Notes under the pieces: generated by a model
What the model was told of the DNA's origin: nothing
Database searches by the model: none
The model's input: only the letters and a program-made list of their open reading frames with translations
Position numbers and translations under genes: made by a program
NCBI RefSeq assembly: GCF_017355785.1
Contig: NZ_JAFEWE010000006.1
Coordinates: forward strand, 62,001 to 126,000
Length of the DNA: 64,000 nucleotides
Direction of reading: 5' to 3'
Origin: Desertivirga arenae
Lineage (GTDB): Bacteria > Bacteroidota > Bacteroidia > Sphingobacteriales > Sphingobacteriaceae
In this document: positions 1 through 64,000 of the stretch, piece by piece
Layout of the letters: each line of letters starts with the position of its first letter
How positions within the stretch are numbered: position 1 is the stretch's first letter

Positions 1-2
1 AT

Positions 3-257
3 CCTGAGCTTATTATATCTGACCTTCAGATGCCATATTTCGATGGCAGTTCGCTTATTAGAAATTTAAAGATTAGCGGTTACTACAGAGACACCCCGGT
101 AATTTTACTGTCAGGAGCAGATGATCTTGACGAAAGGGTAAGCCAAATGTCTGTCAAGGTTGAAAGTTACATGCAAAAACCATTCAATCCCACAACCTTG
201 AAGAGAGTAATTAGTGAATTAATAGCCCGTAAGAATGATCTTGAGCTCTCCAATTAA
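3..257 (+). CDS. Response-regulator receiver domain (5'-truncated by window edge)
   Basis: Only the second half of a CheY-like receiver domain is in the window; the frame is open from base 3 and the true start lies to the left. The phosphoacceptor Asp is at bases 21-23, in the SDLQMP motif that follows strand beta-3. The conserved Ser (ILLSGAD) and the Lys in QKPF complete the phosphorylation site, so this receiver looks active. The protein stops shortly after helix alpha-5, so either it is a single-domain regulator or any output domain lies upstream. Its last 23 bases overlap the start of the sugar transferase, implying translational coupling and a shared role in polysaccharide production. 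Confidence 0.85.
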   Translation, partial: PELIISDLQMPYFDGSSLIRNLKISGYYRDTPVILLSGADDLDERVSQMSVKVESYMQKPFNPTTLKRVISELIARKNDLELSN

Positions 258-1326
258 TAATCTTTCGCATCAAACAGGGGTCAACGCAAAAGTGGCCTAT
301 GCTGGTTCTGAATTGAAGGAAATGATCCTACCGGAACTTGTGGCTCAATTTGAGGTAGAATATGATGGTCTTGACCTGGAAAACATCGAGCAATATTTGA
401 ACGATCAATCCCTCTTAACTCTTCCGGATATCATCCTTTTGGAGGCCGATAAAAAAGAAAACTGGTTGGCTCTGATAAGCCGGATAAGAAAGAACCCTCT
501 ATTACAGGGTATTATTATCGTTGTTGTGTCTGCTTTCTCCAATAAGGCCTGGAAGAAAAAAGCGATGGCTTTAAAGGTTCACGATTTCTATACTTATCCT
601 TTTCCTCTCGAAGATCTTTGCGAACGTTTGGGATTCCTTGTAAAGTTTAAACTCATTAAACCTAAGTTAGCAGAACTGGCAGAACAGGTAGATGTTCGAT
701 ATAAAATGCCTCTTTACAAACGTACCTTCGATATCATCGTTTGTTCTGTAGCATTATTATTCCTATCTCCCCTATTCCTGGTTATTGCCGCTTTGGTTCG
801 TCTGGAATCAAAAGGACCTATTATTTATAAAAGTAAGCGGGTAGGCACAGGCTATAAGATCTTTGATTTTTATAAGTTCCGTTCAATGAGAACTGGCGCG
901 GACAAAGAAATAGCAACACTATCGGCACTGAATCAATATTCAGATACAGAAACCGGAAAATCTGCCTTTGTTAAAATAAAAGACGATCCGCGGATAACCA
1001 AAGTAGGACATTTCATCCGCAACACTAGTATAGATGAGTTACCGCAGCTGTTTAATGTATTAAAAGGTGATATGTCTTTGGTAGGTAATCGCCCTCTTCC
1101 TTTATACGAAGCAGAAATGCTTACATCAAACGAATGGACCACTCGTTTCCTTGGGCCCGCTGGATTAACTGGTTTATGGCAGATCAGCAAACGCGGAAAA
1201 GAAGAAATGTCTGAGAGAGAGAGAAAGAAGCTGGATAACTATTATGCAGCTAATTACTCCTTCTGGTTGGATCTTAAGATTATCATCGGAACATTCCCGG
1301 CATTATTACAAAAAGAAAAAGTTTAA
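235..1326 (+). CDS. Pseudo-receiver / undecaprenyl-phosphate sugar transferase fusion
   Basis: The C-terminal ~205 residues are a bacterial sugar transferase (WcaJ/PssY type): a membrane segment at about 165-188, then the KRVG, FYKFRSMR, KVGHFIRNTSIDELPQLFNVLKGDMSLVGNRP and GLTGLWQ motif series, here named only by short parts. Such enzymes load the first sugar phosphate onto undecaprenyl phosphate at the inner membrane, starting an exopolysaccharide or O-chain repeat. Residues 15-140 resemble a receiver domain, but the acceptor Asp is replaced by Glu70 (ILLEAD) and the usual Lys of the KPF motif is Tyr121. Ser99 is retained. This looks like a phosphorylation-independent pseudo-receiver. The ATG at 235 overlaps the upstream receiver gene. 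The sugar-transferase call is firm; the receiver homology is by pattern. Confidence 0.9.
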   Translation: MILSSPINNLSHQTGVNAKVAYAGSELKEMILPELVAQFEVEYDGLDLENIEQYLNDQSLLTLPDIILLEADKKENWLALISRIRKNPLLQGIIIVVVSAFSNKAWKKKAMALKVHDFYTYPFPLEDLCERLGFLVKFKLIKPKLAELAEQVDVRYKMPLYKRTFDIIVCSVALLFLSPLFLVIAALVRLESKGPIIYKSKRVGTGYKIFDFYKFRSMRTGADKEIATLSALNQYSDTETGKSAFVKIKDDPRITKVGHFIRNTSIDELPQLFNVLKGDMSLVGNRPLPLYEAEMLTSNEWTTRFLGPAGLTGLWQISKRGKEEMSERERKKLDNYYAANYSFWLDLKIIIGTFPALLQKEKV

Positions 1327-1356
1327 AAGAGGTTTCTTTTAAAAGATTCACCATAG

Positions 1357-1394
1357 AAAAAAGGACAGCCGTTTAAGTACAGCTGTCCTTTTTT
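1357..1394 (+). terminator. Rho-independent terminator of the sugar transferase operon
   Basis: A 9-bp stem (AAGGACAGC, 1361-1369, with GCTGTCCTT, 1382-1390) is flanked by A-runs on the left and six T on the right. It lies 30 bp after the sugar transferase stop codon. The A/T flanks could let it act in both directions. Confidence 0.85.
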
Positions 1395-1514
1395 CGTAAT
1401 AGACTTATTCATTTTTTTGAGATTATTAACTGCCTCTCGAATGGTCTAATTATAAATTCTAACACAAGTTTTCGATAATTTTCGTTGTTACCATTACAGA
1501 ACTGAGCATAAAAA

Positions 1515-1538
1515 AAGTGCCCCGGTTATGAGGCACTT
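1515..1538 (-). terminator. Terminator of the bTHX gene
   Basis: The stem AAGTGCC (1515-1521) pairs with GGCACTT (1532-1538). Read on the minus strand, it is followed by a T-run. The stop codon of the ribosomal protein gene (1526-1528) sits inside the loop. Confidence 0.75.
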
Positions 1539-1654
1539 AATTCAGCTTTTTCTTTTTTAGCTGCCCTGTTCTTTTTGGTTTGTTTCGGTCTTTTTTTTCC
1601 GAAAGATCCCATGGATATTTTTCCTTTTTTACTTTTCTTGTCGCCTCTTCCCAT
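1526..1654 (-). CDS. 30S ribosomal protein bTHX (42 aa)
   Basis: A 42-residue, strongly basic protein beginning MGRGDKKSKKGKIS and continuing GSFGKKRP. This matches the MGKGDRRTRRGKI...GTYGKYRPRKK pattern of the small-subunit protein THX, known from Thermus and annotated across Bacteroidota. THX binds at the top of the 30S head. The C-terminal tail is rich in Lys and Ala (KKNRAAKKEKAEL) and longer than in Thermus. It is transcribed alone on the minus strand and ends in its own terminator. The ATG at 1654 gives the full family N-terminus. The upstream leader is A/T rich without a clear Shine-Dalgarno site. Confidence 0.9.
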   Translation of the reverse strand: MGRGDKKSKKGKISMGSFGKKRPKQTKKNRAAKKEKAELSAS

Positions 1655-1729
1655 AGTTTAAAATGTTAGCTATTAAGAATTTCAACAAGGAGCGAAGATG
1701 ATTGTTCTAAAATCTGCTAAAGAAATTTT

Positions 1730-2683
1730 CTAACCTACTTCAGCGTGCTCTTTCGCTGCAAGATATCTTTCTGCTTCCAAAGCAGCCATACAGCCACTTC
1801 CTGCAGCTGTTACAGCCTGCCTGTAATGTTTATCCTGAACATCACCGCAAGCAAATACACCTTCTATATTTGTTAAAGGAGTACCCGGCTTAGTAATAAG
1901 ATACCCTGTTTCATCCATATCCAACCATCCTTTAAAGATATCAGTGTTTGGTTTATGTCCGATAGCGACAAAGAAACCTGTTACATCAACTACCTTCTCT
2001 TCAGAAGTCTTATTGTTCATAATTCTTATGCCAGTTACATTCTGACCATCACCCAGGATTTCCTGAGTTTCCGAACTGTAATGTATTTCGATATTAGCGG
2101 TATTAAGCACGCGATTCACCATAGCTTTAGATGCACGGAACTCATCTCTCCTAACGATCATATGAACTTTTCTACAAAGCTTTGCCAAATAAGTAGCTTC
2201 TTCTGCAGCAGTATCACCTGCTCCTACGATAGCTACATCCTGGTTACGGAAGAAGAAACCGTCGCACACAGCACAAGCTGAAACACCGAAACCATTGTAC
2301 TTTTGCTCGCTCTCCAGTCCCAGCCATTTAGCAGATGCGCCAGTAGCAATAATTACTGTATCTGCCGTGATAGTCTTGTGCTCGTCGATCACAACTTTAT
2401 GAGGAGACCCAGAAAAATCTACCGAAGTAACATAACCAAAGCGAATGTCGGTACCAAAACGTTCCGCTTGTTTACGAAAATCTTCCATCATCTCTGGTCC
2501 TAAGATCCCGTTTGAATACCCAGGGAAATTTTCTACTTCTGTGGTCTGCGTTAACTGCCCGCCAGGAACGATACCTGTATATAAAACTGGTTTTAGATCA
2601 GCACGTGCTGCATAAATTGCAGCAGTATATCCTGCCGGCCCCGATCCTATAATTAGACATTGTATGTGTTCTGCTTCCAACAT
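1730..2683 (-). CDS. trxB: Thioredoxin reductase
   Basis: A 317-residue FAD/NADPH flavoprotein that reduces thioredoxin in the cytoplasm. The FAD-binding GSGPAGYTAA motif is at about 13-22. The redox-active CAVC pair (Cys137 and Cys140) lies in the NADPH domain. The NADPH-binding GAGDTAAEEA motif starts near 154. The C-terminal FAD motif GVFACGDVQD is present. Length and motif order match the low-molecular-weight bacterial TrxB family. It is transcribed alone, between bTHX and a 259-bp upstream gap. Confidence 0.97.
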   Translation of the reverse strand: MLEAEHIQCLIIGSGPAGYTAAIYAARADLKPVLYTGIVPGGQLTQTTEVENFPGYSNGILGPEMMEDFRKQAERFGTDIRFGYVTSVDFSGSPHKVVIDEHKTITADTVIIATGASAKWLGLESEQKYNGFGVSACAVCDGFFFRNQDVAIVGAGDTAAEEATYLAKLCRKVHMIVRRDEFRASKAMVNRVLNTANIEIHYSSETQEILGDGQNVTGIRIMNNKTSEEKVVDVTGFFVAIGHKPNTDIFKGWLDMDETGYLITKPGTPLTNIEGVFACGDVQDKHYRQAVTAAGSGCMAALEAERYLAAKEHAEVG

Positions 2684-2942
2684 ATTAAATATTTGGTGCT
2701 AAATTACGAGTTTATCCCAGCGGTGGCAAGATCGAACTGTCAGCATGATGTTTATTTCCGGCCTTTGTATGGCACTTTTTAACGTTACCCTTTGCAGCAA
2801 AGTGTTGTTTTTTTCCACAAGTGAAATGATCATGTAGATTCTTAAAAAAGCAGAAAGGCTTAAAAACCAGCCCTATTCTCACTTTTTACATTTTTTGGCA
2901 CAATTATCCATAACTAATAACTGTACTCACACTAAGAACAAG

Positions 2943-3137
2943 ATGAAAAATTTAATTTTCGGAGCCCTGTTAGTTGTTATTTGTTCAGGGACAAATCTTG
3001 CTAATGCTTATACTCAATCAACATATAAAGTGTCTGTTTCTTTACAGGATACGACAAAAAAAGATACAACTAAGACAGGTTCAAATACGACCCCTACAGA
3101 TACCACAAAAACGAAAAAGCCTAAAAGCAAGCAATAA
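2943..3137 (+). CDS. Small secreted Thr/Lys-rich protein
   Basis: A 64-residue protein. From the ATG at 2943 it begins MKNLIFGALLVVICSG, a good Sec signal peptide with probable cleavage after ANA. An earlier ATG at 2895 would put a non-hydrophobic extension in front of it and is less likely. The mature part (~40 aa) is low-complexity, dominated by DTTKKDTTKT-like repeats and ending in a basic KKPKSKQ tail. No known domain is seen. It ends at a good terminator and lies just upstream of the NtrC-type regulator gene. Periplasmic or cell-surface location is inferred. Confidence 0.65.
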   Translation: MKNLIFGALLVVICSGTNLANAYTQSTYKVSVSLQDTTKKDTTKTGSNTTPTDTTKTKKPKSKQ

Positions 3138-3197
3138 TTAGCTCTGGGTAAAACATAACGATCTTTTTACAGTTAATTACAGTTAATCCTTTACAAC

Positions 3198-3228
3198 AGC
3201 CGGAGAGTTCTTCGGCTTTTGTATTTTT
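3198..3228 (+). terminator. Terminator after the small secreted protein
   Basis: An 8-bp stem, AGCCGGAG with CTTCGGCT (3198-3205 and 3210-3217, including one G-T pair), has a 4-base loop and is followed by a T-rich tract. It lies 60 bp past the stop. Its T-tract overlaps the -33 element of the next promoter. Confidence 0.75.
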
Positions 3229-3248
3229 GGTTATCTGATTTATTTTTG
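3218..3248 (+). promoter_or_regulatory. Bacteroidota-type promoter of the NtrC-family gene
   Basis: TTTG at 3218-3221 is followed by exactly 19 bases and then TATTTTTG at 3241-3248. This fits the Bacteroidota housekeeping consensus TTTG-N19-TAnnTTTG. Only seven bases separate the -7 box from the ATG at 3256, so the mRNA would be leaderless or nearly so. Confidence 0.7.
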
Positions 3249-3255
3249 ATACCCT

Positions 3256-4593
3256 ATGGCTAATTTGCTACTGGTCGAAGACGACGCTACATTTTCAGAA
3301 CTACTGCAGGGTTTTTTACAAAAAAAAGGGCACACAGTAGACACCGCATCTAAAGTTAAAAATGCGGAAAAAATGCTTGAGCAGAAAGCATATAATCTTC
3401 TGTTACTTGATTACCGATTGCCAGATGGCACTGGCCTTGATGTTCTTAGCTCAGCGAAATCGAACGGCCTGAATATTCCTGGAATCATTATGACTAGTTT
3501 TAATGATGTACGAACAGCTGTAAGAGCTATGCGTTTCGGTGCATTAGACTACATTACCAAACCTGTAAATCCAGATGAACTGCTGATGGCAGTTAATGAA
3601 GCTCTTGGAAAGAAAATCAACAAGGAGCAACAACTGGTTGAAGAAACGAGCCCAGTTGAATTTATTGAGGGAAACAGTGCTGCTTCAGTGCAACTTAATA
3701 GCTACATTAAATTGGTTGCCCCTACTGATATGTCTATTATCATACAAGGTGAAAGTGGCACAGGAAAGGAATACGCTGCAAAGTCTATACATAGAAACAG
3801 TAAAAGAGCCAATATGCCCTTTGTTTCTATTGACTGTGGAGCATTATCCAAACATCTTGCAGGGAGTGAGCTGTTCGGACATACTAAGGGAGCTTTCACA
3901 GGAGCAGTTCTGGATAAAAAAGGGCGGTTTGAAGCAGCAAACGGAGGAACTTTATTTCTTGACGAGATAGGCAACCTTGACTACGAAGTGCAGGTTCAAC
4001 TTTTAAGAGTGTTACAGGAACGCGTGGTGCAACCTATTGGAAGTAACAAACAAATTAAAGTTGACGTTAGGATTATCGTCGCAACAAATGATGATCTTTA
4101 TAACAGTGTAAGTAAAGGCGAATTTCGCGAAGATCTTTACCACCGGTTGAATGAATTTAAGATCGAGGTTCCGGCGTTAAGAGACAGGGACAAAGATCTG
4201 GAGGTCTTTATAGACCATTTCATTAAGCAGTCTAACCAGGAGCTGGACCGGAATGTAAAAAAAGTCTCTCCTGATGTTAAGGATCTACTACTTAACTATG
4301 ACTGGCCCGGAAACTTGCGTGAGTTGAAGAACGTTATCAAGCGTATGGTCTTATTAACTCCTGGCGAAGTGGCCATGAAGGAAGCACTTCCTTCAGAAAT
4401 GTTCCTTACCATCAAGCAAGGTTTAAGGCCCAATACATCGGATATCAAAGCGGTAAACGAGGCCAATGAGAAAGAGCTGATCGCACAAACCTTACTAAAA
4501 GTGAAGTATAATAAATCTCAGGCAGCCAAGCTTCTTAATATTGATCGGAAAACTCTTTATTATAAGATGGAGAAGTATCAGATAGATGGTTAA
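3256..4593 (+). CDS. Sigma-54-dependent NtrC-family response regulator
   Basis: 445 residues with the classic three-part layout. The receiver domain (1-120) has Asp52 as acceptor, Thr80 and Lys102. The AAA+ domain (~135-365) has Walker A GESGTGK at 165-171, the sigma-54 contact loop GAFTGA at 212-217 and Walker B FLDE at 234-237. A Fis-type helix-turn-helix (~405-440) ends the protein (NKSQAAKLLNIDRKTLYYKM). It should activate sigma-54 promoters when phosphorylated. Its 3' end overlaps by 59 bp the 3' end of the convergent hybrid kinase gene, the likely partner. Target promoters are not evident in this window. Confidence 0.96.
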   Translation: MANLLLVEDDATFSELLQGFLQKKGHTVDTASKVKNAEKMLEQKAYNLLLLDYRLPDGTGLDVLSSAKSNGLNIPGIIMTSFNDVRTAVRAMRFGALDYITKPVNPDELLMAVNEALGKKINKEQQLVEETSPVEFIEGNSAASVQLNSYIKLVAPTDMSIIIQGESGTGKEYAAKSIHRNSKRANMPFVSIDCGALSKHLAGSELFGHTKGAFTGAVLDKKGRFEAANGGTLFLDEIGNLDYEVQVQLLRVLQERVVQPIGSNKQIKVDVRIIVATNDDLYNSVSKGEFREDLYHRLNEFKIEVPALRDRDKDLEVFIDHFIKQSNQELDRNVKKVSPDVKDLLLNYDWPGNLRELKNVIKRMVLLTPGEVAMKEALPSEMFLTIKQGLRPNTSDIKAVNEANEKELIAQTLLKVKYNKSQAAKLLNIDRKTLYYKMEKYQIDG

Positions 4594-7114
4594 TTTCTTC
4601 TTTCACTAATCTTATAACATCCTGAACTTCCTCTGTAACCCATTTAATATCCTCGGCAGTAACAGCCGGGGATTTTTCATTTTCACTATTCAGTGCAAGA
4701 ATTTCCAATTCTCGCATCAAAGAAGCCAGCCTTGCAGCACCCAGTTGAGCACTCCTTCCAGCTAAACGGTGAAACAAAAATGCTACAGCAGGATCATGAG
4801 CAGTTAATTGGACCAATTGTTCTATATCTTCCGTACTGTCGTCTACATACTTATGAAGAATTTTCACTAAACGCTCATTATCGCCGAAAGTCATCATCCG
4901 TACACTGCTTAGATCTAATTCATTCTTTACCTCTGTAATAACAGGAGCGGCTTCAGGGCTCTCCCCGCCTCTAAGCAGCGACATTAGATCTGCTTCCCGG
5001 AATGGTTTCATTAAAATTCCGTCGAAGCCTGATTCAAGGATAACCTGCCTTTCTTCAGGCAAAGCCTGAGCTGTCAATGCGAATATCTTCATTGTTGCAC
5101 TAAGTTTCCTTAGTTCAACACAAAGGTCTAACCCATTCATTTCAGGCATGCGTATATCAGCGAACACAATAACATCCTCATGATGGTCAATAGTAGCCAG
5201 CAATTCCAATGGCGAATTAAAACAATGGTGAGTTACGTTATTTTTTTCTAAAATAGAAGAACATAGCTGAAGAATAAGTTCGTCATCATCCACCACAAAA
5301 ACCTTAGAATCCGCAACTGTTCCTCTGATCTCCTGCACCTCAATCTCTGCTACAGGGTTTTGCTTAGGTTTAGCAAAACCAAGTTCAATTGTAAAACAAG
5401 ATCCTTTTCCCATTTCAGATTCTACATGGATCTCTCCACCCTGTAGCTCTACTAATTCCTTCACAATACTAAGTCCCAACCCTGTGCCACTTGTAGCAGC
5501 AACCGAAGATGTATTCACCTGTTCAAATTGATTAAAGATATTGACCAAGCTGTCTTTAGGGATCCCAGCTCCGGTATCCTGAACGGAGAATTGATGAATA
5601 TAGCGCTTGCCTACATCCGAAGACTTCACCGATAAGATAACACTGCCTTCACTAGTGAACTTAATGGCATTACTAAGAAGATTGTATAAGATTTGTTTTA
5701 GGCGGAAAGAGTCGCCCTTAACATAGTCGGCTGATGAGGTATCCTGCAAGACAAGTGCCACCGATTTCTTCTCTGCCTGAGGTCGCATTACAGCTATTAT
5801 TTCACCGAGCAACCCATGGAGGTTAAAAACAGTGTAGTTGAGAGAGAACTTCCCAGACGCAAGGCGACTGTAATCCAGGATTTCATTTACGATCTGCAAA
5901 AGGTGTTCGGAAGAATAGTGAATAGCTTCAATATCCTCCTTCCTGGGCTCCGGCTGATTGAGTAACTGCTCAGAATAACCAATGATTGACTGAAGAGGCG
6001 TCCGTATTTCATGACTCATGTTAGCAAGAAAGCGTTGACGCACTGCACTGTGGCGCTCAGCCTCATCTTTTGCTAATTCCAGCTGTTTTCGGTAACGCGA
6101 ACTCTTGGAAATATCCGTTAATATTAAATAAAGCAAAATAGCCGTTGCCAAAACAAACAACAGGATTATATTTATGATCCGGTTTGCCCCAGATTCTATA
6201 ACCTTTTTGGTATCGCTATTATTCCTGTCAACCTGCCTGACAGCGTCTTTCTCTACCTCCTGCAAAATGTTAAGCATTTGGTTGATCAGCAAGTTTCCAG
6301 TGTTCATTAATGCAGCCTCGCGGTTTACAAAGCTTGTGCTTTTCAGCTTCTGGGTACTTACGATAGTTCTGCTGGCTTTATCCAATTCCCTTTTGATGCT
6401 GTCTGTGTTTGCTACCTTGGTCTTGAGGGTATCAATTTTTACAGCTACGGTTTCACTCTCCAGTTCTTCGTGCGGGATGTGGGTAGAAGCAGTCCGGGTC
6501 TCAATTTGAGCGGTATCCTTTACACGCTTCTTTTTGCCAAATATTCGTCCGAGAAAGGTCTTCTTTTCTTTTTCCTGTTGCTTCCTTATTTCCTCATCTT
6601 CCGTATTAACAGCTACGGTGGAGGTTCGCTCTGTGGTTATTACTTTTTCAATTAATACGGGGCTATTTGAATAGATATTTGTGAGGGTTTTAAGTTGTAC
6701 TGTTAGTTCTTTACTGCTAACCAAGCCCTCACGGACTTTCATATAATTGCTAAAGAGGCTGTCCCTCTCTTTAAGGATCTTTTTCATGGAGCCGATCCTG
6801 GCCGATTGAGTAGAATCCTTTGCGTAAAGACTTTGAAGAGTATCTAAAGAGGCCCTCAACCGGGCCGACTTTTTAATTAGTATCGTTGTATCCTGCTTTC
6901 CCCCGAGAATTGCCTGGGTACGTTGTAATTGTTCAAGGTGGTTAATCTCTCTAAACAAAAAATTAACACGATGTAGCCTATCTACAGGAGTTGACAAGCT
7001 ATCTACATTCTTAAATATTTCAATAGAAACCTGGCGTGAAGCCTCCCAAGCAAAAAATAAGGCTATACACCCAGATAAAAATGCGATGATAACCTTACCT
7101 TTCATAAATTGCAT
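4535..7114 (-). CDS. Hybrid sensor histidine kinase with REC and HPt domains
   Basis: 859 residues. TM1 is at ~7-24 and TM2 at ~313-333, enclosing a ~285-residue periplasmic sensor region predicted to be helical. It carries an unusual Lys/Glu-rich insert at 172-200 that includes FGKKKRVK. The cytoplasmic part has HisKA with phosphoacceptor His368 (MSHEIRTPL), a HATPase_c domain with N box (LLSNAIKF) and G boxes (DTGAGIP, GTGLGL), a receiver with VDDDE and ADIRMPEMNG, and a C-terminal HPt domain (FHRLAGRSAQLGA). This is a complete internal phosphorelay that could hand phosphate to the convergent NtrC-type regulator. Pairing is inferred from position. The sensed signal is unknown. Confidence 0.94.
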   Translation of the reverse strand: MQFMKGKVIIAFLSGCIALFFAWEASRQVSIEIFKNVDSLSTPVDRLHRVNFLFREINHLEQLQRTQAILGGKQDTTILIKKSARLRASLDTLQSLYAKDSTQSARIGSMKKILKERDSLFSNYMKVREGLVSSKELTVQLKTLTNIYSNSPVLIEKVITTERTSTVAVNTEDEEIRKQQEKEKKTFLGRIFGKKKRVKDTAQIETRTASTHIPHEELESETVAVKIDTLKTKVANTDSIKRELDKASRTIVSTQKLKSTSFVNREAALMNTGNLLINQMLNILQEVEKDAVRQVDRNNSDTKKVIESGANRIINIILLFVLATAILLYLILTDISKSSRYRKQLELAKDEAERHSAVRQRFLANMSHEIRTPLQSIIGYSEQLLNQPEPRKEDIEAIHYSSEHLLQIVNEILDYSRLASGKFSLNYTVFNLHGLLGEIIAVMRPQAEKKSVALVLQDTSSADYVKGDSFRLKQILYNLLSNAIKFTSEGSVILSVKSSDVGKRYIHQFSVQDTGAGIPKDSLVNIFNQFEQVNTSSVAATSGTGLGLSIVKELVELQGGEIHVESEMGKGSCFTIELGFAKPKQNPVAEIEVQEIRGTVADSKVFVVDDDELILQLCSSILEKNNVTHHCFNSPLELLATIDHHEDVIVFADIRMPEMNGLDLCVELRKLSATMKIFALTAQALPEERQVILESGFDGILMKPFREADLMSLLRGGESPEAAPVITEVKNELDLSSVRMMTFGDNERLVKILHKYVDDSTEDIEQLVQLTAHDPAVAFLFHRLAGRSAQLGAARLASLMRELEILALNSENEKSPAVTAEDIKWVTEEVQDVIRLVKEEINHLSDTSPSYNKEFSDQY

Positions 7115-7226
7115 ACATGCTTTCCCTCAGTTCTTTTTTCAATAGTGTTTGAACTATAACGAAAGAAAGCATAAAATGTGTTATTCCAAATAGTTCATCT
7201 CATTTTCAATGGGTTATAGCGCTATT

Positions 7227-8030
7227 CTATCCGTTATCAGCAAAGGCCGGGTAAAGTGTCATTCCCCCGTCTACATAAATAGTTGTACCTGTTATATAGT
7301 CTGCTTCGTCGGATACAAGCCAGGCCGCAACTTTCCCTATGTCCTCAGGTTCTCCGATGCGTTTGTAAGGGATAATGTTAAGAAGATCCTTAGCTTGCTG
7401 AGGATCAGACCATACCTCCTCATTGATAGAAGTTTTTATGGCACCAGGCGAAATAGCATTAACCCTGATCTTTCTCGGTGCGAGCTCCTGGGCCATTGTT
7501 TTCATCATCATCAGGATCCCCCCCTTACTGGTGGCATAATTTACATGCCCAGCCCAGGGGATAACATCGTGCACACTGCTTATACAGACGATCTTTCCGC
7601 AAGCCTTGCTTTTATCGCACATTCCGCGTTCAAGAAACTGTTTGACAGCTTCCCTGGCACAAAGGAATTGTCCTGTTAGATTTACCCCAAGTACTCTCTG
7701 CCAATCATCCAGCGACATCTCGTGAAGAGGAGCATCCTTCTGCATTCCGGCATTATTGATCAGAATGTCGATATGCCCAAACTTTTCTTTCATGCCAGCA
7801 AACATTGCAAGTACGTCTTCTTCACTGCTAACATCCGCCTGGCATGCAAAAGCATCAGAGCCTGCCTGCTTTATAATTCCAACAACCTCATCTGCACCTT
7901 CTTTGTCTGAGTGGTAGTTGACCAATACATTTACACCTTGTTTGCCTAGTTCAATAGCTATAGCTCGACCAATCCCACTGTTACCACCAGTGACAATAGC
8001 ATTTTGTCCTTTAAGTTTTTGTATTTCCAT
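7227..8030 (-). CDS. Short-chain dehydrogenase, glucose 1-dehydrogenase-like
   Basis: 267-residue classical SDR. The cofactor motif TGGNSGIG is at 14-21 and NNAG at 92-95. The active-site set is Ser151/152, Tyr165 and Lys169 (YATSK). The C-terminus YITGTTIYVDGGMTLYP and the segments HEMSLDDW and SSVHDVIPW closely follow Bacillus glucose 1-dehydrogenase, which oxidises beta-D-glucose to gluconolactone with NAD(P). Substrate specificity cannot be proved by reading. A basic/neutral residue set after beta-2 (NYHSDKE) suggests that NADP may be accepted. It lies about 110 bp upstream of the kinase gene on the same strand and downstream of a terminator, so it is probably transcribed separately. Confidence 0.85.
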   Translation of the reverse strand: MEIQKLKGQNAIVTGGNSGIGRAIAIELGKQGVNVLVNYHSDKEGADEVVGIIKQAGSDAFACQADVSSEEDVLAMFAGMKEKFGHIDILINNAGMQKDAPLHEMSLDDWQRVLGVNLTGQFLCAREAVKQFLERGMCDKSKACGKIVCISSVHDVIPWAGHVNYATSKGGILMMMKTMAQELAPRKIRVNAISPGAIKTSINEEVWSDPQQAKDLLNIIPYKRIGEPEDIGKVAAWLVSDEADYITGTTIYVDGGMTLYPAFADNG

Positions 8031-8045
8031 CTTGATAGATAAAGA

Positions 8046-8098
8046 AAAGGCTATCTCAAAAACTGCTTCCTCAGAATCCAGCTTTTAAGACAGCCTTT
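8046..8098 (-). terminator. Terminator after the 94-aa unknown gene
   Basis: A long imperfect hairpin. Bases 8046-8065 pair with 8079-8098 over about 20 bp, with three G-T pairs. It is followed on the minus strand by a T-rich stretch, and lies 15 bp past the stop of the gene at 8113-8397. Confidence 0.75.
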
Positions 8099-8112
8099 CA
8101 AATTTTAAACTA

Positions 8113-8397
8113 TTAGTCTTCCCTGTTAACGAATTTGTGAAATGTACTTGTTTCCCCGTCTGCTTTTTTATCCTGATACAGGAGGTCTAGCTTATTTTCG
8201 TCGAAATTTTGAAAGAAATCAACCCAGGGAATTTCCTCAAAACGATCGTCGGCATCGCTATGCTTAGGGAAATGAATTCTTAAAACACCATCGTCTTCAT
8301 CCTTGCCAGTGTTTTTGATTTTGGCGGGCACGCCACCACGCTCTTCCGCCCATTTCTGAATCTTTTTATGGTCGTGTGTTTTCTGTGATGAACTCAT
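8113..8397 (-). CDS. Conserved hypothetical protein, 94 aa
   Basis: A 94-residue acidic cytoplasmic protein. The order of motifs is recognisable: a helix KIQKWAEERGGVPAKIK, then VLRIHFP, then IPWVDFFQNFDENKLDLLYQD and a basic end HKFVNR. I recall similar ~80-100 aa proteins in proteobacteria and Bacteroidota that databases often mislabel '1,4-alpha-glucan branching enzyme'. Nothing here supports an enzyme of glycogen synthesis, since no GH13 domain is present. The function is unknown. It sits between two other small genes on the same strand and ends in a strong terminator. Confidence 0.75.
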   Translation of the reverse strand: MSSSQKTHDHKKIQKWAEERGGVPAKIKNTGKDEDDGVLRIHFPKHSDADDRFEEIPWVDFFQNFDENKLDLLYQDKKADGETSTFHKFVNRED

Positions 8398-8443
8398 AGT
8401 TAGATAGTTTTTTAATCATTGTCATTAAAAACAATGCCAGAAT

Positions 8444-8755
8444 TTACAGAATAAGTATTAACACAAGGATAATGATAATGATTGCTCCGGCAGATAAATA
8501 AACACCCCCGCCAGTTATGGCTCTAGCCTGTTTCTCCATGGAGCGTAATTCCTTTTTCAACTCCTTTTTCTCAGTGCGAGTCAAGTTTGATTTGTCCATG
8601 TGACGGATCTCTTCAACACGATTTTGAATGTGCTGAAGCTGAACTTGTTGCTCGGTTGTGAGCTCTTTTTTGCTCGCATTTGAAGCTGCGAAGGTAGGGG
8701 TAGCAAACAATCCAACTGTAAAAACCAGAATGATGGTATAAATTAATTTTTTCAT
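8444..8755 (-). CDS. Small exported membrane-anchored helical protein
   Basis: 103 residues. The N-terminus has a Sec signal peptide (MKKLIYTIILVFTVGLFATPTFA). It is followed by a charged helical segment with coiled-coil character (~28-75, Glu/Lys/Arg rich). A C-terminal transmembrane helix is made almost entirely of Ile, Leu and Val (~85-103). Such proteins are common in Sphingobacteriaceae and have no assigned function. It precedes the 94-aa gene by 46 bp and may share its transcript. Topology (central helix outside, C-terminal anchor) is inferred. Confidence 0.7.
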   Translation of the reverse strand: MKKLIYTIILVFTVGLFATPTFAASNASKKELTTEQQVQLQHIQNRVEEIRHMDKSNLTRTEKKELKKELRSMEKQARAITGGGVYLSAGAIIIIILVLILIL

Positions 8756-8851
8756 AGTACTTTATTTATTCGATTATGCTCTTAACAACGACTTAAGCGT
8801 AGTGTTTGCACTATCCTCTTATGATAAAGTATCAGCATTCATAATTATCAG

Positions 8852-10261
8852 TTATTTAAGTTTAAAAGGTTCCAATTCTTTTATTGGCGCAGGAGTTTTG
8901 GGTGGCTCAACTGGCGCTATATCTTTTAACCCTCTGCCACTTACATTCACCCCATTTAGCAAACTTCCATCATAACCGCTTACTTGTATATTATCGATAT
9001 CTGCGTTCCTGATATTGGCCAGAAATATTCCCTTCTTACACGTGCCGTTTACATTTCTTAAAGAAAAACCATCCAGGGGTTTATCGGGATGAATTGAAGT
9101 GCCTTCTACTAAAACAGGAACATCTGTTACTTTTACGTTAGAGAAATGAAAATCTTTTATAGTAGGAATTCCATCTTGTCCAGGAACAGGGACCTGATCC
9201 TGCAAGCCGCTTCCCAATATATTAAAACGTAGAAATCCTCCCTCCATTCCTGATACTTCGATATTATCTACTTTAATATTTTCTATAAAAGCACCTCTTC
9301 CCGGCCGGCTTTTTATGTATATAGCGTGAGTTTTTGCGTAAGTAAAGCGGCAATTCTCGATCTTAACATCTCTGATACCGCCGGAAGTTTCACTTCCGAT
9401 TCCGATACAAGCAAAGATAGAATCCGCAAAAGTGCAATTAGAGATATGAACGTTTTCTGTAGTCCGCAAAAGCGTGTATCCTTCCATTCCCCTACCAGAT
9501 TTTAAAGAGATACAATCATCCCCTGTGGCAATATCACAATTGTCTATTCGAACATTCCTGCATGAATCAATGTCAATTCCATCACCATTTCCTCCAGCAC
9601 TCCTTATTGTTAGACCCTTAATAAAAATATTCTCGCAATAGGTTGGATGTATCGACCACATGAGATGGTAGTCTGTAGAGAAGTTTTCAAAATGGACATT
9701 CTGGCAATTGATCGGTTCGATCAGCGCTGGGCGCCTTAAAGGATCTTTCGCACTAGGGCGTCCGCCTACAGAATGACTACCTTTAATTTGTCCTGCCCCT
9801 ATAATAGCAATATTTGAAGCATCCATTGCATAAATAAGGGCAGTGTAACCTGGGATCCATTTGCCTTCCCATCGCACCTGATGTACAGGATAGTCATTAA
9901 AGTCTCCACTACCCAGCAATGTTGCGCCCTTGTCAAGATTTAAAGTGGTATTAGAGCGAAGCTCTATGGCGCCGATAAGATAAGAGCCGGAAGGAACATA
10001 AACTTCCCCTCCACCAAGAACACTGCAGCGATCTATAGTTTGTTGAAAAGCCAGTGTATCTTTTACCGTGCCATCTCCTTTGGCACCAAAATCCTTTACA
10101 CTTAAACGTATATTATATTGTCGCCGGTCGGGAAGACCAATTTTACCTGACTGGGATGACGAATTAATGATGCTACAGCTTGTCAGACCAGAGACAAAAG
10201 GAGCAGCCAGAAGGGCTTTACCTGTAACTTCAAGAAACTTGCGACGGTTATTCAGAGTCAT
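8852..10261 (-). CDS. GH28 polygalacturonase-family protein, Tat-type lipoprotein
   Basis: 469 residues. The N-terminus has RRKFL at 6-10, a hydrophobic stretch, and the lipobox LTSC with Cys29. This predicts Tat export and lipid anchoring. A pectate-lyase-like entry motif VKDFGAKGDGTVKDT (~55-69) opens the right-handed beta-helix. GH28 catalytic signatures follow: GDGIDID (226-232) with the catalytic Asp cluster, and GDDC (247-250). The later motifs read CIGIGSE and IYIKSRPG instead of the classic GHG and RIK. It should cleave galacturonan or a related pectic chain. No other pectin genes are nearby, so it is an orphan enzyme. Substrate uncertain. Confidence 0.88.
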   Translation of the reverse strand: MTLNNRRKFLEVTGKALLAAPFVSGLTSCSIINSSSQSGKIGLPDRRQYNIRLSVKDFGAKGDGTVKDTLAFQQTIDRCSVLGGGEVYVPSGSYLIGAIELRSNTTLNLDKGATLLGSGDFNDYPVHQVRWEGKWIPGYTALIYAMDASNIAIIGAGQIKGSHSVGGRPSAKDPLRRPALIEPINCQNVHFENFSTDYHLMWSIHPTYCENIFIKGLTIRSAGGNGDGIDIDSCRNVRIDNCDIATGDDCISLKSGRGMEGYTLLRTTENVHISNCTFADSIFACIGIGSETSGGIRDVKIENCRFTYAKTHAIYIKSRPGRGAFIENIKVDNIEVSGMEGGFLRFNILGSGLQDQVPVPGQDGIPTIKDFHFSNVKVTDVPVLVEGTSIHPDKPLDGFSLRNVNGTCKKGIFLANIRNADIDNIQVSGYDGSLLNGVNVSGRGLKDIAPVEPPKTPAPIKELEPFKLK

Positions 10262-10393
10262 ATTGGTTATGTGGTTTGGAGAGCAATGTAAGAATTTTGT
10301 GAAAAGCGCCGCTTATTTATCAAAAAAGATACTTTAAGCATTAAAACGAACTTTTTCCAAATTTGAAAGTTTATTCCAATACAAAATTTAGCT

Positions 10394-10930
10394 ATGCAAA
10401 ACTTTAAAGATGTATTGAATATTCCATCCTCAGAAAGTATATTGGAAGTGTTGAACCTGACCTTTAATAGTGAAGTTGAAAATGCTAATCCACATGCCAC
10501 TTTTGGATTTTCGGTTCCTTTGGTTACAGATGAATGCCCTTCAAAGCTTAGTTACTACCCATTAAGTAAAGCGTCTTTGATTGCTTTGCAGGAGAATCTG
10601 GACGAGGAAGCCTTTATTGAGAGGATAAGCAATAAAAAGTTTTGTGTCATCATTTGCAACTCATTCGATAAAATCAACGAAGCAGAGGGACAAACCATCT
10701 CCTATCGTCCATATGATGGAGCAGTTTCATTTATTGCCGGAGTTTGGGACGTTACAGAAGATCCTTTAATGGGGGCAAGTTTATATAGCTGCACTTTTTT
10801 AACCGTAGAACATAGTGACCAACAATTTGGGAGAGTACCCTATTTTTTAAGGAGAGATCAGATTGCCAGCTGGATTGGAAATGAGCTTAACATAGAACAA
10901 CGCTTAGATTTTCTAAGCGGAATAAATTAA
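10394..10930 (+). CDS. Divergent SRAP/YedK-like protein lacking the catalytic cysteine
   Basis: 178 residues with no signal peptide. The C-terminal half (FIAGVWDV, then CTFLTVEHSD, then VPYFLRRDQIASWI) follows the order of SRAP (YedK/HMCES) proteins: AGLWE, TxxA, RMPVIL, WL. SRAP proteins crosslink abasic sites through Cys2 after removal of Met1. Here residue 2 is Gln, and the His of the HxRMP motif is replaced. If related, it is catalytically dead or has a new role. Its last 4 bp overlap the convergent exonuclease/GIY-YIG gene. The homology rests on weak motif spacing, so an unrelated hypothetical protein remains possible. Confidence 0.6.
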   Translation: MQNFKDVLNIPSSESILEVLNLTFNSEVENANPHATFGFSVPLVTDECPSKLSYYPLSKASLIALQENLDEEAFIERISNKKFCVIICNSFDKINEAEGQTISYRPYDGAVSFIAGVWDVTEDPLMGASLYSCTFLTVEHSDQQFGRVPYFLRRDQIASWIGNELNIEQRLDFLSGIN

Positions 10931-12300
10931 ACCTGAATCTTCATTACCTTTTCAGGGTATCTGGAAGCGAAAGTTTGAACGACAGTACGGATATAATCGT
11001 TAGACGAATAAGGCTCTAAAAAAGACTTTACCGCTAATACATCTTCCAAATCCTGATCTTTAGGTAAGTATCCCATCCCTTTAAGCTGACCACTTTCCAT
11101 CCATACAACACTCTGTTCTTCCATTGTTCTACCTTCGTCGATAAAAGCGAAAGAAGGTAAGCCAGCCTTTAAGCCTGCGAGCGCTGCTTTCACTCTTTGA
11201 TTATAACTCCATTGATGTTCTTTACCATCACAGGCACCGTGACAATGTTGGTCCTGAATCCCGATACAAGGATCTGTATTTCTTTGAATAAAGCATAATT
11301 TAGGACAAAGCTCAAACTCTTTCATCAATACTTTGATAAGATTATGGCCTTCTGATAACTGACTGAAGCTATAAACAGGCGTAGAGAACTTGTTCTTCTT
11401 ATCGATCATTATCCGTTGGTAGCCTTTCTGATCCTCATAGACATATAAGCCGTAAGCAAGATCAAAACGCTTCAATGCTCTGTTATTCTCCGGCCAAAGA
11501 CGCTTTATTTCAGAAGCCTCCAGAATTAAAGCCATGAGTTCTGTGCCGCATTCTTTGAAATCAATGGTGTGAATATTCTTTAGAAACTCCTGCCTTTGAC
11601 GACCTGAGTTATTACCAGAGAAATGCGAATAGACCCGTTTTTTTATATTAACGGCCTTGCCAACATAGATCACTTTAGCTTTTCTATCCTTGAAATAATA
11701 AACACCGGGACTTGAAGGTAATTTTTCCAACTCTTCCCTGTTTAGATAAGGCGGAAGTTGCTGTTCTTTTGAATTTCTATTCAGGGACCTTTGAATCAGT
11801 CCCTCTTTATCATTTTCCAATAGCAAACTAAACAGCTTCGCTGTCGCCTCAGCATCCCCCCCTGCCCTATGCCGGCCTTCAATTTCGATATCTAAACATT
11901 TGCAAAGCTTACCAAGGCTATAGGAGGCATAGCCTGGCAGTATTTTTCTGCCGAGACGAACAGTACAGAGCTTTTTAAGCTGCAGTTCAAACCCAGCCTG
12001 AGAAAGTTGATGTCGAATGAAGGAATAGTCAAAATTAACATTATGAGCAACGAACACCTTTCCCTGCAGCAGATCGTATATTTCCGCTGCCACTTTTTCG
12101 AAAGGTGGAGCTTTACGCACCATTTCGTCGTCGATACCTGTCAGAGCTGAAATGTATATAGGTATTGGAATACCGGGATTAATAAGGGTTTGATAATGTT
12201 GCACCACCTCCTTGCCATCGTGAATAACAATGGCGACCTCAGTGATTCCATTAGCACTAGCATGCCCTCCCGTGGTTTCAATATCTACAATGGCGTACAT
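10927..12300 (-). CDS. DnaQ-like exonuclease fused to GIY-YIG nuclease domain
   Basis: 457 residues. The N-terminal 1-165 is a DEDDh 3'-5' exonuclease: Asp6 and Glu8 (VDIETTGG), Asp91 (HNVNFD), His144 and Asp149 (HRAGGDAEA). Residues ~195-280 are a UvrC-type GIY-YIG domain: GVY at 199-201, YVG at 212-214 and Arg222. The ~170-residue C-terminal part has several cysteines (CPKLC, DPCIG, HCHGAC) and resembles the corresponding region of Cho/UvrC-like proteins. This fusion is known in Bacteroidota and actinobacteria and is usually annotated as an exonuclease with a GIY-YIG domain. A role in DNA repair is inferred. A TAnnTTTG box lies 4 bp ahead of the ATG. Confidence 0.93.
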   Translation of the reverse strand: MYAIVDIETTGGHASANGITEVAIVIHDGKEVVQHYQTLINPGIPIPIYISALTGIDDEMVRKAPPFEKVAAEIYDLLQGKVFVAHNVNFDYSFIRHQLSQAGFELQLKKLCTVRLGRKILPGYASYSLGKLCKCLDIEIEGRHRAGGDAEATAKLFSLLLENDKEGLIQRSLNRNSKEQQLPPYLNREELEKLPSSPGVYYFKDRKAKVIYVGKAVNIKKRVYSHFSGNNSGRQRQEFLKNIHTIDFKECGTELMALILEASEIKRLWPENNRALKRFDLAYGLYVYEDQKGYQRIMIDKKNKFSTPVYSFSQLSEGHNLIKVLMKEFELCPKLCFIQRNTDPCIGIQDQHCHGACDGKEHQWSYNQRVKAALAGLKAGLPSFAFIDEGRTMEEQSVVWMESGQLKGMGYLPKDQDLEDVLAVKSFLEPYSSNDYIRTVVQTFASRYPEKVMKIQV

Positions 12301-12304
12301 TATA

Positions 12305-12312
12305 CAAAGCTA
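12305..12312 (-). promoter_or_regulatory. Possible -7 box of the exonuclease/GIY-YIG gene
   Basis: TAGCTTTG on the minus strand matches TAnnTTTG and ends four bases before the ATG, which would give a leaderless message. No clear -33 TTTG is visible, so this may be chance. Confidence 0.35.
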
Positions 12313-12366
12313 AGAATTACTAATTATTTTAGCTTAGAAGAAATAAGAAAATTGAATCCAGAAAAC

Positions 12367-12393
12367 AAAAAAGGGAACCCAAGGCTCCCTTTT
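12367..12393 (-). terminator. Terminator of the DUF4403 gene
   Basis: AAAAGGGA (12369-12376) pairs with TCCCTTTT (12386-12393), with an inner CC/GG pair. A T-run follows on the minus strand. It lies 28 bp beyond the DUF4403 stop. Confidence 0.8.
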
Positions 12394-12420
12394 AATACTC
12401 TTATCATTCGAAAGGATCTA

Positions 12421-13809
12421 TTACATCCCATTAATACTTATACCCACCTTTCCTTTGGCTACTACCATTGCTACCAGGGCATTAGGTGTAAGGAATATGC
12501 GGTTAGGAGAAAGTTGTGTCATTGCTCCATTTACTTTTACCCCCTTCATAGGCTCGTAATTGGTTAAGAATCCGGCCATTGTCTTTTCACCTTCCTTCAG
12601 CTGATCGCTGATGGAAAAACGACAGCTTTCCTGGATCTTTTTGGCAATAAGGCCGTGCACCAGCCAATCTCCCGTCTTCAACAATTTGTTCTTTGAGTCG
12701 AGTACGAAATCCACATCATCCATATATACTTCACGCTTTGCAGCATCATACTTTGGAACTCCTGACAAGTAGAACATTCCATTTACAGTGCCTTTCATGC
12801 CTACCTCAACAATCATCTTTCCATCTTTTCCCCATAGATCGATACTTGACACCGTAACAGACCGCTTACCAGACTCAAATTTTTGTCCGTTGAAATTTTT
12901 CTGCATAAGCGCTGCCGCATTTTGATAAGTTACAATACTAGCAATGTTTGCATTGAACTCCGAAGGCATTTTTTCAACCGCGGTTAACGCCAGTTTATTC
13001 TTATCGAAACTTAAACCGGGTTTGTTTCCAACTACTGTTTCTAAGTAAGCTTTCATACCAAGATTCATGGTGATCTTCTTATTGGCAACTACAGCCTTAG
13101 TAGCGTAAAGCTCCAGTGGTTGGATTCCAAACCATGTATTGTACTCCTGATTAACTTGCATTGGTTGAGCAATAGATTGTATCGCGTCAATCACGTAGGG
13201 TTTTACATCAATGGCTTTTTCTATAGATTGATCAACCATTTGCCCCATTCTACCTTTAAAGGCCGCAATAGCCGGGTTAATAAGGTAAGTTATTGGCATT
13301 TTTTTACCCATTATAGAAATAGTTGGACTTTCCTTCCACTCTATTCCCGCAACCTGTGTTTGGGTTGACAGTTTCCAGTTAGTAAGGGCGACAGATGCAT
13401 TAATTTTTATGACACCATTAAGATTTACATCACGGGTATCATAGGCAGAGAGGCCAAACTTTTCAACCCCGTAGCGTACTTGAGTCCATACCTTCATGGG
13501 TAGCTCAATATGTAGCTTTCCTCCGTTTTCCGTAACAACGATCGGCCCTTGTTTCCATACTTTCAGCTGCAAGTTGTCGTCCTCCAGCTTATTATCTTCG
13601 AAGATAAGACCGTTTAAAAATTTGTTCGTTTGGTTCTGGATATCGGCAATGCTGATCTCTACAGGTAATTGTACATAAGAAAGTTGTTTATCATAAACAA
13701 CCTCTTTACTGTAACTGGCTTCTGGTTTAAGTGCCTGAATTTTCTTTGATGTACTACAGGAAGCAAGGAGCAAGGCTAAAGCTCCATAAGCTAAACTCTT
13801 CTTTTTCAT
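12421..13809 (-). CDS. DUF4403 family lipoprotein
   Basis: 462 residues. The N-terminus MKKKSLAYGALALLLASCS is an SPII signal with the lipid-anchored Cys at position 18. The mature protein follows the DUF4403 pattern: an opening SYVQLPVEISIADIQNQTNKFLNGLIFED segment, mentioned here only as a landmark, and two repeated beta-rich halves. Helix KGRMGQMVDQSIEKAIDV lies between them. Proteins of this family are periplasmic or outer-membrane lipoproteins in Bacteroidota with a proposed lipid-binding (SMP/BPI-like) fold; the function is unproven. It is transcribed alone and has its own terminator. Confidence 0.85.
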   Translation of the reverse strand: MKKKSLAYGALALLLASCSTSKKIQALKPEASYSKEVVYDKQLSYVQLPVEISIADIQNQTNKFLNGLIFEDNKLEDDNLQLKVWKQGPIVVTENGGKLHIELPMKVWTQVRYGVEKFGLSAYDTRDVNLNGVIKINASVALTNWKLSTQTQVAGIEWKESPTISIMGKKMPITYLINPAIAAFKGRMGQMVDQSIEKAIDVKPYVIDAIQSIAQPMQVNQEYNTWFGIQPLELYATKAVVANKKITMNLGMKAYLETVVGNKPGLSFDKNKLALTAVEKMPSEFNANIASIVTYQNAAALMQKNFNGQKFESGKRSVTVSSIDLWGKDGKMIVEVGMKGTVNGMFYLSGVPKYDAAKREVYMDDVDFVLDSKNKLLKTGDWLVHGLIAKKIQESCRFSISDQLKEGEKTMAGFLTNYEPMKGVKVNGAMTQLSPNRIFLTPNALVAMVVAKGKVGISINGM

Positions 13810-13992
13810 TTAAGGGAAAAACAAATTACCCTGCGAATATAATGCAATAGAATGAATTAGATAAAACAAACTAATAGTCAAAGATTTAAAGGACGCCTTG
13901 CTTATGAAGGTTTATTTGCATGTCCAGATGGTACAGCCGAAGTAAAAAGAGGTTTTTAAATCGGCTGTTCCAATTAAATAGTAAGTATTACC

Positions 13993-14256
13993 TTATTCCT
14001 GCGGACGGATATGATATTCCCTTTCAAGGAAATTACCAAGCTCATTAACTTCCTGAGGACTCAAGTTCCAATCATCCTGCGAGGTGACTTTCCAACCTGA
14101 TTCTGTGTTCTCGATCAGAAGGGGATGCGGATCCATCAACTTTCTTTCCAGGGAATACATTCGGTGATTTAAATCCATTGGCTCGGCAAATAGTTCCTGA
14201 TCTTCGCCGTTAACAGGAAAATTTATTTTAAAACGCTTTAATGTAGACATAGACAA
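13993..14256 (-). CDS. Hypothetical protein, 87 aa
   Basis: 87 residues, acidic, no signal peptide or membrane helix. It contains FKINFPVNGEDQELFAEPM, a beta-hairpin-like opening, and a segment GWKVTSQDDWNLSPQEVNELG that suggests a strand followed by a helix. I do not recognise the family. It has no same-strand neighbour within 400 bp upstream, and the adjacent gap holds a repeat array. The reading frame and codon use look normal for the window. Confidence 0.6.
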   Translation of the reverse strand: MSMSTLKRFKINFPVNGEDQELFAEPMDLNHRMYSLERKLMDPHPLLIENTESGWKVTSQDDWNLSPQEVNELGNFLEREYHIRPQE

Positions 14257-14376
14257 ACTTTATGTAGATAACACAAGCAATAGGGCCAATGTTTAAGACC
14301 TGGCAAAATAGTTGATATTCAATATTCCTTTAGTGGGCAGATTTAAACCAGATATCCTTCCTTTTACCCAGATTTG

Positions 14377-14444
14377 GTCCTTGTTCGATAGCCCGGCCTT
14401 ACCCTTAGGTCAATCTTTGCATAATCTGCTAATGGAACAAGGAC
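14377..14444. repeat. 10-bp inverted repeat with 48-bp spacer
   Basis: GTCCTTGTTC at 14377-14386 is repeated in inverted orientation as GAACAAGGAC at 14435-14444. It could be the base of a structured RNA, a pair of protein sites or the ends of a tiny element. No target duplication is seen. Confidence 0.6.
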
Positions 14445-14489
14445 TATCATAGAATGTGGGACGAATTTGGTAAGTAGTATATATGAATA

Positions 14490-14544
14490 AAGATCGCTAT
14501 AAGGTCGCTATAACATCGCTGTAAGGTCGCTATAAGGTCGCTAA
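14490..14544. repeat. Five tandem copies of an 11-bp unit
   Basis: Consecutive units start at 14490, 14501, 14512, 14523 and 14534 with consensus AAGGTCGCTAT. Two copies are exact, and the other three differ at one to three positions. The period is close to one DNA helical turn, so each GCTAT would lie on the same face of the helix. Confidence 0.85.
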
Positions 14545-14645
14545 AACAAGGGTTTTGAGGGCAAAATGATGGATAGGTGCTACTAGGAGCTTTATCAAAT
14601 ATACACAAAAGGGATTAAATTTTCTGCAGGGAAGCAGGGGATAAA

Positions 14646-14679
14646 AAAATAGGCTATATCAAAGGATATAGCCTATTTT
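14646..14679 (-). terminator. Terminator of the 93-aa gene
   Basis: A perfect 15-bp stem (14646-14660 with 14665-14679) and a 4-base loop are followed on the minus strand by seven T. It lies 32 bp beyond the stop. Confidence 0.9.
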
Positions 14680-14710
14680 CTTTAAATCGTAAGAGGTGTT
14701 TATTTTTTTA

Positions 14711-14992
14711 CTAGGCAGCAGTACTTACACCCTGTTGTTCTACAGAATCTAACTCAAAAACTGCCAGTTGATTTAAAAAGTTACAATGAAGGGTACCAAA
14801 AAAGTTAATAATACCATTACTTGTTTTCCCTTGAATTAATACCCTCTCTTTTAAAATCTCTTTGTTTGCCAGATCCTTTCTCGACAATATCAAATCCTCA
14901 TCCTGGATGGAAAAATCGGATTTTTCAATTGAGAATTGCCTTAGAATTTCGTTAAAGCTGAAACCATTTAATAATAATTCCTTTAATTTCAT
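14711..14992 (-). CDS. Hypothetical protein, 93 aa, strongly translated
   Basis: 93 residues, no signal peptide or membrane helix. The N-terminus MKLKELLLNGFSFNEILRQF looks like an amphipathic helix followed by a second helix; the centre is charged and the C-terminus is beta-prone. No family is recognised. The gene stands alone between a 370-bp upstream gap and a very strong terminator. It has a near-ideal Shine-Dalgarno sequence, rare in this window, which suggests high or regulated expression. It could be a small adaptor or stress protein, but nothing in the sequence decides this. Confidence 0.65.
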   Translation of the reverse strand: MKLKELLLNGFSFNEILRQFSIEKSDFSIQDEDLILSRKDLANKEILKERVLIQGKTSNGIINFFGTLHCNFLNQLAVFELDSVEQQGVSTAA

Positions 14993-14996
14993 ATTA

Positions 14997-15003
14997 CCTC
15001 CTT
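14997..15003 (-). promoter_or_regulatory. Strong Shine-Dalgarno site
   Basis: AAGGAGG on the minus strand lies four bases before the ATG at 14992. Most genes in this window lack such a site. It confirms this start. Confidence 0.8.
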
Positions 15004-15362
15004 AAAATTTTGAGAAATGAGACCTGTAAACTCCTCTAGGTATTTGCCGTCCTGGCACCATAAAGTCTAATAATAATTAACAAATATTAAGCCAGGAGCA
15101 TTACATCCTAAAAATCTTCCATAAAATTATCAAATTACTTATCACAATTCAAATTATTCTTTAATCCCATTGCCAAAGTTACAATAGTGTTACAAAGAAA
15201 ATTTATCTGTGTAGCAAAGTGTAGACCTAAAACATATACATCTGTTGTTTTTTTAAGACATTTCGCTACAATGCAGAATAAAATTTCCTCAACTTGGAAT
15301 GAACTAAACTAGTGTTAGGTAGTTAAAAGAAAACACAGAATAATAACTAAGACAGATAGTGT
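15004..15362. other. Divergent intergenic region
   Basis: About 360 bp of A/T-rich DNA between two divergent genes. It must hold both promoters. I find no clear TTTG-N19-TAnnTTTG pair, no hairpin and no reading frame. Confidence 0.5.
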
Positions 15363-15836
15363 ATGAAATACACAGCAGGAATATGGGCGTATAGAAGAGC
15401 GATTGATGGATTTCAAGTATTGCTTGTTCATCCTGGAGGGCCTTTTTACATTAAAAAAGATGAGGGAGTATGGTCGGTGCCAAAAGGAGAATTTGATCCT
15501 GCTATCGAACAGGAATTAGAGGTGGCTAAAAGAGAATTTAATGAAGAAACCGGTAATAAGATCATTACTGAAGATTTTATAGTTCTAAGCCCTGTAAAAA
15601 CTAAAGGAGGAAAGATGCTGAAAACCTGGGCCACCGAAACAGACTTCGAAAAACCTTTTATTTCATCTAACTTATTTGAAATGGAGTGGCCGCCAAAATC
15701 GGGAAGGAAGAAAGAGTTTCCTGAGACCGACAAGGCAGAATGGTTTTCATTTGAACAAGCAAGAATAAAGTTGAATGCCTCTCAATTACCGGTATTAGAT
15801 GAGCTGGAACAAATTTTAAAAAGCAAATGTAAATAG
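15363..15836 (+). CDS. Nudix hydrolase
   Basis: 157 residues. The protein begins with the AGIWAYRR and LLVHPGGPF segments of the 'YRR...VLLVHPGGP' Nudix subfamily. The Nudix box is readable as G-x6-E-x7-REFNEETG, one residue longer than the GX5E consensus at its start. The catalytic EE pair is intact. The enzyme should hydrolyse a nucleoside diphosphate linked to another group; the substrate cannot be told. A terminal AEWFSFEQARIKL helix region is typical. The next gene on the strand starts 159 bp downstream and is probably independent. Confidence 0.92.
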   Translation: MKYTAGIWAYRRAIDGFQVLLVHPGGPFYIKKDEGVWSVPKGEFDPAIEQELEVAKREFNEETGNKIITEDFIVLSPVKTKGGKMLKTWATETDFEKPFISSNLFEMEWPPKSGRKKEFPETDKAEWFSFEQARIKLNASQLPVLDELEQILKSKCK

Positions 15837-15924
15837 GTTGTTCCCTGAATGATGCGACGTTTTTGTCTGCCACAACTTTTCGCAAGATTATTGACTTCCC
15901 TAAGCACTACTAATCAGAAAAATT

Positions 15925-15932
15925 TATTTTTG
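15925..15932 (+). promoter_or_regulatory. Possible -7 box for the SMP-30-like gene
   Basis: TATTTTTG matches TAnnTTTG and lies 63 bp before the chosen ATG at 15996. No good -33 element is seen at the expected distance. Confidence 0.3.
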
Positions 15933-15995
15933 AAAAATACTGTTGAACCTTTACTATGCTTGGCAGTCAAACTCAAGCTGAATATATTAACATTT

Positions 15996-16820
15996 ATGAA
16001 AAAACTATTTTCGCTTCTTCTATTTGCTTCATCCCTGCAGGTTCAGGCTCAGCACCACTTGGTTAAGCTATGGGAGAGCGACTCTCTCTCTGTTCCAGAG
16101 TCTGTATTACCTTCCTTGAAGAATAACTTCCTATACGTTTCTCTTATTGACGGCGTTCCTAATTCGGCTGATGGTAAAGGAGGAGTTGCTAAAGTAGGTC
16201 TCGATGGAAAGATACTTGATGCCAGTTGGGCAACCGGATTAAATGCTCCTAAAGGTATGGGCTTATTTAATTCCCAACTGTACATAGCAGACTTAACAGA
16301 GGTTGTTGTTTTAAATGCCGTTACGGGAAAACTGGAAACAAGAATTCCTGCTGCAGGCTCTGTTTTTCTTAATGACATTGCAGTAGACAGTAAGGGAGTG
16401 GTTTACGTATCTGACACACGAGTAGGAAAAGTTTACCGGATCGAGAAGAACCAAGCCGAAGTTTGGCTGGAAAATATCAGCGATGCCAACGGACTTAAAG
16501 TTATCGGCAAAGATCTTTATATCCTTTCAGGCACTAAATTGATCAAAGTGAATAGTAAAAAAGAAGTTACGACAGTAGCTGAAGGCTTTGCCAAAAACGG
16601 AGATGGAGTTGAGCCCTTAAAGAATGGCGACTTTATTGTTAGCTGTTGGAGCGGACTTGTTTATTACGTTTCTAAGAAAGGTAATATTGAATTACTACTA
16701 GATACTCAGGAATCAAAAATTAATACGGCAGATATAGGGGTGGACAGTGAAAAGAACATTGTTTATATTCCAACATTTAATCATAATAGTATAATTGCTT
16801 ATCAACTTAAAAATAAATAA
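15996..16820 (+). CDS. Exported SMP-30/NHL-type beta-propeller protein
   Basis: 274 residues from the ATG at 15996, which begins a Sec signal peptide (MKKLFSLLLFASSLQVQAQ). The longer upstream open frame lacks a signal and is rejected. The mature protein carries repeated propeller blades with GVVYVSDTRVGKVYRI, DLYILSGTKLIKV and NIVYIPTFNHNSI-type segments, and DIAVDSKG before a blade. This is the pattern of SMP-30/gluconolactonase/LRE-like proteins. The metal-binding residues cannot be confirmed by eye, so lactonase activity is only possible. It is followed after 8 bp by the DUF2911 gene, most likely in one transcript. Confidence 0.8.
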   Translation: MKKLFSLLLFASSLQVQAQHHLVKLWESDSLSVPESVLPSLKNNFLYVSLIDGVPNSADGKGGVAKVGLDGKILDASWATGLNAPKGMGLFNSQLYIADLTEVVVLNAVTGKLETRIPAAGSVFLNDIAVDSKGVVYVSDTRVGKVYRIEKNQAEVWLENISDANGLKVIGKDLYILSGTKLIKVNSKKEVTTVAEGFAKNGDGVEPLKNGDFIVSCWSGLVYYVSKKGNIELLLDTQESKINTADIGVDSEKNIVYIPTFNHNSIIAYQLKNK

Positions 16821-16828
16821 ATAACCAC

Positions 16829-17344
16829 ATGAAGAAAACACTTTTTGCAGCGATCGCATTCACTATCGTGACTGCATTTTCTGCTTCCGCGCAGCAAGAC
16901 AAATCCAAGCGTGTTAGTCCACCTGTTACCGTTACTGAAACTACCAAAAAAGGCGCAAAAATCACTATTACCTATGGTCAGCCTTCATTAAAGGGCCGTA
17001 AGATCGGAACAGATTTCGTTCCTTATGGTAAGGTTTGGAGAACAGGGGCAAACGAAGCCACAGTTTTCGAAATAGATAAAGATGTAAAGATCAAAGGACA
17101 GACACTTCCTGCAGGTAAGTATGGTTTATATACTATTCCTGGCGAGAAAGAGTGGGTGGTTATTTTTAATAAAACCTGGGATCAGTGGGGAACTAAGTAT
17201 TCAGAGGCTGATGATCAGTTAAGAGTAACTGTAAAACCTGAGCACTCTGAGAAATTTCAAGAGAAATTAGTGTTTGAGATTTCGAAAGCAGGCGAAGTTT
17301 CTATTGAATGGGGCGACACTGAAGTGGAGTTCGAAGCAAAATAA
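16829..17344 (+). CDS. DUF2911 family exported protein
   Basis: 171 residues with a Sec signal (MKKTLFAAIAFTIVTAFSASAQ). The mature part follows DUF2911: ITITYGQPSLKGRKIG, then VPYGKVWRTGANEATVFE, then LPAGKYGLYTIPGEKEWVVIFN and WDQWGTKY. The family is widespread in Bacteroidota and predicted to be periplasmic; no activity is established. It follows the propeller gene by 8 bp and ends at a strong terminator. Confidence 0.9.
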   Translation: MKKTLFAAIAFTIVTAFSASAQQDKSKRVSPPVTVTETTKKGAKITITYGQPSLKGRKIGTDFVPYGKVWRTGANEATVFEIDKDVKIKGQTLPAGKYGLYTIPGEKEWVVIFNKTWDQWGTKYSEADDQLRVTVKPEHSEKFQEKLVFEISKAGEVSIEWGDTEVEFEAK

Positions 17345-17370
17345 GTAAGGGTCTCCTATTTAATATCGGT

Positions 17371-17417
17371 GAAAACGGGTATCAAAGTTCAAAACAGAAT
17401 ATTTGATACCCGTTTTC
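17371..17417. terminator. Bidirectional terminator
   Basis: A perfect 16-bp stem (17371-17386 with 17402-17417) lies between the convergent DUF2911 and PhnB-like genes, with T-rich sequence after it on the plus strand. Confidence 0.85.
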
Positions 17418-17420
17418 TTT

Positions 17421-17864
17421 CTATGGAGTCTGCTGATTCTGGTTGTAACTTATCATCCAATTTATACCGAATTTGTCGGTGAACATACCAAAGTAATCCC
17501 CCCAGAAGGTGTCGCCCAAGGGCATGGTAGTTTGTCCTTCAGCTGAAAGACTGGCGAAAAGTTGTTCCGCGTTCTCCTTACTATCAGCGTTAATGGATAT
17601 CGAGAAATTATTACCCTGTTTAAATGAATTCGCCCATTCTCCACCTGTGTCACTTCCCATGAGCGTTGTTTCGTTACTTATAGGTAAAGATACGTGCATA
17701 ATCAATTCTCCTTGTTCTGGAGACAAAGGAGGTACACCCTCTTGAGCGGGCATATCTTTAAACCGTCCAAGATAGGCAAAGTCTGAACCAAAGGCTGTTT
17801 TGTAAAAATTGAAGGCTTCTTCGCAATTTCCATTAAAATTTAAATAAACATTTACGGTAGGCAT
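17421..17864 (-). CDS. VOC-superfamily PhnB-like protein
   Basis: 147 residues, with the opening VNVYLNFNGNCEEAFNFYKTAFG typical of PhnB/DUF1338-like glyoxalase-fold proteins (named here by its first motif only). Later landmarks are GELIMHVSLPI, LMGSD and the end DKFGINWMISY. Such proteins are compact VOC folds; many are annotated as '3-demethylubiquinone methyltransferase', which is not supported. The metal site is not evident. It is convergent with the DUF2911 gene across a shared terminator. Confidence 0.88.
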   Translation of the reverse strand: MPTVNVYLNFNGNCEEAFNFYKTAFGSDFAYLGRFKDMPAQEGVPPLSPEQGELIMHVSLPISNETTLMGSDTGGEWANSFKQGNNFSISINADSKENAEQLFASLSAEGQTTMPLGDTFWGDYFGMFTDKFGINWMISYNQNQQTP

Positions 17865-17986
17865 GGTATGAATTGATTAGAGTTAATATTAACAAGTTCT
17901 TATCGAAGCTAAGACATTTATGTTAATCCTTGTTTAAGTTTTTAAAAAACTGTTAAAATCTTTTACAGTAGTGGTAATGAGAAATC

Positions 17987-19000
17987 TTAAATTGGCTTCT
18001 GAACCTTTAGGTAGGGATTCCAGCTGGAAAGGGTTGAGAAGATCTTTAATAAGTAAGGGGTATGGAACCGTGGTTCTACTGAAAGTCCTAATAATGTAGA
18101 AACTTCGGCACCCAGCAAATGCGTCATTAGTTGCTGAACATCCTTTCGAGAAAGTTTTGATCCTGAGTCTAAACTAGTAAAAGTTTCAATTAAAGAATTT
18201 GTTAACTCTTTCCCCTGAATGGATTCTTTAAACTGTCTTACGCGAATTGCTTTTTCCAATTGATTTGCAGCCTTTCCATTCCTGGGAATGAGTCTTTCAT
18301 CAACACCTAACAAATAGGAAATAACAGCCCAGAGATGTAAGAAAGCCTGTTGATCCCGGTCATTGATCGTTATGCCTGTTTTACGGAGCCCTCTTATTAC
18401 AATCAGGGAGAATGCCAGACCTGTTCCCACCATATCTTCCTGATTAACGGGCACGCCCCATTTATCATTCCACTTGCCTGATTTCAGTGTGTAGTATCTG
18501 GCAATAGCATGAGTGAGGCGTGTCTTCAATATTCCTATAAAACCTCTACCCTGCCCGGCGAAAGCTCCTGGCGATTGTACATTTGTTACAAACTCACCCG
18601 TATCAGCAAGTCGTTTGGGAGTGTCGTTTCGTAGTCGCTCTGAAAGAAAAAGGACCATTGCCCCATCTGCTGCCGCATAGCAATAGGGTAAGGATAGCAG
18701 TCCAAGGAGCTGCATAATGGAATTTTGATATCGGCTGAAAAACGAGCATCCGAGGGATAACAATTTATCATCTGCCCATGTGGGAAGGTTTTGGGCTTGA
18801 GTAAAAACCTTTTCAGTCGCAAAAGGCAGGGGTAGATTTTGGAGGTCAGCATTCTGTGATGCTGCTCCTAACCAGTCGTACACCTCCTTCCGAGCCATAT
18901 TATCACTAAATGATCTATAGATAAAATCGTCCGCAAGTGGATCGCCCACCTCTCGCATGTCGGATAAGAAGTTATCGGTATAGAGGTAGGCTGAAGGCAT
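17987..19000 (-). CDS. MpaB/Lcp-type oxygenase (DUF2236)
   Basis: 337 residues, no signal peptide. The centre follows the DUF2236 signature: an Arg/His helix (RLTHAIARYY, the His being the conserved heme ligand of the family), then a Trp-rich turn, then WGVPVNQEDMVGT. Upstream lies a DGAMVLFLSERL helix. Known members are rubber oxygenase Lcp and fungal MpaB, heme-b proteins acting on isoprenoid chains. Its start overlaps the kinase stop by 1 bp, so it is the third gene of a coupled operon with a COQ8-type kinase and a TetR/COQ9-fold protein. Substrate unknown; a polyprenyl lipid is an inference. Confidence 0.85.
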   Translation of the reverse strand: MPSAYLYTDNFLSDMREVGDPLADDFIYRSFSDNMARKEVYDWLGAASQNADLQNLPLPFATEKVFTQAQNLPTWADDKLLSLGCSFFSRYQNSIMQLLGLLSLPYCYAAADGAMVLFLSERLRNDTPKRLADTGEFVTNVQSPGAFAGQGRGFIGILKTRLTHAIARYYTLKSGKWNDKWGVPVNQEDMVGTGLAFSLIVIRGLRKTGITINDRDQQAFLHLWAVISYLLGVDERLIPRNGKAANQLEKAIRVRQFKESIQGKELTNSLIETFTSLDSGSKLSRKDVQQLMTHLLGAEVSTLLGLSVEPRFHTPYLLKIFSTLSSWNPYLKVQKPI

Positions 19001-20325
19001 TAACTTTCTTTTTTAATATGAGGTGGATAAGTGTCTGTTTTCACGGTCGCTTTTAACTCATGCAAGATGTTATACAAACCGAAGTTAGTTCTATTAATGT
19101 AGATGAAGTGTTTTACTCCCCTTGCCTGTTTGAACTCAGGCATTCGTGCCATGCGATCCCCGTAGGCGTAGATCTGTTCGAAAAAATCAGTTTTACTGAA
19201 ATCGAAGATTCCGCTGGTATATGGGCGCGTAAATAAGGCGATCATTTCGGAGAAATTTTCATAATAAAACTCCACTTGTTGAGGTGAATCTTTAGGTAGG
19301 ATCATCTCCAGCTCCCTGAAGGCTTTCAACGTGGATTCTTTATCATTTAGCGCCCCCTTTAATGCCAAAGAGAAGAATGGATAATAAAAATCGTCTGGAA
19401 GCTCTTTAATACAGCCGAAATCAATTATCCCTAGTTTTCCCTCCGGTGTGATCAGGAAGTTCCCCGGGTGTGGATCGGCATGAACAGCTCTCAACTCGTG
19501 CTCCTGGAAATTGTAAAAATCCCACAAGGCCTGCCCTATTTTATTCCTCTCCTCCTGTGATGGGTCAGTCTGTAAATATTCCTTCAAATGAAGTCCTTCC
19601 AGCCAGCCCATTGTTATCGTTCTTTTACTGGAGAGCTCGGGATAGTATTCGGGGAACACTACATTTTCCAAAGCAGAACAAGCCTGGGAAAATTTAAGGG
19701 AACGGCGCACCTCCAACTCATAATCAGTCTCTTCCAGCAATCGTTCTTCAACCTCTCTCATATAAACATCCAGCTCTTTTTCGCTCATACCCAATAAACG
19801 GAAAGCAAATGGCTTAACAAGTTTTAAGTCAGAGGAAATAGAATCTCCTACTCCAGGGTATTGAATCTTTACAGCAAGTTTTTTTTCGCCAAGAAAAGCC
19901 TGGTGAACCTGACCGATAGAGGCCGCGTTAGTAGATTTGAGATCAAATTTATCGAACACCTTATCGGGAGTTTTTCCATAGTACTTTCGGAAGGTTTGAA
20001 CAATAAGAGGGCCTGATAATGGCGGCGCATTATATTGGGACTGAGAAAACTGATTTACGTATGCTTTAGGAAGGATATTTTTATCCATGCTCAGCATCTG
20101 AGCTACCTTCAACGCGCTTCCCTTCAGCTGGCTTAATGATTCGTAGATATCTGCAGCATTACTCTCGTTCAACTCATCCTTACTCAAGTCGGGATTGAAA
20201 AGCTTCTTGGAATAGTGCTTCACATAATTCCCACCTATCTTAAATCCGGTTTTAACGAACTGAGTAGACCGTTCAATCTTGCTGGTTGGAATACTGTCTT
20301 GTTCTTTGCGTGTATTTTCGCTCAT
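19000..20325 (-). CDS. ABC1/UbiB/COQ8-type atypical kinase
   Basis: 441 residues. Motifs of the UbiB family are present in order: LKGSALKVAQMLS (69-79, where the KxGQ motif reads Lys73-Val-Ala-Gln76), the Ala-rich loop NAASIGQVHQAF (133-144), the lysine of KLAVKIQYPG (Lys153), then ADPHPGNFL and the metal-binding DFG (IIDFGCIKEL). No C-terminal membrane helices are evident, unlike E. coli UbiB. In eukaryotes COQ8 supports coenzyme Q assembly as an ATPase. Here it is co-transcribed with a COQ9/TetR-fold protein (2 bp gap) and an MpaB-type oxygenase (1 bp overlap). Menaquinone or another lipid may be the target. Confidence 0.93.
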   Translation of the reverse strand: MSENTRKEQDSIPTSKIERSTQFVKTGFKIGGNYVKHYSKKLFNPDLSKDELNESNAADIYESLSQLKGSALKVAQMLSMDKNILPKAYVNQFSQSQYNAPPLSGPLIVQTFRKYYGKTPDKVFDKFDLKSTNAASIGQVHQAFLGEKKLAVKIQYPGVGDSISSDLKLVKPFAFRLLGMSEKELDVYMREVEERLLEETDYELEVRRSLKFSQACSALENVVFPEYYPELSSKRTITMGWLEGLHLKEYLQTDPSQEERNKIGQALWDFYNFQEHELRAVHADPHPGNFLITPEGKLGIIDFGCIKELPDDFYYPFFSLALKGALNDKESTLKAFRELEMILPKDSPQQVEFYYENFSEMIALFTRPYTSGIFDFSKTDFFEQIYAYGDRMARMPEFKQARGVKHFIYINRTNFGLYNILHELKATVKTDTYPPHIKKES

Positions 20326-20327
20326 GT

Positions 20328-20975
20328 TTAAAAAGGCATTTTGATGCCCGCATTCTTAGCTAAAAATTTTCCGTATTCGAATATGTTATCAAGAGGGGAT
20401 CTTTGAAAGAGATCAAAAGTGACGGTCAAGCCTTTTTCGATAGCCTCATCAGTTTTCTCAAAGCCCGAGGAGCTGTCTTTGATCCAGAAGTTTAAGACGA
20501 AGCCAAATTGCATCCACAGCGCATCTTTATATTTTCTGGATATAAATGCTCTATCCATTAGCTCTCCACTTTCAATGCCTTCCAGTAAAATTTCGGAACT
20601 AAAGCTTTCAAATAAGGGCTTAAGTTTATCCAACACCCGGGGACTACCAAGAGTTTTAGTAGAGCCATTCAGACTAAAAACGACAAAGCTTCGCCTGGAT
20701 TTCAAAAGCTCGAAAAAACTATAGAAAAGAGATAAAGCCTTCTCCCTGGCAGAGTACTGAGGCCAAACCTCCTGTGCTTTTACTTCATTTACAGCAAGGC
20801 TTAGTAAATTCAGCCATATATCTTGTTCGATGGCTTCAAAAGAGGCGTAATAATTATAAAAATCCTCTTCAGCCAGCTCATTATCTTTTGCAAACACAAA
20901 CACGCTTTTGGGTTGCTCCCCGTTGATCAGCACGTAGCTTATATAGGCATCCTGAAGTTTTTCTTTGATTTCCAT
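20328..20975 (-). CDS. TetR-fold protein with degenerate HTH
   Basis: 215 residues, all-helical. The N-terminal ~55 residues align by pattern to a TetR helix-turn-helix (AYISYVLINGE, SVFVFAKDNELAEEDFYNYYAS), but the usual basic and small recognition-helix residues are replaced by acidic ones, so DNA binding is doubtful. The C-terminal helices are ligand-pocket-like, as in TetR regulators and COQ9, a TetR-fold lipid-binding protein. It is the first gene of the operon with the UbiB-type kinase and the oxygenase. It could be either the local repressor or a lipid-handling partner. I favour the latter at moderate confidence. Confidence 0.75.
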   Translation of the reverse strand: MEIKEKLQDAYISYVLINGEQPKSVFVFAKDNELAEEDFYNYYASFEAIEQDIWLNLLSLAVNEVKAQEVWPQYSAREKALSLFYSFFELLKSRRSFVVFSLNGSTKTLGSPRVLDKLKPLFESFSSEILLEGIESGELMDRAFISRKYKDALWMQFGFVLNFWIKDSSSGFEKTDEAIEKGLTVTFDLFQRSPLDNIFEYGKFLAKNAGIKMPF

Positions 20976-21238
20976 CTTTTGTCTAGCTTTTAATTAATGC
21001 AGATCTATATCTACTACAATAAATATCGGAGTTTTTGATACCACAGTTCTTCGGCTATCATGAATTCTGCCAAAAATGAGATATAGATGAGATTTGGAAA
21101 ACCTCAGCAGCCTGGGTAAGTTAAAGACACATTATTAGTTGGTATAGGAGTAAGGGTCGTTCTATAAACTCGCAGGTATGAATTTCAGGTATGTCAGGAA
21201 CATTTTAAGTGTTATCTGTTTTAAATAAAAAATTGACT

Positions 21239-21454
21239 ATGGCCGACACATTTAATCTTGAAATTGAAATATCAGCAGGAAAAAAATCCTTTACCGTTGT
21301 TCCTGAAAACGATGCCTATACCCTAATGGAATCAGGAAGTATAGTTGCTGTTCTAAAGCAGAAAGAGGGTGCATGGGTATTCACTACCGGTAGTTATTCG
21401 GAAGAAGACGCAAAGCTAGTAGGTGAAAAGATCAAGGAGAGGGGGAATAAATGA
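21239..21454 (+). CDS. Hypothetical protein, 71 aa
   Basis: 71 residues from the ATG at 21239 (MADTFNLEIEIS). An in-frame upstream extension starting at 21209 seems less likely. The sequence looks like a small beta-rich protein (EIEISAGKKSFTVVPE, TLMESGSIVAVLKQ, WVFTTGSYSEEDAKLV) with one C-terminal helix, no signal and no cysteines. It suggests a small cytoplasmic domain protein of Sphingobacteriaceae; the family is not recognised. It stands alone before the cytochrome gene. Confidence 0.6.
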   Translation: MADTFNLEIEISAGKKSFTVVPENDAYTLMESGSIVAVLKQKEGAWVFTTGSYSEEDAKLVGEKIKERGNK

Positions 21455-21517
21455 AAAGAGGATGTTTTTGATGTTTAATTCAGCTTGCTATCAGCACTTT
21501 CGATAGAGAAAATATCA

Positions 21518-21525
21518 TAAATTTG
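21518..21525 (+). promoter_or_regulatory. Probable -7 box of the cytochrome c gene
   Basis: TAAATTTG fits TAnnTTTG, and a TTTC sequence lies 16 bp ahead in place of TTTG. Transcription would start near 21532, about 30 bases before the ATG. Confidence 0.45.
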
Positions 21526-21562
21526 ACCGGAGCCATTCTCCAGGCCTTAATTATTAAAAACA

Positions 21563-21982
21563 ATGAAACACACGATCTTAGCTCTATCTTTTTCTATTTT
21601 ATTAGCCTCATGTGGCGGTTCTGAATCCAGCAGTAGTAGCAATACTTCGGAAAACACATCTACAGGTGGAAGTGCACAATCCACCTCAGAAGGAACAGGT
21701 GCCACTGACGGTACTACTCCCTCAAGCGAGTCCAAAGGCTCTCAATTAATTGCTACTTCTGATTGTCTTTCTTGCCATAAAGAGCATGATAAGCTTGTGG
21801 GACCTGCATACGCTGAAGTGGCTAAGAAATACGAGAACACCCCAGCGAATGTGGAAATGCTTGCAAATAAGATAATCCAGGGAGGGGCAGGAAATTGGGG
21901 AGATATCCCAATGACACCTCACTCCTCCATATCGAAAGCAGATGCCGAAGAGATGGCAAAATATATTCTTACAATTAAGTAG
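21563..21982 (+). CDS. Cytochrome c lipoprotein (c551/c552 type)
   Basis: 139 residues. SPII signal with lipobox LLASC (Cys17), then a Ser/Thr/Gly-rich linker of ~45 residues, then a class I cytochrome c domain. The heme-binding motif is CLSCH (Cys68, Cys71, His72). GPAYAEVAKKY follows, and Met117 in IPMTPH is the likely second heme ligand. The C-terminus AEEMAKYILTIK is typical of cytochrome c551. It should carry electrons at the periplasmic face, tethered to a membrane. No oxidase or reductase gene is close by. Confidence 0.92.
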   Translation: MKHTILALSFSILLASCGGSESSSSSNTSENTSTGGSAQSTSEGTGATDGTTPSSESKGSQLIATSDCLSCHKEHDKLVGPAYAEVAKKYENTPANVEMLANKIIQGGAGNWGDIPMTPHSSISKADAEEMAKYILTIK

Positions 21983-22161
21983 CGAACTGAGGTACATTCG
22001 AGAGGATGCGATCTCTTGAATCTGCCTAAATTATACTGAAATACATTTACTAAAGGCAGCCTTTCCAATTTAACTTTTACCAAAACAATCTCTTTGAACC
22101 TTGCTTATAATTAATACTCAAATGATTAAATCATCTATCCAGAAATTTAAACAGTCGAATT

Positions 22162-22302
22162 ATGAGCAAGAAGCAAGATGTAAAAAAGCCGAAGATGCAA
22201 GTTGACAAAACGGCTAAGGGGCAATCAGCTTACCAGTCGGAAAAGGGCGGTAAAAATGATATGAAAGGAGATGATTCTCCAAAGAACGGAAAGAAAAAAT
22301 AA
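22162..22302 (+). CDS. Small basic hypothetical protein, 46 aa
   Basis: 46 residues starting MSKKQDVKKPKMQVDK and ending in KNGKKK, with many Lys, Gly, Asp and no hydrophobic core. It is probably disordered. No family is recognised. The frame is supported by its position between a 180-bp gap and a good terminator 80 bp downstream on the same strand. Its Lys-rich composition resembles stress-related or nucleic-acid-associated small proteins, but no function is claimed. Confidence 0.5.
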   Translation: MSKKQDVKKPKMQVDKTAKGQSAYQSEKGGKNDMKGDDSPKNGKKK

Positions 22303-22381
22303 AAGGACGTATTGGTCTAAAGAACAAGTCCGTTATGTTTTTAGAGAAATCTGAGTAAAATCATTACATACAGACAAAATG

Positions 22382-22415
22382 AAAAAAGCCTTTTGCTTGA
22401 GCAAAGGGCTTTTTA
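22382..22415 (+). terminator. Terminator of the 46-aa gene
   Basis: AAAAGCCTTTTGC and GCAAAGGGCTTTT form a 13-bp stem with one G-T pair and a TTGA loop, flanked by A-runs and T-runs. Confidence 0.8.
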
Positions 22416-22450
22416 GTTAATAAAGAAAAAGGGTCCGGACGTATCCAGTT

Positions 22451-22582
22451 GTGGAGAAAAGAAAGGCCTGGGTCCTTGAAAAAACCTTTATTCTAAAATA
22501 TTTTAATTTTCTTGTAACTATCTCAATTTCCTGGCGTATACACAGCATCCTTTCCCAAAAAGGATTTGTTTTTCATAGGTAG
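22451..22582 (+). CDS. Doubtful 43-aa ORF with GTG start
   Basis: An open frame starting at GTG and ending in TAG six bases before an unassigned terminator. The product would be basic and partly hydrophobic (LKYFNFLVTISISW). No Shine-Dalgarno site or family is seen. It is listed only because the terminator at 22588 needs an upstream transcript; a small RNA is an equal or better explanation. Confidence 0.2.
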   Translation: MEKRKAWVLEKTFILKYFNFLVTISISWRIHSILSQKGFVFHR

Positions 22583-22587
22583 ATGTA

Positions 22588-22617
22588 GGGTTAGACTTAA
22601 TTGTCTGACCCTTTTTT
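22588..22617 (+). terminator. Orphan terminator
   Basis: GGGTTAGAC (22588-22596) pairs with GTCTGACCC (22603-22611), with one G-T pair, followed by six T. No recognised gene precedes it. A second small hairpin (ATCCTTT with AAAGGAT, 22547-22565) lies just before it. Confidence 0.75.
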
Positions 22618-22672
22618 CTTGCAACGTTTTTTCACTCCGGCCTAAGTAAGCCAGTCTATACCGTACTCAAGA

Positions 22673-23047
22673 TCAAATCACCTCAGTCTTACCCAGACAA
22701 CTGCTTATCTTATCAGAAAGGTCTGTTAAGTCAAAGGGCTTTGTTATAAAATGATCGCTTTTATAATCACCTAGTGAGAGGAACACTTTAGGGAAACCAG
22801 ACATTATTATAACAGGGATGTGAGATGTTTTAGGATTAGTTTTAATTTGATGGCAAAATTCGCCTCCATTAATCCCATTCAATAAGTAGTCCAGCAAGAT
22901 TAAATCAGGTTTATACTGATCTATGAGCTGAAAAACATTATCTCCGGTTGAATTTGTTTCGACTTCGTAAGCCAGATACTCCAAAGATTCTTTTACTACA
23001 TCGAGAATGCTATTATCATCATCAATCACCAAAATCCGCTTCTTCAT
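22673..23047 (-). CDS. Single-domain response regulator
   Basis: 124 residues, a receiver domain only. Acidic pocket VIDDDN (Asp8-Asp10) is present, the acceptor Asp is in LILLDYLLNG (about Asp53), Ser is in IIMSGFP and Lys in FITKPFDL. All key residues are intact. With no output domain, it probably passes phosphate or acts by protein contact. No kinase is adjacent. It is transcribed alone, with ~390 bp of upstream non-coding DNA. Confidence 0.93.
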   Translation of the reverse strand: MKKRILVIDDDNSILDVVKESLEYLAYEVETNSTGDNVFQLIDQYKPDLILLDYLLNGINGGEFCHQIKTNPKTSHIPVIIMSGFPKVFLSLGDYKSDHFITKPFDLTDLSDKISSCLGKTEVI

Positions 23048-23440
23048 ATGTAATAAAATAATTTACGATCTGATACTTTAACGTTACTCCAGTAACTTCT
23101 TTTGCAAGAGAAATTAAGTTGCACGAATTTAAATGGGGTATATCGCAATTTTGCTGCTGCAGAGCATACTTCATATTTACAGTAATTTAAGTTTATAGAA
23201 CGATTAGAAATACTTCACCCTTTTACTCATTTACGGGGGACTGTCACTCAAGCCCCTTAACAATACCTTAACAGGAACATTAAAATTGTAAGAGAGTTTT
23301 ACTCCGGCAGCAAAAATGACTTTACAATTTAGATATCAGGTGTATATACTTACGCATAACCAGAACTAATGTGGAAAAAAAGCTTTAGCATTTGAAGTAA
23401 TCAGGTTAGAGGTTTCTGATAAAATTCAGAACTTTGAAAA
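23048..23440. other. Divergent intergenic region, 393 bp
   Basis: A/T-rich DNA between the divergent response regulator and nuclease-like genes. I see no convincing promoter pair, hairpin or reading frame. It is unusually long for this window and may hold regulatory sites for both genes. Confidence 0.5.
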
Positions 23441-23902
23441 GTGATATTTGAGCCGGTACCGTTAAATCTTCCTCCCTATCCATTTAAGATAAAGCAGGAA
23501 TCTGCTTCTCATTTTATATTTGATGAGATCAGAAAGAAGTATCTGGTATTAACGCCGGAAGAGTGGGTTAGACAGCACCTCGTTCAGTACATAATCCGCG
23601 AAAAAAACTACCCAAAAGCACTGATCAAATTGGAAGGCGGTCTTCGCTTAAATACATTACAGAAGCGAACGGATGTTGTTGTATTCAATACTACCGGACA
23701 GAAAATACTTATGATTGAATGTAAAGCTCCTTCAGTTAAGATAACCCAAGCTGTATTCGATCAAATTGCCCGCTATAATATTGTTCATAAGGTTCCTTTA
23801 CTTTTCGTAAGTAATGGCCTACATCATTACTACTGTAAAATTGACTTTGAACAAAAGAATTACCAGTTTATCCAGGACCTGCCCAATTATCCCGGTAATT
23901 AA
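23441..23902 (+). CDS. Solitary HsdR-N-type PD-(D/E)XK nuclease-like protein
   Basis: 153 residues with a GTG start. The domain matches the stand-alone 'type I restriction enzyme R protein N-terminus' family of Bacteroidota. A helix EEWVRQHLVQYIIREKNYP comes first. The catalytic pattern follows: Asp in RTDVVVFN, and Glu-x-Lys in MIECKAP. The final part is QIARYNIVHKVPLLFVSNGLHHY. The core residues are intact, so it may be an active nuclease, but no HsdM or HsdS gene is present and restriction is not implied. Its stop codon abuts the stop of the convergent lipoprotein gene. Confidence 0.88.
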   Translation: MIFEPVPLNLPPYPFKIKQESASHFIFDEIRKKYLVLTPEEWVRQHLVQYIIREKNYPKALIKLEGGLRLNTLQKRTDVVVFNTTGQKILMIECKAPSVKITQAVFDQIARYNIVHKVPLLFVSNGLHHYYCKIDFEQKNYQFIQDLPNYPGN

Positions 23903-24616
23903 TTATTCAGCTCCCTTTTCAGATATCCTTATAACGGTTAGAACTGCCTTGTATTTACTAAATGCTGGAGCATTTGAATAGATCTCCTGATCTCCCATCA
24001 CCTGCTGCACCTCCGCATCAGCAGCTTCCGTTTGCAATTGAAAAACGCCACCGAAGCATGGTAAATCTCCCTTCAGCTTTCCCTTTCCAAAATCAATAAA
24101 GGTCCCTCCATAGTCCCACCCAAAACCGTAAAGCTTAATTGGTTCTCCCCCATTTAAAGCGACAATTTCTTTTATACCAGTGCCAATACCGATACCATTG
24201 TCGAATTTGTAGGGTGAGTCTTCCTGTGCTATTTCAAAAGTACTGACCGTTTTGAACGGAGGTTTAACTTCTTTCCATATAATAGTGATCTCTTTCGGAG
24301 TACCTTTCCAGACCTTAGTGATCAGACGATCGAAATCTCCCTCGAGAAAAAGGGAATCAGTGCTGACGTTTTCCTTTCCAACTTTTTCTGCGATAGTTTC
24401 CAGATCGTCTCCAAATTCCAGGGGGCCAATTCCCCAGCAAGTAATATGCGAATCGTTTTGATCGTTCACCTCTATCGGGGATTTTGGCCCCGTAGATTTT
24501 TTGTCAGAATTTTTAGGATTCTGATTACAAGAACATAAAAAACCCGTGAAGCAAACAGTCATTAATAGAAGTCTGAATATGGGTATTAAATGGGATGGAA
24601 GGCTTTTTTTGGACAT
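23903..24616 (-). CDS. Unknown lipoprotein, paralogue A
   Basis: 237 residues, SPII signal with Cys about 30 (FLCSC). The mature part contains a GIGPLEFGDDLETIAEKVGK segment, an IIWKEVKPPFKTV strand pair and LPCFGGVF. Each of these has a counterpart in the next lipoprotein gene on the same strand (GIGEVKLSD, VYWKEKQAPFKTI, TPCFTGIL). Two shared cysteines (in ITCWGIG and LPCFGG) could form a disulfide. The family is not recognised. It is transcribed just downstream of paralogue B but separated from it by a terminator. Confidence 0.75.
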   Translation of the reverse strand: MSKKSLPSHLIPIFRLLLMTVCFTGFLCSCNQNPKNSDKKSTGPKSPIEVNDQNDSHITCWGIGPLEFGDDLETIAEKVGKENVSTDSLFLEGDFDRLITKVWKGTPKEITIIWKEVKPPFKTVSTFEIAQEDSPYKFDNGIGIGTGIKEIVALNGGEPIKLYGFGWDYGGTFIDFGKGKLKGDLPCFGGVFQLQTEAADAEVQQVMGDQEIYSNAPAFSKYKAVLTVIRISEKGAE

Positions 24617-24640
24617 TATGAATAAAATTAATTCGTAAAA

Positions 24641-24672
24641 AAAGGGAAGCTTTTCCTACTTAGCTTCCCTTT
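24641..24672 (-). terminator. Terminator of lipoprotein paralogue B
   Basis: AAAGGGAAGC (24641-24650) pairs with GCTTCCCTTT (24663-24672). A T-run follows on the minus strand. It lies 18 bp past the stop. Confidence 0.85.
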
Positions 24673-24689
24673 AAATATTTTTTTTCGAT

Positions 24690-25325
24690 CTATTGTTTGC
24701 GAACCACCCGCATAGAAGCTAGCTCATAATCGATCCGGTTCAACATAGGGTCGTAAGAATTGACCTCTTTTTGCTTGTGGAACTCCTTTAACTCATCTTT
24801 ATGGATCACATGAAGTCTTGTTTGTTCAAGGATACCAGTAAAACAAGGTGTGCTTTTTTCAATATTTCCTGCATTAAAGCCAGTAATTAAGCCTGGTTGA
24901 CTCTGCGTTATATTCAGAAACTTTATAGATATCGATCCGTTCTTTTTAACCATATCTCTAAGTCCCATTCCAACCATTATACTATCCTTAGTCATATATG
25001 GGGATCCGGGAGTTCCAACTTCTATAAAATTAATTGTCTTGAATGGGGCTTGCTTCTCCTTCCAATACACGCTTATCTGCTTAGGATCTGCCTCCCAAAT
25101 GGTGGTAAAAGCACCGTAGATCGTGTTCTCATGCTCTGCGAGTGCACCCTTTCCAAATCTTTCTTCTAAGGTTTGATGCGTATCAGAAAGTTTAACCTCC
25201 CCTATCCCCTCACATGAGACCAGCACTTTTGGATCGATTGTCTTTTTGACCTTTGATTTTGACTTTTTAGCTTCCTGACAGGAAAACAGGGCTATTGTAA
25301 GAAATAATAGAAAGCTCTTCTTCAA
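24690..25325 (-). CDS. Unknown lipoprotein, paralogue B
   Basis: 211 residues, SPII signal with Cys16 (ALFSC), then a Lys-rich linker (KKSKSKVKK). The body matches paralogue A along its length: VSCEGIGEVKLSD, WEADPKQISVYWKE, GTPGSPYM, GMGLRDMV and TPCFTG. It differs in the C-terminal third. The pair looks like an old tandem duplication with divergence. Location at the outer or inner membrane facing the periplasm is inferred. No function is assigned. Confidence 0.75.
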   Translation of the reverse strand: MKKSFLLFLTIALFSCQEAKKSKSKVKKTIDPKVLVSCEGIGEVKLSDTHQTLEERFGKGALAEHENTIYGAFTTIWEADPKQISVYWKEKQAPFKTINFIEVGTPGSPYMTKDSIMVGMGLRDMVKKNGSISIKFLNITQSQPGLITGFNAGNIEKSTPCFTGILEQTRLHVIHKDELKEFHKQKEVNSYDPMLNRIDYELASMRVVRKQ

Positions 25326-25361
25326 TTTGATAAGATTATAAGTACTTTAATTTGTTAAAAA

Positions 25362-25395
25362 AAGGCCAGTTAATTTTAATTTCTTAACTGACCTT
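25362..25395 (-). terminator. Terminator of valS
   Basis: AAGGCCAGTTAA (25362-25373) pairs with TTAACTGACCTT (25384-25395), with one G-T pair, and is followed by a T-run on the minus strand, 8 bp past the valS stop. Confidence 0.85.
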
Positions 25396-25402
25396 ATATT
25401 CT

Positions 25403-28084
25403 TTATGCATTCAACGCAGCTAAGCCCTCTTCTAAAATAGAGATCTTAGCTTCCGCATCTGCCTTCTTTTTACGTTCGTTATCTACTATCTCAGCTTTAG
25501 CATTTTGGACAAATCGCTCATTCGATAGCTTTGCATTAACCGACTTCAAAAACCCGCGCAGATATTCTAATTCTTTTGTGATACGTTCACGTTCTGCTTC
25601 AGCATCTACATTTCCAGCTAACACAACAAAAAACTCATCTCTTCCTGCCATGAATCCTGCTGATCCAGAGATTTTTTCTTCAACAAAAGAGACCTCGCTA
25701 AGATTGGCCAGCTTAGAAATTATCGCCAGATATTCCTGGTAGTTGGTCTCAGAATTAGCTTTTACCGATAAGGGTAAAGCTTCCTTAGGAGAGATCTGCT
25801 TGCTGTTTCTGATGTTCCGTACTTCTGAGATCACTTGCTTCACAATTTCAAAATCCTTTAAAATTGATTCGCTGGTAGCTACTGTTTTAGGGTACTCAGC
25901 TACAATACAGCAATCCTTCTCGCTTCTGCTGCCGAAAACTTCCTCATCATGCCAAAGTTCTTCTGTTAAGAAAGGCATAAAAGGATGTATTAATTTCAAT
26001 ATCTGCTCAAAGAAAGCTTTGGTTGCATCATAAGTTACCCTGTCAATAGGTTGTTGATAAGCAGGTTTAACCATTTCCAGATACCATGAACAGAAGTCAT
26101 CCCAAACTAATTTGTAGCAAGACATTAAGGCCTCTGACAGACGGTATTGAGAGAAGTGACTTTCAATTTCCACAAGAGCTTCGCTGAAGCGATTCGTGAA
26201 CCACTCAATTGCTTTTGAATTTACAGCTTCCAGATCATCATTAACTTCCCAGCCTTTTACCAGACGGAAAGCATTCCAAATCTTGTTGGCAAAATTTCGT
26301 CCTTGCTCACAGTATGACTCGTCGAACATTAGATCATTTCCTGCAGGAGAACACAAGAGCATTCCGACACGAACACCGTCTGCTCCGTATTGCTCGATCA
26401 GATCAATAGGGTCAGGAGAGTTGCCCAGCGATTTGGACATCTTCCTTCCAATCTTATCACGAACTATACCAGTGAGATAAACATTCTTGAAAGGAACCTC
26501 ACCACGGAACTCGTGTCCGGCCATAATCATTCTAGCTACCCAGAAAAACAGGATCTCTGGTGCAGTTACTAAATCATTGGTGGGGTAATAATAATTAAGG
26601 TCGGCATTACCTTCTTTTTCCGGGTGACCGCAAACCGAAGGATCAAATACGGAAATTGGCCATAACCATGAAGAGAACCAGGTATCTACAACATCTTCAT
26701 CCTGCCTGATCGAATTTAATGCCTCAGTTTTGAAATCAGCTTTCTCCTGATCGCTCATTTGCGCACGGTTATCTGCCTTCAATAATTCTTCAACAGCTTC
26801 CTCTTTAGTTTTAGCAACAACTACTTCATGCTGGAAGTACCATGCAGGAATTTGCTGCCCCCACCAAAGCTGCCGGCTGATACACCAGTCTTTTACGTTC
26901 TCCATCCAATGACGGTAGGTATTAATAAACTTTTCGGGGATAAGTTTAATCTCACCTTCCATCACGTAATCAAGAGCAGGCTTAGCCATTTCTCCCATTT
27001 TACAGAACCATTGTAAAGAAAGCTTAGGCTCGATCACCGCATCGGTCCTTTCAGAGAAACCTACCTGAGATTTATATTCTTCGACTTTTTCAAGTTGTCC
27101 TGCTTCTTCCAGCAAACCTGCAATCTTCTTACGGGCCGCAAAGCGATCCTCTCCTACCAGGATCTCTGCTTTAGCATTTAGTGTTCCGTCATCATTCAGG
27201 ATATCGATTACCGGAAGATTGTGTTTTACCCCTAACTCATAGTCATTCAGATCGTGGGCAGGAGTTACTTTTAAACATCCGGTACCGAACTCAACATCTA
27301 CATATTCATCCTCGATAACCGGGATCTCTCTGTTGATTAACGGAACAAGTACTTTCTTACCTTTTAAGTAAGTATAGCGGTCATCATTAGGGTTGATACA
27401 AATAGCTGTATCAGCCATGATGGTTTCAGGACGAGTGGTAGCAATTACAATAAACTTACCTTCTTCGCCTGCAACTTTATATTTAATATAATAAAGCTTT
27501 TGATTAACTTCCTTACGAATAACTTCTTCGTCCGATACAGCAGTCTTACCTTTAGGATCCCAGTTTACCATACGCACACCGCGGTAAACCAAGCCTTTTT
27601 TGTAAAGGTGAATAAAGGTATCAATAACAGCTTCAGAAAGAGCCTCGTCCATAGTGAAGGAGGTGCGGTCCCAGTCGCATGAAGCCCCTAGCTTCTCGAG
27701 CTGCTTTAAGATAATACCACCGTATTTTTCTTTCCATTCCCAGGCATACTTAAGGAATTCATCACGACTAAGATCTTTCTTCTCAATGCCCTTCTCTTTA
27801 AGCATAGCAACCACCTTTGCTTCGGTAGCTATCGAGGCATGATCCGTTCCTGGTACCCAACAAGCATTTTTGCCTAACATACGAGCCCGGCGGATCAGAA
27901 CATCCTGAATGGTATTATTAAGCATGTGGCCCATGTGCAGTACTCCTGTGACGTTTGGAGGAGGTATTACAATTGTATAGGGTTCACGCTCGTCAGGTAC
28001 TGATTTAAAGAATTTCTTCTCCAGCCAGTACTGATACCATTTATCTTCTGTTTCTTTCGGATTATATGTCTTAGAAATGCTCAT
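25403..28084 (-). CDS. valS: Valine--tRNA ligase
   Basis: 893 residues from the ATG at 28084, chosen over an upstream ATG because [20 protein letters not shown] is the family N-terminus and GAGGTAA lies ahead of it. The class I motifs are the HIGH variant HMGH ([14 protein letters not shown]) and KMSKS ([12 protein letters not shown]). The editing domain ([12 protein letters not shown]), anticodon-binding region and a C-terminal coiled coil (~830-890, [18 protein letters not shown]) are present. It charges tRNA-Val. It is transcribed alone with its own promoter and terminator. Confidence 0.98.
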
Positions 28085-28111
28085 ATGAATTACCTCGCCT
28101 TTTTGGGCTTG

Positions 28112-28119
28112 CAAAAATA
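28112..28119 (-). promoter_or_regulatory. Probable -7 box of valS
   Basis: TATTTTTG on the minus strand, about 27 bp before the valS ATG, matches TAnnTTTG. A TTTC sequence lies 19 bp further upstream. Confidence 0.5.
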
Positions 28120-28372
28120 GTAAACTCCGGGTGCACGCGAAAGGTAAATATTCAGGAGGCTAAATTATGTTGAGAAGAAACTCTGACGGAAGGAAAATTA
28201 ATTCACCGATGTTAATAAAAAAGCAACGGTGAATTATAATAATTTAAAAAATATCCAGTTTTTAGAGTCAGATAGTATTAATAACGTGAAAGACAGGCTG
28301 ACGATGAAAATTACTAGTATCTTATTGAACTACCTAATGGTTAACAAGGTGATCCGCTGGTTCAACCGCTGA

Positions 28373-28786
28373 TCAAAGGAAGCTTTCTATAGCTAGTCTG
28401 TAGCTGTCGAGACCGAACCCCGTAATAACCCCTTTGCAGTTTCTTGCCATCATCGATTTGTGCCGAAACTCTTCGCGGGAATAAACATTGGAGATATGGA
28501 CTTCAATAACGGGTGTTTTAACAGCAGCTATAGCATCCGCAATTGCCAGTGAAGTATGAGTATAAGCGCCTGCGTTGAAAATAATTCCATCATAACTAAA
28601 GCCGATTTCATGTATCTTATTAATTAGTTCCCCTTCAATATTACTTTGGTAATATTCCAGTTCGAGCGCAGGGTATTTGGCCTTCAACTCATTAAAATAA
28701 GAATCGAAGCCTCTCTCTCCATAAATAGACTTTTCTCTGGTGCCAAGCAGGTTCAAATTAGGCCCGTTTAGAATTTGTATCTTCAT
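28373..28786 (-). CDS. aroQ: Type II 3-dehydroquinate dehydratase
   Basis: 137 residues, slightly shorter than most AroQ proteins. The N-terminus MKIQILNGPNLNLLGTRE is diagnostic, Tyr22 (in SIYG) is the expected active-site tyrosine, and later motifs NAGAYTHTS, EVHISN and GFGLDSY are all present. It dehydrates 3-dehydroquinate in the shikimate pathway. It is divergent from xerD, a neighbour pairing I recall from other Bacteroidota. A TAnnTTTG box ends 4 bp before the ATG. Confidence 0.96.
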   Translation of the reverse strand: MKIQILNGPNLNLLGTREKSIYGERGFDSYFNELKAKYPALELEYYQSNIEGELINKIHEIGFSYDGIIFNAGAYTHTSLAIADAIAAVKTPVIEVHISNVYSREEFRHKSMMARNCKGVITGFGLDSYRLAIESFL

Positions 28787-28790
28787 GCTT

Positions 28791-28798
28791 CAAACTTA
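28791..28798 (-). promoter_or_regulatory. Possible -7 box of aroQ
   Basis: TAAGTTTG on the minus strand ends four bases before the ATG, which would give a leaderless message. No clear -33 element is seen. Confidence 0.4.
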
Positions 28799-28985
28799 AG
28801 AAATTTTAAAAAACCTCTGTAGTACGATTGTAACTGACTTCTAACTGAGCTCATTTTCCTAATTTCAGCGTGGTTGTATTTCCCAATTTATCAGAATATG
28901 CAGAAGCACTAAATAACGCAGAGAAATGCTGGATTAGGGTAAAAGAAAATTCTGAGATTAACAGGCTTTTTAATTTCTTTGCGGG

Positions 28986-29882
28986 ATGGATTGGAGAAGT
29001 ACGAAAAAAGGGTTTGAGAACTATTTGAAGCTTGAACGTTCTTTATCTGCAAACAGTGTGGAAGCTTATATGAGAGATGTTGATAAGCTGCATCAGTTTG
29101 CCGACAGCACCAGTGGAAAGGCTCCAAACGAAATAACCAGTGAGGATATACAGCTTTTTCTTGGCTGGATAAATGAACTGGGAATGCTCCCTCCTTCTCA
29201 AGCCAGGGTACTTTCCGGACTTAAAGGCTTTTACAAATACCTAATCATTGAAAATCTTAGCAAAATCGATCCTACAGCGCTGATTGAAAGTCCCCGCCTT
29301 ACACGGAAGTTGCCAGATACACTAAGTATTGACGATATCAACAAGCTAATTGCTGCCATTGATCTTTCTACCCCTGAGGGTATGCGGAATAAAGCCATGT
29401 TGGAAGTTCTGTATGGATGCGGGTTACGGGTGTCAGAGCTTACTGATCTTAAAATATCCAATCTTTACCTGGATATAGAATTTATCAAGGTTATGGGGAA
29501 AGGAAATAAAGAACGTCTAGTACCTATAGGAAGTGAAGCTATTAAGCTTTTGAGGATTTATCTCACTGAGATACGGGTTCATTTGAAGATCAAACCCAAT
29601 CATCAGGACTTTGTGTTTCTTAACCGGAGAGGTGCGCCGCTTAGCCGCGTAATGGTATTCTTAATAATTAAACAGCTGGCAGAGAAAATAGGCTTAAATA
29701 AAAACATAAGTCCCCATACCTTCAGGCACTCTTTTGCTACTCATCTGATTGAAGGTGGAGCAGACCTGAGAGCAGTGCAGGAAATGCTTGGACATGAAAG
29801 CATTACCACGACGGAGATATATACGCATTTGGATACTGATTACCTTCGACAAACTATCATTCAATATCACCCAAGAAGCTGA
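28986..29882 (+). CDS. xerD: Tyrosine recombinase XerD
   Basis: 298 residues. The N-terminal SAM-like core-binding domain is 1-105. The catalytic set is complete: Arg148 (GCGLRVSELT), Lys172 (GKGNKERLVP), His244 and Arg247 (HTFRHSFATH), His270 (LGHESITTT) and nucleophile Tyr279. Length and motif spacing are those of chromosomal XerC/XerD, which resolve chromosome dimers at dif. No integrase-specific extension, attachment repeat or mobile context is present, so this is the housekeeping recombinase. XerC versus XerD identity is by overall look. Confidence 0.92.
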   Translation: MDWRSTKKGFENYLKLERSLSANSVEAYMRDVDKLHQFADSTSGKAPNEITSEDIQLFLGWINELGMLPPSQARVLSGLKGFYKYLIIENLSKIDPTALIESPRLTRKLPDTLSIDDINKLIAAIDLSTPEGMRNKAMLEVLYGCGLRVSELTDLKISNLYLDIEFIKVMGKGNKERLVPIGSEAIKLLRIYLTEIRVHLKIKPNHQDFVFLNRRGAPLSRVMVFLIIKQLAEKIGLNKNISPHTFRHSFATHLIEGGADLRAVQEMLGHESITTTEIYTHLDTDYLRQTIIQYHPRS

Positions 29883-30077
29883 TCAAACGATCTGCTTATG
29901 AGGCGGACGAAAACCTGATCCGCTAATTATTGTGTAGAACATCCAGAGGCTTATTACAGGGGAAAAATAAAGCATGCCCAACTGTAGCGCATGGGAAATA
30001 TTAATTTCCAAAACAATAAGAAATACAATGATATATAGATTTACCACAGTAGTTGCAAATGCAGGTTTACGTAACAT
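29883..30077 (-). CDS. Small membrane protein, 64 aa
   Basis: 64 residues with two predicted membrane helices (~8-27 and ~34-51) separated by HALQLGMLYFSP, and a basic C-terminal tail. No family name is recognised. The stop codon directly abuts the xerD stop (convergent, 0 bp gap). The hydrophobic pattern and a positive N-terminus (MLRKP) make it credible as a real inner-membrane protein. Confidence 0.5.
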   Translation of the reverse strand: MLRKPAFATTVVNLYIIVFLIVLEINISHALQLGMLYFSPVISLWMFYTIISGSGFRPPHKQIV

Positions 30078-30320
30078 ATGTAGGCTTTGCGTTAAATACT
30101 CCTAATTTATGCAAGAATTGTTCCATTACCTCTTTAATAATAACTTTTAGTTAATTTTTAACGTATCCGATAGTTTTTTATGGAATCACTTACCAGGTGC
30201 GGCGAAAGCTAAATTTTTAATACTTGGAAAGGTGCTTACTTCCTTCCTCAAACCATCTCAAATTAATAATTCCACAACTATTTGCACACTTTATTGTTTA
30301 AAGGGTCTAAAGTTCATTTC

Positions 30321-31343
30321 ATGATTCTACCCATTACCCAAGTTAAAAAGATTGCAATTTTCCGGGCACTTCAATTAGGTGACCTTCTCTGCTCTATTCC
30401 CGCTATAAGGGCTCTGAGAAGTGCTTATCCTGATGCGGAAATTTCACTGATCGGTTTACCCTGGGCGAAAAGTCTTCTGGTTCGTTTTCCTGATTATCTG
30501 GACCGATTTATTGACTTTCCTGGTTATCCCGGTTTACCTGAAAGAGAATTTTCTCCTGCCGGTTTTGCAAAATTTCTGTCTGGGATGGTTGAAGAAAATT
30601 TCGACCTGGTTCTGCAAATGCAGGGAAACGGCAATTTGGTGAATCCTATGGTAGAATTATTTGGGCCCAAAACGGTTGCCGGTTTTTTTAAAGAAGGGGT
30701 TTATGTTCCGGAAGGTGGTTATTTTATTCCATACCCGGAGAATCTTCACGAAATAGACAGACATATAGCTCTAATAAGTTCTCTTGGAATTGACGACCAG
30801 GGCAGGGACTTGGAGTTTCCCCTTTATGAGCAGGATTACGATGATTTAAGAAAAGCTGAACTTCCTATAGAAAAAGGTAAATATGTCTGTATACACCCCG
30901 GATCGCGGGAGACTGCCCGACAGTGGCCTGCCGAATATTTTGCCGCCCTCGGTGATCTGGCAGCAGACCAGGGACTTACTCCGGTAATTACCGGAACCAG
31001 CGACGAGTTAAACATTGTCGCTGATGTGGTTTCAAGAATGAAGTCAGAAGCAGTAATTGCTGCGGGTAAAACAAGTTTGGGAGCAGTAGCAGTTTTGATA
31101 AAGCAAGCACATAGCCTGGTATCAAACTGTACAGGCGTAGCTCATATTGCTGCTGCCTTAAAGGTACCCAGCATTGTAATTAGCCTTAATACAGATCCGA
31201 AACGCTGGGAGCCATTAAATAAGGACCTGCACAAAACTATTGAATGGATCTATAATCCAGATCTCCAGTTGATTTACAGTGAAAGCAAAAACTTATTTCA
31301 GCAAAAACTGAGCCCGTTAAATCAAACAGAAATTTTAAACTAG
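30321..31343 (+). CDS. Glycosyltransferase family 9 (heptosyltransferase-like)
   Basis: 340 residues from the ATG at 30321 (MILPITQVKKIAIFRALQLGD); an earlier in-frame ATG at 30282 would add an unneeded extension. The GT9 pattern is clear: the N-terminal FRALQLGDLLCSIPAIRALR helix-loop (shown in part only), then CIHPGSRETARQWPAEYFAAL in the donor-binding half, then SNCTGVAHIAAAL. GT9 enzymes add heptose or another sugar to LPS-type glycans in the cytoplasm. The donor is unknown here. The next gene, an outer-membrane-type lipoprotein, follows by 28 bp. Confidence 0.92.
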   Translation: MILPITQVKKIAIFRALQLGDLLCSIPAIRALRSAYPDAEISLIGLPWAKSLLVRFPDYLDRFIDFPGYPGLPEREFSPAGFAKFLSGMVEENFDLVLQMQGNGNLVNPMVELFGPKTVAGFFKEGVYVPEGGYFIPYPENLHEIDRHIALISSLGIDDQGRDLEFPLYEQDYDDLRKAELPIEKGKYVCIHPGSRETARQWPAEYFAALGDLAADQGLTPVITGTSDELNIVADVVSRMKSEAVIAAGKTSLGAVAVLIKQAHSLVSNCTGVAHIAAALKVPSIVISLNTDPKRWEPLNKDLHKTIEWIYNPDLQLIYSESKNLFQQKLSPLNQTEILN

Positions 31344-31371
31344 AAATACTTCCGTAGTAAAAGCTATCCTG

Positions 31372-32115
31372 ATGAGAAAACGTTTTCCTTTTATTCTTAT
31401 ACTTCCTGCACTTTTTCTTGCATCCTGTTCTTCTCTTTATATGCCAAACGTTCCCAATGCACCGCTGTTTACCGAAAGTGGCGAACTGCATGCAAGCGGG
31501 CATGTTTCTCTACGTGGAAACATTAGTTTCAACACAGCTTATGCTTTTACCGACAATTTTGCTCTAATGATCAATGGCTCTGCTATTAGTCAGGATAAGG
31601 AGAAAAAGGATTTTTCACAAAAAATGGTTGAAGCCGGAGCTGGTTATTTTACCACATTTGGCAAAGAGAATAACAGGGTTTTTGAAATTTACGGTGGTAT
31701 GGGGACAGGCAACAGCAGGCGGGTACTTAGTGATCTTACTTATGACGGAGCGATACCTTACGAAAGTCAGGATATTACTTTTGACAAGTTCTTTGTTCAG
31801 GTAAATTACAGCTCTACCAGAAAAAGAAAATTGAATCTTTTTGGTGAGAAATTTCCCTTGAATTACGGAACCGCATTAAGGATGAGCTATGTAACAATGG
31901 ATAAAGTGAAGATGACAGGAGTAACCCCACTTAAGGAGGACAACATATTCCTTGAACCGATCTTCTTCACACGCATGCGACTGAATGAGAACTTTCAATT
32001 ACAGTATACAACAGGGAGCAACTTCGGCTTGAAGAACAGAAAGTATCTTACTGCGGGCAACTCTGTTTTTACGATAGGTGCTGTGTATAATTTAGGCGGA
32101 AGAAAGTTGAAGTAA
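31372..32115 (+). CDS. Lipoprotein with predicted beta-barrel-like body
   Basis: 247 residues. The SPII signal ends in FLASC (Cys19). The mature part has alternating amphipathic strands (HASGHVSLRGNISFNTAYAF, FALMINGSAI, FEIYGGMGTG, LQYTTGSNFGL), ending with TIGAVYNLGG. This suggests a small beta-barrel or a beta-rich outer-membrane protein. No family name is recognised. It follows the GT9 gene by 28 bp, so both may serve cell-envelope biogenesis. The neighbouring dioxygenase gene is convergent with a 4-bp gap. Confidence 0.75.
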   Translation: MRKRFPFILILPALFLASCSSLYMPNVPNAPLFTESGELHASGHVSLRGNISFNTAYAFTDNFALMINGSAISQDKEKKDFSQKMVEAGAGYFTTFGKENNRVFEIYGGMGTGNSRRVLSDLTYDGAIPYESQDITFDKFFVQVNYSSTRKRKLNLFGEKFPLNYGTALRMSYVTMDKVKMTGVTPLKEDNIFLEPIFFTRMRLNENFQLQYTTGSNFGLKNRKYLTAGNSVFTIGAVYNLGGRKLK

Positions 32116-32119
32116 AAGC

Positions 32120-32947
32120 TTAACCAATTTTTACAGAAGTCATGGTAAGGGAGCCTCCAACTGCCTTATCATTAAAAAAAGAAATTTCGTCCCGGTTACC
32201 CTGCAGTCCCAATGTATACAATAAAGGCAGGTAATGCTCGGGTGTTGGAATCGATAGCATGGCCTCTCTCCCTAAGCGCGAGTAGTTGATTAATGCCTCA
32301 TGCTCCTTGTTTGTTATTAATGACTTGAACTGCTCGTTCATTGTATAGGCCCAGTCATACCCTCCTCCATTGATCATTTCCCATGAAATCATGCGGAGAT
32401 TATGTACCATATTTCCACTTCCAATTATCAAAACACCTTTTTTCCGAAGGGTGGATAAGTCTTTACTTAACTCATAATGATAAGAGGGATCCCTGGTATA
32501 ATCAATACTAAGTTGAAGCACCGGAATGTTTGCCTGAGGATACATGTGCCTTATAATTGTCCAGGTACCATGATCCAAGCCCCAATCATGATCAAGCTCT
32601 ACAATAGTGGTACTAACTAAAGAAGCAGTTTCAGTTGCAAGCTCAGGACAACCGGGAGCCGGATAATGAACATCAAACAAAGCCTTAGGAAAGCCACCGA
32701 AATCATGAATGGTGGCAGGATAATCCATTGCAGTAATTTTCGTTCCCCGTGTATACCAATGTGCCGAAATAACCAGGACTGCCTTTGGAACTGGTATTTC
32801 CTGCGCCATTTTCTTCCAACGCTGACTGAACTCATTATCTTCAATGCCATTCATGGGAGAACCATGTCCAATAAACAACACCGGCATTTGTTGATCCTGT
32901 TCCCCTAAGCCCTCTGTAAATTTCCTGAATGCGTTTAATGTTGTCAT
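32120..32947 (-). CDS. LigB-type extradiol dioxygenase (YgiD-like)
   Basis: 275 residues. The metal-site motifs of the class III extradiol family are present: FIGHGSPMNGIE, ISAHWYTRGT, the TIHDFGGFP loop and SGNMVHNL. This is the pattern of the 4,5-DOPA dioxygenase extradiol/YgiD group, which opens catechol rings with Fe(II) or Zn. E. coli YgiD acts on DOPA, but the bacterial physiological substrate is unclear. It lies just downstream of yceI on the same strand (37 bp) and may be cotranscribed. Confidence 0.93.
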   Translation of the reverse strand: MTTLNAFRKFTEGLGEQDQQMPVLFIGHGSPMNGIEDNEFSQRWKKMAQEIPVPKAVLVISAHWYTRGTKITAMDYPATIHDFGGFPKALFDVHYPAPGCPELATETASLVSTTIVELDHDWGLDHGTWTIIRHMYPQANIPVLQLSIDYTRDPSYHYELSKDLSTLRKKGVLIIGSGNMVHNLRMISWEMINGGGYDWAYTMNEQFKSLITNKEHEALINYSRLGREAMLSIPTPEHYLPLLYTLGLQGNRDEISFFNDKAVGGSLTMTSVKIG

Positions 32948-32984
32948 GGTTCTCTTCTTGAATGTGATCTATGCTTACCTCTAA

Positions 32985-33569
32985 TTATTTCTGCTGAGCG
33001 AACTCCAATTTAAGATCAATTGTAATATCCTTACCTACAGTTGCGCCTCCAGCTTCAGTTAAGTTGTTCCACTTCAATCCGTAGTCAAAACGGTTAATCA
33101 CTGTTGAGGCTTTAAAACCGGCTTTCGTATTCCCATATCCATCCTTTGCAGTTCCTCCGTAGGTTACGGTGAATTTTGCCGGCTTTGTAACTCCATGCAG
33201 ATTAAGATTTCCAACCAATAAGTACTTATTTCCTGATACCTTCTTGAAGGAAGTACTTTTAAATGTCATGTCAGGATATTTTTCAGCATCAAAAAAATCG
33301 GGACTTTTCAAATGCTTGTCACGCATTTCATTATCGGTATTGATACTGTTTACATCAACACTAAAACTAATTTCCGCATTGCTGAAATTAGGGGTCTTCG
33401 ATACAATGTTACCATCAAATTTTTTGAACTGACCATCAACTTCCGAAATTACCAGGTGCTCTACTGAAAACTTTACTGACGAATGCACAGGGTCAACTCC
33501 CCATTTAGATTGTGCAAAAAGCGCTGTATTTACTATTAATGCCGCAGCTAATAAGAATGTCTTTTTCAT
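32985..33569 (-). CDS. YceI family exported protein
   Basis: 194 residues from the ATG at 33569, which opens a Sec signal (MKKTFLLAAALIVNTALFAQ). The mature part is the YceI lipocalin-like barrel: WGVDPVHSSVKFSVEHLVISEV, DKHLKSPDFFDAEKYPDMTF, LHGVTKPAKFTV and the C-terminal DITIDLKLEF. YceI proteins bind polyisoprenoid chains in the periplasm. A TAnnTTTG box lies 28 bp upstream. It precedes the dioxygenase gene on the same strand. Confidence 0.94.
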   Translation of the reverse strand: MKKTFLLAAALIVNTALFAQSKWGVDPVHSSVKFSVEHLVISEVDGQFKKFDGNIVSKTPNFSNAEISFSVDVNSINTDNEMRDKHLKSPDFFDAEKYPDMTFKSTSFKKVSGNKYLLVGNLNLHGVTKPAKFTVTYGGTAKDGYGNTKAGFKASTVINRFDYGLKWNNLTEAGGATVGKDITIDLKLEFAQQK

Positions 33570-33596
33570 TATATAATCTTCTGTTTTTGAATAAGA

Positions 33597-33604
33597 CAAA
33601 GTTA
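33597..33604 (-). promoter_or_regulatory. Probable -7 box of yceI
   Basis: TAACTTTG on the minus strand fits TAnnTTTG, 28 bp before the ATG. The -33 element is not clear. Confidence 0.4.
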
Positions 33605-33665
33605 TACTTGAACGCTTTAACGGTGATTGATGTGTGTTAAGAAGTGTTCTTAACATAGATCAAGA

Positions 33666-34043
33666 AAACAGCAGTCTCCCCCGATATCCTTAATTGCCGT
33701 ATTATTTAGTATCGTCGTAATGTTTCCCTTAGTAAGGTAATGAGATAGAACGAAGTCCTGACGATGCGATAAAAATGGTATTCCTCTTGTAATTTACTTT
33801 GCAATCCTATTTTTTACGAGTTTCTTTGCAGGAAAATCAGGAGGAGCAGATTACCCGAAGAATACAGCCATTGCATTTACAGCCGCAGGCAACAACTTTG
33901 AGCTTGCCATCGCTGTTGCAGTTGGCGTTTTCGGAATTAACTTCGGAGAGCCTTTCGTTGGTGTTATAGGGCCACTAGTTGAAGTCCCGGCACTCATTGC
34001 ATTGGTTAATGTAGCCTTCTGGTTTAGAAAAATATTACAGTAA
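33666..34043 (+). pseudogene. Frameshifted C-terminal relic of an ACR3 arsenite permease
   Basis: Three successive frames give one continuous ACR3-like C-terminus. First is PISLIAVLFSIVVMFPLV (about 33678-33731), a membrane helix. A second frame gives [15 protein letters not shown] (about 33739-33779). The third is [12 protein letters not shown] to the stop at 34041-34043, including [20 protein letters not shown] and [18 protein letters not shown]. The [18 protein letters not shown] region is the hallmark of ACR3. Upstream parts of the gene and other ars genes are absent. It lies between yceI and a metallophosphoesterase. The fragment cannot make a functional pump. Confidence 0.85.
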
Positions 34044-34064
34044 AGAATCCATTAATACTCCCTG

Positions 34065-34802
34065 ATGAAGATTGTTTTGTTCTCCGACGTGCATGCTAAC
34101 CTTCCTGCACTTGAGGCTTTTTTTAATGATATTGATAGTAAAGAATACGATGCTATTTATTGCCTGGGAGATTTGGTTGGCTATAACATCTGGCCAAATG
34201 AGGTGATTGCAGAGATCCGTAAGAGAAAAATTCCAACTATCGCAGGCAATCACGATATAAAGGTGAAGAAATTACGGGTAGATCAGCATCTGGATGATGA
34301 GGAGGCCTTAATAAATTATGCTTATCATCTGGGGAATGAAAGTTCGAGACACTATCTTAAAAATCTGCCGGCACATATTAAGGTGGAATTTAGGCTTAGT
34401 GCAACTCCATTTAATCTAATGCTTGTTCATGGGAGTAACAGAAGTGTGAGTGAGTATGTACTGGAGGATTTGGATGAGGCATACGTTTTGGAGCTTTTGC
34501 GGGAAAGCAATGCCCATATCTACTGTTGTGGACACACCCATAAACCTTATCACCGTGTTATTGAGTGTGAGGGTCAATACCTTCATGTTGTAAATATTGG
34601 AGCGACAGGCAAACCAAAAGATGGCGACCCGAGAGGCTGTTATGTTATATTAACCATCGACGAGAACAGTAGCTTGTTAAACAAAGAAAGTATTAAGGTA
34701 GAGTTTTGCCGTTTTGAGTATGATATAGAAAAAGCAGCCAAAGCGGTGGAAGACAGTCCCCTACCCAATGATTTTGCAGACCGGTTAAGGAAAGCCTATT
34801 AG
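34065..34802 (+). CDS. Metallophosphoesterase (YfcE-like)
   Basis: 245 residues. The calcineurin-like motifs are in order: LFSDVHANLPAL, YCLGDLVGYNIWP, AGNHDIKV, LVHGSNRS and CCGHTHKPYHRV. All metal ligands (Asp, His, Asn, His, His) are visible. It is a two-metal phosphodiesterase or phosphatase of unknown substrate, cytoplasmic. It starts 21 bp after the ACR3 relic, and may use DNA from the relic as its promoter region. Confidence 0.9.
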   Translation: MKIVLFSDVHANLPALEAFFNDIDSKEYDAIYCLGDLVGYNIWPNEVIAEIRKRKIPTIAGNHDIKVKKLRVDQHLDDEEALINYAYHLGNESSRHYLKNLPAHIKVEFRLSATPFNLMLVHGSNRSVSEYVLEDLDEAYVLELLRESNAHIYCCGHTHKPYHRVIECEGQYLHVVNIGATGKPKDGDPRGCYVILTIDENSSLLNKESIKVEFCRFEYDIEKAAKAVEDSPLPNDFADRLRKAY

Positions 34803-34852
34803 AGCTAAGCGGAATAATAATTGCTGTCATAGCAGAACTAAAAACATCTACT

Positions 34853-35221
34853 ATGGACAGACCAATTTCAAGAAAAGGACACGGCTTAGCCGAATGGAGT
34901 TATATTCCGCTAACTGCCTTGTCTCCCGAGATCATGCGTTTCAAAGACGATCCTAAAGCTACAACCTTTGCCAGAGTGTTAAGTGGCTTAATGCTTAGCT
35001 CGGCAATCCTGACTAAATCAGAGTGGGGACTATTTAAGGTTCTGCCTTTCAAAGCACATTTGGCCGGCGATGTCGGAATTAGCTTAGCTTCGATACTTGC
35101 ACCCTGGGTAGGTAAATTCTCAGAGGATAAAAAAGCAAGAAATACCTTTCTGGTTCTCGGACTCACTGGATTACTGATTGGAGGACTACTTACTCAACGG
35201 AAAGAAATGAACACGGCTTAA
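34853..35221 (+). CDS. Conserved membrane protein, 122 aa
   Basis: 122 residues, three or four hydrophobic segments: one around VLSGLMLSSAIL, one in LAGDVGISLASILAPW and a C-terminal one in FLVLGLTGLLIGGLL. It has the pattern RPISRKGHGLAEW...ALSPEIMRF, then WGLFKVLPFKAHLAGD. I recall similar proteins in Bacteroidota and proteobacteria with Lys-Ala-His-Gly near the N-terminus (SPW-repeat-like). No function is known. It is transcribed alone and ends in a bidirectional terminator. Confidence 0.7.
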   Translation: MDRPISRKGHGLAEWSYIPLTALSPEIMRFKDDPKATTFARVLSGLMLSSAILTKSEWGLFKVLPFKAHLAGDVGISLASILAPWVGKFSEDKKARNTFLVLGLTGLLIGGLLTQRKEMNTA

Positions 35222-35238
35222 AAGCCGAAAGAATGATA

Positions 35239-35268
35239 AATAAACGGCAATAATTTGCCGTTTATTTA
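35239..35268. terminator. Bidirectional terminator
   Basis: AAATAAACGGCA (35239-35250) and TGCCGTTTATTT (35257-35268) form a 12-bp stem. The stop codon of the minus-strand MFS gene (35266-35268) lies within it. Confidence 0.8.
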
Positions 35269-36543
35269 TTCCATAGCCTGGGCTATTGCTTCAGTTTTGA
35301 AATTAGCTGCAAGTTTTGCCTTTACTAATTTGCTAACAAAATAGACCAGAAAAGCGCAGACCACAATTACCAGAGATACCACTATTCCCAGGGTACCATA
35401 ATTTTCCAGCGGACTGTTTGAGGTCTTTTGTGATACTATAAGTCCAGCTGTTACAGCAGCAAGGCCACCAGCCATTTGTTGCAGGGAAGAATTTACACTC
35501 ATAAAGGCTCCCCTGTCTTTCATTTCCGGGATACTGGTGGTTAAGGCTGTTGCTGGGATCATCCTGCTCATAATACCCATAAAAAGTACCATGTTAATCA
35601 ATATGATCTGCCATAGAGGAACAGGATTAAGGTTGGTATAGATCAGGATCATTACTATAGCAAGAGCTGACCCCACGCAGAATAGGGTAAACTTATCTAC
35701 GCGGTCACTAATACGTCCTATAATCGGCATGATAATGATTGAAGCTATACCAGTAAACATAAATACCAAAGGGAGCTGTTGATGAGTTATATGAATGTTA
35801 TTTACCAGGTAAGCACTACCGAAGGGCATCAACATAAAACCTCCAACCGAAAGTAAAGCGGTAGCAGCAAAAGCAATCTGATAAGACCTATTGCTTAAGG
35901 TATGCAAAAGGTGCACAAAGGGACTTTTGTCTGATTGCAGCTTGAGATGGGCATCTACTGGTTTAACTTTAAGCCAGATTACCATGTAAATTACAACTGC
36001 CAGAGCAACGATCATTAGAAATGTTGCATGCCAGTTCCAGAGATTTGCGATGTAAATTCCAATAGGAATACCAAGTACCTGACTAGCTGCAAAGGCCATT
36101 TGAACAAAACCCATCACTCGCCCACGTTGATTTATCTCGAAGAGGTCTGTTACAATAGCAAGGGAGATAGAGCCTATCACTCCCCCAAACAGTCCTGTAA
36201 TAATTCTGGCAGCCATTAAAAGCTTATAGGTATTTGCCAGTCCGCAAAAAAGGGTCCCCAGAATAAACCCGGCATAAAAAAACATTAATAGCTTCTTACG
36301 GTCAAACTTATCCGCAAATCCGGCGGCAAGAAGTCCGCTGATACCAGCACTAAAAGCGTAGGAAGAAACTACAAGCCCGAAGCCTGAGGGTGTTATTTGC
36401 AAAGATTTCATTAATATATCTCCAAGTGGAGATAGGACCATAAAGTCGAGCACTACGGTAAACTGCAGGAGAGCTAGTATGGCAATGACCAGTTTTTGAT
36501 AAGATGAAAAACTGACCAGGTTGTTATTGTCTGTCTGTTTCAT
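35266..36543 (-). CDS. MFS transporter, DHA1-type efflux
   Basis: 425 residues with about twelve membrane helices. The first half contains the DHA1 signature between TM2 and TM3 (AAGFADKFDRKKLL) and the TM5 motif region (GGVIGSISLAIV). It resembles proton-driven efflux pumps for drugs or small organics; the substrate cannot be told. It is preceded by a small HMA-fold-like gene (36596-36808) and a TetR regulator (36853-37443), all on the same strand. This suggests a repressor-controlled export cassette. Confidence 0.93.
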   Translation of the reverse strand: MKQTDNNNLVSFSSYQKLVIAILALLQFTVVLDFMVLSPLGDILMKSLQITPSGFGLVVSSYAFSAGISGLLAAGFADKFDRKKLLMFFYAGFILGTLFCGLANTYKLLMAARIITGLFGGVIGSISLAIVTDLFEINQRGRVMGFVQMAFAASQVLGIPIGIYIANLWNWHATFLMIVALAVVIYMVIWLKVKPVDAHLKLQSDKSPFVHLLHTLSNRSYQIAFAATALLSVGGFMLMPFGSAYLVNNIHITHQQLPLVFMFTGIASIIIMPIIGRISDRVDKFTLFCVGSALAIVMILIYTNLNPVPLWQIILINMVLFMGIMSRMIPATALTTSIPEMKDRGAFMSVNSSLQQMAGGLAAVTAGLIVSQKTSNSPLENYGTLGIVVSLVIVVCAFLVYFVSKLVKAKLAANFKTEAIAQAME

Positions 36544-36595
36544 TGTTTGGTTGATTATAGGGTATTAAATAGGTATGAGATTTAGAAGGCTGGAA

Positions 36596-36808
36596 TCAGA
36601 GTAATTCTTCACAAAAAAAACCAGCTTCCGTTACTAACGAAGAAATCTGGCATTCTGTAACAGTATTGCTGACTATGCGTAAAACACAATCAATATCTTT
36701 TCTGTCTACATTCCAGTCATCTACTTCCATTCCAGTAAGTAACCTTTCAATTACAAGTAAGTCTTCTTCTGACTGAATATTCGTTTTAAAAACAAGGATA
36801 TTATTCAT
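36596..36808 (-). CDS. Small HMA/ferredoxin-fold-like protein without CxxC
   Basis: 70 residues with the beta-alpha-beta-beta-alpha-beta order expected of an HMA-like domain: ILVFKTNIQ, then a helix SEEDLLVIERLL, then WNVDRKDIDCVLRIVS, then a helix, then FFCEELL. Metal-binding CxxC is absent, so a copper-chaperone role is unlikely. Similar short proteins ending in CEELL occur in Bacteroidota. It sits between the tetR gene (44 bp) and the MFS gene (52 bp) on the same strand, so it is probably cotranscribed. Function unknown. Confidence 0.65.
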   Translation of the reverse strand: MNNILVFKTNIQSEEDLLVIERLLTGMEVDDWNVDRKDIDCVLRIVSNTVTECQISSLVTEAGFFCEELL

Positions 36809-36852
36809 AGAGAAAGATTTCGTTATAGTAATACTGCTATTGGATGACGATG

Positions 36853-37443
36853 CTACTTCTTTAGCGCTTTTAATACGAGATCAAAAGTTTGCCATAATAA
36901 CTCTTCCGTCAATGTAAAGCGCCGGCCCCCAATACTCTTGCCTTCATTATGAAATCGAACCAAATTATACATCGGTGCAAAAGCAACCGACCAATAGACC
37001 TCCATAGGTAAAGGATCTATTTCACCACGCTTTATTGCATTCTCCATAAATGCGCCTAATGATTTGGTAAAGTCACCAACGATCACTTTATATACCTCGT
37101 CGTGATAGGTGGAACCCCGCAACAGTTCAAATAGCTGAGCTGCCATAGGGTTTTCCATCATATGCCTGGATCTGTTTCTCCACTGTTGTCGTAAGCCCTC
37201 TTCAAAGGAGGCATCTGGATCGAAACCTTTTAAAACCTCCGCACTCATTTGCCTTGCCCCCTCCACAGCAACCTTCACAATTAAGTCGTCTTTATCTTTA
37301 TAATAGATGTAAAGTGTAGCTACAGAAATACCACAAGCTTTTGCAAGCTTATTTACGCTAAAGTTTTCCAGGCCATCTTTAACAATTAATTCAATGGCCT
37401 TCTGTTTTACTAATTCTTCTTTTACAGTATTTCTTGTTCGCAT
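36853..37443 (-). CDS. TetR/AcrR family repressor
   Basis: 196 residues. The N-terminal helix-turn-helix is complete: AIELIVKDGLENFSVNKLAKACGISVATLYIYYKDKDDLI, in short parts, with the canonical GISVATLYIYYKDK recognition segment. The C-terminal helical domain would bind the inducer. It is the first gene of a cassette with the HMA-like protein and MFS efflux pump. A TAnnTTTG box and an imperfect palindrome centred on GATC lie within 40 bp upstream, supporting autorepression. Confidence 0.93.
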   Translation of the reverse strand: MRTRNTVKEELVKQKAIELIVKDGLENFSVNKLAKACGISVATLYIYYKDKDDLIVKVAVEGARQMSAEVLKGFDPDASFEEGLRQQWRNRSRHMMENPMAAQLFELLRGSTYHDEVYKVIVGDFTKSLGAFMENAIKRGEIDPLPMEVYWSVAFAPMYNLVRFHNEGKSIGGRRFTLTEELLWQTFDLVLKALKK

Positions 37444-37453
37444 AAGGGCAATA

Positions 37454-37461
37454 CAAATATA
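37454..37461 (-). promoter_or_regulatory. Probable -7 box of the tetR cassette
   Basis: TATATTTG on the minus strand fits TAnnTTTG, ten bases before the ATG. The -33 element is unclear. Confidence 0.5.
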
Positions 37462-37480
37462 AATGAATGATCACTTACTT
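37461..37480. promoter_or_regulatory. Candidate TetR operator
   Basis: A 20-bp imperfect palindrome centred on GATC, with nine of twelve half-site positions matching. Its core TGAATGATCACTTA resembles known TetR-family operators built on TGAATGATCATTCA. It touches the -7 box of tetR. Confidence 0.55.
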
Positions 37481-37568
37481 ATGAAAGAAAATTAACTTTA
37501 TTTCATAACTTTCAATATTTCAACTCTCGATCAGGAGAATAAGGCTAATTTTTTATCTTCATCCCCTT

Positions 37569-38717
37569 ATGGAGTTCACTTCTATTATCGTTGCAGTTGG
37601 TGTTATTCAAGGCTTCATATTAAGTATTGCTCTCTTTCGGAACCGGATTAAAGCCGGAATTTCGAACACTTTGCTTGCCCTTTGCTGCCTTCTTTTTGCG
37701 CTTGTAACTTTTGAGGATTTTCTAATGAGAACACACCTCATTCTCCAGCTTCCTCATTTGTTTGCAGTATTCTACCCATTTATTTTCGCGCTGGGACCTG
37801 TTTTTTTTCTGTATGTACAAAGCCTGACAGCCCCAGCATTTAGATTAAAACCAGCCTTGGTAGTACATTTTATACCGTACCTTTTACTACTGTTACTTTT
37901 CATTTTCAACATTTACTTTAATAATAGCGAGGTAAAAATTCAATGGATAAAAGAAAGTTTTTCTGATTCTGAGCCAAACCTTTTTATCATTATCGCCCTC
38001 CTTCAAAATTTTGTCTACATATCTATATCACTTGTATTACTTATCCGACATAAAAAAAACATCAGAAAGATCTTTTCCTACGATGAACGGATCAATTTGA
38101 GGTGGTTGATGTGGCTTGTTATTGGGGTTATCACTTTGTGGGGTCTATGGGGACTTGCGGTCTTCTTTAATACCACCATCTTTAAAAATCTCGATGCTAT
38201 AGGTTTTCCTGTTTTTGTCTATATTATCGGCTACTGGGGAATGGGACAGAAAGTAGTGTACAATGATCCGGGTAACTTACCGGCCGATCAACTATTTGGA
38301 GAGACAGAGAAGACAAGGTATAGTATGCCGGCTATCCCAGAGGATCTGGTGGAAGAAAAGCTCGAAATATTATTGAAGTACATGGAAACCGACAAGCCTT
38401 ATCTGAATGGAGAACTAACCATACTAGAACTATCTACAAAAGTACAAATACCCGTAAATCAACTTTCTCAATTAATTAATGGTAAGCTTGATCAAAACTT
38501 TTTTGAGTTTGTGAATAGGTACCGGGTGAACGAATTTAAAAAGCAGGTAATAAACCCGGATAATCAACATCTTTCATTACTTGGTATTGCACTTGATTGT
38601 GGTTTTAATTCAAAGGCTTCGTTTAATGCAATATTTAAGAAAGCTACCGGTCAGACCCCATCAGAATACAGAAAAAAGGCCGAAATGGAACTTAAGACGT
38701 CCGAATTTAGACTTTAA
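37569..38717 (+). CDS. AraC-family regulator with membrane N-terminus
   Basis: 382 residues. The first ~230 residues hold about seven membrane helices (from ITSIIVAVGVIQGFILSIALF-like segments onward, quoted only in outline). The C-terminal ~110 residues are an AraC/XylS double helix-turn-helix: LTILELSTKVQIPVNQLSQ and ALDCGFNSKASFNAIFKKATGQTPSEYRK (in part). Such membrane-bound AraC proteins are common in Bacteroidota. The signal is unknown. The serine hydrolase gene follows 49 bp downstream on the same strand. It is divergent from the tetR cassette. Confidence 0.92.
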   Translation: MEFTSIIVAVGVIQGFILSIALFRNRIKAGISNTLLALCCLLFALVTFEDFLMRTHLILQLPHLFAVFYPFIFALGPVFFLYVQSLTAPAFRLKPALVVHFIPYLLLLLLFIFNIYFNNSEVKIQWIKESFSDSEPNLFIIIALLQNFVYISISLVLLIRHKKNIRKIFSYDERINLRWLMWLVIGVITLWGLWGLAVFFNTTIFKNLDAIGFPVFVYIIGYWGMGQKVVYNDPGNLPADQLFGETEKTRYSMPAIPEDLVEEKLEILLKYMETDKPYLNGELTILELSTKVQIPVNQLSQLINGKLDQNFFEFVNRYRVNEFKKQVINPDNQHLSLLGIALDCGFNSKASFNAIFKKATGQTPSEYRKKAEMELKTSEFRL

Positions 38718-38766
38718 GACGATGAACCTGTAACGGAAAGCGATCATTGCAGAAAAAAGAATCGCT

Positions 38767-39873
38767 ATGAATCAAAAATTTGCAATCCTGATCCTATTCA
38801 TCCTTCTACCAGTTTTTATCTCCTGCAAAAAAGAGGAAACCCAAGCAGTTATAACAAATAATCCTCTAAAAACAGAACTTGAGACTAACCTCCATTCTAT
38901 CGTAACAGGTTATGCCGGAAAAAAAGTTACAGCAGGTTTAAGTATTGGCATTCTTCAGAACGGCGAGGTGTTCCAATATGGATATGGGGAAATAATTAAA
39001 GGTCTTAAAACTATTCCTGATGAAAATACCGTTTTCGAGATAGGTTCAATTACCAAGACGTTCACGGCTACAATGCTAATTGAATTGCTTAATAAATTAG
39101 ACATAAGCTTAGACGAACCTATTAACAATCTACTTCCTTCTGATATTTCCCTGTTGATAAAGAATGGGAAGAAGATCACGGTAAAACAACTCCTTAACCA
39201 CTCTTCGGGATTACCTAGACTCCCTGAGGGGTTTGAAAAAAATTCAGATCCAAACGATCCCTATAAGAACTATGACAGTCTTGCCGTTTATCAAGCCTTA
39301 AAAAACGTCAAATTACAAAGCGTTCCAGGAGAAAAATTTGAGTATTCGAATTTAGGAATGGCTGTAGCCGGACTAATTTTGGAAAGAAGATCAGGGAAAA
39401 GCTATGCTGACTATCTGAACCAGAATATTTGCATTCCATTAGACATGAGGAGAACAAAAGCGGAAAATAGTTATACTGAAAACATCGCCAGGGGATATAC
39501 GGAGAAAGGAAGGGAGACCAGCTATTGGAAATTGAACGGGTACAGCGGAGCTGGAACAATCTATTCAAGTACAGGTGACTTATTAAAATATGCAAAGGCT
39601 TTTATAAGTCCGGATAATACAAGTAAGCCTGCGCTATTTAAAAAAGTAAAGGAACTAACCTTTTCAAACGCTGAAATTAAAATTGCATCTGCCTGGTTCC
39701 TTTTAACTATTAACGGAGTAGAATGTCTTGTACACGATGGAGGCACAGGAGGCTTCCGTAGTTTTATTTACCTGGCTCCTTCCACTAATACCGCTTTAGT
39801 TGTTTTGGCAAATAATGGAACCGACGATGCAGCGAGAGTTGCCAATAGATTGGCAGAATTGATCATTAAATAA
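38767..39873 (+). CDS. Serine hydrolase, class C beta-lactamase fold, lipoprotein
   Basis: 368 residues with lipobox FISC (Cys20). The active-site SxxK is Ser94-Ile-Thr-Lys97 (EIGSITKTFTA); the second motif is YSN (FEYSNLGMAVAG), and the third is HDGGTGGF. These proteins include class C beta-lactamases, esterases and D-alanyl peptidases; the true substrate cannot be told. It probably faces the periplasm as a lipoprotein. It follows the AraC regulator by 49 bp and may be under its control. Confidence 0.92.
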   Translation: MNQKFAILILFILLPVFISCKKEETQAVITNNPLKTELETNLHSIVTGYAGKKVTAGLSIGILQNGEVFQYGYGEIIKGLKTIPDENTVFEIGSITKTFTATMLIELLNKLDISLDEPINNLLPSDISLLIKNGKKITVKQLLNHSSGLPRLPEGFEKNSDPNDPYKNYDSLAVYQALKNVKLQSVPGEKFEYSNLGMAVAGLILERRSGKSYADYLNQNICIPLDMRRTKAENSYTENIARGYTEKGRETSYWKLNGYSGAGTIYSSTGDLLKYAKAFISPDNTSKPALFKKVKELTFSNAEIKIASAWFLLTINGVECLVHDGGTGGFRSFIYLAPSTNTALVVLANNGTDDAARVANRLAELIIK

Positions 39874-39905
39874 GTTGATTTTATTTTAGCCGAAATTAAA
39901 TAATA

Positions 39906-39930
39906 TGGTTCTTATTTAACATAAGAACCA
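39906..39930. terminator. Hairpin between convergent genes
   Basis: TGGTTCTTAT (39906-39915) pairs with ATAAGAACCA (39921-39930), loop TTAAC. It lies between the convergent hydrolase and DUF551 genes. The T-tracts are weak, so termination is probable but not certain. Confidence 0.5.
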
Positions 39931-39957
39931 ATATACCTTTTAAACCTTCGAAATTAT

Positions 39958-40161
39958 CTAATATTCTACTGGTGGAGGTTCAGGGACATACATCCAATGA
40001 GTCACTTCTCCAAGATCAGCTTCAGTATGTTTTTGTATCTCGAAGTCCCATTGCTGGGAATCATTGTAGTACCAACCTATGCCCATGTAGAAGGTGTTAG
40101 TGCACACGAGCAGATCTTTATCTTTTTCAGGCAATCGGTCCTTTATTGAAATCCATTCCAT
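39958..40161 (-). CDS. DUF551 domain protein, 67 aa
   Basis: 67 residues matching the DUF551 pattern from the first residue: WISIKDRLPEKDKDLLVCT, then WDFEI and THWMYVPEPP. The family is small and often found in phage genomes and near phage-derived genes, but occurs in chromosomes as well. No other phage gene is nearby. It starts 2 bp beyond the adenine deaminase stop on the same strand, so it is the tail gene of that operon. Function unknown. Confidence 0.85.
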   Translation of the reverse strand: MEWISIKDRLPEKDKDLLVCTNTFYMGIGWYYNDSQQWDFEIQKHTEADLGEVTHWMYVPEPPPVEY

Positions 40162-40163
40162 TT

Positions 40164-41801
40164 TTATAAAAATTTAAAATCCTTACCATCAAACAAACCC
40201 TTGTCGCTCAGCTTCAATTCAGGTATTACCAGCAAGGCCATAAACGAAAGAGACATGAACGGGGAAATGAGTGCTGAGCCTAATGCTCTGGCCGCTTCAT
40301 CGATCCTCTTATAATTTTCAGCCACCTTGTACCCGTCGTCAAGAGACATCAATCCTGCAACAGGAAGAGGAAGAACAAAATCCTCTGTATCAGACACACA
40401 AGACACGCCACCTTTAACATTAATTAAGGAATTAACAGCCTTACATATACTTTCATCATCTACCCCTACTGCTACTATATTGTGACTATCATGGGCAACG
40501 CTAGATGCTATTGCTCCCTGTTTCAAACCAAAGTTCTTTATAAATGCCTTAGCTACCGGGGCTTCTTTATAGCGATTAACCACTACAATTTTAAGGATAT
40601 CCCTTTCTATATCTGCAACAATTTCATCAGCAAGATACTTAGGTTCAAGCATCAACCGATTCGTTACCAATTGTCCATCAAGAACTTCGATTACGGGAAT
40701 TTCGCCATTTAATTCTGGATAATTATCCCTCAGCACCTTAAAATCCGACTTAACTTTGAGTTGGCAATCGAATTGATTAACGACAGGCTCCTCTCCTGCT
40801 TCTTCAAGTAAAATCAACGTTTTACCGCCTTCAGCAACCAATCTTCCATCGATGTAAGTTTGAATCGTTTTAAAGCTTATCAGATCCTTAACCATAATAA
40901 AATCAGCAGGATCACCCTCATTTAATAAACCAACATTTAACTTATAATGGTTCACAGGATTAATGCAAGCCGCTTTTAATACTTTAAAGACATCAATTCC
41001 CTTTTCAATTGCTCTTGCACATAATTGGTTGATATGTCCTTCTACAAGGCTGTCGGGGTGCTTGTCATCACTACAGAACATTATCATGTCTTCATAATCG
41101 TGAAGAAGACCTATAAGCGCCTCAAAATTCTTAGCAGCACTTCCCTCGCGGATGAGTACTTTCATGCCGAGCTGAAGCTTCTCAAGGGCCTCTTCCTCAG
41201 TAAAACATTCATGGTCGGTGCTAATGCCGGCAGAAACATATTTTTCTAAGGCTTCTCCTCTTAGTCCGGGAGCATGGCCATCTACCGGTTTTCCCAGGCG
41301 TTTTGCTGCAGCTATCTTTTTCATCACTTCTTCCTCTTCATGTATTACTCCAGGAAAATTCATCATTTCACTGAGATAGAGTACCTGAGGATTTTGAAGC
41401 AGGAGTTCAACATCAGTAGCATTTAATTCAGCACCTGCGGTTTCAAAGCTAGTGGCTGGAACACAACTAGGAGCTCCAAAGTTGAACTTGAAAGGAACTT
41501 TCCTGCCATTTTCAATCATAAATTCTACACCTTCCATTCCATTCACGTTAGCAATTTCGTGAGGATCACTAACAGTTGCTACTGTACCGTGAACAACTGC
41601 TAAACGAGCAAATTGAGAAGGGACCAGCATGGAGCTTTCAATGTGAACATGGGCATCCACAAACCCCGGAAGGATGTAACCACCATTGGATTTGCCCTCT
41701 AATTCTGTTATAGATACTATCCGACCATTTTCGAAACGAACTTCTCCAGAAAAGATCCGGGCGTTTTCTATATCAACTATATTCCCTTTTATTGATTGCA
41801 T
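40164..41801 (-). CDS. ade: Adenine deaminase
   Basis: 545 residues. The amidohydrolase metal motif [11 protein letters not shown] ([12 protein letters not shown]) and the following [10 protein letters not shown] are typical of the bacterial adenine deaminase (Ade) family. [13 protein letters not shown] and FCSDDKHPD continue the active site. The C-terminal domain ends in [17 protein letters not shown]. It hydrolyses adenine to hypoxanthine plus ammonia in the cytoplasm. An NCS2-type permease gene lies 101 bp upstream on the same strand, a natural purine-salvage pairing. DUF551 follows by 2 bp. Confidence 0.97.
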
Positions 41802-41902
41802 AATGTATGTAGATGAATGTTCGAGCTTATGTTGCGCCAGTATTCAAATTTTAAAAGAGTGCCAAGATAACAAAAGCATCAGAACTGGTAATGAAGGTTT
41901 AA

Positions 41903-43207
41903 CTATTCCATAATAAGCGCAAGGATCACAAAGGCATCAACAAACCATAATGAAGGAGTGATCTCTCTCGCCTTCCCTGCTACTACTTTTATTACAGTAA
42001 AACTTAGAAATCCCCATATAATTCCGTGGGTTATGGAGTAGGTAAATGGAATGAGCACCATTGCAAGAAACGCAGGGATTGCATCATCCAGCTGATTCCA
42101 GTTGATCTTAACTACAGGACCTATCATGAAAACCCCTACGAGAACAAGTGCAGGTGCAGTAGCAATGGAGGGGATGACAGACAGAAGCGGCGACAAGAAA
42201 AGAAATGGAAGAAAGAGAAATGCGGCCACTATTGCTGTTAAACCTGTTCGCCCTCCCGCTTCTATACCAACTGCTGATTCGATATAAGCAGTACCGGGAC
42301 TCGAGCCTGCAATGCCGGCGAAAGTTGTAGCAAAAGCATCGGTAAGCAAAGAGCGTTTGATATTTTTAGGTTCGCCTTTCTCATCAAGCAAGTTTGCAGC
42401 CTCTGCGATTCCAACAAAGGTAGACAGGCTGTCGAACATGTCGGTAAATACAAATGCAAATATCACCGGTAGTATAGAAAGTTGAAGGGAGTTGACCAGG
42501 TCCAGCTTAAAGAACAGCGAAAAATCGGGCGCTGAAAACACTTCATTAAATTGAACTAAAGGTTTCACATTCTCTTCCAAGCCCCAAAACCGTCCTAGAG
42601 GATAAGCCGCCAGAGTTGTAAATAGTATTCCAAATAGGATCGCTCCTTTTACTCTCCTTACCAGTAATGCTGCAGTGAATAACAGACCACAAACAAAAGT
42701 CAGCACATTGCTTCCTAATACAGCTCCTCCGACAATAGTAGCCGGGTTAGCAATAACAAACTTTGCATTCGAAAGGCCTATAAGGGTGATAAATAAACCA
42801 ATGCCGGCAGCGATCGAGTACCTGAGGGTTTTAGGAATTGCTTTAACAATGTGAGTTCGTATATTAAAAAAGGAAAGAAGAAAGAATACCACTCCCGACC
42901 AGAAAACAGCTCCTAATGCTACAGTATATGGAACTTTCATTCCCAGCACTACAGAATAGGTAAAAAATGCATTTAAGCCCATTCCAGGAGCTACAAGGAT
43001 AGGATTTTTCGCATACCATCCCATCATCAAACTACTAAAAAAGCAAACCAAAACAGTAGCCGTAAGTACACCCGAGAAAGGCATTCCAGTCTGACTTAAA
43101 ATAGCGGGGTTAACTACGATAATATACGAAGTAGCAAGAAATGAAGATATTCCAGCTATTATCTCAGTAGTTATAGACTTGTTTGTAGAAGGAGCAGTAA
43201 CAGCCAT
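41903..43207 (-). CDS. NCS2-family purine permease (adenine/guanine/hypoxanthine type)
   Basis: 434 residues from the ATG at 43207, chosen because MAVTAPSTNKSITTEIIAGI fits the family N-terminus; a longer frame from 43282 would add an unneeded 25-residue prefix. About twelve to fourteen membrane helices are seen. The AzgA/GhxP-like motifs include SFLATSYIIVVNPAILSQTGMP (in part), APGMGLNAFFTYSVV, and ESAVGIEAGGRTGLTAIVAA (in part). It should import a purine base with protons. It is encoded directly upstream of adenine deaminase. A TAAATTTG sequence at 43261-43268 may be its -7 box. Confidence 0.93.
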   Translation of the reverse strand: MAVTAPSTNKSITTEIIAGISSFLATSYIIVVNPAILSQTGMPFSGVLTATVLVCFFSSLMMGWYAKNPILVAPGMGLNAFFTYSVVLGMKVPYTVALGAVFWSGVVFFLLSFFNIRTHIVKAIPKTLRYSIAAGIGLFITLIGLSNAKFVIANPATIVGGAVLGSNVLTFVCGLLFTAALLVRRVKGAILFGILFTTLAAYPLGRFWGLEENVKPLVQFNEVFSAPDFSLFFKLDLVNSLQLSILPVIFAFVFTDMFDSLSTFVGIAEAANLLDEKGEPKNIKRSLLTDAFATTFAGIAGSSPGTAYIESAVGIEAGGRTGLTAIVAAFLFLPFLFLSPLLSVIPSIATAPALVLVGVFMIGPVVKINWNQLDDAIPAFLAMVLIPFTYSITHGIIWGFLSFTVIKVVAGKAREITPSLWFVDAFVILALIME

Positions 43208-43380
43208 ATGCGATGAACGTGAAGAGAGCAAGTTAGGTTTTTGAGCCCAAACTCTTAACGCAAATTTAATTCGCCGAACCAATACTTTAAGTGACTGTTA
43301 TCATTCCGTTAATTCTGTAACAACAACGGCTTTCTCTTCTCTAGGGCTTCTATTTTCGCCCGAAATAAAAAATGCCTATC

Positions 43381-44907
43381 ATGTACAGAAAATTATTTTT
43401 TGGTATTCTATTATCTGCAGTTGTAGCAACATCCTGTAAAAAGGATTCGGAAAGTGAAGAAACAGTAACAACAGATCCAATAGTACCAGAAGACGCTGCA
43501 ACATTCAAAGAAGTAGCATCACAAAAACTTGGCGGAGAAGCAGCTTCAGAGATCTCCGCTTATGACGCGAAAAGTAAAAAACTATTTGTGGTGAATAACG
43601 AGGGGACAACAAAAGTTGAAGTGCTTGACCTAAGCAATTTCCCGAACGTGACTAAGCTTCAACCTATTGATTTCTCTACAATAAGTGGTGGCGCTAATAG
43701 TGTTTCTGTTTATGATGGTAAACTTGCAGTTGCCCTGCAGGCAAAAACAAAAACAGACAATGGAAGCATAGCAATTATTGATGCTTCAAATTTGCAGGAA
43801 ATAAAACGGGTTACTGTAGGAGCTCTTCCTGATATGGTTACCTTTAGTCCTGATGGTAAATACATCTTATCAGCAAATGAAGGGGAACCCAATGATGACT
43901 ACTCTGTAGATCCCAAAGGCTCAGTTTCTATCATTAATGCAACGAACAATTATTCTGTTGTCACTCTTGATTTTACAGCCTTTGAAAACACTAAAAATGA
44001 CTTAATTTCAAAAGGTTTCCGGGTGTACGGAAAGAATGCAAGTTTTGCGCAGGACATCGAGCCGGAATATATTGCTGTAACCCCTGATTCAAAAAGGGCC
44101 TGGGTTACTTTGCAAGAGAACAACGGTATTGCAGAAATAGACATTGTAACGGGGGCTATTCTTCGTATAGTTCCTTTGGGAGTAAAAGACATTAGCCTGG
44201 CAGAAAATGCTTTTGACGTGAGTGACAAAGACAATGTAACTCAGCTTAAGAACTGGCCGATCAAAGCTTTTTATCTTCCTGATGCCATTGCAGCATTTAG
44301 TGCGGGCGGAAGCAATTATATTGCTCTGGCTAACGAAGGGGACACTCGAGAATACCAGGGCTTTGGAGAAGAGGTAAGAGTAAAAGACCTTAATCTAGAT
44401 CCTACACGCTTCCCTAATGCAGCAACTTTAAAAGCTGACGCAAACCTAGGTAGATTAACGGTTACCCGCATGCAGGGTGATAACAACCAGGACGGCTTGT
44501 TTGAGGAGCTCTATTCAACCGGAGGAAGAAGTGTTACCATTTTGAATACCTCTAATGGACAACTCGTTGCTGAGATTGGCAAAGACCTCGAATCACGGGT
44601 TATTCAAGCCGGGAAATACGACGACACCCGTTCTGATAATAAAGGTGTAGAAGTTGAAGCTGTGACAGTAGGCTCTGTAAATGGAAAAAAGCTAGCTTTC
44701 ATTGGAATGGAGCGTTCAGACATGATTGCTGTTTATGATGTCAGTACTCCGGCCTCCCCTGCATTCGTTCAGCTGTTTGCAACGGGCGATGCCCCTGAAG
44801 GTGTCCATTTCATTAAACCCAAAGATAGTCCGAACGGTCGTAGTATCCTTGTTGTATCAAGTGAAGGGGATGGAATGGTTAAATTCTATCAGCCAGACAA
44901 GCTTTAA
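43381..44907 (+). CDS. Choice-of-anchor I family lipoprotein, phytase/propeller-like
   Basis: 508 residues from the ATG at 43381; lipobox ATSC gives a lipid-anchored Cys about 20. The protein shows the repetitive propeller pattern of the 'choice-of-anchor I' group: ISAYDAKSKKLFVVNNEGTTKVEVLDLSN (in part), LPDMVTFSPDGKYILSANEGEPNDDY, and MQGDNNQDGLFEELYSTGGRSVTI (in part). Such proteins are often annotated alkaline-phosphatase-like, but the function is unproven. Location is the outer surface or periplasm. It is a single-gene transcript with a very strong terminator. Confidence 0.85.
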   Translation: MYRKLFFGILLSAVVATSCKKDSESEETVTTDPIVPEDAATFKEVASQKLGGEAASEISAYDAKSKKLFVVNNEGTTKVEVLDLSNFPNVTKLQPIDFSTISGGANSVSVYDGKLAVALQAKTKTDNGSIAIIDASNLQEIKRVTVGALPDMVTFSPDGKYILSANEGEPNDDYSVDPKGSVSIINATNNYSVVTLDFTAFENTKNDLISKGFRVYGKNASFAQDIEPEYIAVTPDSKRAWVTLQENNGIAEIDIVTGAILRIVPLGVKDISLAENAFDVSDKDNVTQLKNWPIKAFYLPDAIAAFSAGGSNYIALANEGDTREYQGFGEEVRVKDLNLDPTRFPNAATLKADANLGRLTVTRMQGDNNQDGLFEELYSTGGRSVTILNTSNGQLVAEIGKDLESRVIQAGKYDDTRSDNKGVEVEAVTVGSVNGKKLAFIGMERSDMIAVYDVSTPASPAFVQLFATGDAPEGVHFIKPKDSPNGRSILVVSSEGDGMVKFYQPDKL

Positions 44908-44924
44908 AATAAATTATACTAGCA

Positions 44925-44970
44925 TATCAAAAAACAAAAGTCCCTATACAGGGACTTTTGTTTTTTGATA
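44925..44970. terminator. Bidirectional terminator
   Basis: A ~20-bp nearly perfect stem (44925-44945 with 44950-44970), with A-runs and T-runs inside it, separates the convergent choice-of-anchor gene and the GH13 amylase gene. Confidence 0.9.
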
Positions 44971-44984
44971 AATTCCTGCGCCAA

Positions 44985-46874
44985 TCATTTCTTCAACTCG
45001 GCATTACTATAAATATGATATTCGCCGGGGGCAAAACTTACAGAAAAAGTCTTTGAAGTAATATTCATTGTTTGACCACTAACAGCATCATGCCAAACCC
45101 CAGTTGAAGGAAAAACCAGATTTGCCATGGCTGGTACCACATCAAAGTTCCCTACTAGTAAAACTTGTGTACCCGGGTCCCAGATCCTAAACGACTTGAT
45201 GGCCCCCGCAAGGCTATATTCAAAAGTACTTGAACTAAATACCTGATTATTAAGTTTCATTTGGATGAACCTGGAGTAGGCATTATAAAGAGCCTTACGG
45301 TCAGGATCAGAATAATAATCCCACCGAACAGGCTTTTCACCAGTCCTGCCATTAAAATCAATACTGACATCATACCCGAGCTCTCCAAACTGCCATATCA
45401 TTTTTGGTCCGGGAATAGAAAAAAAGAAAGCTGCTGCCATCTCATTCCTTTTCAGTGCTGTGCGCAGATCTTTCACCGAATAGGATCCGGAGCTATTGCC
45501 ATACTGAAGGTTCTTAAACATAAGCCGCTCTTCATCATGACTCTCCATGAAACTGACCAGATAGCCTGGCTGAGTAAAAGTATGTGTGGGATAAAACTGA
45601 CCAGCAAAATTTGAATTAGTTAACCAACCCATGGTAGCCTCATTGAAGTTATAGTTTCCGTTATTCCAAAACATCATCCCTTCATCAGCCAGTTCCTTTT
45701 CCTCCTGGTTACTTCCAAAATGTTCGAGGATCACGAAAAAGTCCGGATCTATGTTCTTTATAAAGTTATTATAGTTTTTCCAGATCGCCACCCTGCTGGC
45801 GTCGTAAGCAGTCCAGGTAGTCACATCAGTGCCTGATTTCTTCTGAGTGAATCCTTTCGAAAGATCAAAGCGAAAACCATCAACCTTATACTCCTTCATC
45901 CAAAACTCCATCACCTTTTTCGAAAAGTACTTAGTAGCCTCGCTCTCATGATTGAAGTCGTGGCCAACATTAAAGGGGTGGGTAGGCTCCGTATTAAACC
46001 AGGGATTTTCAGAAGTAACTTTATTGGTATTTTTATCAAAATACATTTGAACCAGGGGCGACTGGCCAAAGGAATGATTTAGTACCATATCTAAAATGAC
46101 CGCAATCCCATTTAAATGGCATTCGTCAATAAAAGATTTTAAGGAATTCTTTGTTCCATAATATTTGTCGGGAGCAAAGTAGAATGAAGGGTTATACCCC
46201 CAGGACAAATTGCCCTCAAACTCATTCAGGGGCATCAACTCAATTGCGTTCACTCCAAGCCCATTTATATAACTGAGGGTATCCTTTAAGGTATTATAGT
46301 CGTGACTGCTAATAAAATCTCTTAAATGCAATTCATAGATCACCAGATTCTTTCTATCGGGTCTGGTGAAGGAGTTGGTTTTCCAGGTGTAAGCTGACGG
46401 GTTGCCTTGCATAACGCTTACAACTCCGGTTGTTAGTCCCGCCGGGTATGACTTCAAGTCAGGATAGACAGTTGCAGAAATAAACCTATCATTCTCCTGA
46501 TCCAAAACTTTTTCGGTATATGGATCAGCTATTCTCAAGCTATTATTGATGAGATATTGATAGGCATATTCTTTATCCGGATCAAGTCCATCCACCTGTA
46601 ACCACCACCTCTTCCCATCAGCGGTCTTCTTCATCTGATACCGGTTATCCGCCTGCCAGTTATTGAAATCTCCAATCACTGATACTGAATTTTTACCAGG
46701 CGCATATAAATTAAAGATAGCTGAACTTCCATTATTGATGTAGGTAACGCCATCAGGAGCGTTCGAAGGGGTTTCGGATGCTGACTCTACTTCAACATCT
46801 TTTACATCTTTCTTTCTGCAGGAAGTATCTAAGAGGACAGTCACCACTACAAGTGTATAAAATACTTTCTTCAT
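44985..46874 (-). CDS. CBM48-containing GH13 alpha-amylase, lipoprotein
   Basis: 629 residues from the ATG at 46874. SPII signal with DTSC lipobox. An N-terminal CBM48-like domain (~35-115, VISVIGDFNNWQADNRY-type) precedes the GH13 barrel. Catalytic residues: Asp in VDGFRFDLSKG, Glu in FVILEHFGS and Asp in SFMESHDEERL. The usual AxELxPLNEF and VLNHSFG segments are present. It should hydrolyse alpha-1,4 glucans at the cell surface or periplasm. It is the last gene of the starch locus. It takes the place of SusG, but differs from it by having an N-terminal CBM48. Confidence 0.92.
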   Translation of the reverse strand: MKKVFYTLVVVTVLLDTSCRKKDVKDVEVESASETPSNAPDGVTYINNGSSAIFNLYAPGKNSVSVIGDFNNWQADNRYQMKKTADGKRWWLQVDGLDPDKEYAYQYLINNSLRIADPYTEKVLDQENDRFISATVYPDLKSYPAGLTTGVVSVMQGNPSAYTWKTNSFTRPDRKNLVIYELHLRDFISSHDYNTLKDTLSYINGLGVNAIELMPLNEFEGNLSWGYNPSFYFAPDKYYGTKNSLKSFIDECHLNGIAVILDMVLNHSFGQSPLVQMYFDKNTNKVTSENPWFNTEPTHPFNVGHDFNHESEATKYFSKKVMEFWMKEYKVDGFRFDLSKGFTQKKSGTDVTTWTAYDASRVAIWKNYNNFIKNIDPDFFVILEHFGSNQEEKELADEGMMFWNNGNYNFNEATMGWLTNSNFAGQFYPTHTFTQPGYLVSFMESHDEERLMFKNLQYGNSSGSYSVKDLRTALKRNEMAAAFFFSIPGPKMIWQFGELGYDVSIDFNGRTGEKPVRWDYYSDPDRKALYNAYSRFIQMKLNNQVFSSSTFEYSLAGAIKSFRIWDPGTQVLLVGNFDVVPAMANLVFPSTGVWHDAVSGQTMNITSKTFSVSFAPGEYHIYSNAELKK

Positions 46875-46967
46875 TACGCAGGAATATAATTCAAGGTTAC
46901 TGGAACGAAACCAATCCATAGAAGTCGCCTAAGCATGAGACGCCAGAGTAAATGTGAAGAAAAAGCT

Positions 46968-48875
46968 CTACTTCTGCAGCTCCAGCACTAATGTTGATTT
47001 TGCAGGGATCTTAAAATTGGAGATTCTGTTTATCCACTCATCTGTCAAAACATTTTTAGCGGCACTAAAGCCTTTGGTCCTCTCACTAAAACGATCAGTC
47101 TCAACCGTGATCTCCTTATCATTACTGTTGCACAAAACCATTACCGTCTTAGCCGTATTGTAACGAAAGAACACATAAACGCCATTCTCGGGAACATACT
47201 GCATCAGTTTGCCTGTTTGCAAGGCTGTTGTATTTTTACGGTAATTAGCTAGCTTTCTGAAATAGTTAAATGCTTCATTCTCTTTCTCGTTCCGACCGTC
47301 AGCTCTGAATTTATTCTGTTTGTCTTCCTCCCAGCCACCTTTAAAATCCTCCCGAACTAGTCCATCAGGATTAGAAAAATTCTTCATCAGCAGCTCGGTG
47401 CCATAATATACCTGGGGAATACCTCGTGTAGTAAGCAAAAGTGCTAGTCCCGACTTGTACTTCCCATAATCCTCCCCTATCATGGAATAGTACCTGCTCA
47501 TATCATGATTATCCATAAAGATTACATTGCGGTAGGGATCTTGATAAATGAAGTCATTAGCCAGAACAGAATAGAGTCTATTTACTCCGCTGGTCCAGTC
47601 GAACTTTCCATTTAAAGCTTCATAAATAGCATCTTTAACCGCTACATCCGTAATCCCCGGGAGATTTGTATCTAAGTTCTTATTTAAAGTACTTCCCTGT
47701 GTGAAATATGCCTGGTTCACTACCCCATTTACCAGAGTCTCTCCAAAAATGGATAGACGAGGGAATTCGGCTTTTAATTTCTTAGCCCAGTCGGCCATAT
47801 AAGCCGGTTCGTTGTAAGGATACGTGTCCAACCTTAAACCATCAATCCCGGCGTATTCGATCCACCAGATATGATTCTGATTAAGGTAATTCTGCACAAA
47901 AGGGTTCGACTGATTCAAGTCGGGCATGGAGGAAACAAACCAGCCATTCAACATCCGCTTCTTATCGACAGCAGAACCATAGGGATCCATCACCGTTTGA
48001 TCCTTATAAGTGGTTTGTGTAAACTTATCCCATTGATGCACCCAGTTTATCATCGGCATATCCTTAATAAACCAGTGCTCGGTACCTGTATGGTTGTGTA
48101 CAATGTCCTTGATCACCTTCAAGCCTTTGCTGTGGCAAAGCTCAACGTACTTTTTGTAAAGTTCATTGTTACCATAACGGGGATCGATCTTATAGTGATC
48201 AGTAACCGCATAACCGTGATAGGAAGCAGAAGCCATATCATTTTCAATCTCGGGGGTCATCCAGATTGCAGTAACGCCCAAATCCTTGAGGTAATCCAAA
48301 TGATCTATAAGCCCTTGCAAATCACCACCATGCCTATAATACATTGAATCACGATTAAGACTCGTCTCCCGCATCCCCTTTATAACATCATTGCTCTTAT
48401 CGCCATTTGCGAATCTATCAGGCATGATAAGGTAGATCAGATCCTTACTCGTTACGCCATTAATCCGAGTGAAAGATCTATCTCTTGTCTTTAGCTCATA
48501 GGTGTAGATGAAAGGCTTTGCTCCAGGGCGGGTGAACTTAATGGAGAAAGAACCCGGTTTGGTATTGGCAGCTACTTCCAGATCAATAAATAAATAATTA
48601 GGGTTCTCTACTTTGTTTATCCGGACCAATTTTACTCCCGGATAGTTCAGACTCACATATCTCTCTGCTATGTTCTTCCCATGTACCAACAATTGAAGCT
48701 TAGGATTTTTCATACCAACCCACCAAAACATTGGTTCTACCCGCTCTAAAGCGGGGATCTGAGCGTAAATAGCAGCAGAAACATAACAAAGGAGCAGTAA
48801 CGAACAAAATATCTTTTTCAGCAGCGTTGATTTAAGGACTATTTGAGGAAAATTAGTTAGGTAAGGATTTGTCAT
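46968..48875 (-). CDS. GH13 neopullulanase/cyclomaltodextrinase (SusA-like)
   Basis: 635 residues. The signal peptide core (LKKIFCSLLLLCYVSAAIYA) begins about residue 19; only one upstream ATG exists, at 48875. The N-terminal ~125 residues form the Ig-like domain of cyclomaltodextrinase/neopullulanase (VEPMFWWVGMKNPKLQLLVHG). Then the GH13 barrel: catalytic Asp in GIDGLRLDTYPY, Glu in IFGETLVNG and Asp in FMDNHDMSRYY. These enzymes cut maltodextrins and pullulan in the periplasm. The gene is co-oriented with the SusCDE genes and the GH31 gene. It corresponds to SusA in B. thetaiotaomicron. Confidence 0.92.
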   Translation of the reverse strand: MTNPYLTNFPQIVLKSTLLKKIFCSLLLLCYVSAAIYAQIPALERVEPMFWWVGMKNPKLQLLVHGKNIAERYVSLNYPGVKLVRINKVENPNYLFIDLEVAANTKPGSFSIKFTRPGAKPFIYTYELKTRDRSFTRINGVTSKDLIYLIMPDRFANGDKSNDVIKGMRETSLNRDSMYYRHGGDLQGLIDHLDYLKDLGVTAIWMTPEIENDMASASYHGYAVTDHYKIDPRYGNNELYKKYVELCHSKGLKVIKDIVHNHTGTEHWFIKDMPMINWVHQWDKFTQTTYKDQTVMDPYGSAVDKKRMLNGWFVSSMPDLNQSNPFVQNYLNQNHIWWIEYAGIDGLRLDTYPYNEPAYMADWAKKLKAEFPRLSIFGETLVNGVVNQAYFTQGSTLNKNLDTNLPGITDVAVKDAIYEALNGKFDWTSGVNRLYSVLANDFIYQDPYRNVIFMDNHDMSRYYSMIGEDYGKYKSGLALLLTTRGIPQVYYGTELLMKNFSNPDGLVREDFKGGWEEDKQNKFRADGRNEKENEAFNYFRKLANYRKNTTALQTGKLMQYVPENGVYVFFRYNTAKTVMVLCNSNDKEITVETDRFSERTKGFSAAKNVLTDEWINRISNFKIPAKSTLVLELQK

Positions 48876-48932
48876 CAGGATGAAGTTTATTTAACAGAAC
48901 TTTCATTAAAATTGAGGTAAATGCAGGGATGT

Positions 48933-48960
48933 AATGCTGCCAGGAAATTCTGGCAGCATT
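48933..48960 (-). other. Intercistronic hairpin between GH31 and SusA-like genes
   Basis: AATGCTGCCA (48933-48942) pairs with TGGCAGCATT (48951-48960). There is no T-run after it, so it is unlikely to be a strong terminator. It may protect or process the operon mRNA. Confidence 0.55.
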
Positions 48961-48968
48961 ATAATTAT

Positions 48969-51419
48969 CTAATACACCAATTTAAATGCTCCATCATTAT
49001 TTTTGATTACCAGACTTTTAACTTTTGCGCCTTCTACACTATTCGCTACTCCCTGCGGATCAAATTTAGATATAGGATCAATGAAATTTACGAAATCATC
49101 GTTAAGTGATACCGCTTTGTTCTCGAACTTTATGGAGCTTGAATCATTGAATCCATGAAGGACGATCTTTAGGTTCTTGAACTTGGATTTGAACGAGCCT
49201 TCTGCCTTACCAAATTCTATCGTACTGTTCCTCGCATCGTAGATAATGTTACGTTTATAGAAAGCTCCCTTTTCATAGTTATAACTTTCGCCATCATCTT
49301 CATAATATAAAAAGCTGCTATTAACACTTCCTTTGTAAATATGAACCACTAAGGTGTCTGTTGGCTTTTCTGAAGTAGACTGCACCAAAGACTGCATTGG
49401 GATAATACTGCTTTCCTTTACAAATACAGGTAGTTTATTAGTCGCTATCTGAGCAATCTTTTCCTGATTCCCGTTTTCTATAGCATCGGTATAGAGGTCA
49501 TAGAACTTGCCTTTAGGGAAATAGATCTTGGCAAAAGCCTGTGTACTGGCAAATGGAGCCACCATAAAAGCCTTTCCAAAAAAGTACTGGTTCTGAAACT
49601 GAGTATCATAAACTTTAGCATCATGAGCATTGTCTATTGCCAAAGTACGCATTACCGGAAGCCCATTTTGTGTTGATTCATAGAACGATGAGTACAGGTA
49701 AGGCAATAACTTATAACGGAGGTTTACATAATTCCTTGAAATTTCAAGAGCTTCCTCTCCGTATGACCATGGCTCTGATGATTTGGTATTTACAGCCGTA
49801 TGGTTACGAAAATAAGGGGTAAATGCTCCTAATTGCATCCAACGGGTAAATAGTGCAACCGAAGGATTACCTGTAAAGCCGCCAATATCCATTCCTGAAA
49901 AAGGAACACCGCTTACCCCTAGGCTATTCAGTAATCGAACTCCTGCCAGCATGTGGTCGTCCTCTGAACGGTTATCTCCTGTCCATATTGCTGTATAACG
50001 CTGAAGTCCCGCATAGCCAGCCCTGGTAAGCATAAAAGGCCTTTTTCCCATTTCACGTTTTGCCGACTCAAAGCTTGCCCTGGCCATTTGTAATCCATAA
50101 ATATTATGTGCTTCTTTATGGGTAGTAATTTTACCATCATAATCAAAGATGACGTTGTTTGGCATTTTTTGTCCCCATGTAGCAATCTCATTCATATCAT
50201 TCCATAAACCGCTAACACCGGTTTTTGCAAAGAACTTCACTTCGTTACCCCACCAGTCCCGGCCTTTCTGACTTGTAAAATCGGGGAAGTGACACCAGCC
50301 CGGCCACACCTGTCCCGTGTAATTCTGGCCGTCAACGTATTTGATAAATACATTATCCTTTAAGCCCCTTTCATACGCACCATAACCTTCTTCAACTTTA
50401 ATTCCGGGGTCCACGATCACAGTAGTTTTAAATCCCATGCTATTCAGCTTAGCATTCATTTTTTGAGGATCGAGGAAACGAGACTTATTCCAGGTGAACA
50501 ACTTATAGTTATCCATATAATGAATATCTAATGTGATACCGTCGGCAGGGATCTTCTTTTCACGCAGCGTTTGTGCTATCCGCAATACTTCTACATCCGG
50601 ATAATAGCTGTATCTGTTCTGCTGATAGCCTAAGCTCCATAAGGGTGGCAGATTCATCCGGCCGGTAAGCGCGGTATAAGAGGTAATAATATCAGCGAGA
50701 CGTGTATTGTAAATAAAGTAGTAGTTCATCTCTCCACCTTGGGCACTAAAGGATGAGAAACGATTATTACTAGCCCCAAAATTAAAATCGCTCTGATAAG
50801 TATTATCCATGAAGATTCCATAATTGAGACCATTATGAATACCCACATAAAAAGGAATGGTGGAATATATTGGATCCTGATTAGCGCCGTAGCCGAAAGC
50901 ATCCGTATTCCAATTGGTATAGCCATTTCCGAAACGATCCAGGTTGCCGGTCTTTTCACCTAAACCTATAAAACGCTCGCCCGGTTGCATCTTTTTATAG
51001 GTAGTAACCTCCTCTCCTATCCAGGAAGTTGTGAGACCATTCTCGTCCTGATTAATCACCTTACCATCTTTAGTATAAAAAGCTATTGAATAAGGAGCTT
51101 TGCTGATCTTTGCCTGCAGAGAATCTGTTGTTACAGTGATTTCTTCTGCTGTCTGACTTATATTAACTTTTGTAGGCTGAGCCTTTGCCACCACGGCATA
51201 AGAAAAATCGCGTCCAAGCGCATTTTTATCGAAGCGTACCCGGATCACATTTGGAGCAAAAACACTCACTTCTCCGAAAGCGTTCTCTGTGGTTATACTG
51301 ACTGATTGTTCTTTTATATCTACAGCGGTAATTTTTCCAATGCCTTTTACCGGCGACTGCCCGAATGCGTTCGTTATCAGAAACGTTGCAGCCACCAGAC
51401 ATGTTAGAATTCTTTTCAT
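48969..51419 (-). CDS. GH31 alpha-glucosidase
   Basis: 816 residues with a Sec signal (MKRILTCLVAATFLITNAFG). The GH31 nucleophile region is GLWNDMNEIATWG; the second catalytic Asp is in TGDNRSEDDHM. The N-terminal beta-sandwich (GERFIGLGEKTGNLDRFG) and C-terminal sandwich domains are present. It should release glucose from the non-reducing ends of malto-oligosaccharides. In B. thetaiotaomicron the corresponding sus enzyme is GH97 (SusB), so this locus uses a different family. It lies 70 bp after susE and 93 bp before the SusA-like gene. Confidence 0.95.
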   Translation of the reverse strand: MKRILTCLVAATFLITNAFGQSPVKGIGKITAVDIKEQSVSITTENAFGEVSVFAPNVIRVRFDKNALGRDFSYAVVAKAQPTKVNISQTAEEITVTTDSLQAKISKAPYSIAFYTKDGKVINQDENGLTTSWIGEEVTTYKKMQPGERFIGLGEKTGNLDRFGNGYTNWNTDAFGYGANQDPIYSTIPFYVGIHNGLNYGIFMDNTYQSDFNFGASNNRFSSFSAQGGEMNYYFIYNTRLADIITSYTALTGRMNLPPLWSLGYQQNRYSYYPDVEVLRIAQTLREKKIPADGITLDIHYMDNYKLFTWNKSRFLDPQKMNAKLNSMGFKTTVIVDPGIKVEEGYGAYERGLKDNVFIKYVDGQNYTGQVWPGWCHFPDFTSQKGRDWWGNEVKFFAKTGVSGLWNDMNEIATWGQKMPNNVIFDYDGKITTHKEAHNIYGLQMARASFESAKREMGKRPFMLTRAGYAGLQRYTAIWTGDNRSEDDHMLAGVRLLNSLGVSGVPFSGMDIGGFTGNPSVALFTRWMQLGAFTPYFRNHTAVNTKSSEPWSYGEEALEISRNYVNLRYKLLPYLYSSFYESTQNGLPVMRTLAIDNAHDAKVYDTQFQNQYFFGKAFMVAPFASTQAFAKIYFPKGKFYDLYTDAIENGNQEKIAQIATNKLPVFVKESSIIPMQSLVQSTSEKPTDTLVVHIYKGSVNSSFLYYEDDGESYNYEKGAFYKRNIIYDARNSTIEFGKAEGSFKSKFKNLKIVLHGFNDSSSIKFENKAVSLNDDFVNFIDPISKFDPQGVANSVEGAKVKSLVIKNNDGAFKLVY

Positions 51420-51442
51420 GTGCGTTATTGTTAGAATAAATA

Positions 51443-51474
51443 GTCCCGCAGGCTGATCGAAAGACCTGCAGGAC
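51443..51474 (-). other. Intercistronic hairpin between susE and GH31
   Basis: GTCCCGCAGG (51443-51452) pairs with CCTGCAGGAC (51465-51474), with one mismatch. There is no T-run on the minus strand after it. With the hairpin at 48933 it marks boundaries inside the operon. Confidence 0.5.
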
Positions 51475-51489
51475 AGAAATTAAAGGAAT

Positions 51490-52506
51490 TTATAGTTTAG
51501 TTAGGGTATAGGTGTTCGTTACCAGATTCATATCAATCCTATATGAACCGGCCGCAGTAACGTTAATATCACTCCCTCCTGAAGCCAGGACTCCTCCCGC
51601 ACCTCCAAAATTAGTACCCCAATCATCGTTCAATCTGAACTTTATTGCCCCTGGAACCAAGGTAGTGGTTACGGTCCAAAGCTTTGATTCCCGGTTGTAG
51701 GTCATATCGGTATCCGTATTCCAGCCACCCAGGGTAGCACTGCCGATGACTCCCCATGAATAAGGAGTAAAAGTGATAGTGTTAGCATTCAGATCAACAG
51801 TTACTCTAAAAGTACCTGCAGATGGAGCTGCTAAGTCGCCCCCGCCAACAGCAACTGAACCCGCTGCTGATCCTTTACCATATTCCGGAGGCCCCCATGA
51901 TTTTTTAGTTAATACTTTAAATCCTAGATTTCCCGCTGTGAAGGTGATCAAGCCTTCGTATATACCATTACTTGTTGGAGAGACCAAACTATCAGCAGTG
52001 CCGGGAGTCCATCCCTGATAAGCACCCGGAACATATAACCAGCTTGTAGAAGAGTAAGGAGTTACTTTCATCTGCAGCACATTAGAGTAAACCGGGGTGT
52101 AGTGTTCTGATATAGAAGACTTAATTCTGGCTTCAACATCTGACGCCCTTTCAGTGGGAATTCCCAGCTTTAGAACTAAAGTGTTTAATTCAACTCCTGT
52201 GAAATCTTTTGTTAAAGCATTTGCGTCGAAGGTAGCCTCTGCAACTTTGGAGAAGTCAGTTCCTTTTACAGCTATCTGAAGGGTATTGGTTATTACCGCA
52301 CTGTAACCAAAGTCTGGTTTAGTGATCGAGAAAGTAACAGCCTTATTGTTTTCAGTAGCTTTGGTAAGGACAATCGTACTGGCACTAGCCGATACGGTAG
52401 AAGGGGTACCAGATGAGGCAACGATCGTATCTCCTTCTTTTGAACATGCAGCAAATATCAGGGCAAACATGCTCAAAGCGATTATTTTATATAATGACGA
52501 TTTCAT
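51490..52506 (-). CDS. SusE/SusF-type starch-binding outer-membrane lipoprotein
   Basis: 338 residues. SPII signal with lipobox FAAC (Cys20). An N-terminal SusE-like Ig domain (about 25-155) has VTFSITKPDFGYSAVITNTLQ (part). Two CBM-like starch-binding domains follow: one with WLYVPGAYQGWTPGTADS and one with GSATLGGWNTDTDM and KFRLNDDWGTNFGG. Paired Trp/Asn/Asp segments are typical of SusE/SusF. It binds starch or maltooligosaccharides at the cell surface. It lies 18 bp after the susD gene. Only one such protein is encoded, whereas Bacteroides has SusE and SusF. Confidence 0.92.
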   Translation of the reverse strand: MKSSLYKIIALSMFALIFAACSKEGDTIVASSGTPSTVSASASTIVLTKATENNKAVTFSITKPDFGYSAVITNTLQIAVKGTDFSKVAEATFDANALTKDFTGVELNTLVLKLGIPTERASDVEARIKSSISEHYTPVYSNVLQMKVTPYSSTSWLYVPGAYQGWTPGTADSLVSPTSNGIYEGLITFTAGNLGFKVLTKKSWGPPEYGKGSAAGSVAVGGGDLAAPSAGTFRVTVDLNANTITFTPYSWGVIGSATLGGWNTDTDMTYNRESKLWTVTTTLVPGAIKFRLNDDWGTNFGGAGGVLASGGSDINVTAAGSYRIDMNLVTNTYTLTKL

Positions 52507-52524
52507 ATTTTAATACTTCAATGG

Positions 52525-54111
52525 TTAGTAACCTGTGTTTTGCTTCAGATTTGGATTGGCAATTAGATCAGTAGCAGGGATGGGGAATAAAGTCCTGAAT
52601 GATTCAACACCCTTGCCAGAAAGAGACCCACCTTTCCATGGCCATACATAAGAAGCATCAGTAAATTTGCCGAAACGAATCAAGTCTGTCCTTCTGAACG
52701 CCTCCCAATACAATTCCCTGGCCCGCTCGTCCAGAATACTGTTTAGGCTTAAAGAAGTTAAGTTACCGGAAGTATTACCGTAAGCTCTTTGACGAAGAAG
52801 ATTAACGTATTGCAATGCTTGTGGAACTGTACCTCCCGTTCCTCCCCGGACAACAGCCTCTGCAAAAATCAGATACATTTCGGCCAGACGGAATAAAGGG
52901 AAATCTGTTGAAGTATAAGTTCCACCTACTGAAGGGGCAGTTGCTCCTGTTGAAGTTATATTTTTAAACTTGGTAACAGCCAGGCCATCATTATAGGTGG
53001 TTATATCAGTGTTAGCTGTTTTTGAACCGAAAAACATCGCCCGTTTATCTGAATTACCGCTATAGTCTCCAAATATTTCTGGTAATGTTTGCCTGCTGCG
53101 GTTGCCTCCCCAGCCTCCGTTAGGAATTCCATAGGCTGCAGGCCCCATAGCACCACTGATGGCGGCGTTGATTAAATATGTTGTACCACCGAAATTTTGG
53201 GTGTAAACCCCATCATAATTTATGGAAAGGATCACTTCGGGATTATTTACATTATTATCAGCAAGGAAGAGGTTAGCATATTTAGAATGCAGTGAATAAC
53301 CTGCATCTATCACTTTTCTGGAGTAAGTGATCGCCTCGGAGTACCTTGGAGTACCAGTATACACTGCAGCATTCAGATATAAACGTGCCAGCAATGCCCA
53401 GGCAGCCCCCTTATCTGCACGTCCATACTCGTTTTGTTTTGGTGCTACTAATTCAGGTTCTATGGAAAGCAATTCCGTTTCCACATACTTGAATAGTTCT
53501 GCCCGGGTAATTTGTTTTGCAGCCTCAGCTCCAAATTCAGACTCCTCTGTGATAAAAGGAGGATTACCAAAAAGATCCATAAGTACCCAGTATTGGAAAG
53601 CCCTTAAAAACCGCGCTTCAGCACGATACTGCTTAACAGCAGTTAAATCGGCACCGCTTATGCCACGACTGCTAAGCTTAGCATCTGTGCTTTCTTTCAA
53701 GAAAGCATTAGCGACTGTTATCTGGTATAAACTCCTCGTATAGAGGCCCTGTAACAAAACGTTGTTTGCATTCCAGGTCAATTGGTCCAGTTCTCCTACA
53801 CCACCCGCAGCGTCATTCACCCAGGCGCACAAAGCTTCATCAGAGGTAAGCTCCTGAGCATTCCAGTAAAGTCGAAGAAAATCAGAGGTTCCTGCGTCAA
53901 TGCCACCCAGATCGCTGCTTCCAGAACCTGTACTTCCGGTTAAAGCATAAGCGCCGTAAACTTTGGCCAGAACATTTTTATATCCTGCTGGAGAACTGAA
54001 AGCCTGATCTCCTGCTACATTATTTGTTGGTGTCAGCTCCAGGTCCTTATTACAGGAGCTAACAGTATAAGCAATGATTATTGCTGTGAATATTTTGAAT
54101 AGTCTTTTCAT
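52525..54111 (-). CDS. SusD-like glycan-binding lipoprotein
   Basis: 528 residues with lipobox SSC (Cys20). The TPR-rich SusD/RagB pattern is clear, for instance YRAEARFLRAFQYWVLMDLFGNPPFITEE (in part), GADKGAAWALLARLYLNAAVYTG (in part) and the final C-terminal region FPIPATDLIANPNLKQNTGY. It captures maltooligosaccharides at the cell surface as the partner of the TonB-dependent transporter. The gene follows susC by 18 bp and precedes susE by 18 bp, a standard operon arrangement. Confidence 0.96.
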   Translation of the reverse strand: MKRLFKIFTAIIIAYTVSSCNKDLELTPTNNVAGDQAFSSPAGYKNVLAKVYGAYALTGSTGSGSSDLGGIDAGTSDFLRLYWNAQELTSDEALCAWVNDAAGGVGELDQLTWNANNVLLQGLYTRSLYQITVANAFLKESTDAKLSSRGISGADLTAVKQYRAEARFLRAFQYWVLMDLFGNPPFITEESEFGAEAAKQITRAELFKYVETELLSIEPELVAPKQNEYGRADKGAAWALLARLYLNAAVYTGTPRYSEAITYSRKVIDAGYSLHSKYANLFLADNNVNNPEVILSINYDGVYTQNFGGTTYLINAAISGAMGPAAYGIPNGGWGGNRSRQTLPEIFGDYSGNSDKRAMFFGSKTANTDITTYNDGLAVTKFKNITSTGATAPSVGGTYTSTDFPLFRLAEMYLIFAEAVVRGGTGGTVPQALQYVNLLRQRAYGNTSGNLTSLSLNSILDERARELYWEAFRRTDLIRFGKFTDASYVWPWKGGSLSGKGVESFRTLFPIPATDLIANPNLKQNTGY

Positions 54112-54129
54112 AACTGGTTATCCTTAAAA

Positions 54130-57072
54130 TTAGAATCCAACATTTAGACCTAGTACAAATGTCCTTGGAAGAGGGTACAGGTTGTAATCAATCCCGTTTT
54201 GCACTTCCGGATCTACACCTTTATATTTTGTAACGGTGAATACATTCCGGACATTTGCTGAAATATTTAAGCTGGAAATCCCCTTAACGACGCTTCCGAC
54301 ATTATAACTAAGACCAAGGTTATCCATTTTAAGGAACGATGCGTTCTTGATGTAATAGTCGCTATAGAACTGGTTATTAGTAAAACCTGTGGTTAAGAAA
54401 TCGGATGTTGCATTATTGATCAAACCGGCAGGACTGATAATATTTGATGCTGTAGCAAAGTTTGCAGAGATATTATCGTACAAATAATTACCCAGGCTAG
54501 ATCTTACCACGGTGCTTAGAGTCCATTTGTTGTAGTTGAACGAACTGGAGAAACCCAGGATCCATTTAGGGGCCGGAGAATTATACAGGTATCTGTCGGA
54601 AGTATTTATAGATCCGTCATTGTTTAAGTCCTGATAAGCTCCCTGAATTGGGCGACCGTCATTATCATAGATCTGCTTGTACACAAAGTAGGCATAAGGT
54701 GTGTTATTAATAGCATGGGCCTGAATAAAGTTACCAGTTGCACCAGTGATACCACCTGTTAAAATAACATCGCTGTTGAGGCGGGTAATTTTGCTTTTAT
54801 TATGTGTAGCATTAATGCTTAGGTCCCAGTTCATATTTTTCTTTCGAACAGGGTTAGCCGATAAAGAAAATTCTACCCCCTTATTTTCCATATTACCAAG
54901 GTTGATCGTCAGGAAATTACTAAAGTTAGATCCTACTGATACAGGAACTTTACTGATAAGATCCTTTGTTTTTTTATAGTAAACATCGATGCTACCAGAG
55001 ATCCGTCCATTAAGAAAGCCATAATCGATACCCGCGTTAGAAGTGGTGGTCGTCTCCCATTTTAGATCAGAATTGTAGGCTACCGGCGTCGACATATAAT
55101 AAAATTCGTTCCCTATCTGGTAGCGAGACTCATTACTACTGCTGTAATAAGTTGGCAAATAGTAATAATTATCAATTCCTTCCTGCTGACCTGTTACACC
55201 ATAACTTAAGCGAAGTTTCAGATCTGATACATTGTTATTGCTTGCCAGGAAGTCCTCTTGCTTCAGTTTCCAGGTAAATGCCGCTGATGGAAATATTCCC
55301 CAACGATTCTCATCGCTAAACCTTGAAGAACCATCCGTACGAACAGTTCCGGAAACAATGTATTTATTGGCTAAGGTGTATATTACCCTTCCATAGTAAG
55401 ACAATAACCTGTTTTCTGGAATATCATAAGGATAAACGGGCTGACTGATCACTGTAGTCGCATCAGCCTGGTAGGTCGGAAAATTATTGTTCCTTGTTCT
55501 ATAAGCGTAATAGCCGTAACCTGCAGTCGCGTTAATATTGCTATGGATGGATTTTAGTTCTTTGGCATAGTTTAAATAAAACTCGGCCACCTTGTTCGAA
55601 TAAGTATTATCATACCTGGTGACATTGCCCTTGGTTCCGATGTTAGAGGCAGCAAAAGCGGGAATAAAAGTTCCACCTTTACCTTTTGCAACATCGTATC
55701 CTAAATTAAGATTGGCGTGAAGCTCGGGAAGGAAATGGAATGAATAGTCGAACTTGATATTACCGAAACTACGCGCAACCTTACTTGAGTCACTCTTTGT
55801 ATTTAACAAGCCCAAAGGATTACGAGGCGCATTGGGATTTGGTGTAGTAGGATCGGTTAACCATTCGTAGTAGCCACCAAAACTGTTATCCGCATAAACA
55901 GATTGCGTTGGATCAAACTGAGCGGCCGAAGTGATAGCACTTTGATTACCGAAAAATGATTCAGAAAGGGATCCTTTCAGGTTTAGATCGACTTTGAGGT
56001 GGTTGTCGAACAATGAAGGGGACACGCTCAGCGCCCCGGAAGTACGCTTCATATTGTCTCTCCTAAGAATACCATCGTTATCCAAATAGCCTACTGAAAC
56101 CCTGAAAGGAATTTTCTTGTAACCACCGGTAACACTCAGATTATTATCAGAGGTGAATGCTTCACGATAAATCTGGTCATACCAATTCGTATTCGCTGTT
56201 CCAAGCATCCCTTTTTGGGCATCTGTACCCTTTGCGTTTACATATTCCCGAACCTGGTCAGCAGATAGTACGTTCAAAGTCCGGGAAGCGTCAGAAAAAG
56301 CTGCTTGTGTGTTGAAATTAAACGAAAGCTTACCACTCTGACCTTTTTTAGTGGTGATTAATATGACACCATTCGACGCTCTCGAACCATAAATAGCAGT
56401 TGCGTTAGCATCCTTTAATACATTCATTGACTCAATATCATTAGGGTTGATAAGGCTTAATGCATTGCCAACTCCTGAAATGCTGCTGCTGCTGAGAGGA
56501 ACGCCATCAACAACAATTAAAGGATCATTGCTCGCATTTAAAGATGCACCACCACGAATACGGATTGTAGAACTGCCGCCAGGCTGTCCACCGCTCGAGG
56601 TGATCTGAACGCCAGCAACCTTCCCTGTAATTAGCTGTTCGGGAGAGGTTACATTACCCTTCTGAAAATCTTTTGCGGTTACAGTAGTAATAGAGCCGGT
56701 TACATCTTTTTTCTGTTGCGAACCGTAACCGATCACCACCACTTCATTTAACGACTGCGCACTAGGTTGCAGTTGTATATTAAGCGAGGTTGCGCCACTG
56801 ATATTCACAGTTTTCGTAAATGGTTGATAGCCTATGAAGGTTACCTGAACCGATACACTACCATTACTTAAACCTGTTATCTTAAAATTCCCGTTTGGGT
56901 CAGTAGACGTTCCTTTACTTAAACTTTTTATAACCACTGATGCTCCGGGCAGCGGTTCATTTTTTTCATCGGATACTTTACCTGTAAGGCTTCCTGTTTG
57001 GGCTAATGCTATAAAAGGGAACAATAACATCGCATACAGAAAAATATATCCTTTAGTATAGATTCTTCTCAT
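54130..57072 (-). CDS. SusC-like TonB-dependent outer-membrane transporter
   Basis: 980 residues. Signal peptide (1-24), then a CarboxypepD_reg-like domain (~27-110, LTGKVSDEKNEPLPGASVVIK), a plug domain (~115-225, with VVVIGYGSQQKKDVTGSI and GGASLNASNDPLIVVDGVPL), and a TonB-dependent beta barrel to the end (LPRTFVLGLNVGF). It forms a lid-gated channel with SusD for malto-oligosaccharide uptake. It opens the operon. A 528-bp gap separates it from the SusR-like gene, and the operon promoter must lie there. Confidence 0.97.
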   Translation of the reverse strand: MRRIYTKGYIFLYAMLLFPFIALAQTGSLTGKVSDEKNEPLPGASVVIKSLSKGTSTDPNGNFKITGLSNGSVSVQVTFIGYQPFTKTVNISGATSLNIQLQPSAQSLNEVVVIGYGSQQKKDVTGSITTVTAKDFQKGNVTSPEQLITGKVAGVQITSSGGQPGGSSTIRIRGGASLNASNDPLIVVDGVPLSSSSISGVGNALSLINPNDIESMNVLKDANATAIYGSRASNGVILITTKKGQSGKLSFNFNTQAAFSDASRTLNVLSADQVREYVNAKGTDAQKGMLGTANTNWYDQIYREAFTSDNNLSVTGGYKKIPFRVSVGYLDNDGILRRDNMKRTSGALSVSPSLFDNHLKVDLNLKGSLSESFFGNQSAITSAAQFDPTQSVYADNSFGGYYEWLTDPTTPNPNAPRNPLGLLNTKSDSSKVARSFGNIKFDYSFHFLPELHANLNLGYDVAKGKGGTFIPAFAASNIGTKGNVTRYDNTYSNKVAEFYLNYAKELKSIHSNINATAGYGYYAYRTRNNNFPTYQADATTVISQPVYPYDIPENRLLSYYGRVIYTLANKYIVSGTVRTDGSSRFSDENRWGIFPSAAFTWKLKQEDFLASNNNVSDLKLRLSYGVTGQQEGIDNYYYLPTYYSSSNESRYQIGNEFYYMSTPVAYNSDLKWETTTTSNAGIDYGFLNGRISGSIDVYYKKTKDLISKVPVSVGSNFSNFLTINLGNMENKGVEFSLSANPVRKKNMNWDLSINATHNKSKITRLNSDVILTGGITGATGNFIQAHAINNTPYAYFVYKQIYDNDGRPIQGAYQDLNNDGSINTSDRYLYNSPAPKWILGFSSSFNYNKWTLSTVVRSSLGNYLYDNISANFATASNIISPAGLINNATSDFLTTGFTNNQFYSDYYIKNASFLKMDNLGLSYNVGSVVKGISSLNISANVRNVFTVTKYKGVDPEVQNGIDYNLYPLPRTFVLGLNVGF

Positions 57073-57600
57073 TTTAAATTGGTTGAAAATTTGGTTTTTT
57101 GATTGGTTAAAGCTTCTTGCGCAAGTGCTTTAATGCTGGTATTTTCCTTCTTACTTCTCTTCTTCTTTTAGCTCCTACCCTAATAAGAAGTTTTAATTTT
57201 TCTTCGATCGCTGATTTTTTTCGTTCTGCATAATTGGTTCCTTAAAACAGATTAATTGGTCTTCAATGAATGATTAGATAAAGAGTGTTTATCCTTTTGT
57301 AATCATTAACACAAATGTGGAGCGGTTTATTCTTAAATACTATTTCTTTAAAATTTATTTAAAAAAATACGAGGCTTTTAAAAATCATATCATTGAAAAT
57401 GAACAAGATACAAACAAGATAGACCTGAAAAATTTAAAGGTATTTTAGCTTAAAGAGGAGGAAAAAAAGATGGTTTAAAGGGTGTGGATTCTATTAAAGC
57501 TCGCAGATGGATGATAAACAGGCACTGAAGGTATTGGTGTCGATTTTACACTTGCATCGGGAACTTGAACTAACAAAAATCCTCGCAGTTTTGAAATGGT
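57073..57600. other. Regulatory gap between susR and susC, 528 bp
   Basis: A/T-rich, non-coding, minus-strand control region of the starch operon. No perfect TTTG-N19-TAnnTTTG pair was found. It contains several polypurine and polypyrimidine runs (for example, near 57140-57170). SusR binding sites are expected here but not recognisable by eye. Confidence 0.5.
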
Positions 57601-59220
57601 TTAAGCAGATGGTTGGGTTTCCGCACGTATAGACATTATCCGTTTTTCAAACTCATCCCCATGGATTAGAGCTTTAGCCTTTAGGCGCATTTTATATACA
57701 TAGATGGTTTTTTCAGAGTATTCAAGAATATTAGCTATGGCAGCATTATCCTCAATACCCATCCGAATAAGAGCAAATATCCGGAGATCTGTGGTGAGTA
57801 CTTCATTCTCCTTCGGCCAGATCTGGTCTTCAGGCTTAAACAAAGCATTAAACTCCTTCACAAAATTGGGGAATATCTTCAGAAACACGTGGTCAAACGT
57901 GTAGAATAGAGTTTCGCGTTCCTTTTTAATATTAATGCCGTCGATACTGATCTTTATATCATCGTACTTCTTTACTGATAACTTCATATCTACCGACCGC
58001 TTCAACTTTTCCAGTTTGGAAATATATCCTGAAATCACATTGAAGAAATAACCAATATATTCTTCCTTAATTCGTGTCCCCTCAAGCAATTTCTCGTTGA
58101 TCCGTTCAAGTTCCTTATTTGTTTCCTCAATGATACGTTCTTTCGTCTGTAGCTTTTTCAGTTGCTTATACAGCATAATGGAGAAGACCACTATAATAAC
58201 GGCCAGCAAGGAAATTGAAAAGAGATAAATAAGGAACTGTGTCTTTTCCCGTTCTGAGTTATTCAGTTTCTCAGCAGCAACAATTGGAAGAACTGTACTG
58301 ATCTGCAATTGACGTTGTCGTGCTCCGTAGAATTCCGCATCTGCCATGGCATGCTGGATGTAATTGTAGGCGTTTATGATATCCCCTTCCTTATATAAAA
58401 TTTCCGCAAGCCAGAAAAGAGCAACAGTCTCTTTTGTAGATGAACGGATATCAGCAATGGCTGCCTGAATTAGAAGATCAATGGCCCGGTCCCTTTTTCT
58501 GGTAGTTGTATAAAGATTACTCAGGGTCGAAGAAACAATAGCAAATTCATGATCTGACAATCCTTGCTTCTTCAGCAGCTGATTCAATTCAAGTTCAGCC
58601 TGCTTGTAATTCTTGTTCTTAAAACTCTTGTAAGCTGTCCAATAAAGTCTATTAAAAGTCCCCGATTTGCTGCTTGCAATAGTGGAATCAATATAGCGGT
58701 TTGCAAGCCTGTTATATTGTGGGGAATAATATTTGTCATTGACATAACTTGCAAGGTCGAAATACGCCCGGGTAAGCATTGAATAGTAATCGATCTTTGT
58801 ACTATCCGCCAGATATTCCACCTTAACCTCTTTTACGCTATCGAAAGTTTCTTTAAACATTCCTGAAGACAAAAGGATGAACCCGAGCTTAACCTTGGTA
58901 TCATATTGCTTTTCCCTATCCTTTAAAATAGCGCCCAGCCTACCCATACGTTTTACGTAAGTATAAGCAGAATCAAACTGATAGGATTTATACACCTCAT
59001 AAATCTTTGCACATAAGATATATTGTCTTTCAGAATTTCCTGGTGGTGTTTTTTTTAGAAAGGATTTCAATTCCCTAAGTGCAGCTTCTCTTCTATCATC
59101 ATATACCTGCTTCTGACTAAGATCTGAATTGAGCTTATTTATAAGGCTATCCCTTTTCTCTGCCGAATAAGAAAAAGAATTGAGTACAAGAAAAATAAAG
59201 GAGATTAAGAATATCCTCAT
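57601..59220 (-). CDS. SusR-like regulator (TPR, membrane helix, DUF6377)
   Basis: 539 residues. A signal-like N-terminus (MRIFLISFIFLVLNSFSYS) is followed by TPR-like helices exposed to the periplasm (~50-320), a single membrane helix (~330-350) and a cytoplasmic coiled coil. The C-terminal DUF6377 region ends in a helix-turn-helix like segment (ALIRMGIEDNAAIANILEYSEKTIYVY) that could bind DNA. Size and layout match SusR of the B. thetaiotaomicron starch system, which activates sus genes in response to maltose. It lies upstream of susC on the same strand. Confidence 0.9.
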   Translation of the reverse strand: MRIFLISFIFLVLNSFSYSAEKRDSLINKLNSDLSQKQVYDDRREAALRELKSFLKKTPPGNSERQYILCAKIYEVYKSYQFDSAYTYVKRMGRLGAILKDREKQYDTKVKLGFILLSSGMFKETFDSVKEVKVEYLADSTKIDYYSMLTRAYFDLASYVNDKYYSPQYNRLANRYIDSTIASSKSGTFNRLYWTAYKSFKNKNYKQAELELNQLLKKQGLSDHEFAIVSSTLSNLYTTTRKRDRAIDLLIQAAIADIRSSTKETVALFWLAEILYKEGDIINAYNYIQHAMADAEFYGARQRQLQISTVLPIVAAEKLNNSEREKTQFLIYLFSISLLAVIIVVFSIMLYKQLKKLQTKERIIEETNKELERINEKLLEGTRIKEEYIGYFFNVISGYISKLEKLKRSVDMKLSVKKYDDIKISIDGINIKKERETLFYTFDHVFLKIFPNFVKEFNALFKPEDQIWPKENEVLTTDLRIFALIRMGIEDNAAIANILEYSEKTIYVYKMRLKAKALIHGDEFEKRIMSIRAETQPSA

Positions 59221-59366
59221 AATTGGTAATAAGAGGTTATAAATCTATAACTATAACTTCAAACGGAAAAAAATATTAAAGAATCTTGCACTAAATACAT
59301 ACTTATTTACCCGGTAAACATTTCCGGGATTTTTACCTTACATTAGGACATCTATTTACTGAACCC

Positions 59367-60101
59367 ATGCAATTGATGCCTTTAAAAAGCAAATCGTTTA
59401 CCATCTACTACCTCTCGGAAAAAGCGATAACTCTGGAGTTCGGTAATCAGATTGAAGAAAAAACATCTATAAGGATAAGCCAGTTTCATTCGAAGCTTAA
59501 AGAATTCCCTTTTGAAGGTTTGCTTGCTGTTGTTCCGGCCTATACCACCCTAAGTGTATTTTACGATCCTCTTCTGGTGATAAATAGCAAGCGTTTGTCG
59601 GGTCTCGACTGCTTTGAAAGAATCTCAAATTATTTAACAGAGCTTGAAAGCAGAGAAGATAGGTCGATGGCTTCCGAAAGTGATTTAATTTCCATCCCTG
59701 TTTATTACGGTGGGGATAAAGGTCCCGATCTTCAGGCTGTTGCTGATCATACGAGATTATCTAGGGAAGAAATAATAAGGCTTCACTCCTCCGCCGCTTA
59801 TAAGGTTTATATGATTGGATTTACTCCTGGTTTTGCCTATTTAGGGGGCATGCCAGAACAATTAGCTACACCTCGTAAAACAACTCCAGCAAAAACGGTC
59901 CCTGCCGGCTCTATAGGCATTGCAGGAATTCAGACGGGCATTTATCCCCTTTCCAGCCCCGGTGGATGGCAAATTATTGGACAAACCCCTATTAAACTTT
60001 TCGATGTGAACCGAGCTAAGCCTGCTCTGGTAAAAGCCGGTGATATTATTAAGTTCAGTTCAATTGATTTGGAGGAATTTAACCAATTAAAACAAAGCTA
60101 A
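59367..60101 (+). CDS. pxpB: 5-oxoprolinase subunit PxpB
   Basis: 244 residues. The KipI/PxpB pattern is present: YYLSEKAITLEFGNQIE (part), IPVYYGGDKGPDLQAVADHTRLSREEII (part), VYMIGFTPGFAYLGGMPEQL (part), then AGIQTGIYPLSSPGGWQIIGQTPIKLFD (part). With PxpC and PxpA it makes an ATP-dependent enzyme that opens 5-oxoproline to glutamate. It is the first of three co-directional genes; pxpC begins directly at the next base. It is divergent from the SusR gene. Confidence 0.95.
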   Translation: MQLMPLKSKSFTIYYLSEKAITLEFGNQIEEKTSIRISQFHSKLKEFPFEGLLAVVPAYTTLSVFYDPLLVINSKRLSGLDCFERISNYLTELESREDRSMASESDLISIPVYYGGDKGPDLQAVADHTRLSREEIIRLHSSAAYKVYMIGFTPGFAYLGGMPEQLATPRKTTPAKTVPAGSIGIAGIQTGIYPLSSPGGWQIIGQTPIKLFDVNRAKPALVKAGDIIKFSSIDLEEFNQLKQS

Positions 60102-61091
60102 ATGCTACTAAGAATACTAAAGCCAGGTTTATTAAGCACCATACAAGATCTCGGACGCATGCAGCACCTGGCAGAAGCAGTACCTGTTTCCGGGGCAATG
60201 GATCAGGTTTCCTGCAGGGTAGCCAACATTGTCTTAGGAAATCCGGAAAACTCAGCGGTTATTGAATTTACCTATCATGGAGCTGAGTTGTACGCTGAAA
60301 CTGATCTTCTGATTGCTTTTTCAGGAGATGGAGCAGTTTTAAGCGTGGCAGGAGAAGAACTCCCTTCCGACCGGCCCTTGTTCTTACCTGCTAATACCCA
60401 TTTTTCGCTAATCCCCGGAATAGGCTGTCGTAGCTATCTGGCGGTTGCTGGCGGCTGGAATGTACCTGTCATTCTTGGAAGTGCCAGTACATATCTGATG
60501 GCCAGTTTTGGTGGATTGGATGGCAGGACCTTGAAGGAGAATGATGTTATTACAAGCAGTGAAGTTTTGGGCACCTTAAGCAAGCGTATCCTGGATAACT
60601 TTATAAGCACTGAAGTTAACTACCCGCACTGGGCAGCTTCCAGGGCAGCTTTCCTTCCGTCCTTGAAAAAAGTTGTCCGGGTGATCCCTGGAAGAGAGTT
60701 CACCTGGTTCGGCGCAGAATCTCTCCTTGCTTTTCTTTCAGACTCATTTAGGGTGAATGTTCGCAGCGACCGGATGGCATTCCAGCTTGAAGGGCCATTA
60801 ATCATACGAAGTAAACAACAAGAACTCATTTCAACGGCAGTGGCTCCGGGTACTATTCAAGTTACAGGCGACGGAAAACTGATGTTACTAATGGCCGATT
60901 CTCAAACTACAGGCGGATACCCGAGAATTGCTCAGGTTGCAGCCGTAGATCTACCCATTTGCGCGCAGCTTAAGCCTGGAGATGACATTTTCTTCGAAGA
61001 TATCAGTCGAAAGGAAGCAGAAAAATTATATCTTAAACAAGAGCAGAATTTCAGGGAATTGAAGGCCACCATAGCGAATAAGTTCGGTTAG
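60102..61091 (+). CDS. pxpC: 5-oxoprolinase subunit PxpC
   Basis: 329 residues. The biotin-carboxyltransferase-like/KipA pattern is present: LSTIQDLGRMQHLAEAVPVSGAMDQ (part), ENSAVIEFTYHGAEL, and SDRMAFQLEGPL with TGGYPRIAQVAAVDLP. This is the large subunit-like partner of PxpB in 5-oxoprolinase. TAA of pxpB and ATG of pxpC are adjacent, and the pxpA gene follows after a 75-bp gap. Cytoplasmic. Confidence 0.95.
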   Translation: MLLRILKPGLLSTIQDLGRMQHLAEAVPVSGAMDQVSCRVANIVLGNPENSAVIEFTYHGAELYAETDLLIAFSGDGAVLSVAGEELPSDRPLFLPANTHFSLIPGIGCRSYLAVAGGWNVPVILGSASTYLMASFGGLDGRTLKENDVITSSEVLGTLSKRILDNFISTEVNYPHWAASRAAFLPSLKKVVRVIPGREFTWFGAESLLAFLSDSFRVNVRSDRMAFQLEGPLIIRSKQQELISTAVAPGTIQVTGDGKLMLLMADSQTTGGYPRIAQVAAVDLPICAQLKPGDDIFFEDISRKEAEKLYLKQEQNFRELKATIANKFG

Positions 61092-61166
61092 GCCTTGCTG
61101 AAACCCGGCCTCAGCATATTTTTAATTTGTAATTTTGTTATTGGCTTTTGTTTTTTAGCCTATTTT

Positions 61167-61919
61167 ATGATCATTGATATTAATTGCGACCTGGGCGAAG
61201 GATTTGGGAATTACAGGATGCCTAATGATATAATTCTATTCGACTACATTAGCTCTGCTAATATTGCCTGTGGTTTTCATGCCGGCGATCCAGGCGTGAT
61301 GGAGCAGTCGGTAAAACTGGCCGTTGAAAAGGGGGTAGCCATTGGTGCACATCCAGGCTTACCAGACTTGCAAGGTTTCGGACGCCGTGAGATGAAGATC
61401 AGTGCCAGAGAGGCCTATCAAATAACAATTTACCAAATAGGGGCTTTATATGCCTTTGTCAGGGCTGCAGGAGCTAAACTACATCATGTTAAACCGCACG
61501 GAGCTTTATATAACATGGCTGCTAAGGACAGTCAGCTTGCGGAAGCTCTTGCTCAAGCTGTTCAGGACTTTGATCCCAGCCTTACATTTTATGCACTTTC
61601 TGGTAGTGAGATGATAACAGCATCTTCAAAATTGGGATTAAAAACAGCGTCAGAAGTATTTGCAGATCGTACTTATCAAAATGATGGAACGCTTACCCCT
61701 CGAAGTAAGCCAAATGCTCTTATCAAGGACCAGGAACAATCCATTAGTCAGGTACTCCAAATGGTGAAGGAACAGCAGGTCTATTCAGTGGAGGGAAAAG
61801 CCGTTAAATTAAAGGCGGATACCCTTTGCATTCACGGAGATGGTACTCATGCAGTAGATTTTGCCAAACTAATTCACGAACGATTAGTAAATACAGGAGT
61901 ACAAATACGGTCAAATTAA
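61167..61919 (+). CDS. pxpA: 5-oxoprolinase subunit PxpA (LamB/YcsF family)
   Basis: 250 residues from the ATG at 61167, chosen because [14 protein letters not shown] is the family N-terminus; the longer frame starting at 61095 lacks an ATG and has a misfit prefix. Motifs [43 protein letters not shown] and [11 protein letters not shown] are all present. This subunit performs the ring opening of 5-oxoproline together with PxpB and PxpC. Its final 4 bp overlap the convergent gene on the other strand. Confidence 0.95.
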
Positions 61920-62641
61920 GACGTGCTTTTAGGTTTATTCTCTGTGAAATCCTTGTAGGACCTTTTAATATAATTGAAAAGATCAAAGTCGTTCCAACCC
62001 TTCACTAAGTCGGCTGACGGCCAGTAGAGCTTCTTAAATTCTTCGAGCTCTTCCTCCTTAATGTTCACGGTCTTTTTTATAGTATTATCGTTGAACCTCC
62101 GGGCTATCTCATAGTATTCCAACTCGGCCTCGGCATATTTATGAAAACGCCTCGCCCTTTTCCCGTCCTTACTTAACAGTTCATGAAAAAAAGTAAGGGG
62201 ACTTCCTCCAAAGGGTAATAATAAGGCTAGCGGAGGTTTCCCCTTATAATAGATACCCTTTTTCCTGAATTCTTCTTCAACCTCCTTAAGGTTTTGTTTT
62301 GGGGAAATACCTGTTACCTTCACCTCTGCAAGAACATTTGTCCCTACTAAGTATACCATAACATCGCTATAATTTCTAACCCCCACCTTTTGTCCGATAT
62401 ATCCTTCAGCCTCGATACTTAATGTATCACCAATGGAAGACATAATAGTAAAAAGACCGAAATGATCAGTAGAAACGGAAATGCCTTTATTCAAATTATA
62501 AACAGTAGCGTTGTAAATACGGACAGAGGTGCCTTTTCTAAATACAACCCCGATCAAAGGTTTTGATACCTGCGCAACCGTTATGACTGAAAGCAGCAGA
62601 AAATAACATAAAACCCAGAACCGTACCTTACCTTCTTTCAT
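61916..62641 (-). CDS. Exported CarboxypepD_reg-like domain protein
   Basis: 241 residues. A probable signal peptide ([24 protein letters not shown]) is followed by a carboxypeptidase regulatory-like domain: [37 protein letters not shown] (in part). A beta-sandwich, then a charged helical tail ([29 protein letters not shown]) completes it. Such proteins are common in Bacteroidota with no assigned function. It is convergent with pxpA, overlapping it by 4 bp. Confidence 0.8.
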
Positions 62642-62826
62642 TGAATAAAATTAGCAAAGATCTTCCAGCTATCAGCTCTTTAACAGAATTTAACAACAAT
62701 GTTCATCAGAAAGACTAGTTGTAGTTAGCGGTTTGGCCGGCAACTATTGCAAGGCAAAGGAATTAGGGTTAGTTGGCGACACGATAAACTCAACCAAATT
62801 AGAATTATTACGTTAAAGCCATTGTT

Positions 62827-63495
62827 ATGCTGATTAAATATCTATTACTACTTATGGCTACAGCAAACTTTACAAGCAGAGCAGCAGACCTATCACCAAA
62901 CCTTACCAAGTTTGGGAAGAACAAATGTATTCCGAAGATTATTGAGAAACCGATTTTAATAGCGCTTTCCTACTACCCCGAACTGGAGGATACGCACATT
63001 AAATTCGTATTTAAAAAGCATATTAATGGATCTGTAATGCAAGCCCAACCGCTACCAGTGTCTATCTTTAAAAGCAGGGAGAACAGGCAGTATCAGATAA
63101 ATATTAGTTCTATGCTACGCCTTATACATTCAGCAACCCCCATTCACCAATTACCCGATAATATCATTATAGGTTGGATCGGACACGAACTCGGGCATAT
63201 CATGGATTACGAGCAACGCAGCAAATTAGGATTAGTTAAATTTGGGATAACTTACCTCTTCTCATCCGGTCATCGTCGACAGGGTGAGACAAACGCAGAC
63301 ACGTATGCTGTAAATCACGGACTAGCAGATTACATTATTGCAACTAAGCGTTTCATTCTCGATAATGCCGAACTTCCTAAAGCCTATAAGGAAAAGATCG
63401 CCCGGCTTTATCTTTCTCCAGATGATATTGTTGAACAGGTAAGGAAGCTGGAAGAAAAGAAAGCAATCGAGCAAAAGAAGGCCCTACGCCAATGA
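62827..63495 (+). CDS. Exported HELGH-type metalloprotease-like protein
   Basis: 222 residues with a signal peptide (MLIKYLLLLMATANFTSRAA). The zinc motif HELGHIMDYE (HExxH form) begins after GWIG at about residue 120, and a third-ligand-type segment RRQGETNADTYAVNHG follows ~40 residues later. This is the gluzincin-like arrangement seen in small M48-like or unassigned peptidases. The last ~20 residues form a basic/acidic helix (EEKKAIEQKK). Target unknown. Its 3' end overlaps the convergent gene at 63484 by 12 bp. Confidence 0.75.
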   Translation: MLIKYLLLLMATANFTSRAADLSPNLTKFGKNKCIPKIIEKPILIALSYYPELEDTHIKFVFKKHINGSVMQAQPLPVSIFKSRENRQYQINISSMLRLIHSATPIHQLPDNIIIGWIGHELGHIMDYEQRSKLGLVKFGITYLFSSGHRRQGETNADTYAVNHGLADYIIATKRFILDNAELPKAYKEKIARLYLSPDDIVEQVRKLEEKKAIEQKKALRQ

Positions 63496-64000
63496 TTGAA
63501 TGTAGGTTTCAAACTCAAGGAAATCCTGTTCTTTCATAACCCTTGGTATTTTAGCCTGTCCGCCAAGCTTTTTAAACTCCTCGCTCCAGCGATATATTTT
63601 ATCAAAATGCACAACTTCCGCTTCTACTGTTTTTAAAGCCTTCGTTCTTGCTACTTTATAGTTCTTGTTATTCTCCGACAGGTAATTATCCAGACATTCT
63701 GCTACCTGAACCCGATCAACTACTTTATCGGCTCCAAGTATCCATTTCATTACATATTCCCCATCTTTAAGAATAGTTGCGACTACGTATTCTTGTACTT
63801 CAATATCAAACTCACTTCCCACGCGCTCAATAGAAGCGTTCATTTGATGCACAGACAATTGCTCGCCTACCACATTCAAATAATGCTTTGTTCTGCCGCT
63901 TATCTTAATCTCTGCTCTTTGCTTATTGGTTATTATAACGGTATCTCCTATCATATAACGCCAGGCGCCAGACACCGTGGAGATCAACAGTACATACTCC
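63484..64000 (-). CDS. GH3 auxin-responsive-promoter-like protein, C-terminal part (5' end beyond window)
   Basis: The frame is open to the right edge, so only the last ~172 residues are visible. The edge reads EYVLL then STVSGAWRYMIGDTVII, the ATP-grasp-free adenylating domain pattern of bacterial GH3-family proteins. GRTKHYLNVVGEQLSV follows, and the terminal FKKLGGQAKIPRVM is typical of the family. Plant GH3 enzymes adenylate and conjugate acids to amino acids; the bacterial function is unknown. A TTG at 63987 is an internal Leu codon, not a start. Confidence 0.9.
   Translation of the reverse strand, partial: EYVLLISTVSGAWRYMIGDTVIITNKQRAEIKISGRTKHYLNVVGEQLSVHQMNASIERVGSEFDIEVQEYVVATILKDGEYVMKWILGADKVVDRVQVAECLDNYLSENNKNYKVARTKALKTVEAEVVHFDKIYRWSEEFKKLGGQAKIPRVMKEQDFLEFETYIQSLA

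Follow-up and report, generated by a model that had tools for sequence, protein, structure and literature searches.

We found that a gene for a TetR-fold protein (A) and a gene for an ABC1/UbiB-type atypical kinase (B) form a conserved pair across the phylum Bacteroidota, that this pair recurs among light-damage-repair genes, and that the heme oxygenase gene (C) joined to it in Desertivirga arenae is an addition in one clade. Among 247 genomes sampled across the phylum, 66 carried A, and in all 66 A immediately preceded B, in the same orientation; matches to B with E above about 1e-76 did not enter this count. The same arrangement was observed in 110 of 110 loci, drawn partly from the same genomes. 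The pair is dispensable, as a congener of D. arenae (G006) harbors only a remnant of it.

In the 64-kb window, the whole stretch of D. arenae DNA that was analyzed, all three genes are on the minus strand. Gene A, a TetR_C_23 protein with a degenerate helix-turn-helix (HTH), occupies 20328–20975 (215 aa), gene B 19000–20325 (441 aa), and gene C, the clade-specific Lcp/MpaB-type (DUF2236) heme oxygenase, 17987–19000 (337 aa). Between the end of A (20328) and the start of B (20325) lies a gap of 2 bp, while the end of B and the start of C share position 19000, an overlap of 1 bp. A preliminary description had proposed these joined reading frames and their families, and both stood, the families through Pfam matches and, for C, also through phmmer comparison with LcpK30. 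The A-B-C order was present in 6 of 61 sampled family genomes, and C of the other five is 48–56% identical to that of D. arenae; on these grounds the arrangement is not chance. The conserved core is the A-B pair, not the trio that the preliminary description had treated as the unit, and a three-gene conserved system was rejected: of the 29 genomes in the family that carry A-B (one a remnant), 6 have C next to it. The A-B-C genomes formed a single clade in a tree of B (support 100/99; long B frames cut to their last 445 residues). The tree of C, in which several rows had long branches, left the grouping weak (support 40/9), and a single origin of C beside A-B was not adopted.

Gene A matched PF17931 (TetR_C_23) in the Pfam scan with an E value of 2.7e-41, and its AlphaFold model (pLDDT 89) has a TetR-like all-helical fold, helices 2–3 included, with a predicted extra C-terminal helix (residues 195–209) that bears a conserved YGKFL stretch and is a candidate counterpart of the amphipathic membrane helix at the C terminus of the lipid-binding COQ9. 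As expected from the preliminary description, the modeled fold resembles COQ9, with VIA Z scores of 14.0 to human COQ9 (6awl), 13.8 (6dew) and 13.5 (4rhp). The likeness is not specific to COQ9, since FadR scored 14.7 and many other TetR regulators scored as high as COQ9. The three COQ9 chains were among 50 VIA matches listed; none was among the 50 Foldseek matches listed, an absence that is uninformative given the three VIA entries. FadR-type regulators (3whb, 1vi0) gave the top Foldseek match among those listed and the best sequence match when a profile of 26 A proteins was searched against the PDB (E 3e-4). COQ9 chains were absent from that listing (E up to 5), and the Pfam scan of A returned no COQ9 family at E up to 1. 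COQ9 orthology of A is thus unsupported by sequence, and we kept the shared fold as a working likeness.

COQ9 has lost DNA binding. In A, the former DNA-reading HTH region covers residues 22–54 (20814–20912, minus strand) in an alignment of 125 family sequences, from which sequences of 195 aa or less were excluded. All 125 have Glu36, and 115 of them have Phe46. For controls we used the 14 TetR_N hits of the D. arenae genome minus one short match, and all 13 had Lys or Arg at the Phe46 place. The net charge of the region averaged -3.1 in the A family (range -8 to 2) versus +1.0 in the controls (range -1 to 6). The Pfam scan (E up to 1) gave no match of TetR_N (PF00440) to A, nor was A one of the 14 hits that TetR_N gave in the D. 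arenae genome. With an acidic DNA-reading helix and no TetR_N match, A is unlikely to be a DNA-binding repressor, in line with the preliminary description, which a repressor of the operon would have contradicted.

Gene B matched PF03109 (ABC1) with an E value of 4.5e-49 and also matched, by sequence, COQ8A and COQ8B, kinases of the COQ8 (ADCK3/4)-COQ9 system of ubiquinone synthesis. We counted motifs in 124 B sequences of more than 400 aa with E below 1e-90, hence close relatives. The VAIK Lys, HADPHPGN (HxDxHPGN) and DFG were invariant, the Ala-rich loop SIGQVH had one or two exceptions per column, and the Asp of the ExD motif was replaced by Asn in 15 of 124. KxGQ is the motif rule of ABC1/UbiB atypical kinases. 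It was absent from the B family; K[VI]AQ took its place in 124 of 124, always with Ala, and in D. arenae reads KVAQ (residues 73–76; 20098–20109, minus strand). B also differs from typical UbiB in scoring 135.2 bits on the UbiB equivalog TIGR01982, below the curated cut-off of 487.55. A role in anti-phage defense was considered and rejected, the overlaps of B with PD-T4-6 models being weak and in the kinase domain only.

Gene C matched PF09995 (MPAB_Lcp_cat) with 40.3 bits against a cut-off of 23, and LcpK30 by phmmer with E about 1e-24. In a structure search its fold was that of Lcp (TM 0.78, E 6e-12), at 25% identity in the structural alignment, and t-anethole oxygenase was the second structural match (8s1j, E 2e-4). 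The His/Arg signature named in the preliminary description is present, as equivalents of LcpK30 R164, T168, R195, H198, R202 and T230 aligned in 15 of 15 C sequences. His164 of C (18509–18511, minus strand; His in 15 of 15) aligns with the proximal heme ligand His198, and Arg130-Thr134 (18599–18613, minus strand) with Arg164-Thr168. C differs from LcpK30 in having Gly at the place of the catalytic Glu148 and Asp or Glu at the place of the distal ligand Lys167, both in 15 of 15, and from Lcp and t-anethole oxygenase in showing no secretion signal by eye. An analogy with the COQ hydroxylase had been drawn for C, but in fold C belongs with Lcp and t-anethole oxygenase, heme enzymes that cleave C=C bonds; to our knowledge, the fold of COQ6/COQ7-type enzymes is different. 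Among 495 Lcps, Lys167 is retained in only 59%, according to PMC5522427.

The preliminary description missed the recurrent link of A-B with a photolyase/cryptochrome/pterin cluster, which is not visible in the 64-kb window. Out of 80 named loci, the best 80 of 269 found and a set biased to the D. arenae family with some loci clipped by contig ends, 60 contained a photolyase/cryptochrome gene. In the family sample, 13 of 28 loci had one within 10 kb of A-B, and outside the family light-cluster genes were found at 6 of 20 A-B loci (groups f3, f4 and f9). The missing photolyase of G023 says little, because its A-B contig is only 9 kb long. This clustering suggests a membrane-lipid job for A-B in light or oxidative stress. 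A photolyase gene cluster is enriched in proteorhodopsin-bearing Flavobacteriia (PMC5932025), and neither "kinase" nor "TetR" occurs in the main text of that paper. Among the papers listed from the open-licence literature, none was on the A-B pair with photolyase by title, which does not in itself prove novelty.

We propose, at slightly less than even confidence, that A and B form a module akin to COQ8/COQ9 which serves a non-ubiquinone isoprenoid lipid under light or photo-oxidative stress, and that C was added to it as an oxygenase cleaving C=C bonds. A and B would make up one functional unit maintained across Bacteroidota, in which B is probably an ATP-using ABC1/UbiB-family enzyme working at membrane lipids and A, once a TetR regulator, probably no longer reads DNA and may now contact B as its partner. 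The TetR pocket of A most likely binds a lipid, either isoprenoid or acyl, and the pair would work as COQ8 does with COQ9, through ATP-driven access to, or organization around, a membrane isoprenoid. Menaquinone is the quinone expected in these bacteria, which should lack ubiquinone; the candidate lipids are menaquinone itself, carotenoids and other polyprenyl lipids. Being often encoded with light-damage repair genes, A-B may be comparable to the plant plastoglobule ABC1 kinases ABC1K1 and ABC1K3, which we set beside B by role and which, according to PMC7109304, act in light acclimation on a prenyl-lipid pool, plastoquinone. In the D. arenae clade the pair lies away from the light locus and next to C, whose probable reaction is the cleavage or oxygenation of a C=C bond in a lipid of this kind. 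A wider proposal, which we offer tentatively and regard as rather doubtful, is that Bacteroidota arrived at a COQ8-COQ9-like machine of their own. On this view an ABC1 kinase acquired a TetR regulator as its permanent partner, and the regulator gave up reading DNA and came to present lipid to the kinase. Together they would protect or remodel a pool of isoprenoids other than ubiquinone under light or photo-oxidative stress, and one clade would have joined to them an Lcp-type heme dioxygenase that cleaves the isoprenoid in question.

The FadR matches bear on another reading, in which A is a working, FadR-like repressor that responds to acyl-CoA or to an isoprenoid and controls its own operon, A-B(-C). 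The modeled fold would allow it, being a complete TetR fold, and TetR_N matches below the cut-off persist in 3 of 4 distant A homologues and in one f2 protein. A 28-bp element also lies upstream of A in 30 of the 80 named loci (best 80 of 269), and being nearly private it looks as a private operator would. A stricter pattern of the element gave 19 matches in these 80 loci, all upstream of A, versus 6.0 expected from shuffles. In eight genomes chosen for having the element, its core occurred at 13 sites, 8 upstream of A and 5 elsewhere, and a reversed control pattern at 9. As a dyad, however, the element is unconvincing (mean pairing at best 4.7 of 10, with 3.1 as the average over centres), it is missing from most loci of other genera, and it was not found in the 64-kb window or the D. 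arenae photolyase locus. The only inverted repeat common to more than five upstream regions was a single repeat family, present in 9 of 80, and scoring of inverted repeats and dyad pairing yielded no clear autoregulatory palindrome upstream of A. Together with the acidic helix, which lacks the Lys or Arg of the controls, and the missing TetR_N match, these results make a repressor improbable. A also differs from FadR-type regulators in its coupling to a kinase gene in every A-bearing genome.

The neighborhoods allow two further doubts about the module we favor. The photolyase surroundings could be inherited synteny that has no functional meaning, with A-B doing general menaquinone or membrane work. 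Light-cluster genes were absent from 14 of the 20 A-B loci outside the family, A-B also occurs in genomes without photolyase (PF00875 had no match in G007 or G032), and the D. arenae clade has A-B away from the light locus: photolyase was near the operon in none of the six A-B-C genomes, and D. arenae itself has retained the corresponding photolyase locus, but A-B is not in it. We nevertheless think synteny an unlikely explanation, as the cluster recurs around A-B in differing gene orders in groups f1, f3, f4 and f9, and two other arrangements place C among light-cluster genes. C, for its part, might be a passenger whose substrate is unrelated to A-B, such as an exogenous alkene of the sort used by t-anethole oxygenase, its second structural match. 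Strong C matches lie away from A-B in 9 of 15 family genomes, one of which (G022) lacks A-B altogether, and light-cluster genes are absent from 15 of the 18 places where C is found away from A-B. At the other 3, C sits beside FolE and a flavin reductase or inside a photolyase/rhodopsin/Blh cluster, and this, with a B-C spacing held between -1 and 11 bp across three genera at 48–56% identity in C, inclines us to doubt that C is a mere passenger.

A kinase with a TetR-fold partner is thus found phylum-wide, often beside photolyases, in bacteria expected to lack ubiquinone, and the A-B pair offers a tractable system in which to ask what ABC1/UbiB kinases do outside ubiquinone synthesis. Among prokaryotes it would be a counterpart of COQ8/COQ9 and of the ABC1 kinases that act when plants acclimate to light; we know of no TetR-fold partner for ABC1K1 or ABC1K3. 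If the proposal is true, an Lcp-type heme oxygenase works inside Gram-negative cells on a testable endogenous isoprenoid substrate. A carotenoid was not adopted as the general substrate because PF00494 (phytoene/squalene synthase) had no match in the C genome G022 or in seven A-B genomes. Across the family sample, PF00494 was present in 14 of 15 strong-C genomes versus 29 of 46 others (Fisher p 0.047, uncorrected for relatedness).

Three minus-strand genes of Desertivirga arenae were assigned by Pfam: gene A (20328-20975, 215 aa) to PF17931 TetR_C_23 (E 2.7e-41) without TetR_N, gene B (19000-20325, 441 aa) to PF03109 ABC1 (E 4.5e-49), and gene C (17987-19000, 337 aa) to PF09995 MPAB_Lcp_cat (40.3 bits against a cut-off of 23). 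A 2-bp gap separates A from B, and B overlaps C by 1 bp. The pairing of A with B proved constant. In 247 genomes drawn evenly across Bacteroidota, A was found in 66 and a strong B match in 80, and B lay directly downstream of A on the same strand in every A-bearing genome (39/39 with strong and 27/27 with weak A matches). Among 61 genomes of Sphingobacteriaceae, A occurred in 29 and B matched in 33, with the 29 strong B matches falling in the same 29 genomes as A; the two genes adjoined in 28 of 28 intact cases. A was also followed by B at 110 of 110 loci (L063-L172), whose genomes partly overlap with the 66.

Fourteen genomes carried strong B without a match to A; one of these (G277) has a TetR_C_23 gene upstream of B, and two, from family f35, have a TetR-like neighbour gene of another kind (judged by eye). 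An extra frame, named by eye, separates A and B in some genera: HAD-phosphatase-like in genus g14 (L042, L045, L046) and PIN-like in genus g3 (L038, L039). At f35 loci L236 and L237, B adjoins a TetR gene of canonical appearance, after which come TolC- and RND-like frames, and at L223 and L239 of family f23 a ~575-aa protein and HflC/HflK-like genes lie past B on the opposite strand (all named by eye). A DUF2911 gene lies near A-B in the window (16829-17344, Pfam) and, by similarity, at three loci of family f4 (L230-L232).

The closest named relatives of A, among the best 80 of 269 loci found, are in Pedobacter, Arcticibacter and Mucilaginibacter. The AlphaFold model of A (pLDDT 89) is a complete TetR fold, with FadR of Bacillus subtilis as best Foldseek match (E 1e-4). 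The COQ9-like fold suggested in the preliminary description is a real resemblance, with VIA Z scores of 14.0 for human 6awl (rmsd 4.5, 185 residues), 13.8 for 6dew and 13.5 for 4rhp, but an unspecific one, since 3c07 (17.6) and FadR (14.7) scored higher. A sequence profile of A matched FadR at E 3e-4, and COQ9 chains were missing from its listed matches, which extended to E 5. Residues 7-53 had a mean net charge of -3.1 (range -8 to 2) in 125 family sequences, against +1.0 (range -1 to 6) in the TetR_N matches of 13 same-genome proteins, ranges that overlap, so that charge by itself decides nothing. Glu36 was present in 125/125 A sequences, Glu/Asp38 in 121/125, and Phe46 in 115/125, at a place where all 13 controls had Lys or Arg. 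Judged from these sequences, the DNA-reading part of A is degenerate and its helix-turn-helix signature lost. Residual TetR_N matches in three of four distant A homologues beside B (E 7e-5 to 0.0076) and in an f2 protein (E 0.026), all under the cut-off, agree with descent of A from a regulator.

In 30 of the best 80 of 269 loci (e.g. L092:939, L112:1479, L122:5919), a conserved 28-bp element precedes A by ~70-80 bp. In these 80 loci, all 19 matches to a strict pattern were upstream of A, versus 6.0 expected in all, and in eight genomes picked for bearing the element 8 of 13 sites were upstream of A, so it is nearly private to that place. Such conservation would be compatible with A being a working TetR repressor that autoregulates the A-B(-C) operon, but the lost helix-turn-helix signature and absent TetR_N match make this the less likely reading. 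We looked for a clear dyad in the element and found none; the element is possibly a dedicated promoter.

The kinase motifs of B were largely kept. Its closest solved relatives by sequence were 7cy2 (an ABC1 family protein) and 5yjz, followed by entries for COQ8B and COQ8A. All 124 close relatives carried the VAIK lysine, HADPHPGN and DFG, and all had K[VI]AQ at the place of KxGQ, a motif of the ABC1/UbiB family. Each column of the loop AASIGQVH had one or two exceptions, Asn stood for the ExD Asp in 15/124, and B scored 135 bits against the UbiB equivalog, under the cut-off of 488.

Linkage of A-B to light-cluster genes recurs. Within 6 kb either side of A, as far as the contig reached, 60 of the best 80 of 269 loci held a photolyase/cryptochrome, 42 an SDR-DUF2867 protein, 7 FolE, and 2 rhodopsin together with CrtY and Blh. 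Four loci of this set have C (L063, L064, L065, L094), and these had zero matches to all light-cluster probes. Neighbours identified by Pfam and NCBIfam comprised DASH cryptochrome (above cut-off), DPRP photolyase-related protein, flavin reductase, DUF2867, DUF2805, GTP cyclohydrolase I, SDR, rhodopsin, Blh, and PTPS and lycopene cyclase (both under NCBIfam cut-offs). In the 61-genome sample, a PF00875 photolyase lay within 10 kb of 13 of 28 intact A-B loci and of 0 of 6 with C. Outside the family, light-cluster genes were seen at 6 of 20 loci read (L225 of f3; L230, L231, L232 and L234 of f4; L229 of f9), at L230 without photolyase; the same probes found none at the other 14. Another contig of the window's own genome carries photolyase, SDR, CBS, DASH cryptochrome and sucA (the CBS and sucA assignments are by eye), the gene order around A-B in Daejeonella (L129) minus A, B, flavin reductase and SDR-DUF2867.

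We infer that A may bind a lipid and act as partner of B, that B would spend ATP to act on, or open access to, a membrane isoprenoid, and that the pair would serve in light or photo-oxidative stress. A precedent from plants is ABC1K1/3, which act on the plastoquinone pool during light acclimation (PMC7109304). A precedent from the COQ8 group is COQ8B, which phosphorylates COQ3 and is proposed to organise COQ enzymes (PMC7615680). Counted against this reading are the element upstream of A, which leaves room for autoregulation, A-B genomes without a PF00875 match (G007, G032) or a PF00494 match (seven genomes), the light-gene-free surroundings in the window's clade, and loss of the unit in a congener, G006, where a remnant (L061, G006:C19:620478-621240) runs from A residues 1-89 into B residues 266-439, apparently by a deletion of >1 kb.

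C had no match in G006. It was present in 17 of the 61 family genomes (15 strong) and directly followed B in six (the window's G000, G031, G020, G054, G025, G041); the three-gene order first described thus recurs, but only A-B is the constant unit. The six form one clade in the B tree (support 100/99), to which the order is confined, so A-B seems to have moved and been joined to C in a single event, a point not settled by the C tree (40/9). Two of 20 C loci read (L257, L258) had the A-B-C arrangement. Light-cluster genes accompanied 3 of the other 18, with C adjoining FolE and flavin reductase at L244 and L245 and lying inside a photolyase/DPRP/rhodopsin/CrtY/Blh cluster at L250; 15 were without them.

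The best Foldseek match of C was LcpK30 (E 6e-12, TM 0.78), followed by t-anethole oxygenase 8s1j (E 2e-4). Like LcpK30, C has equivalents of R164, T168, R195, H198, R202 and T230 in 15/15 homologues; unlike it, Glu148 is replaced by Gly and Lys167 by Asp or Glu, also in 15/15. For LcpK30, PMC5522427 gives R164, T168 and H198 as heme/active-site residues, Glu148 as proposed base, and Lys167 as distal ligand, kept in 59% of 495 Lcps. These features make C a DUF2236 protein with an Lcp fold that has the heme residues and an altered active site; it probably binds heme, and may cleave or oxygenate a C=C bond of such an isoprenoid lipid. A 2018 review stated that Lcp homologues were absent from sequenced Gram-negative genomes (PMC6311187). 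The window's own genome encodes a second, divergent DUF2236 protein (G000:C1:33430-33924; L001, L265).
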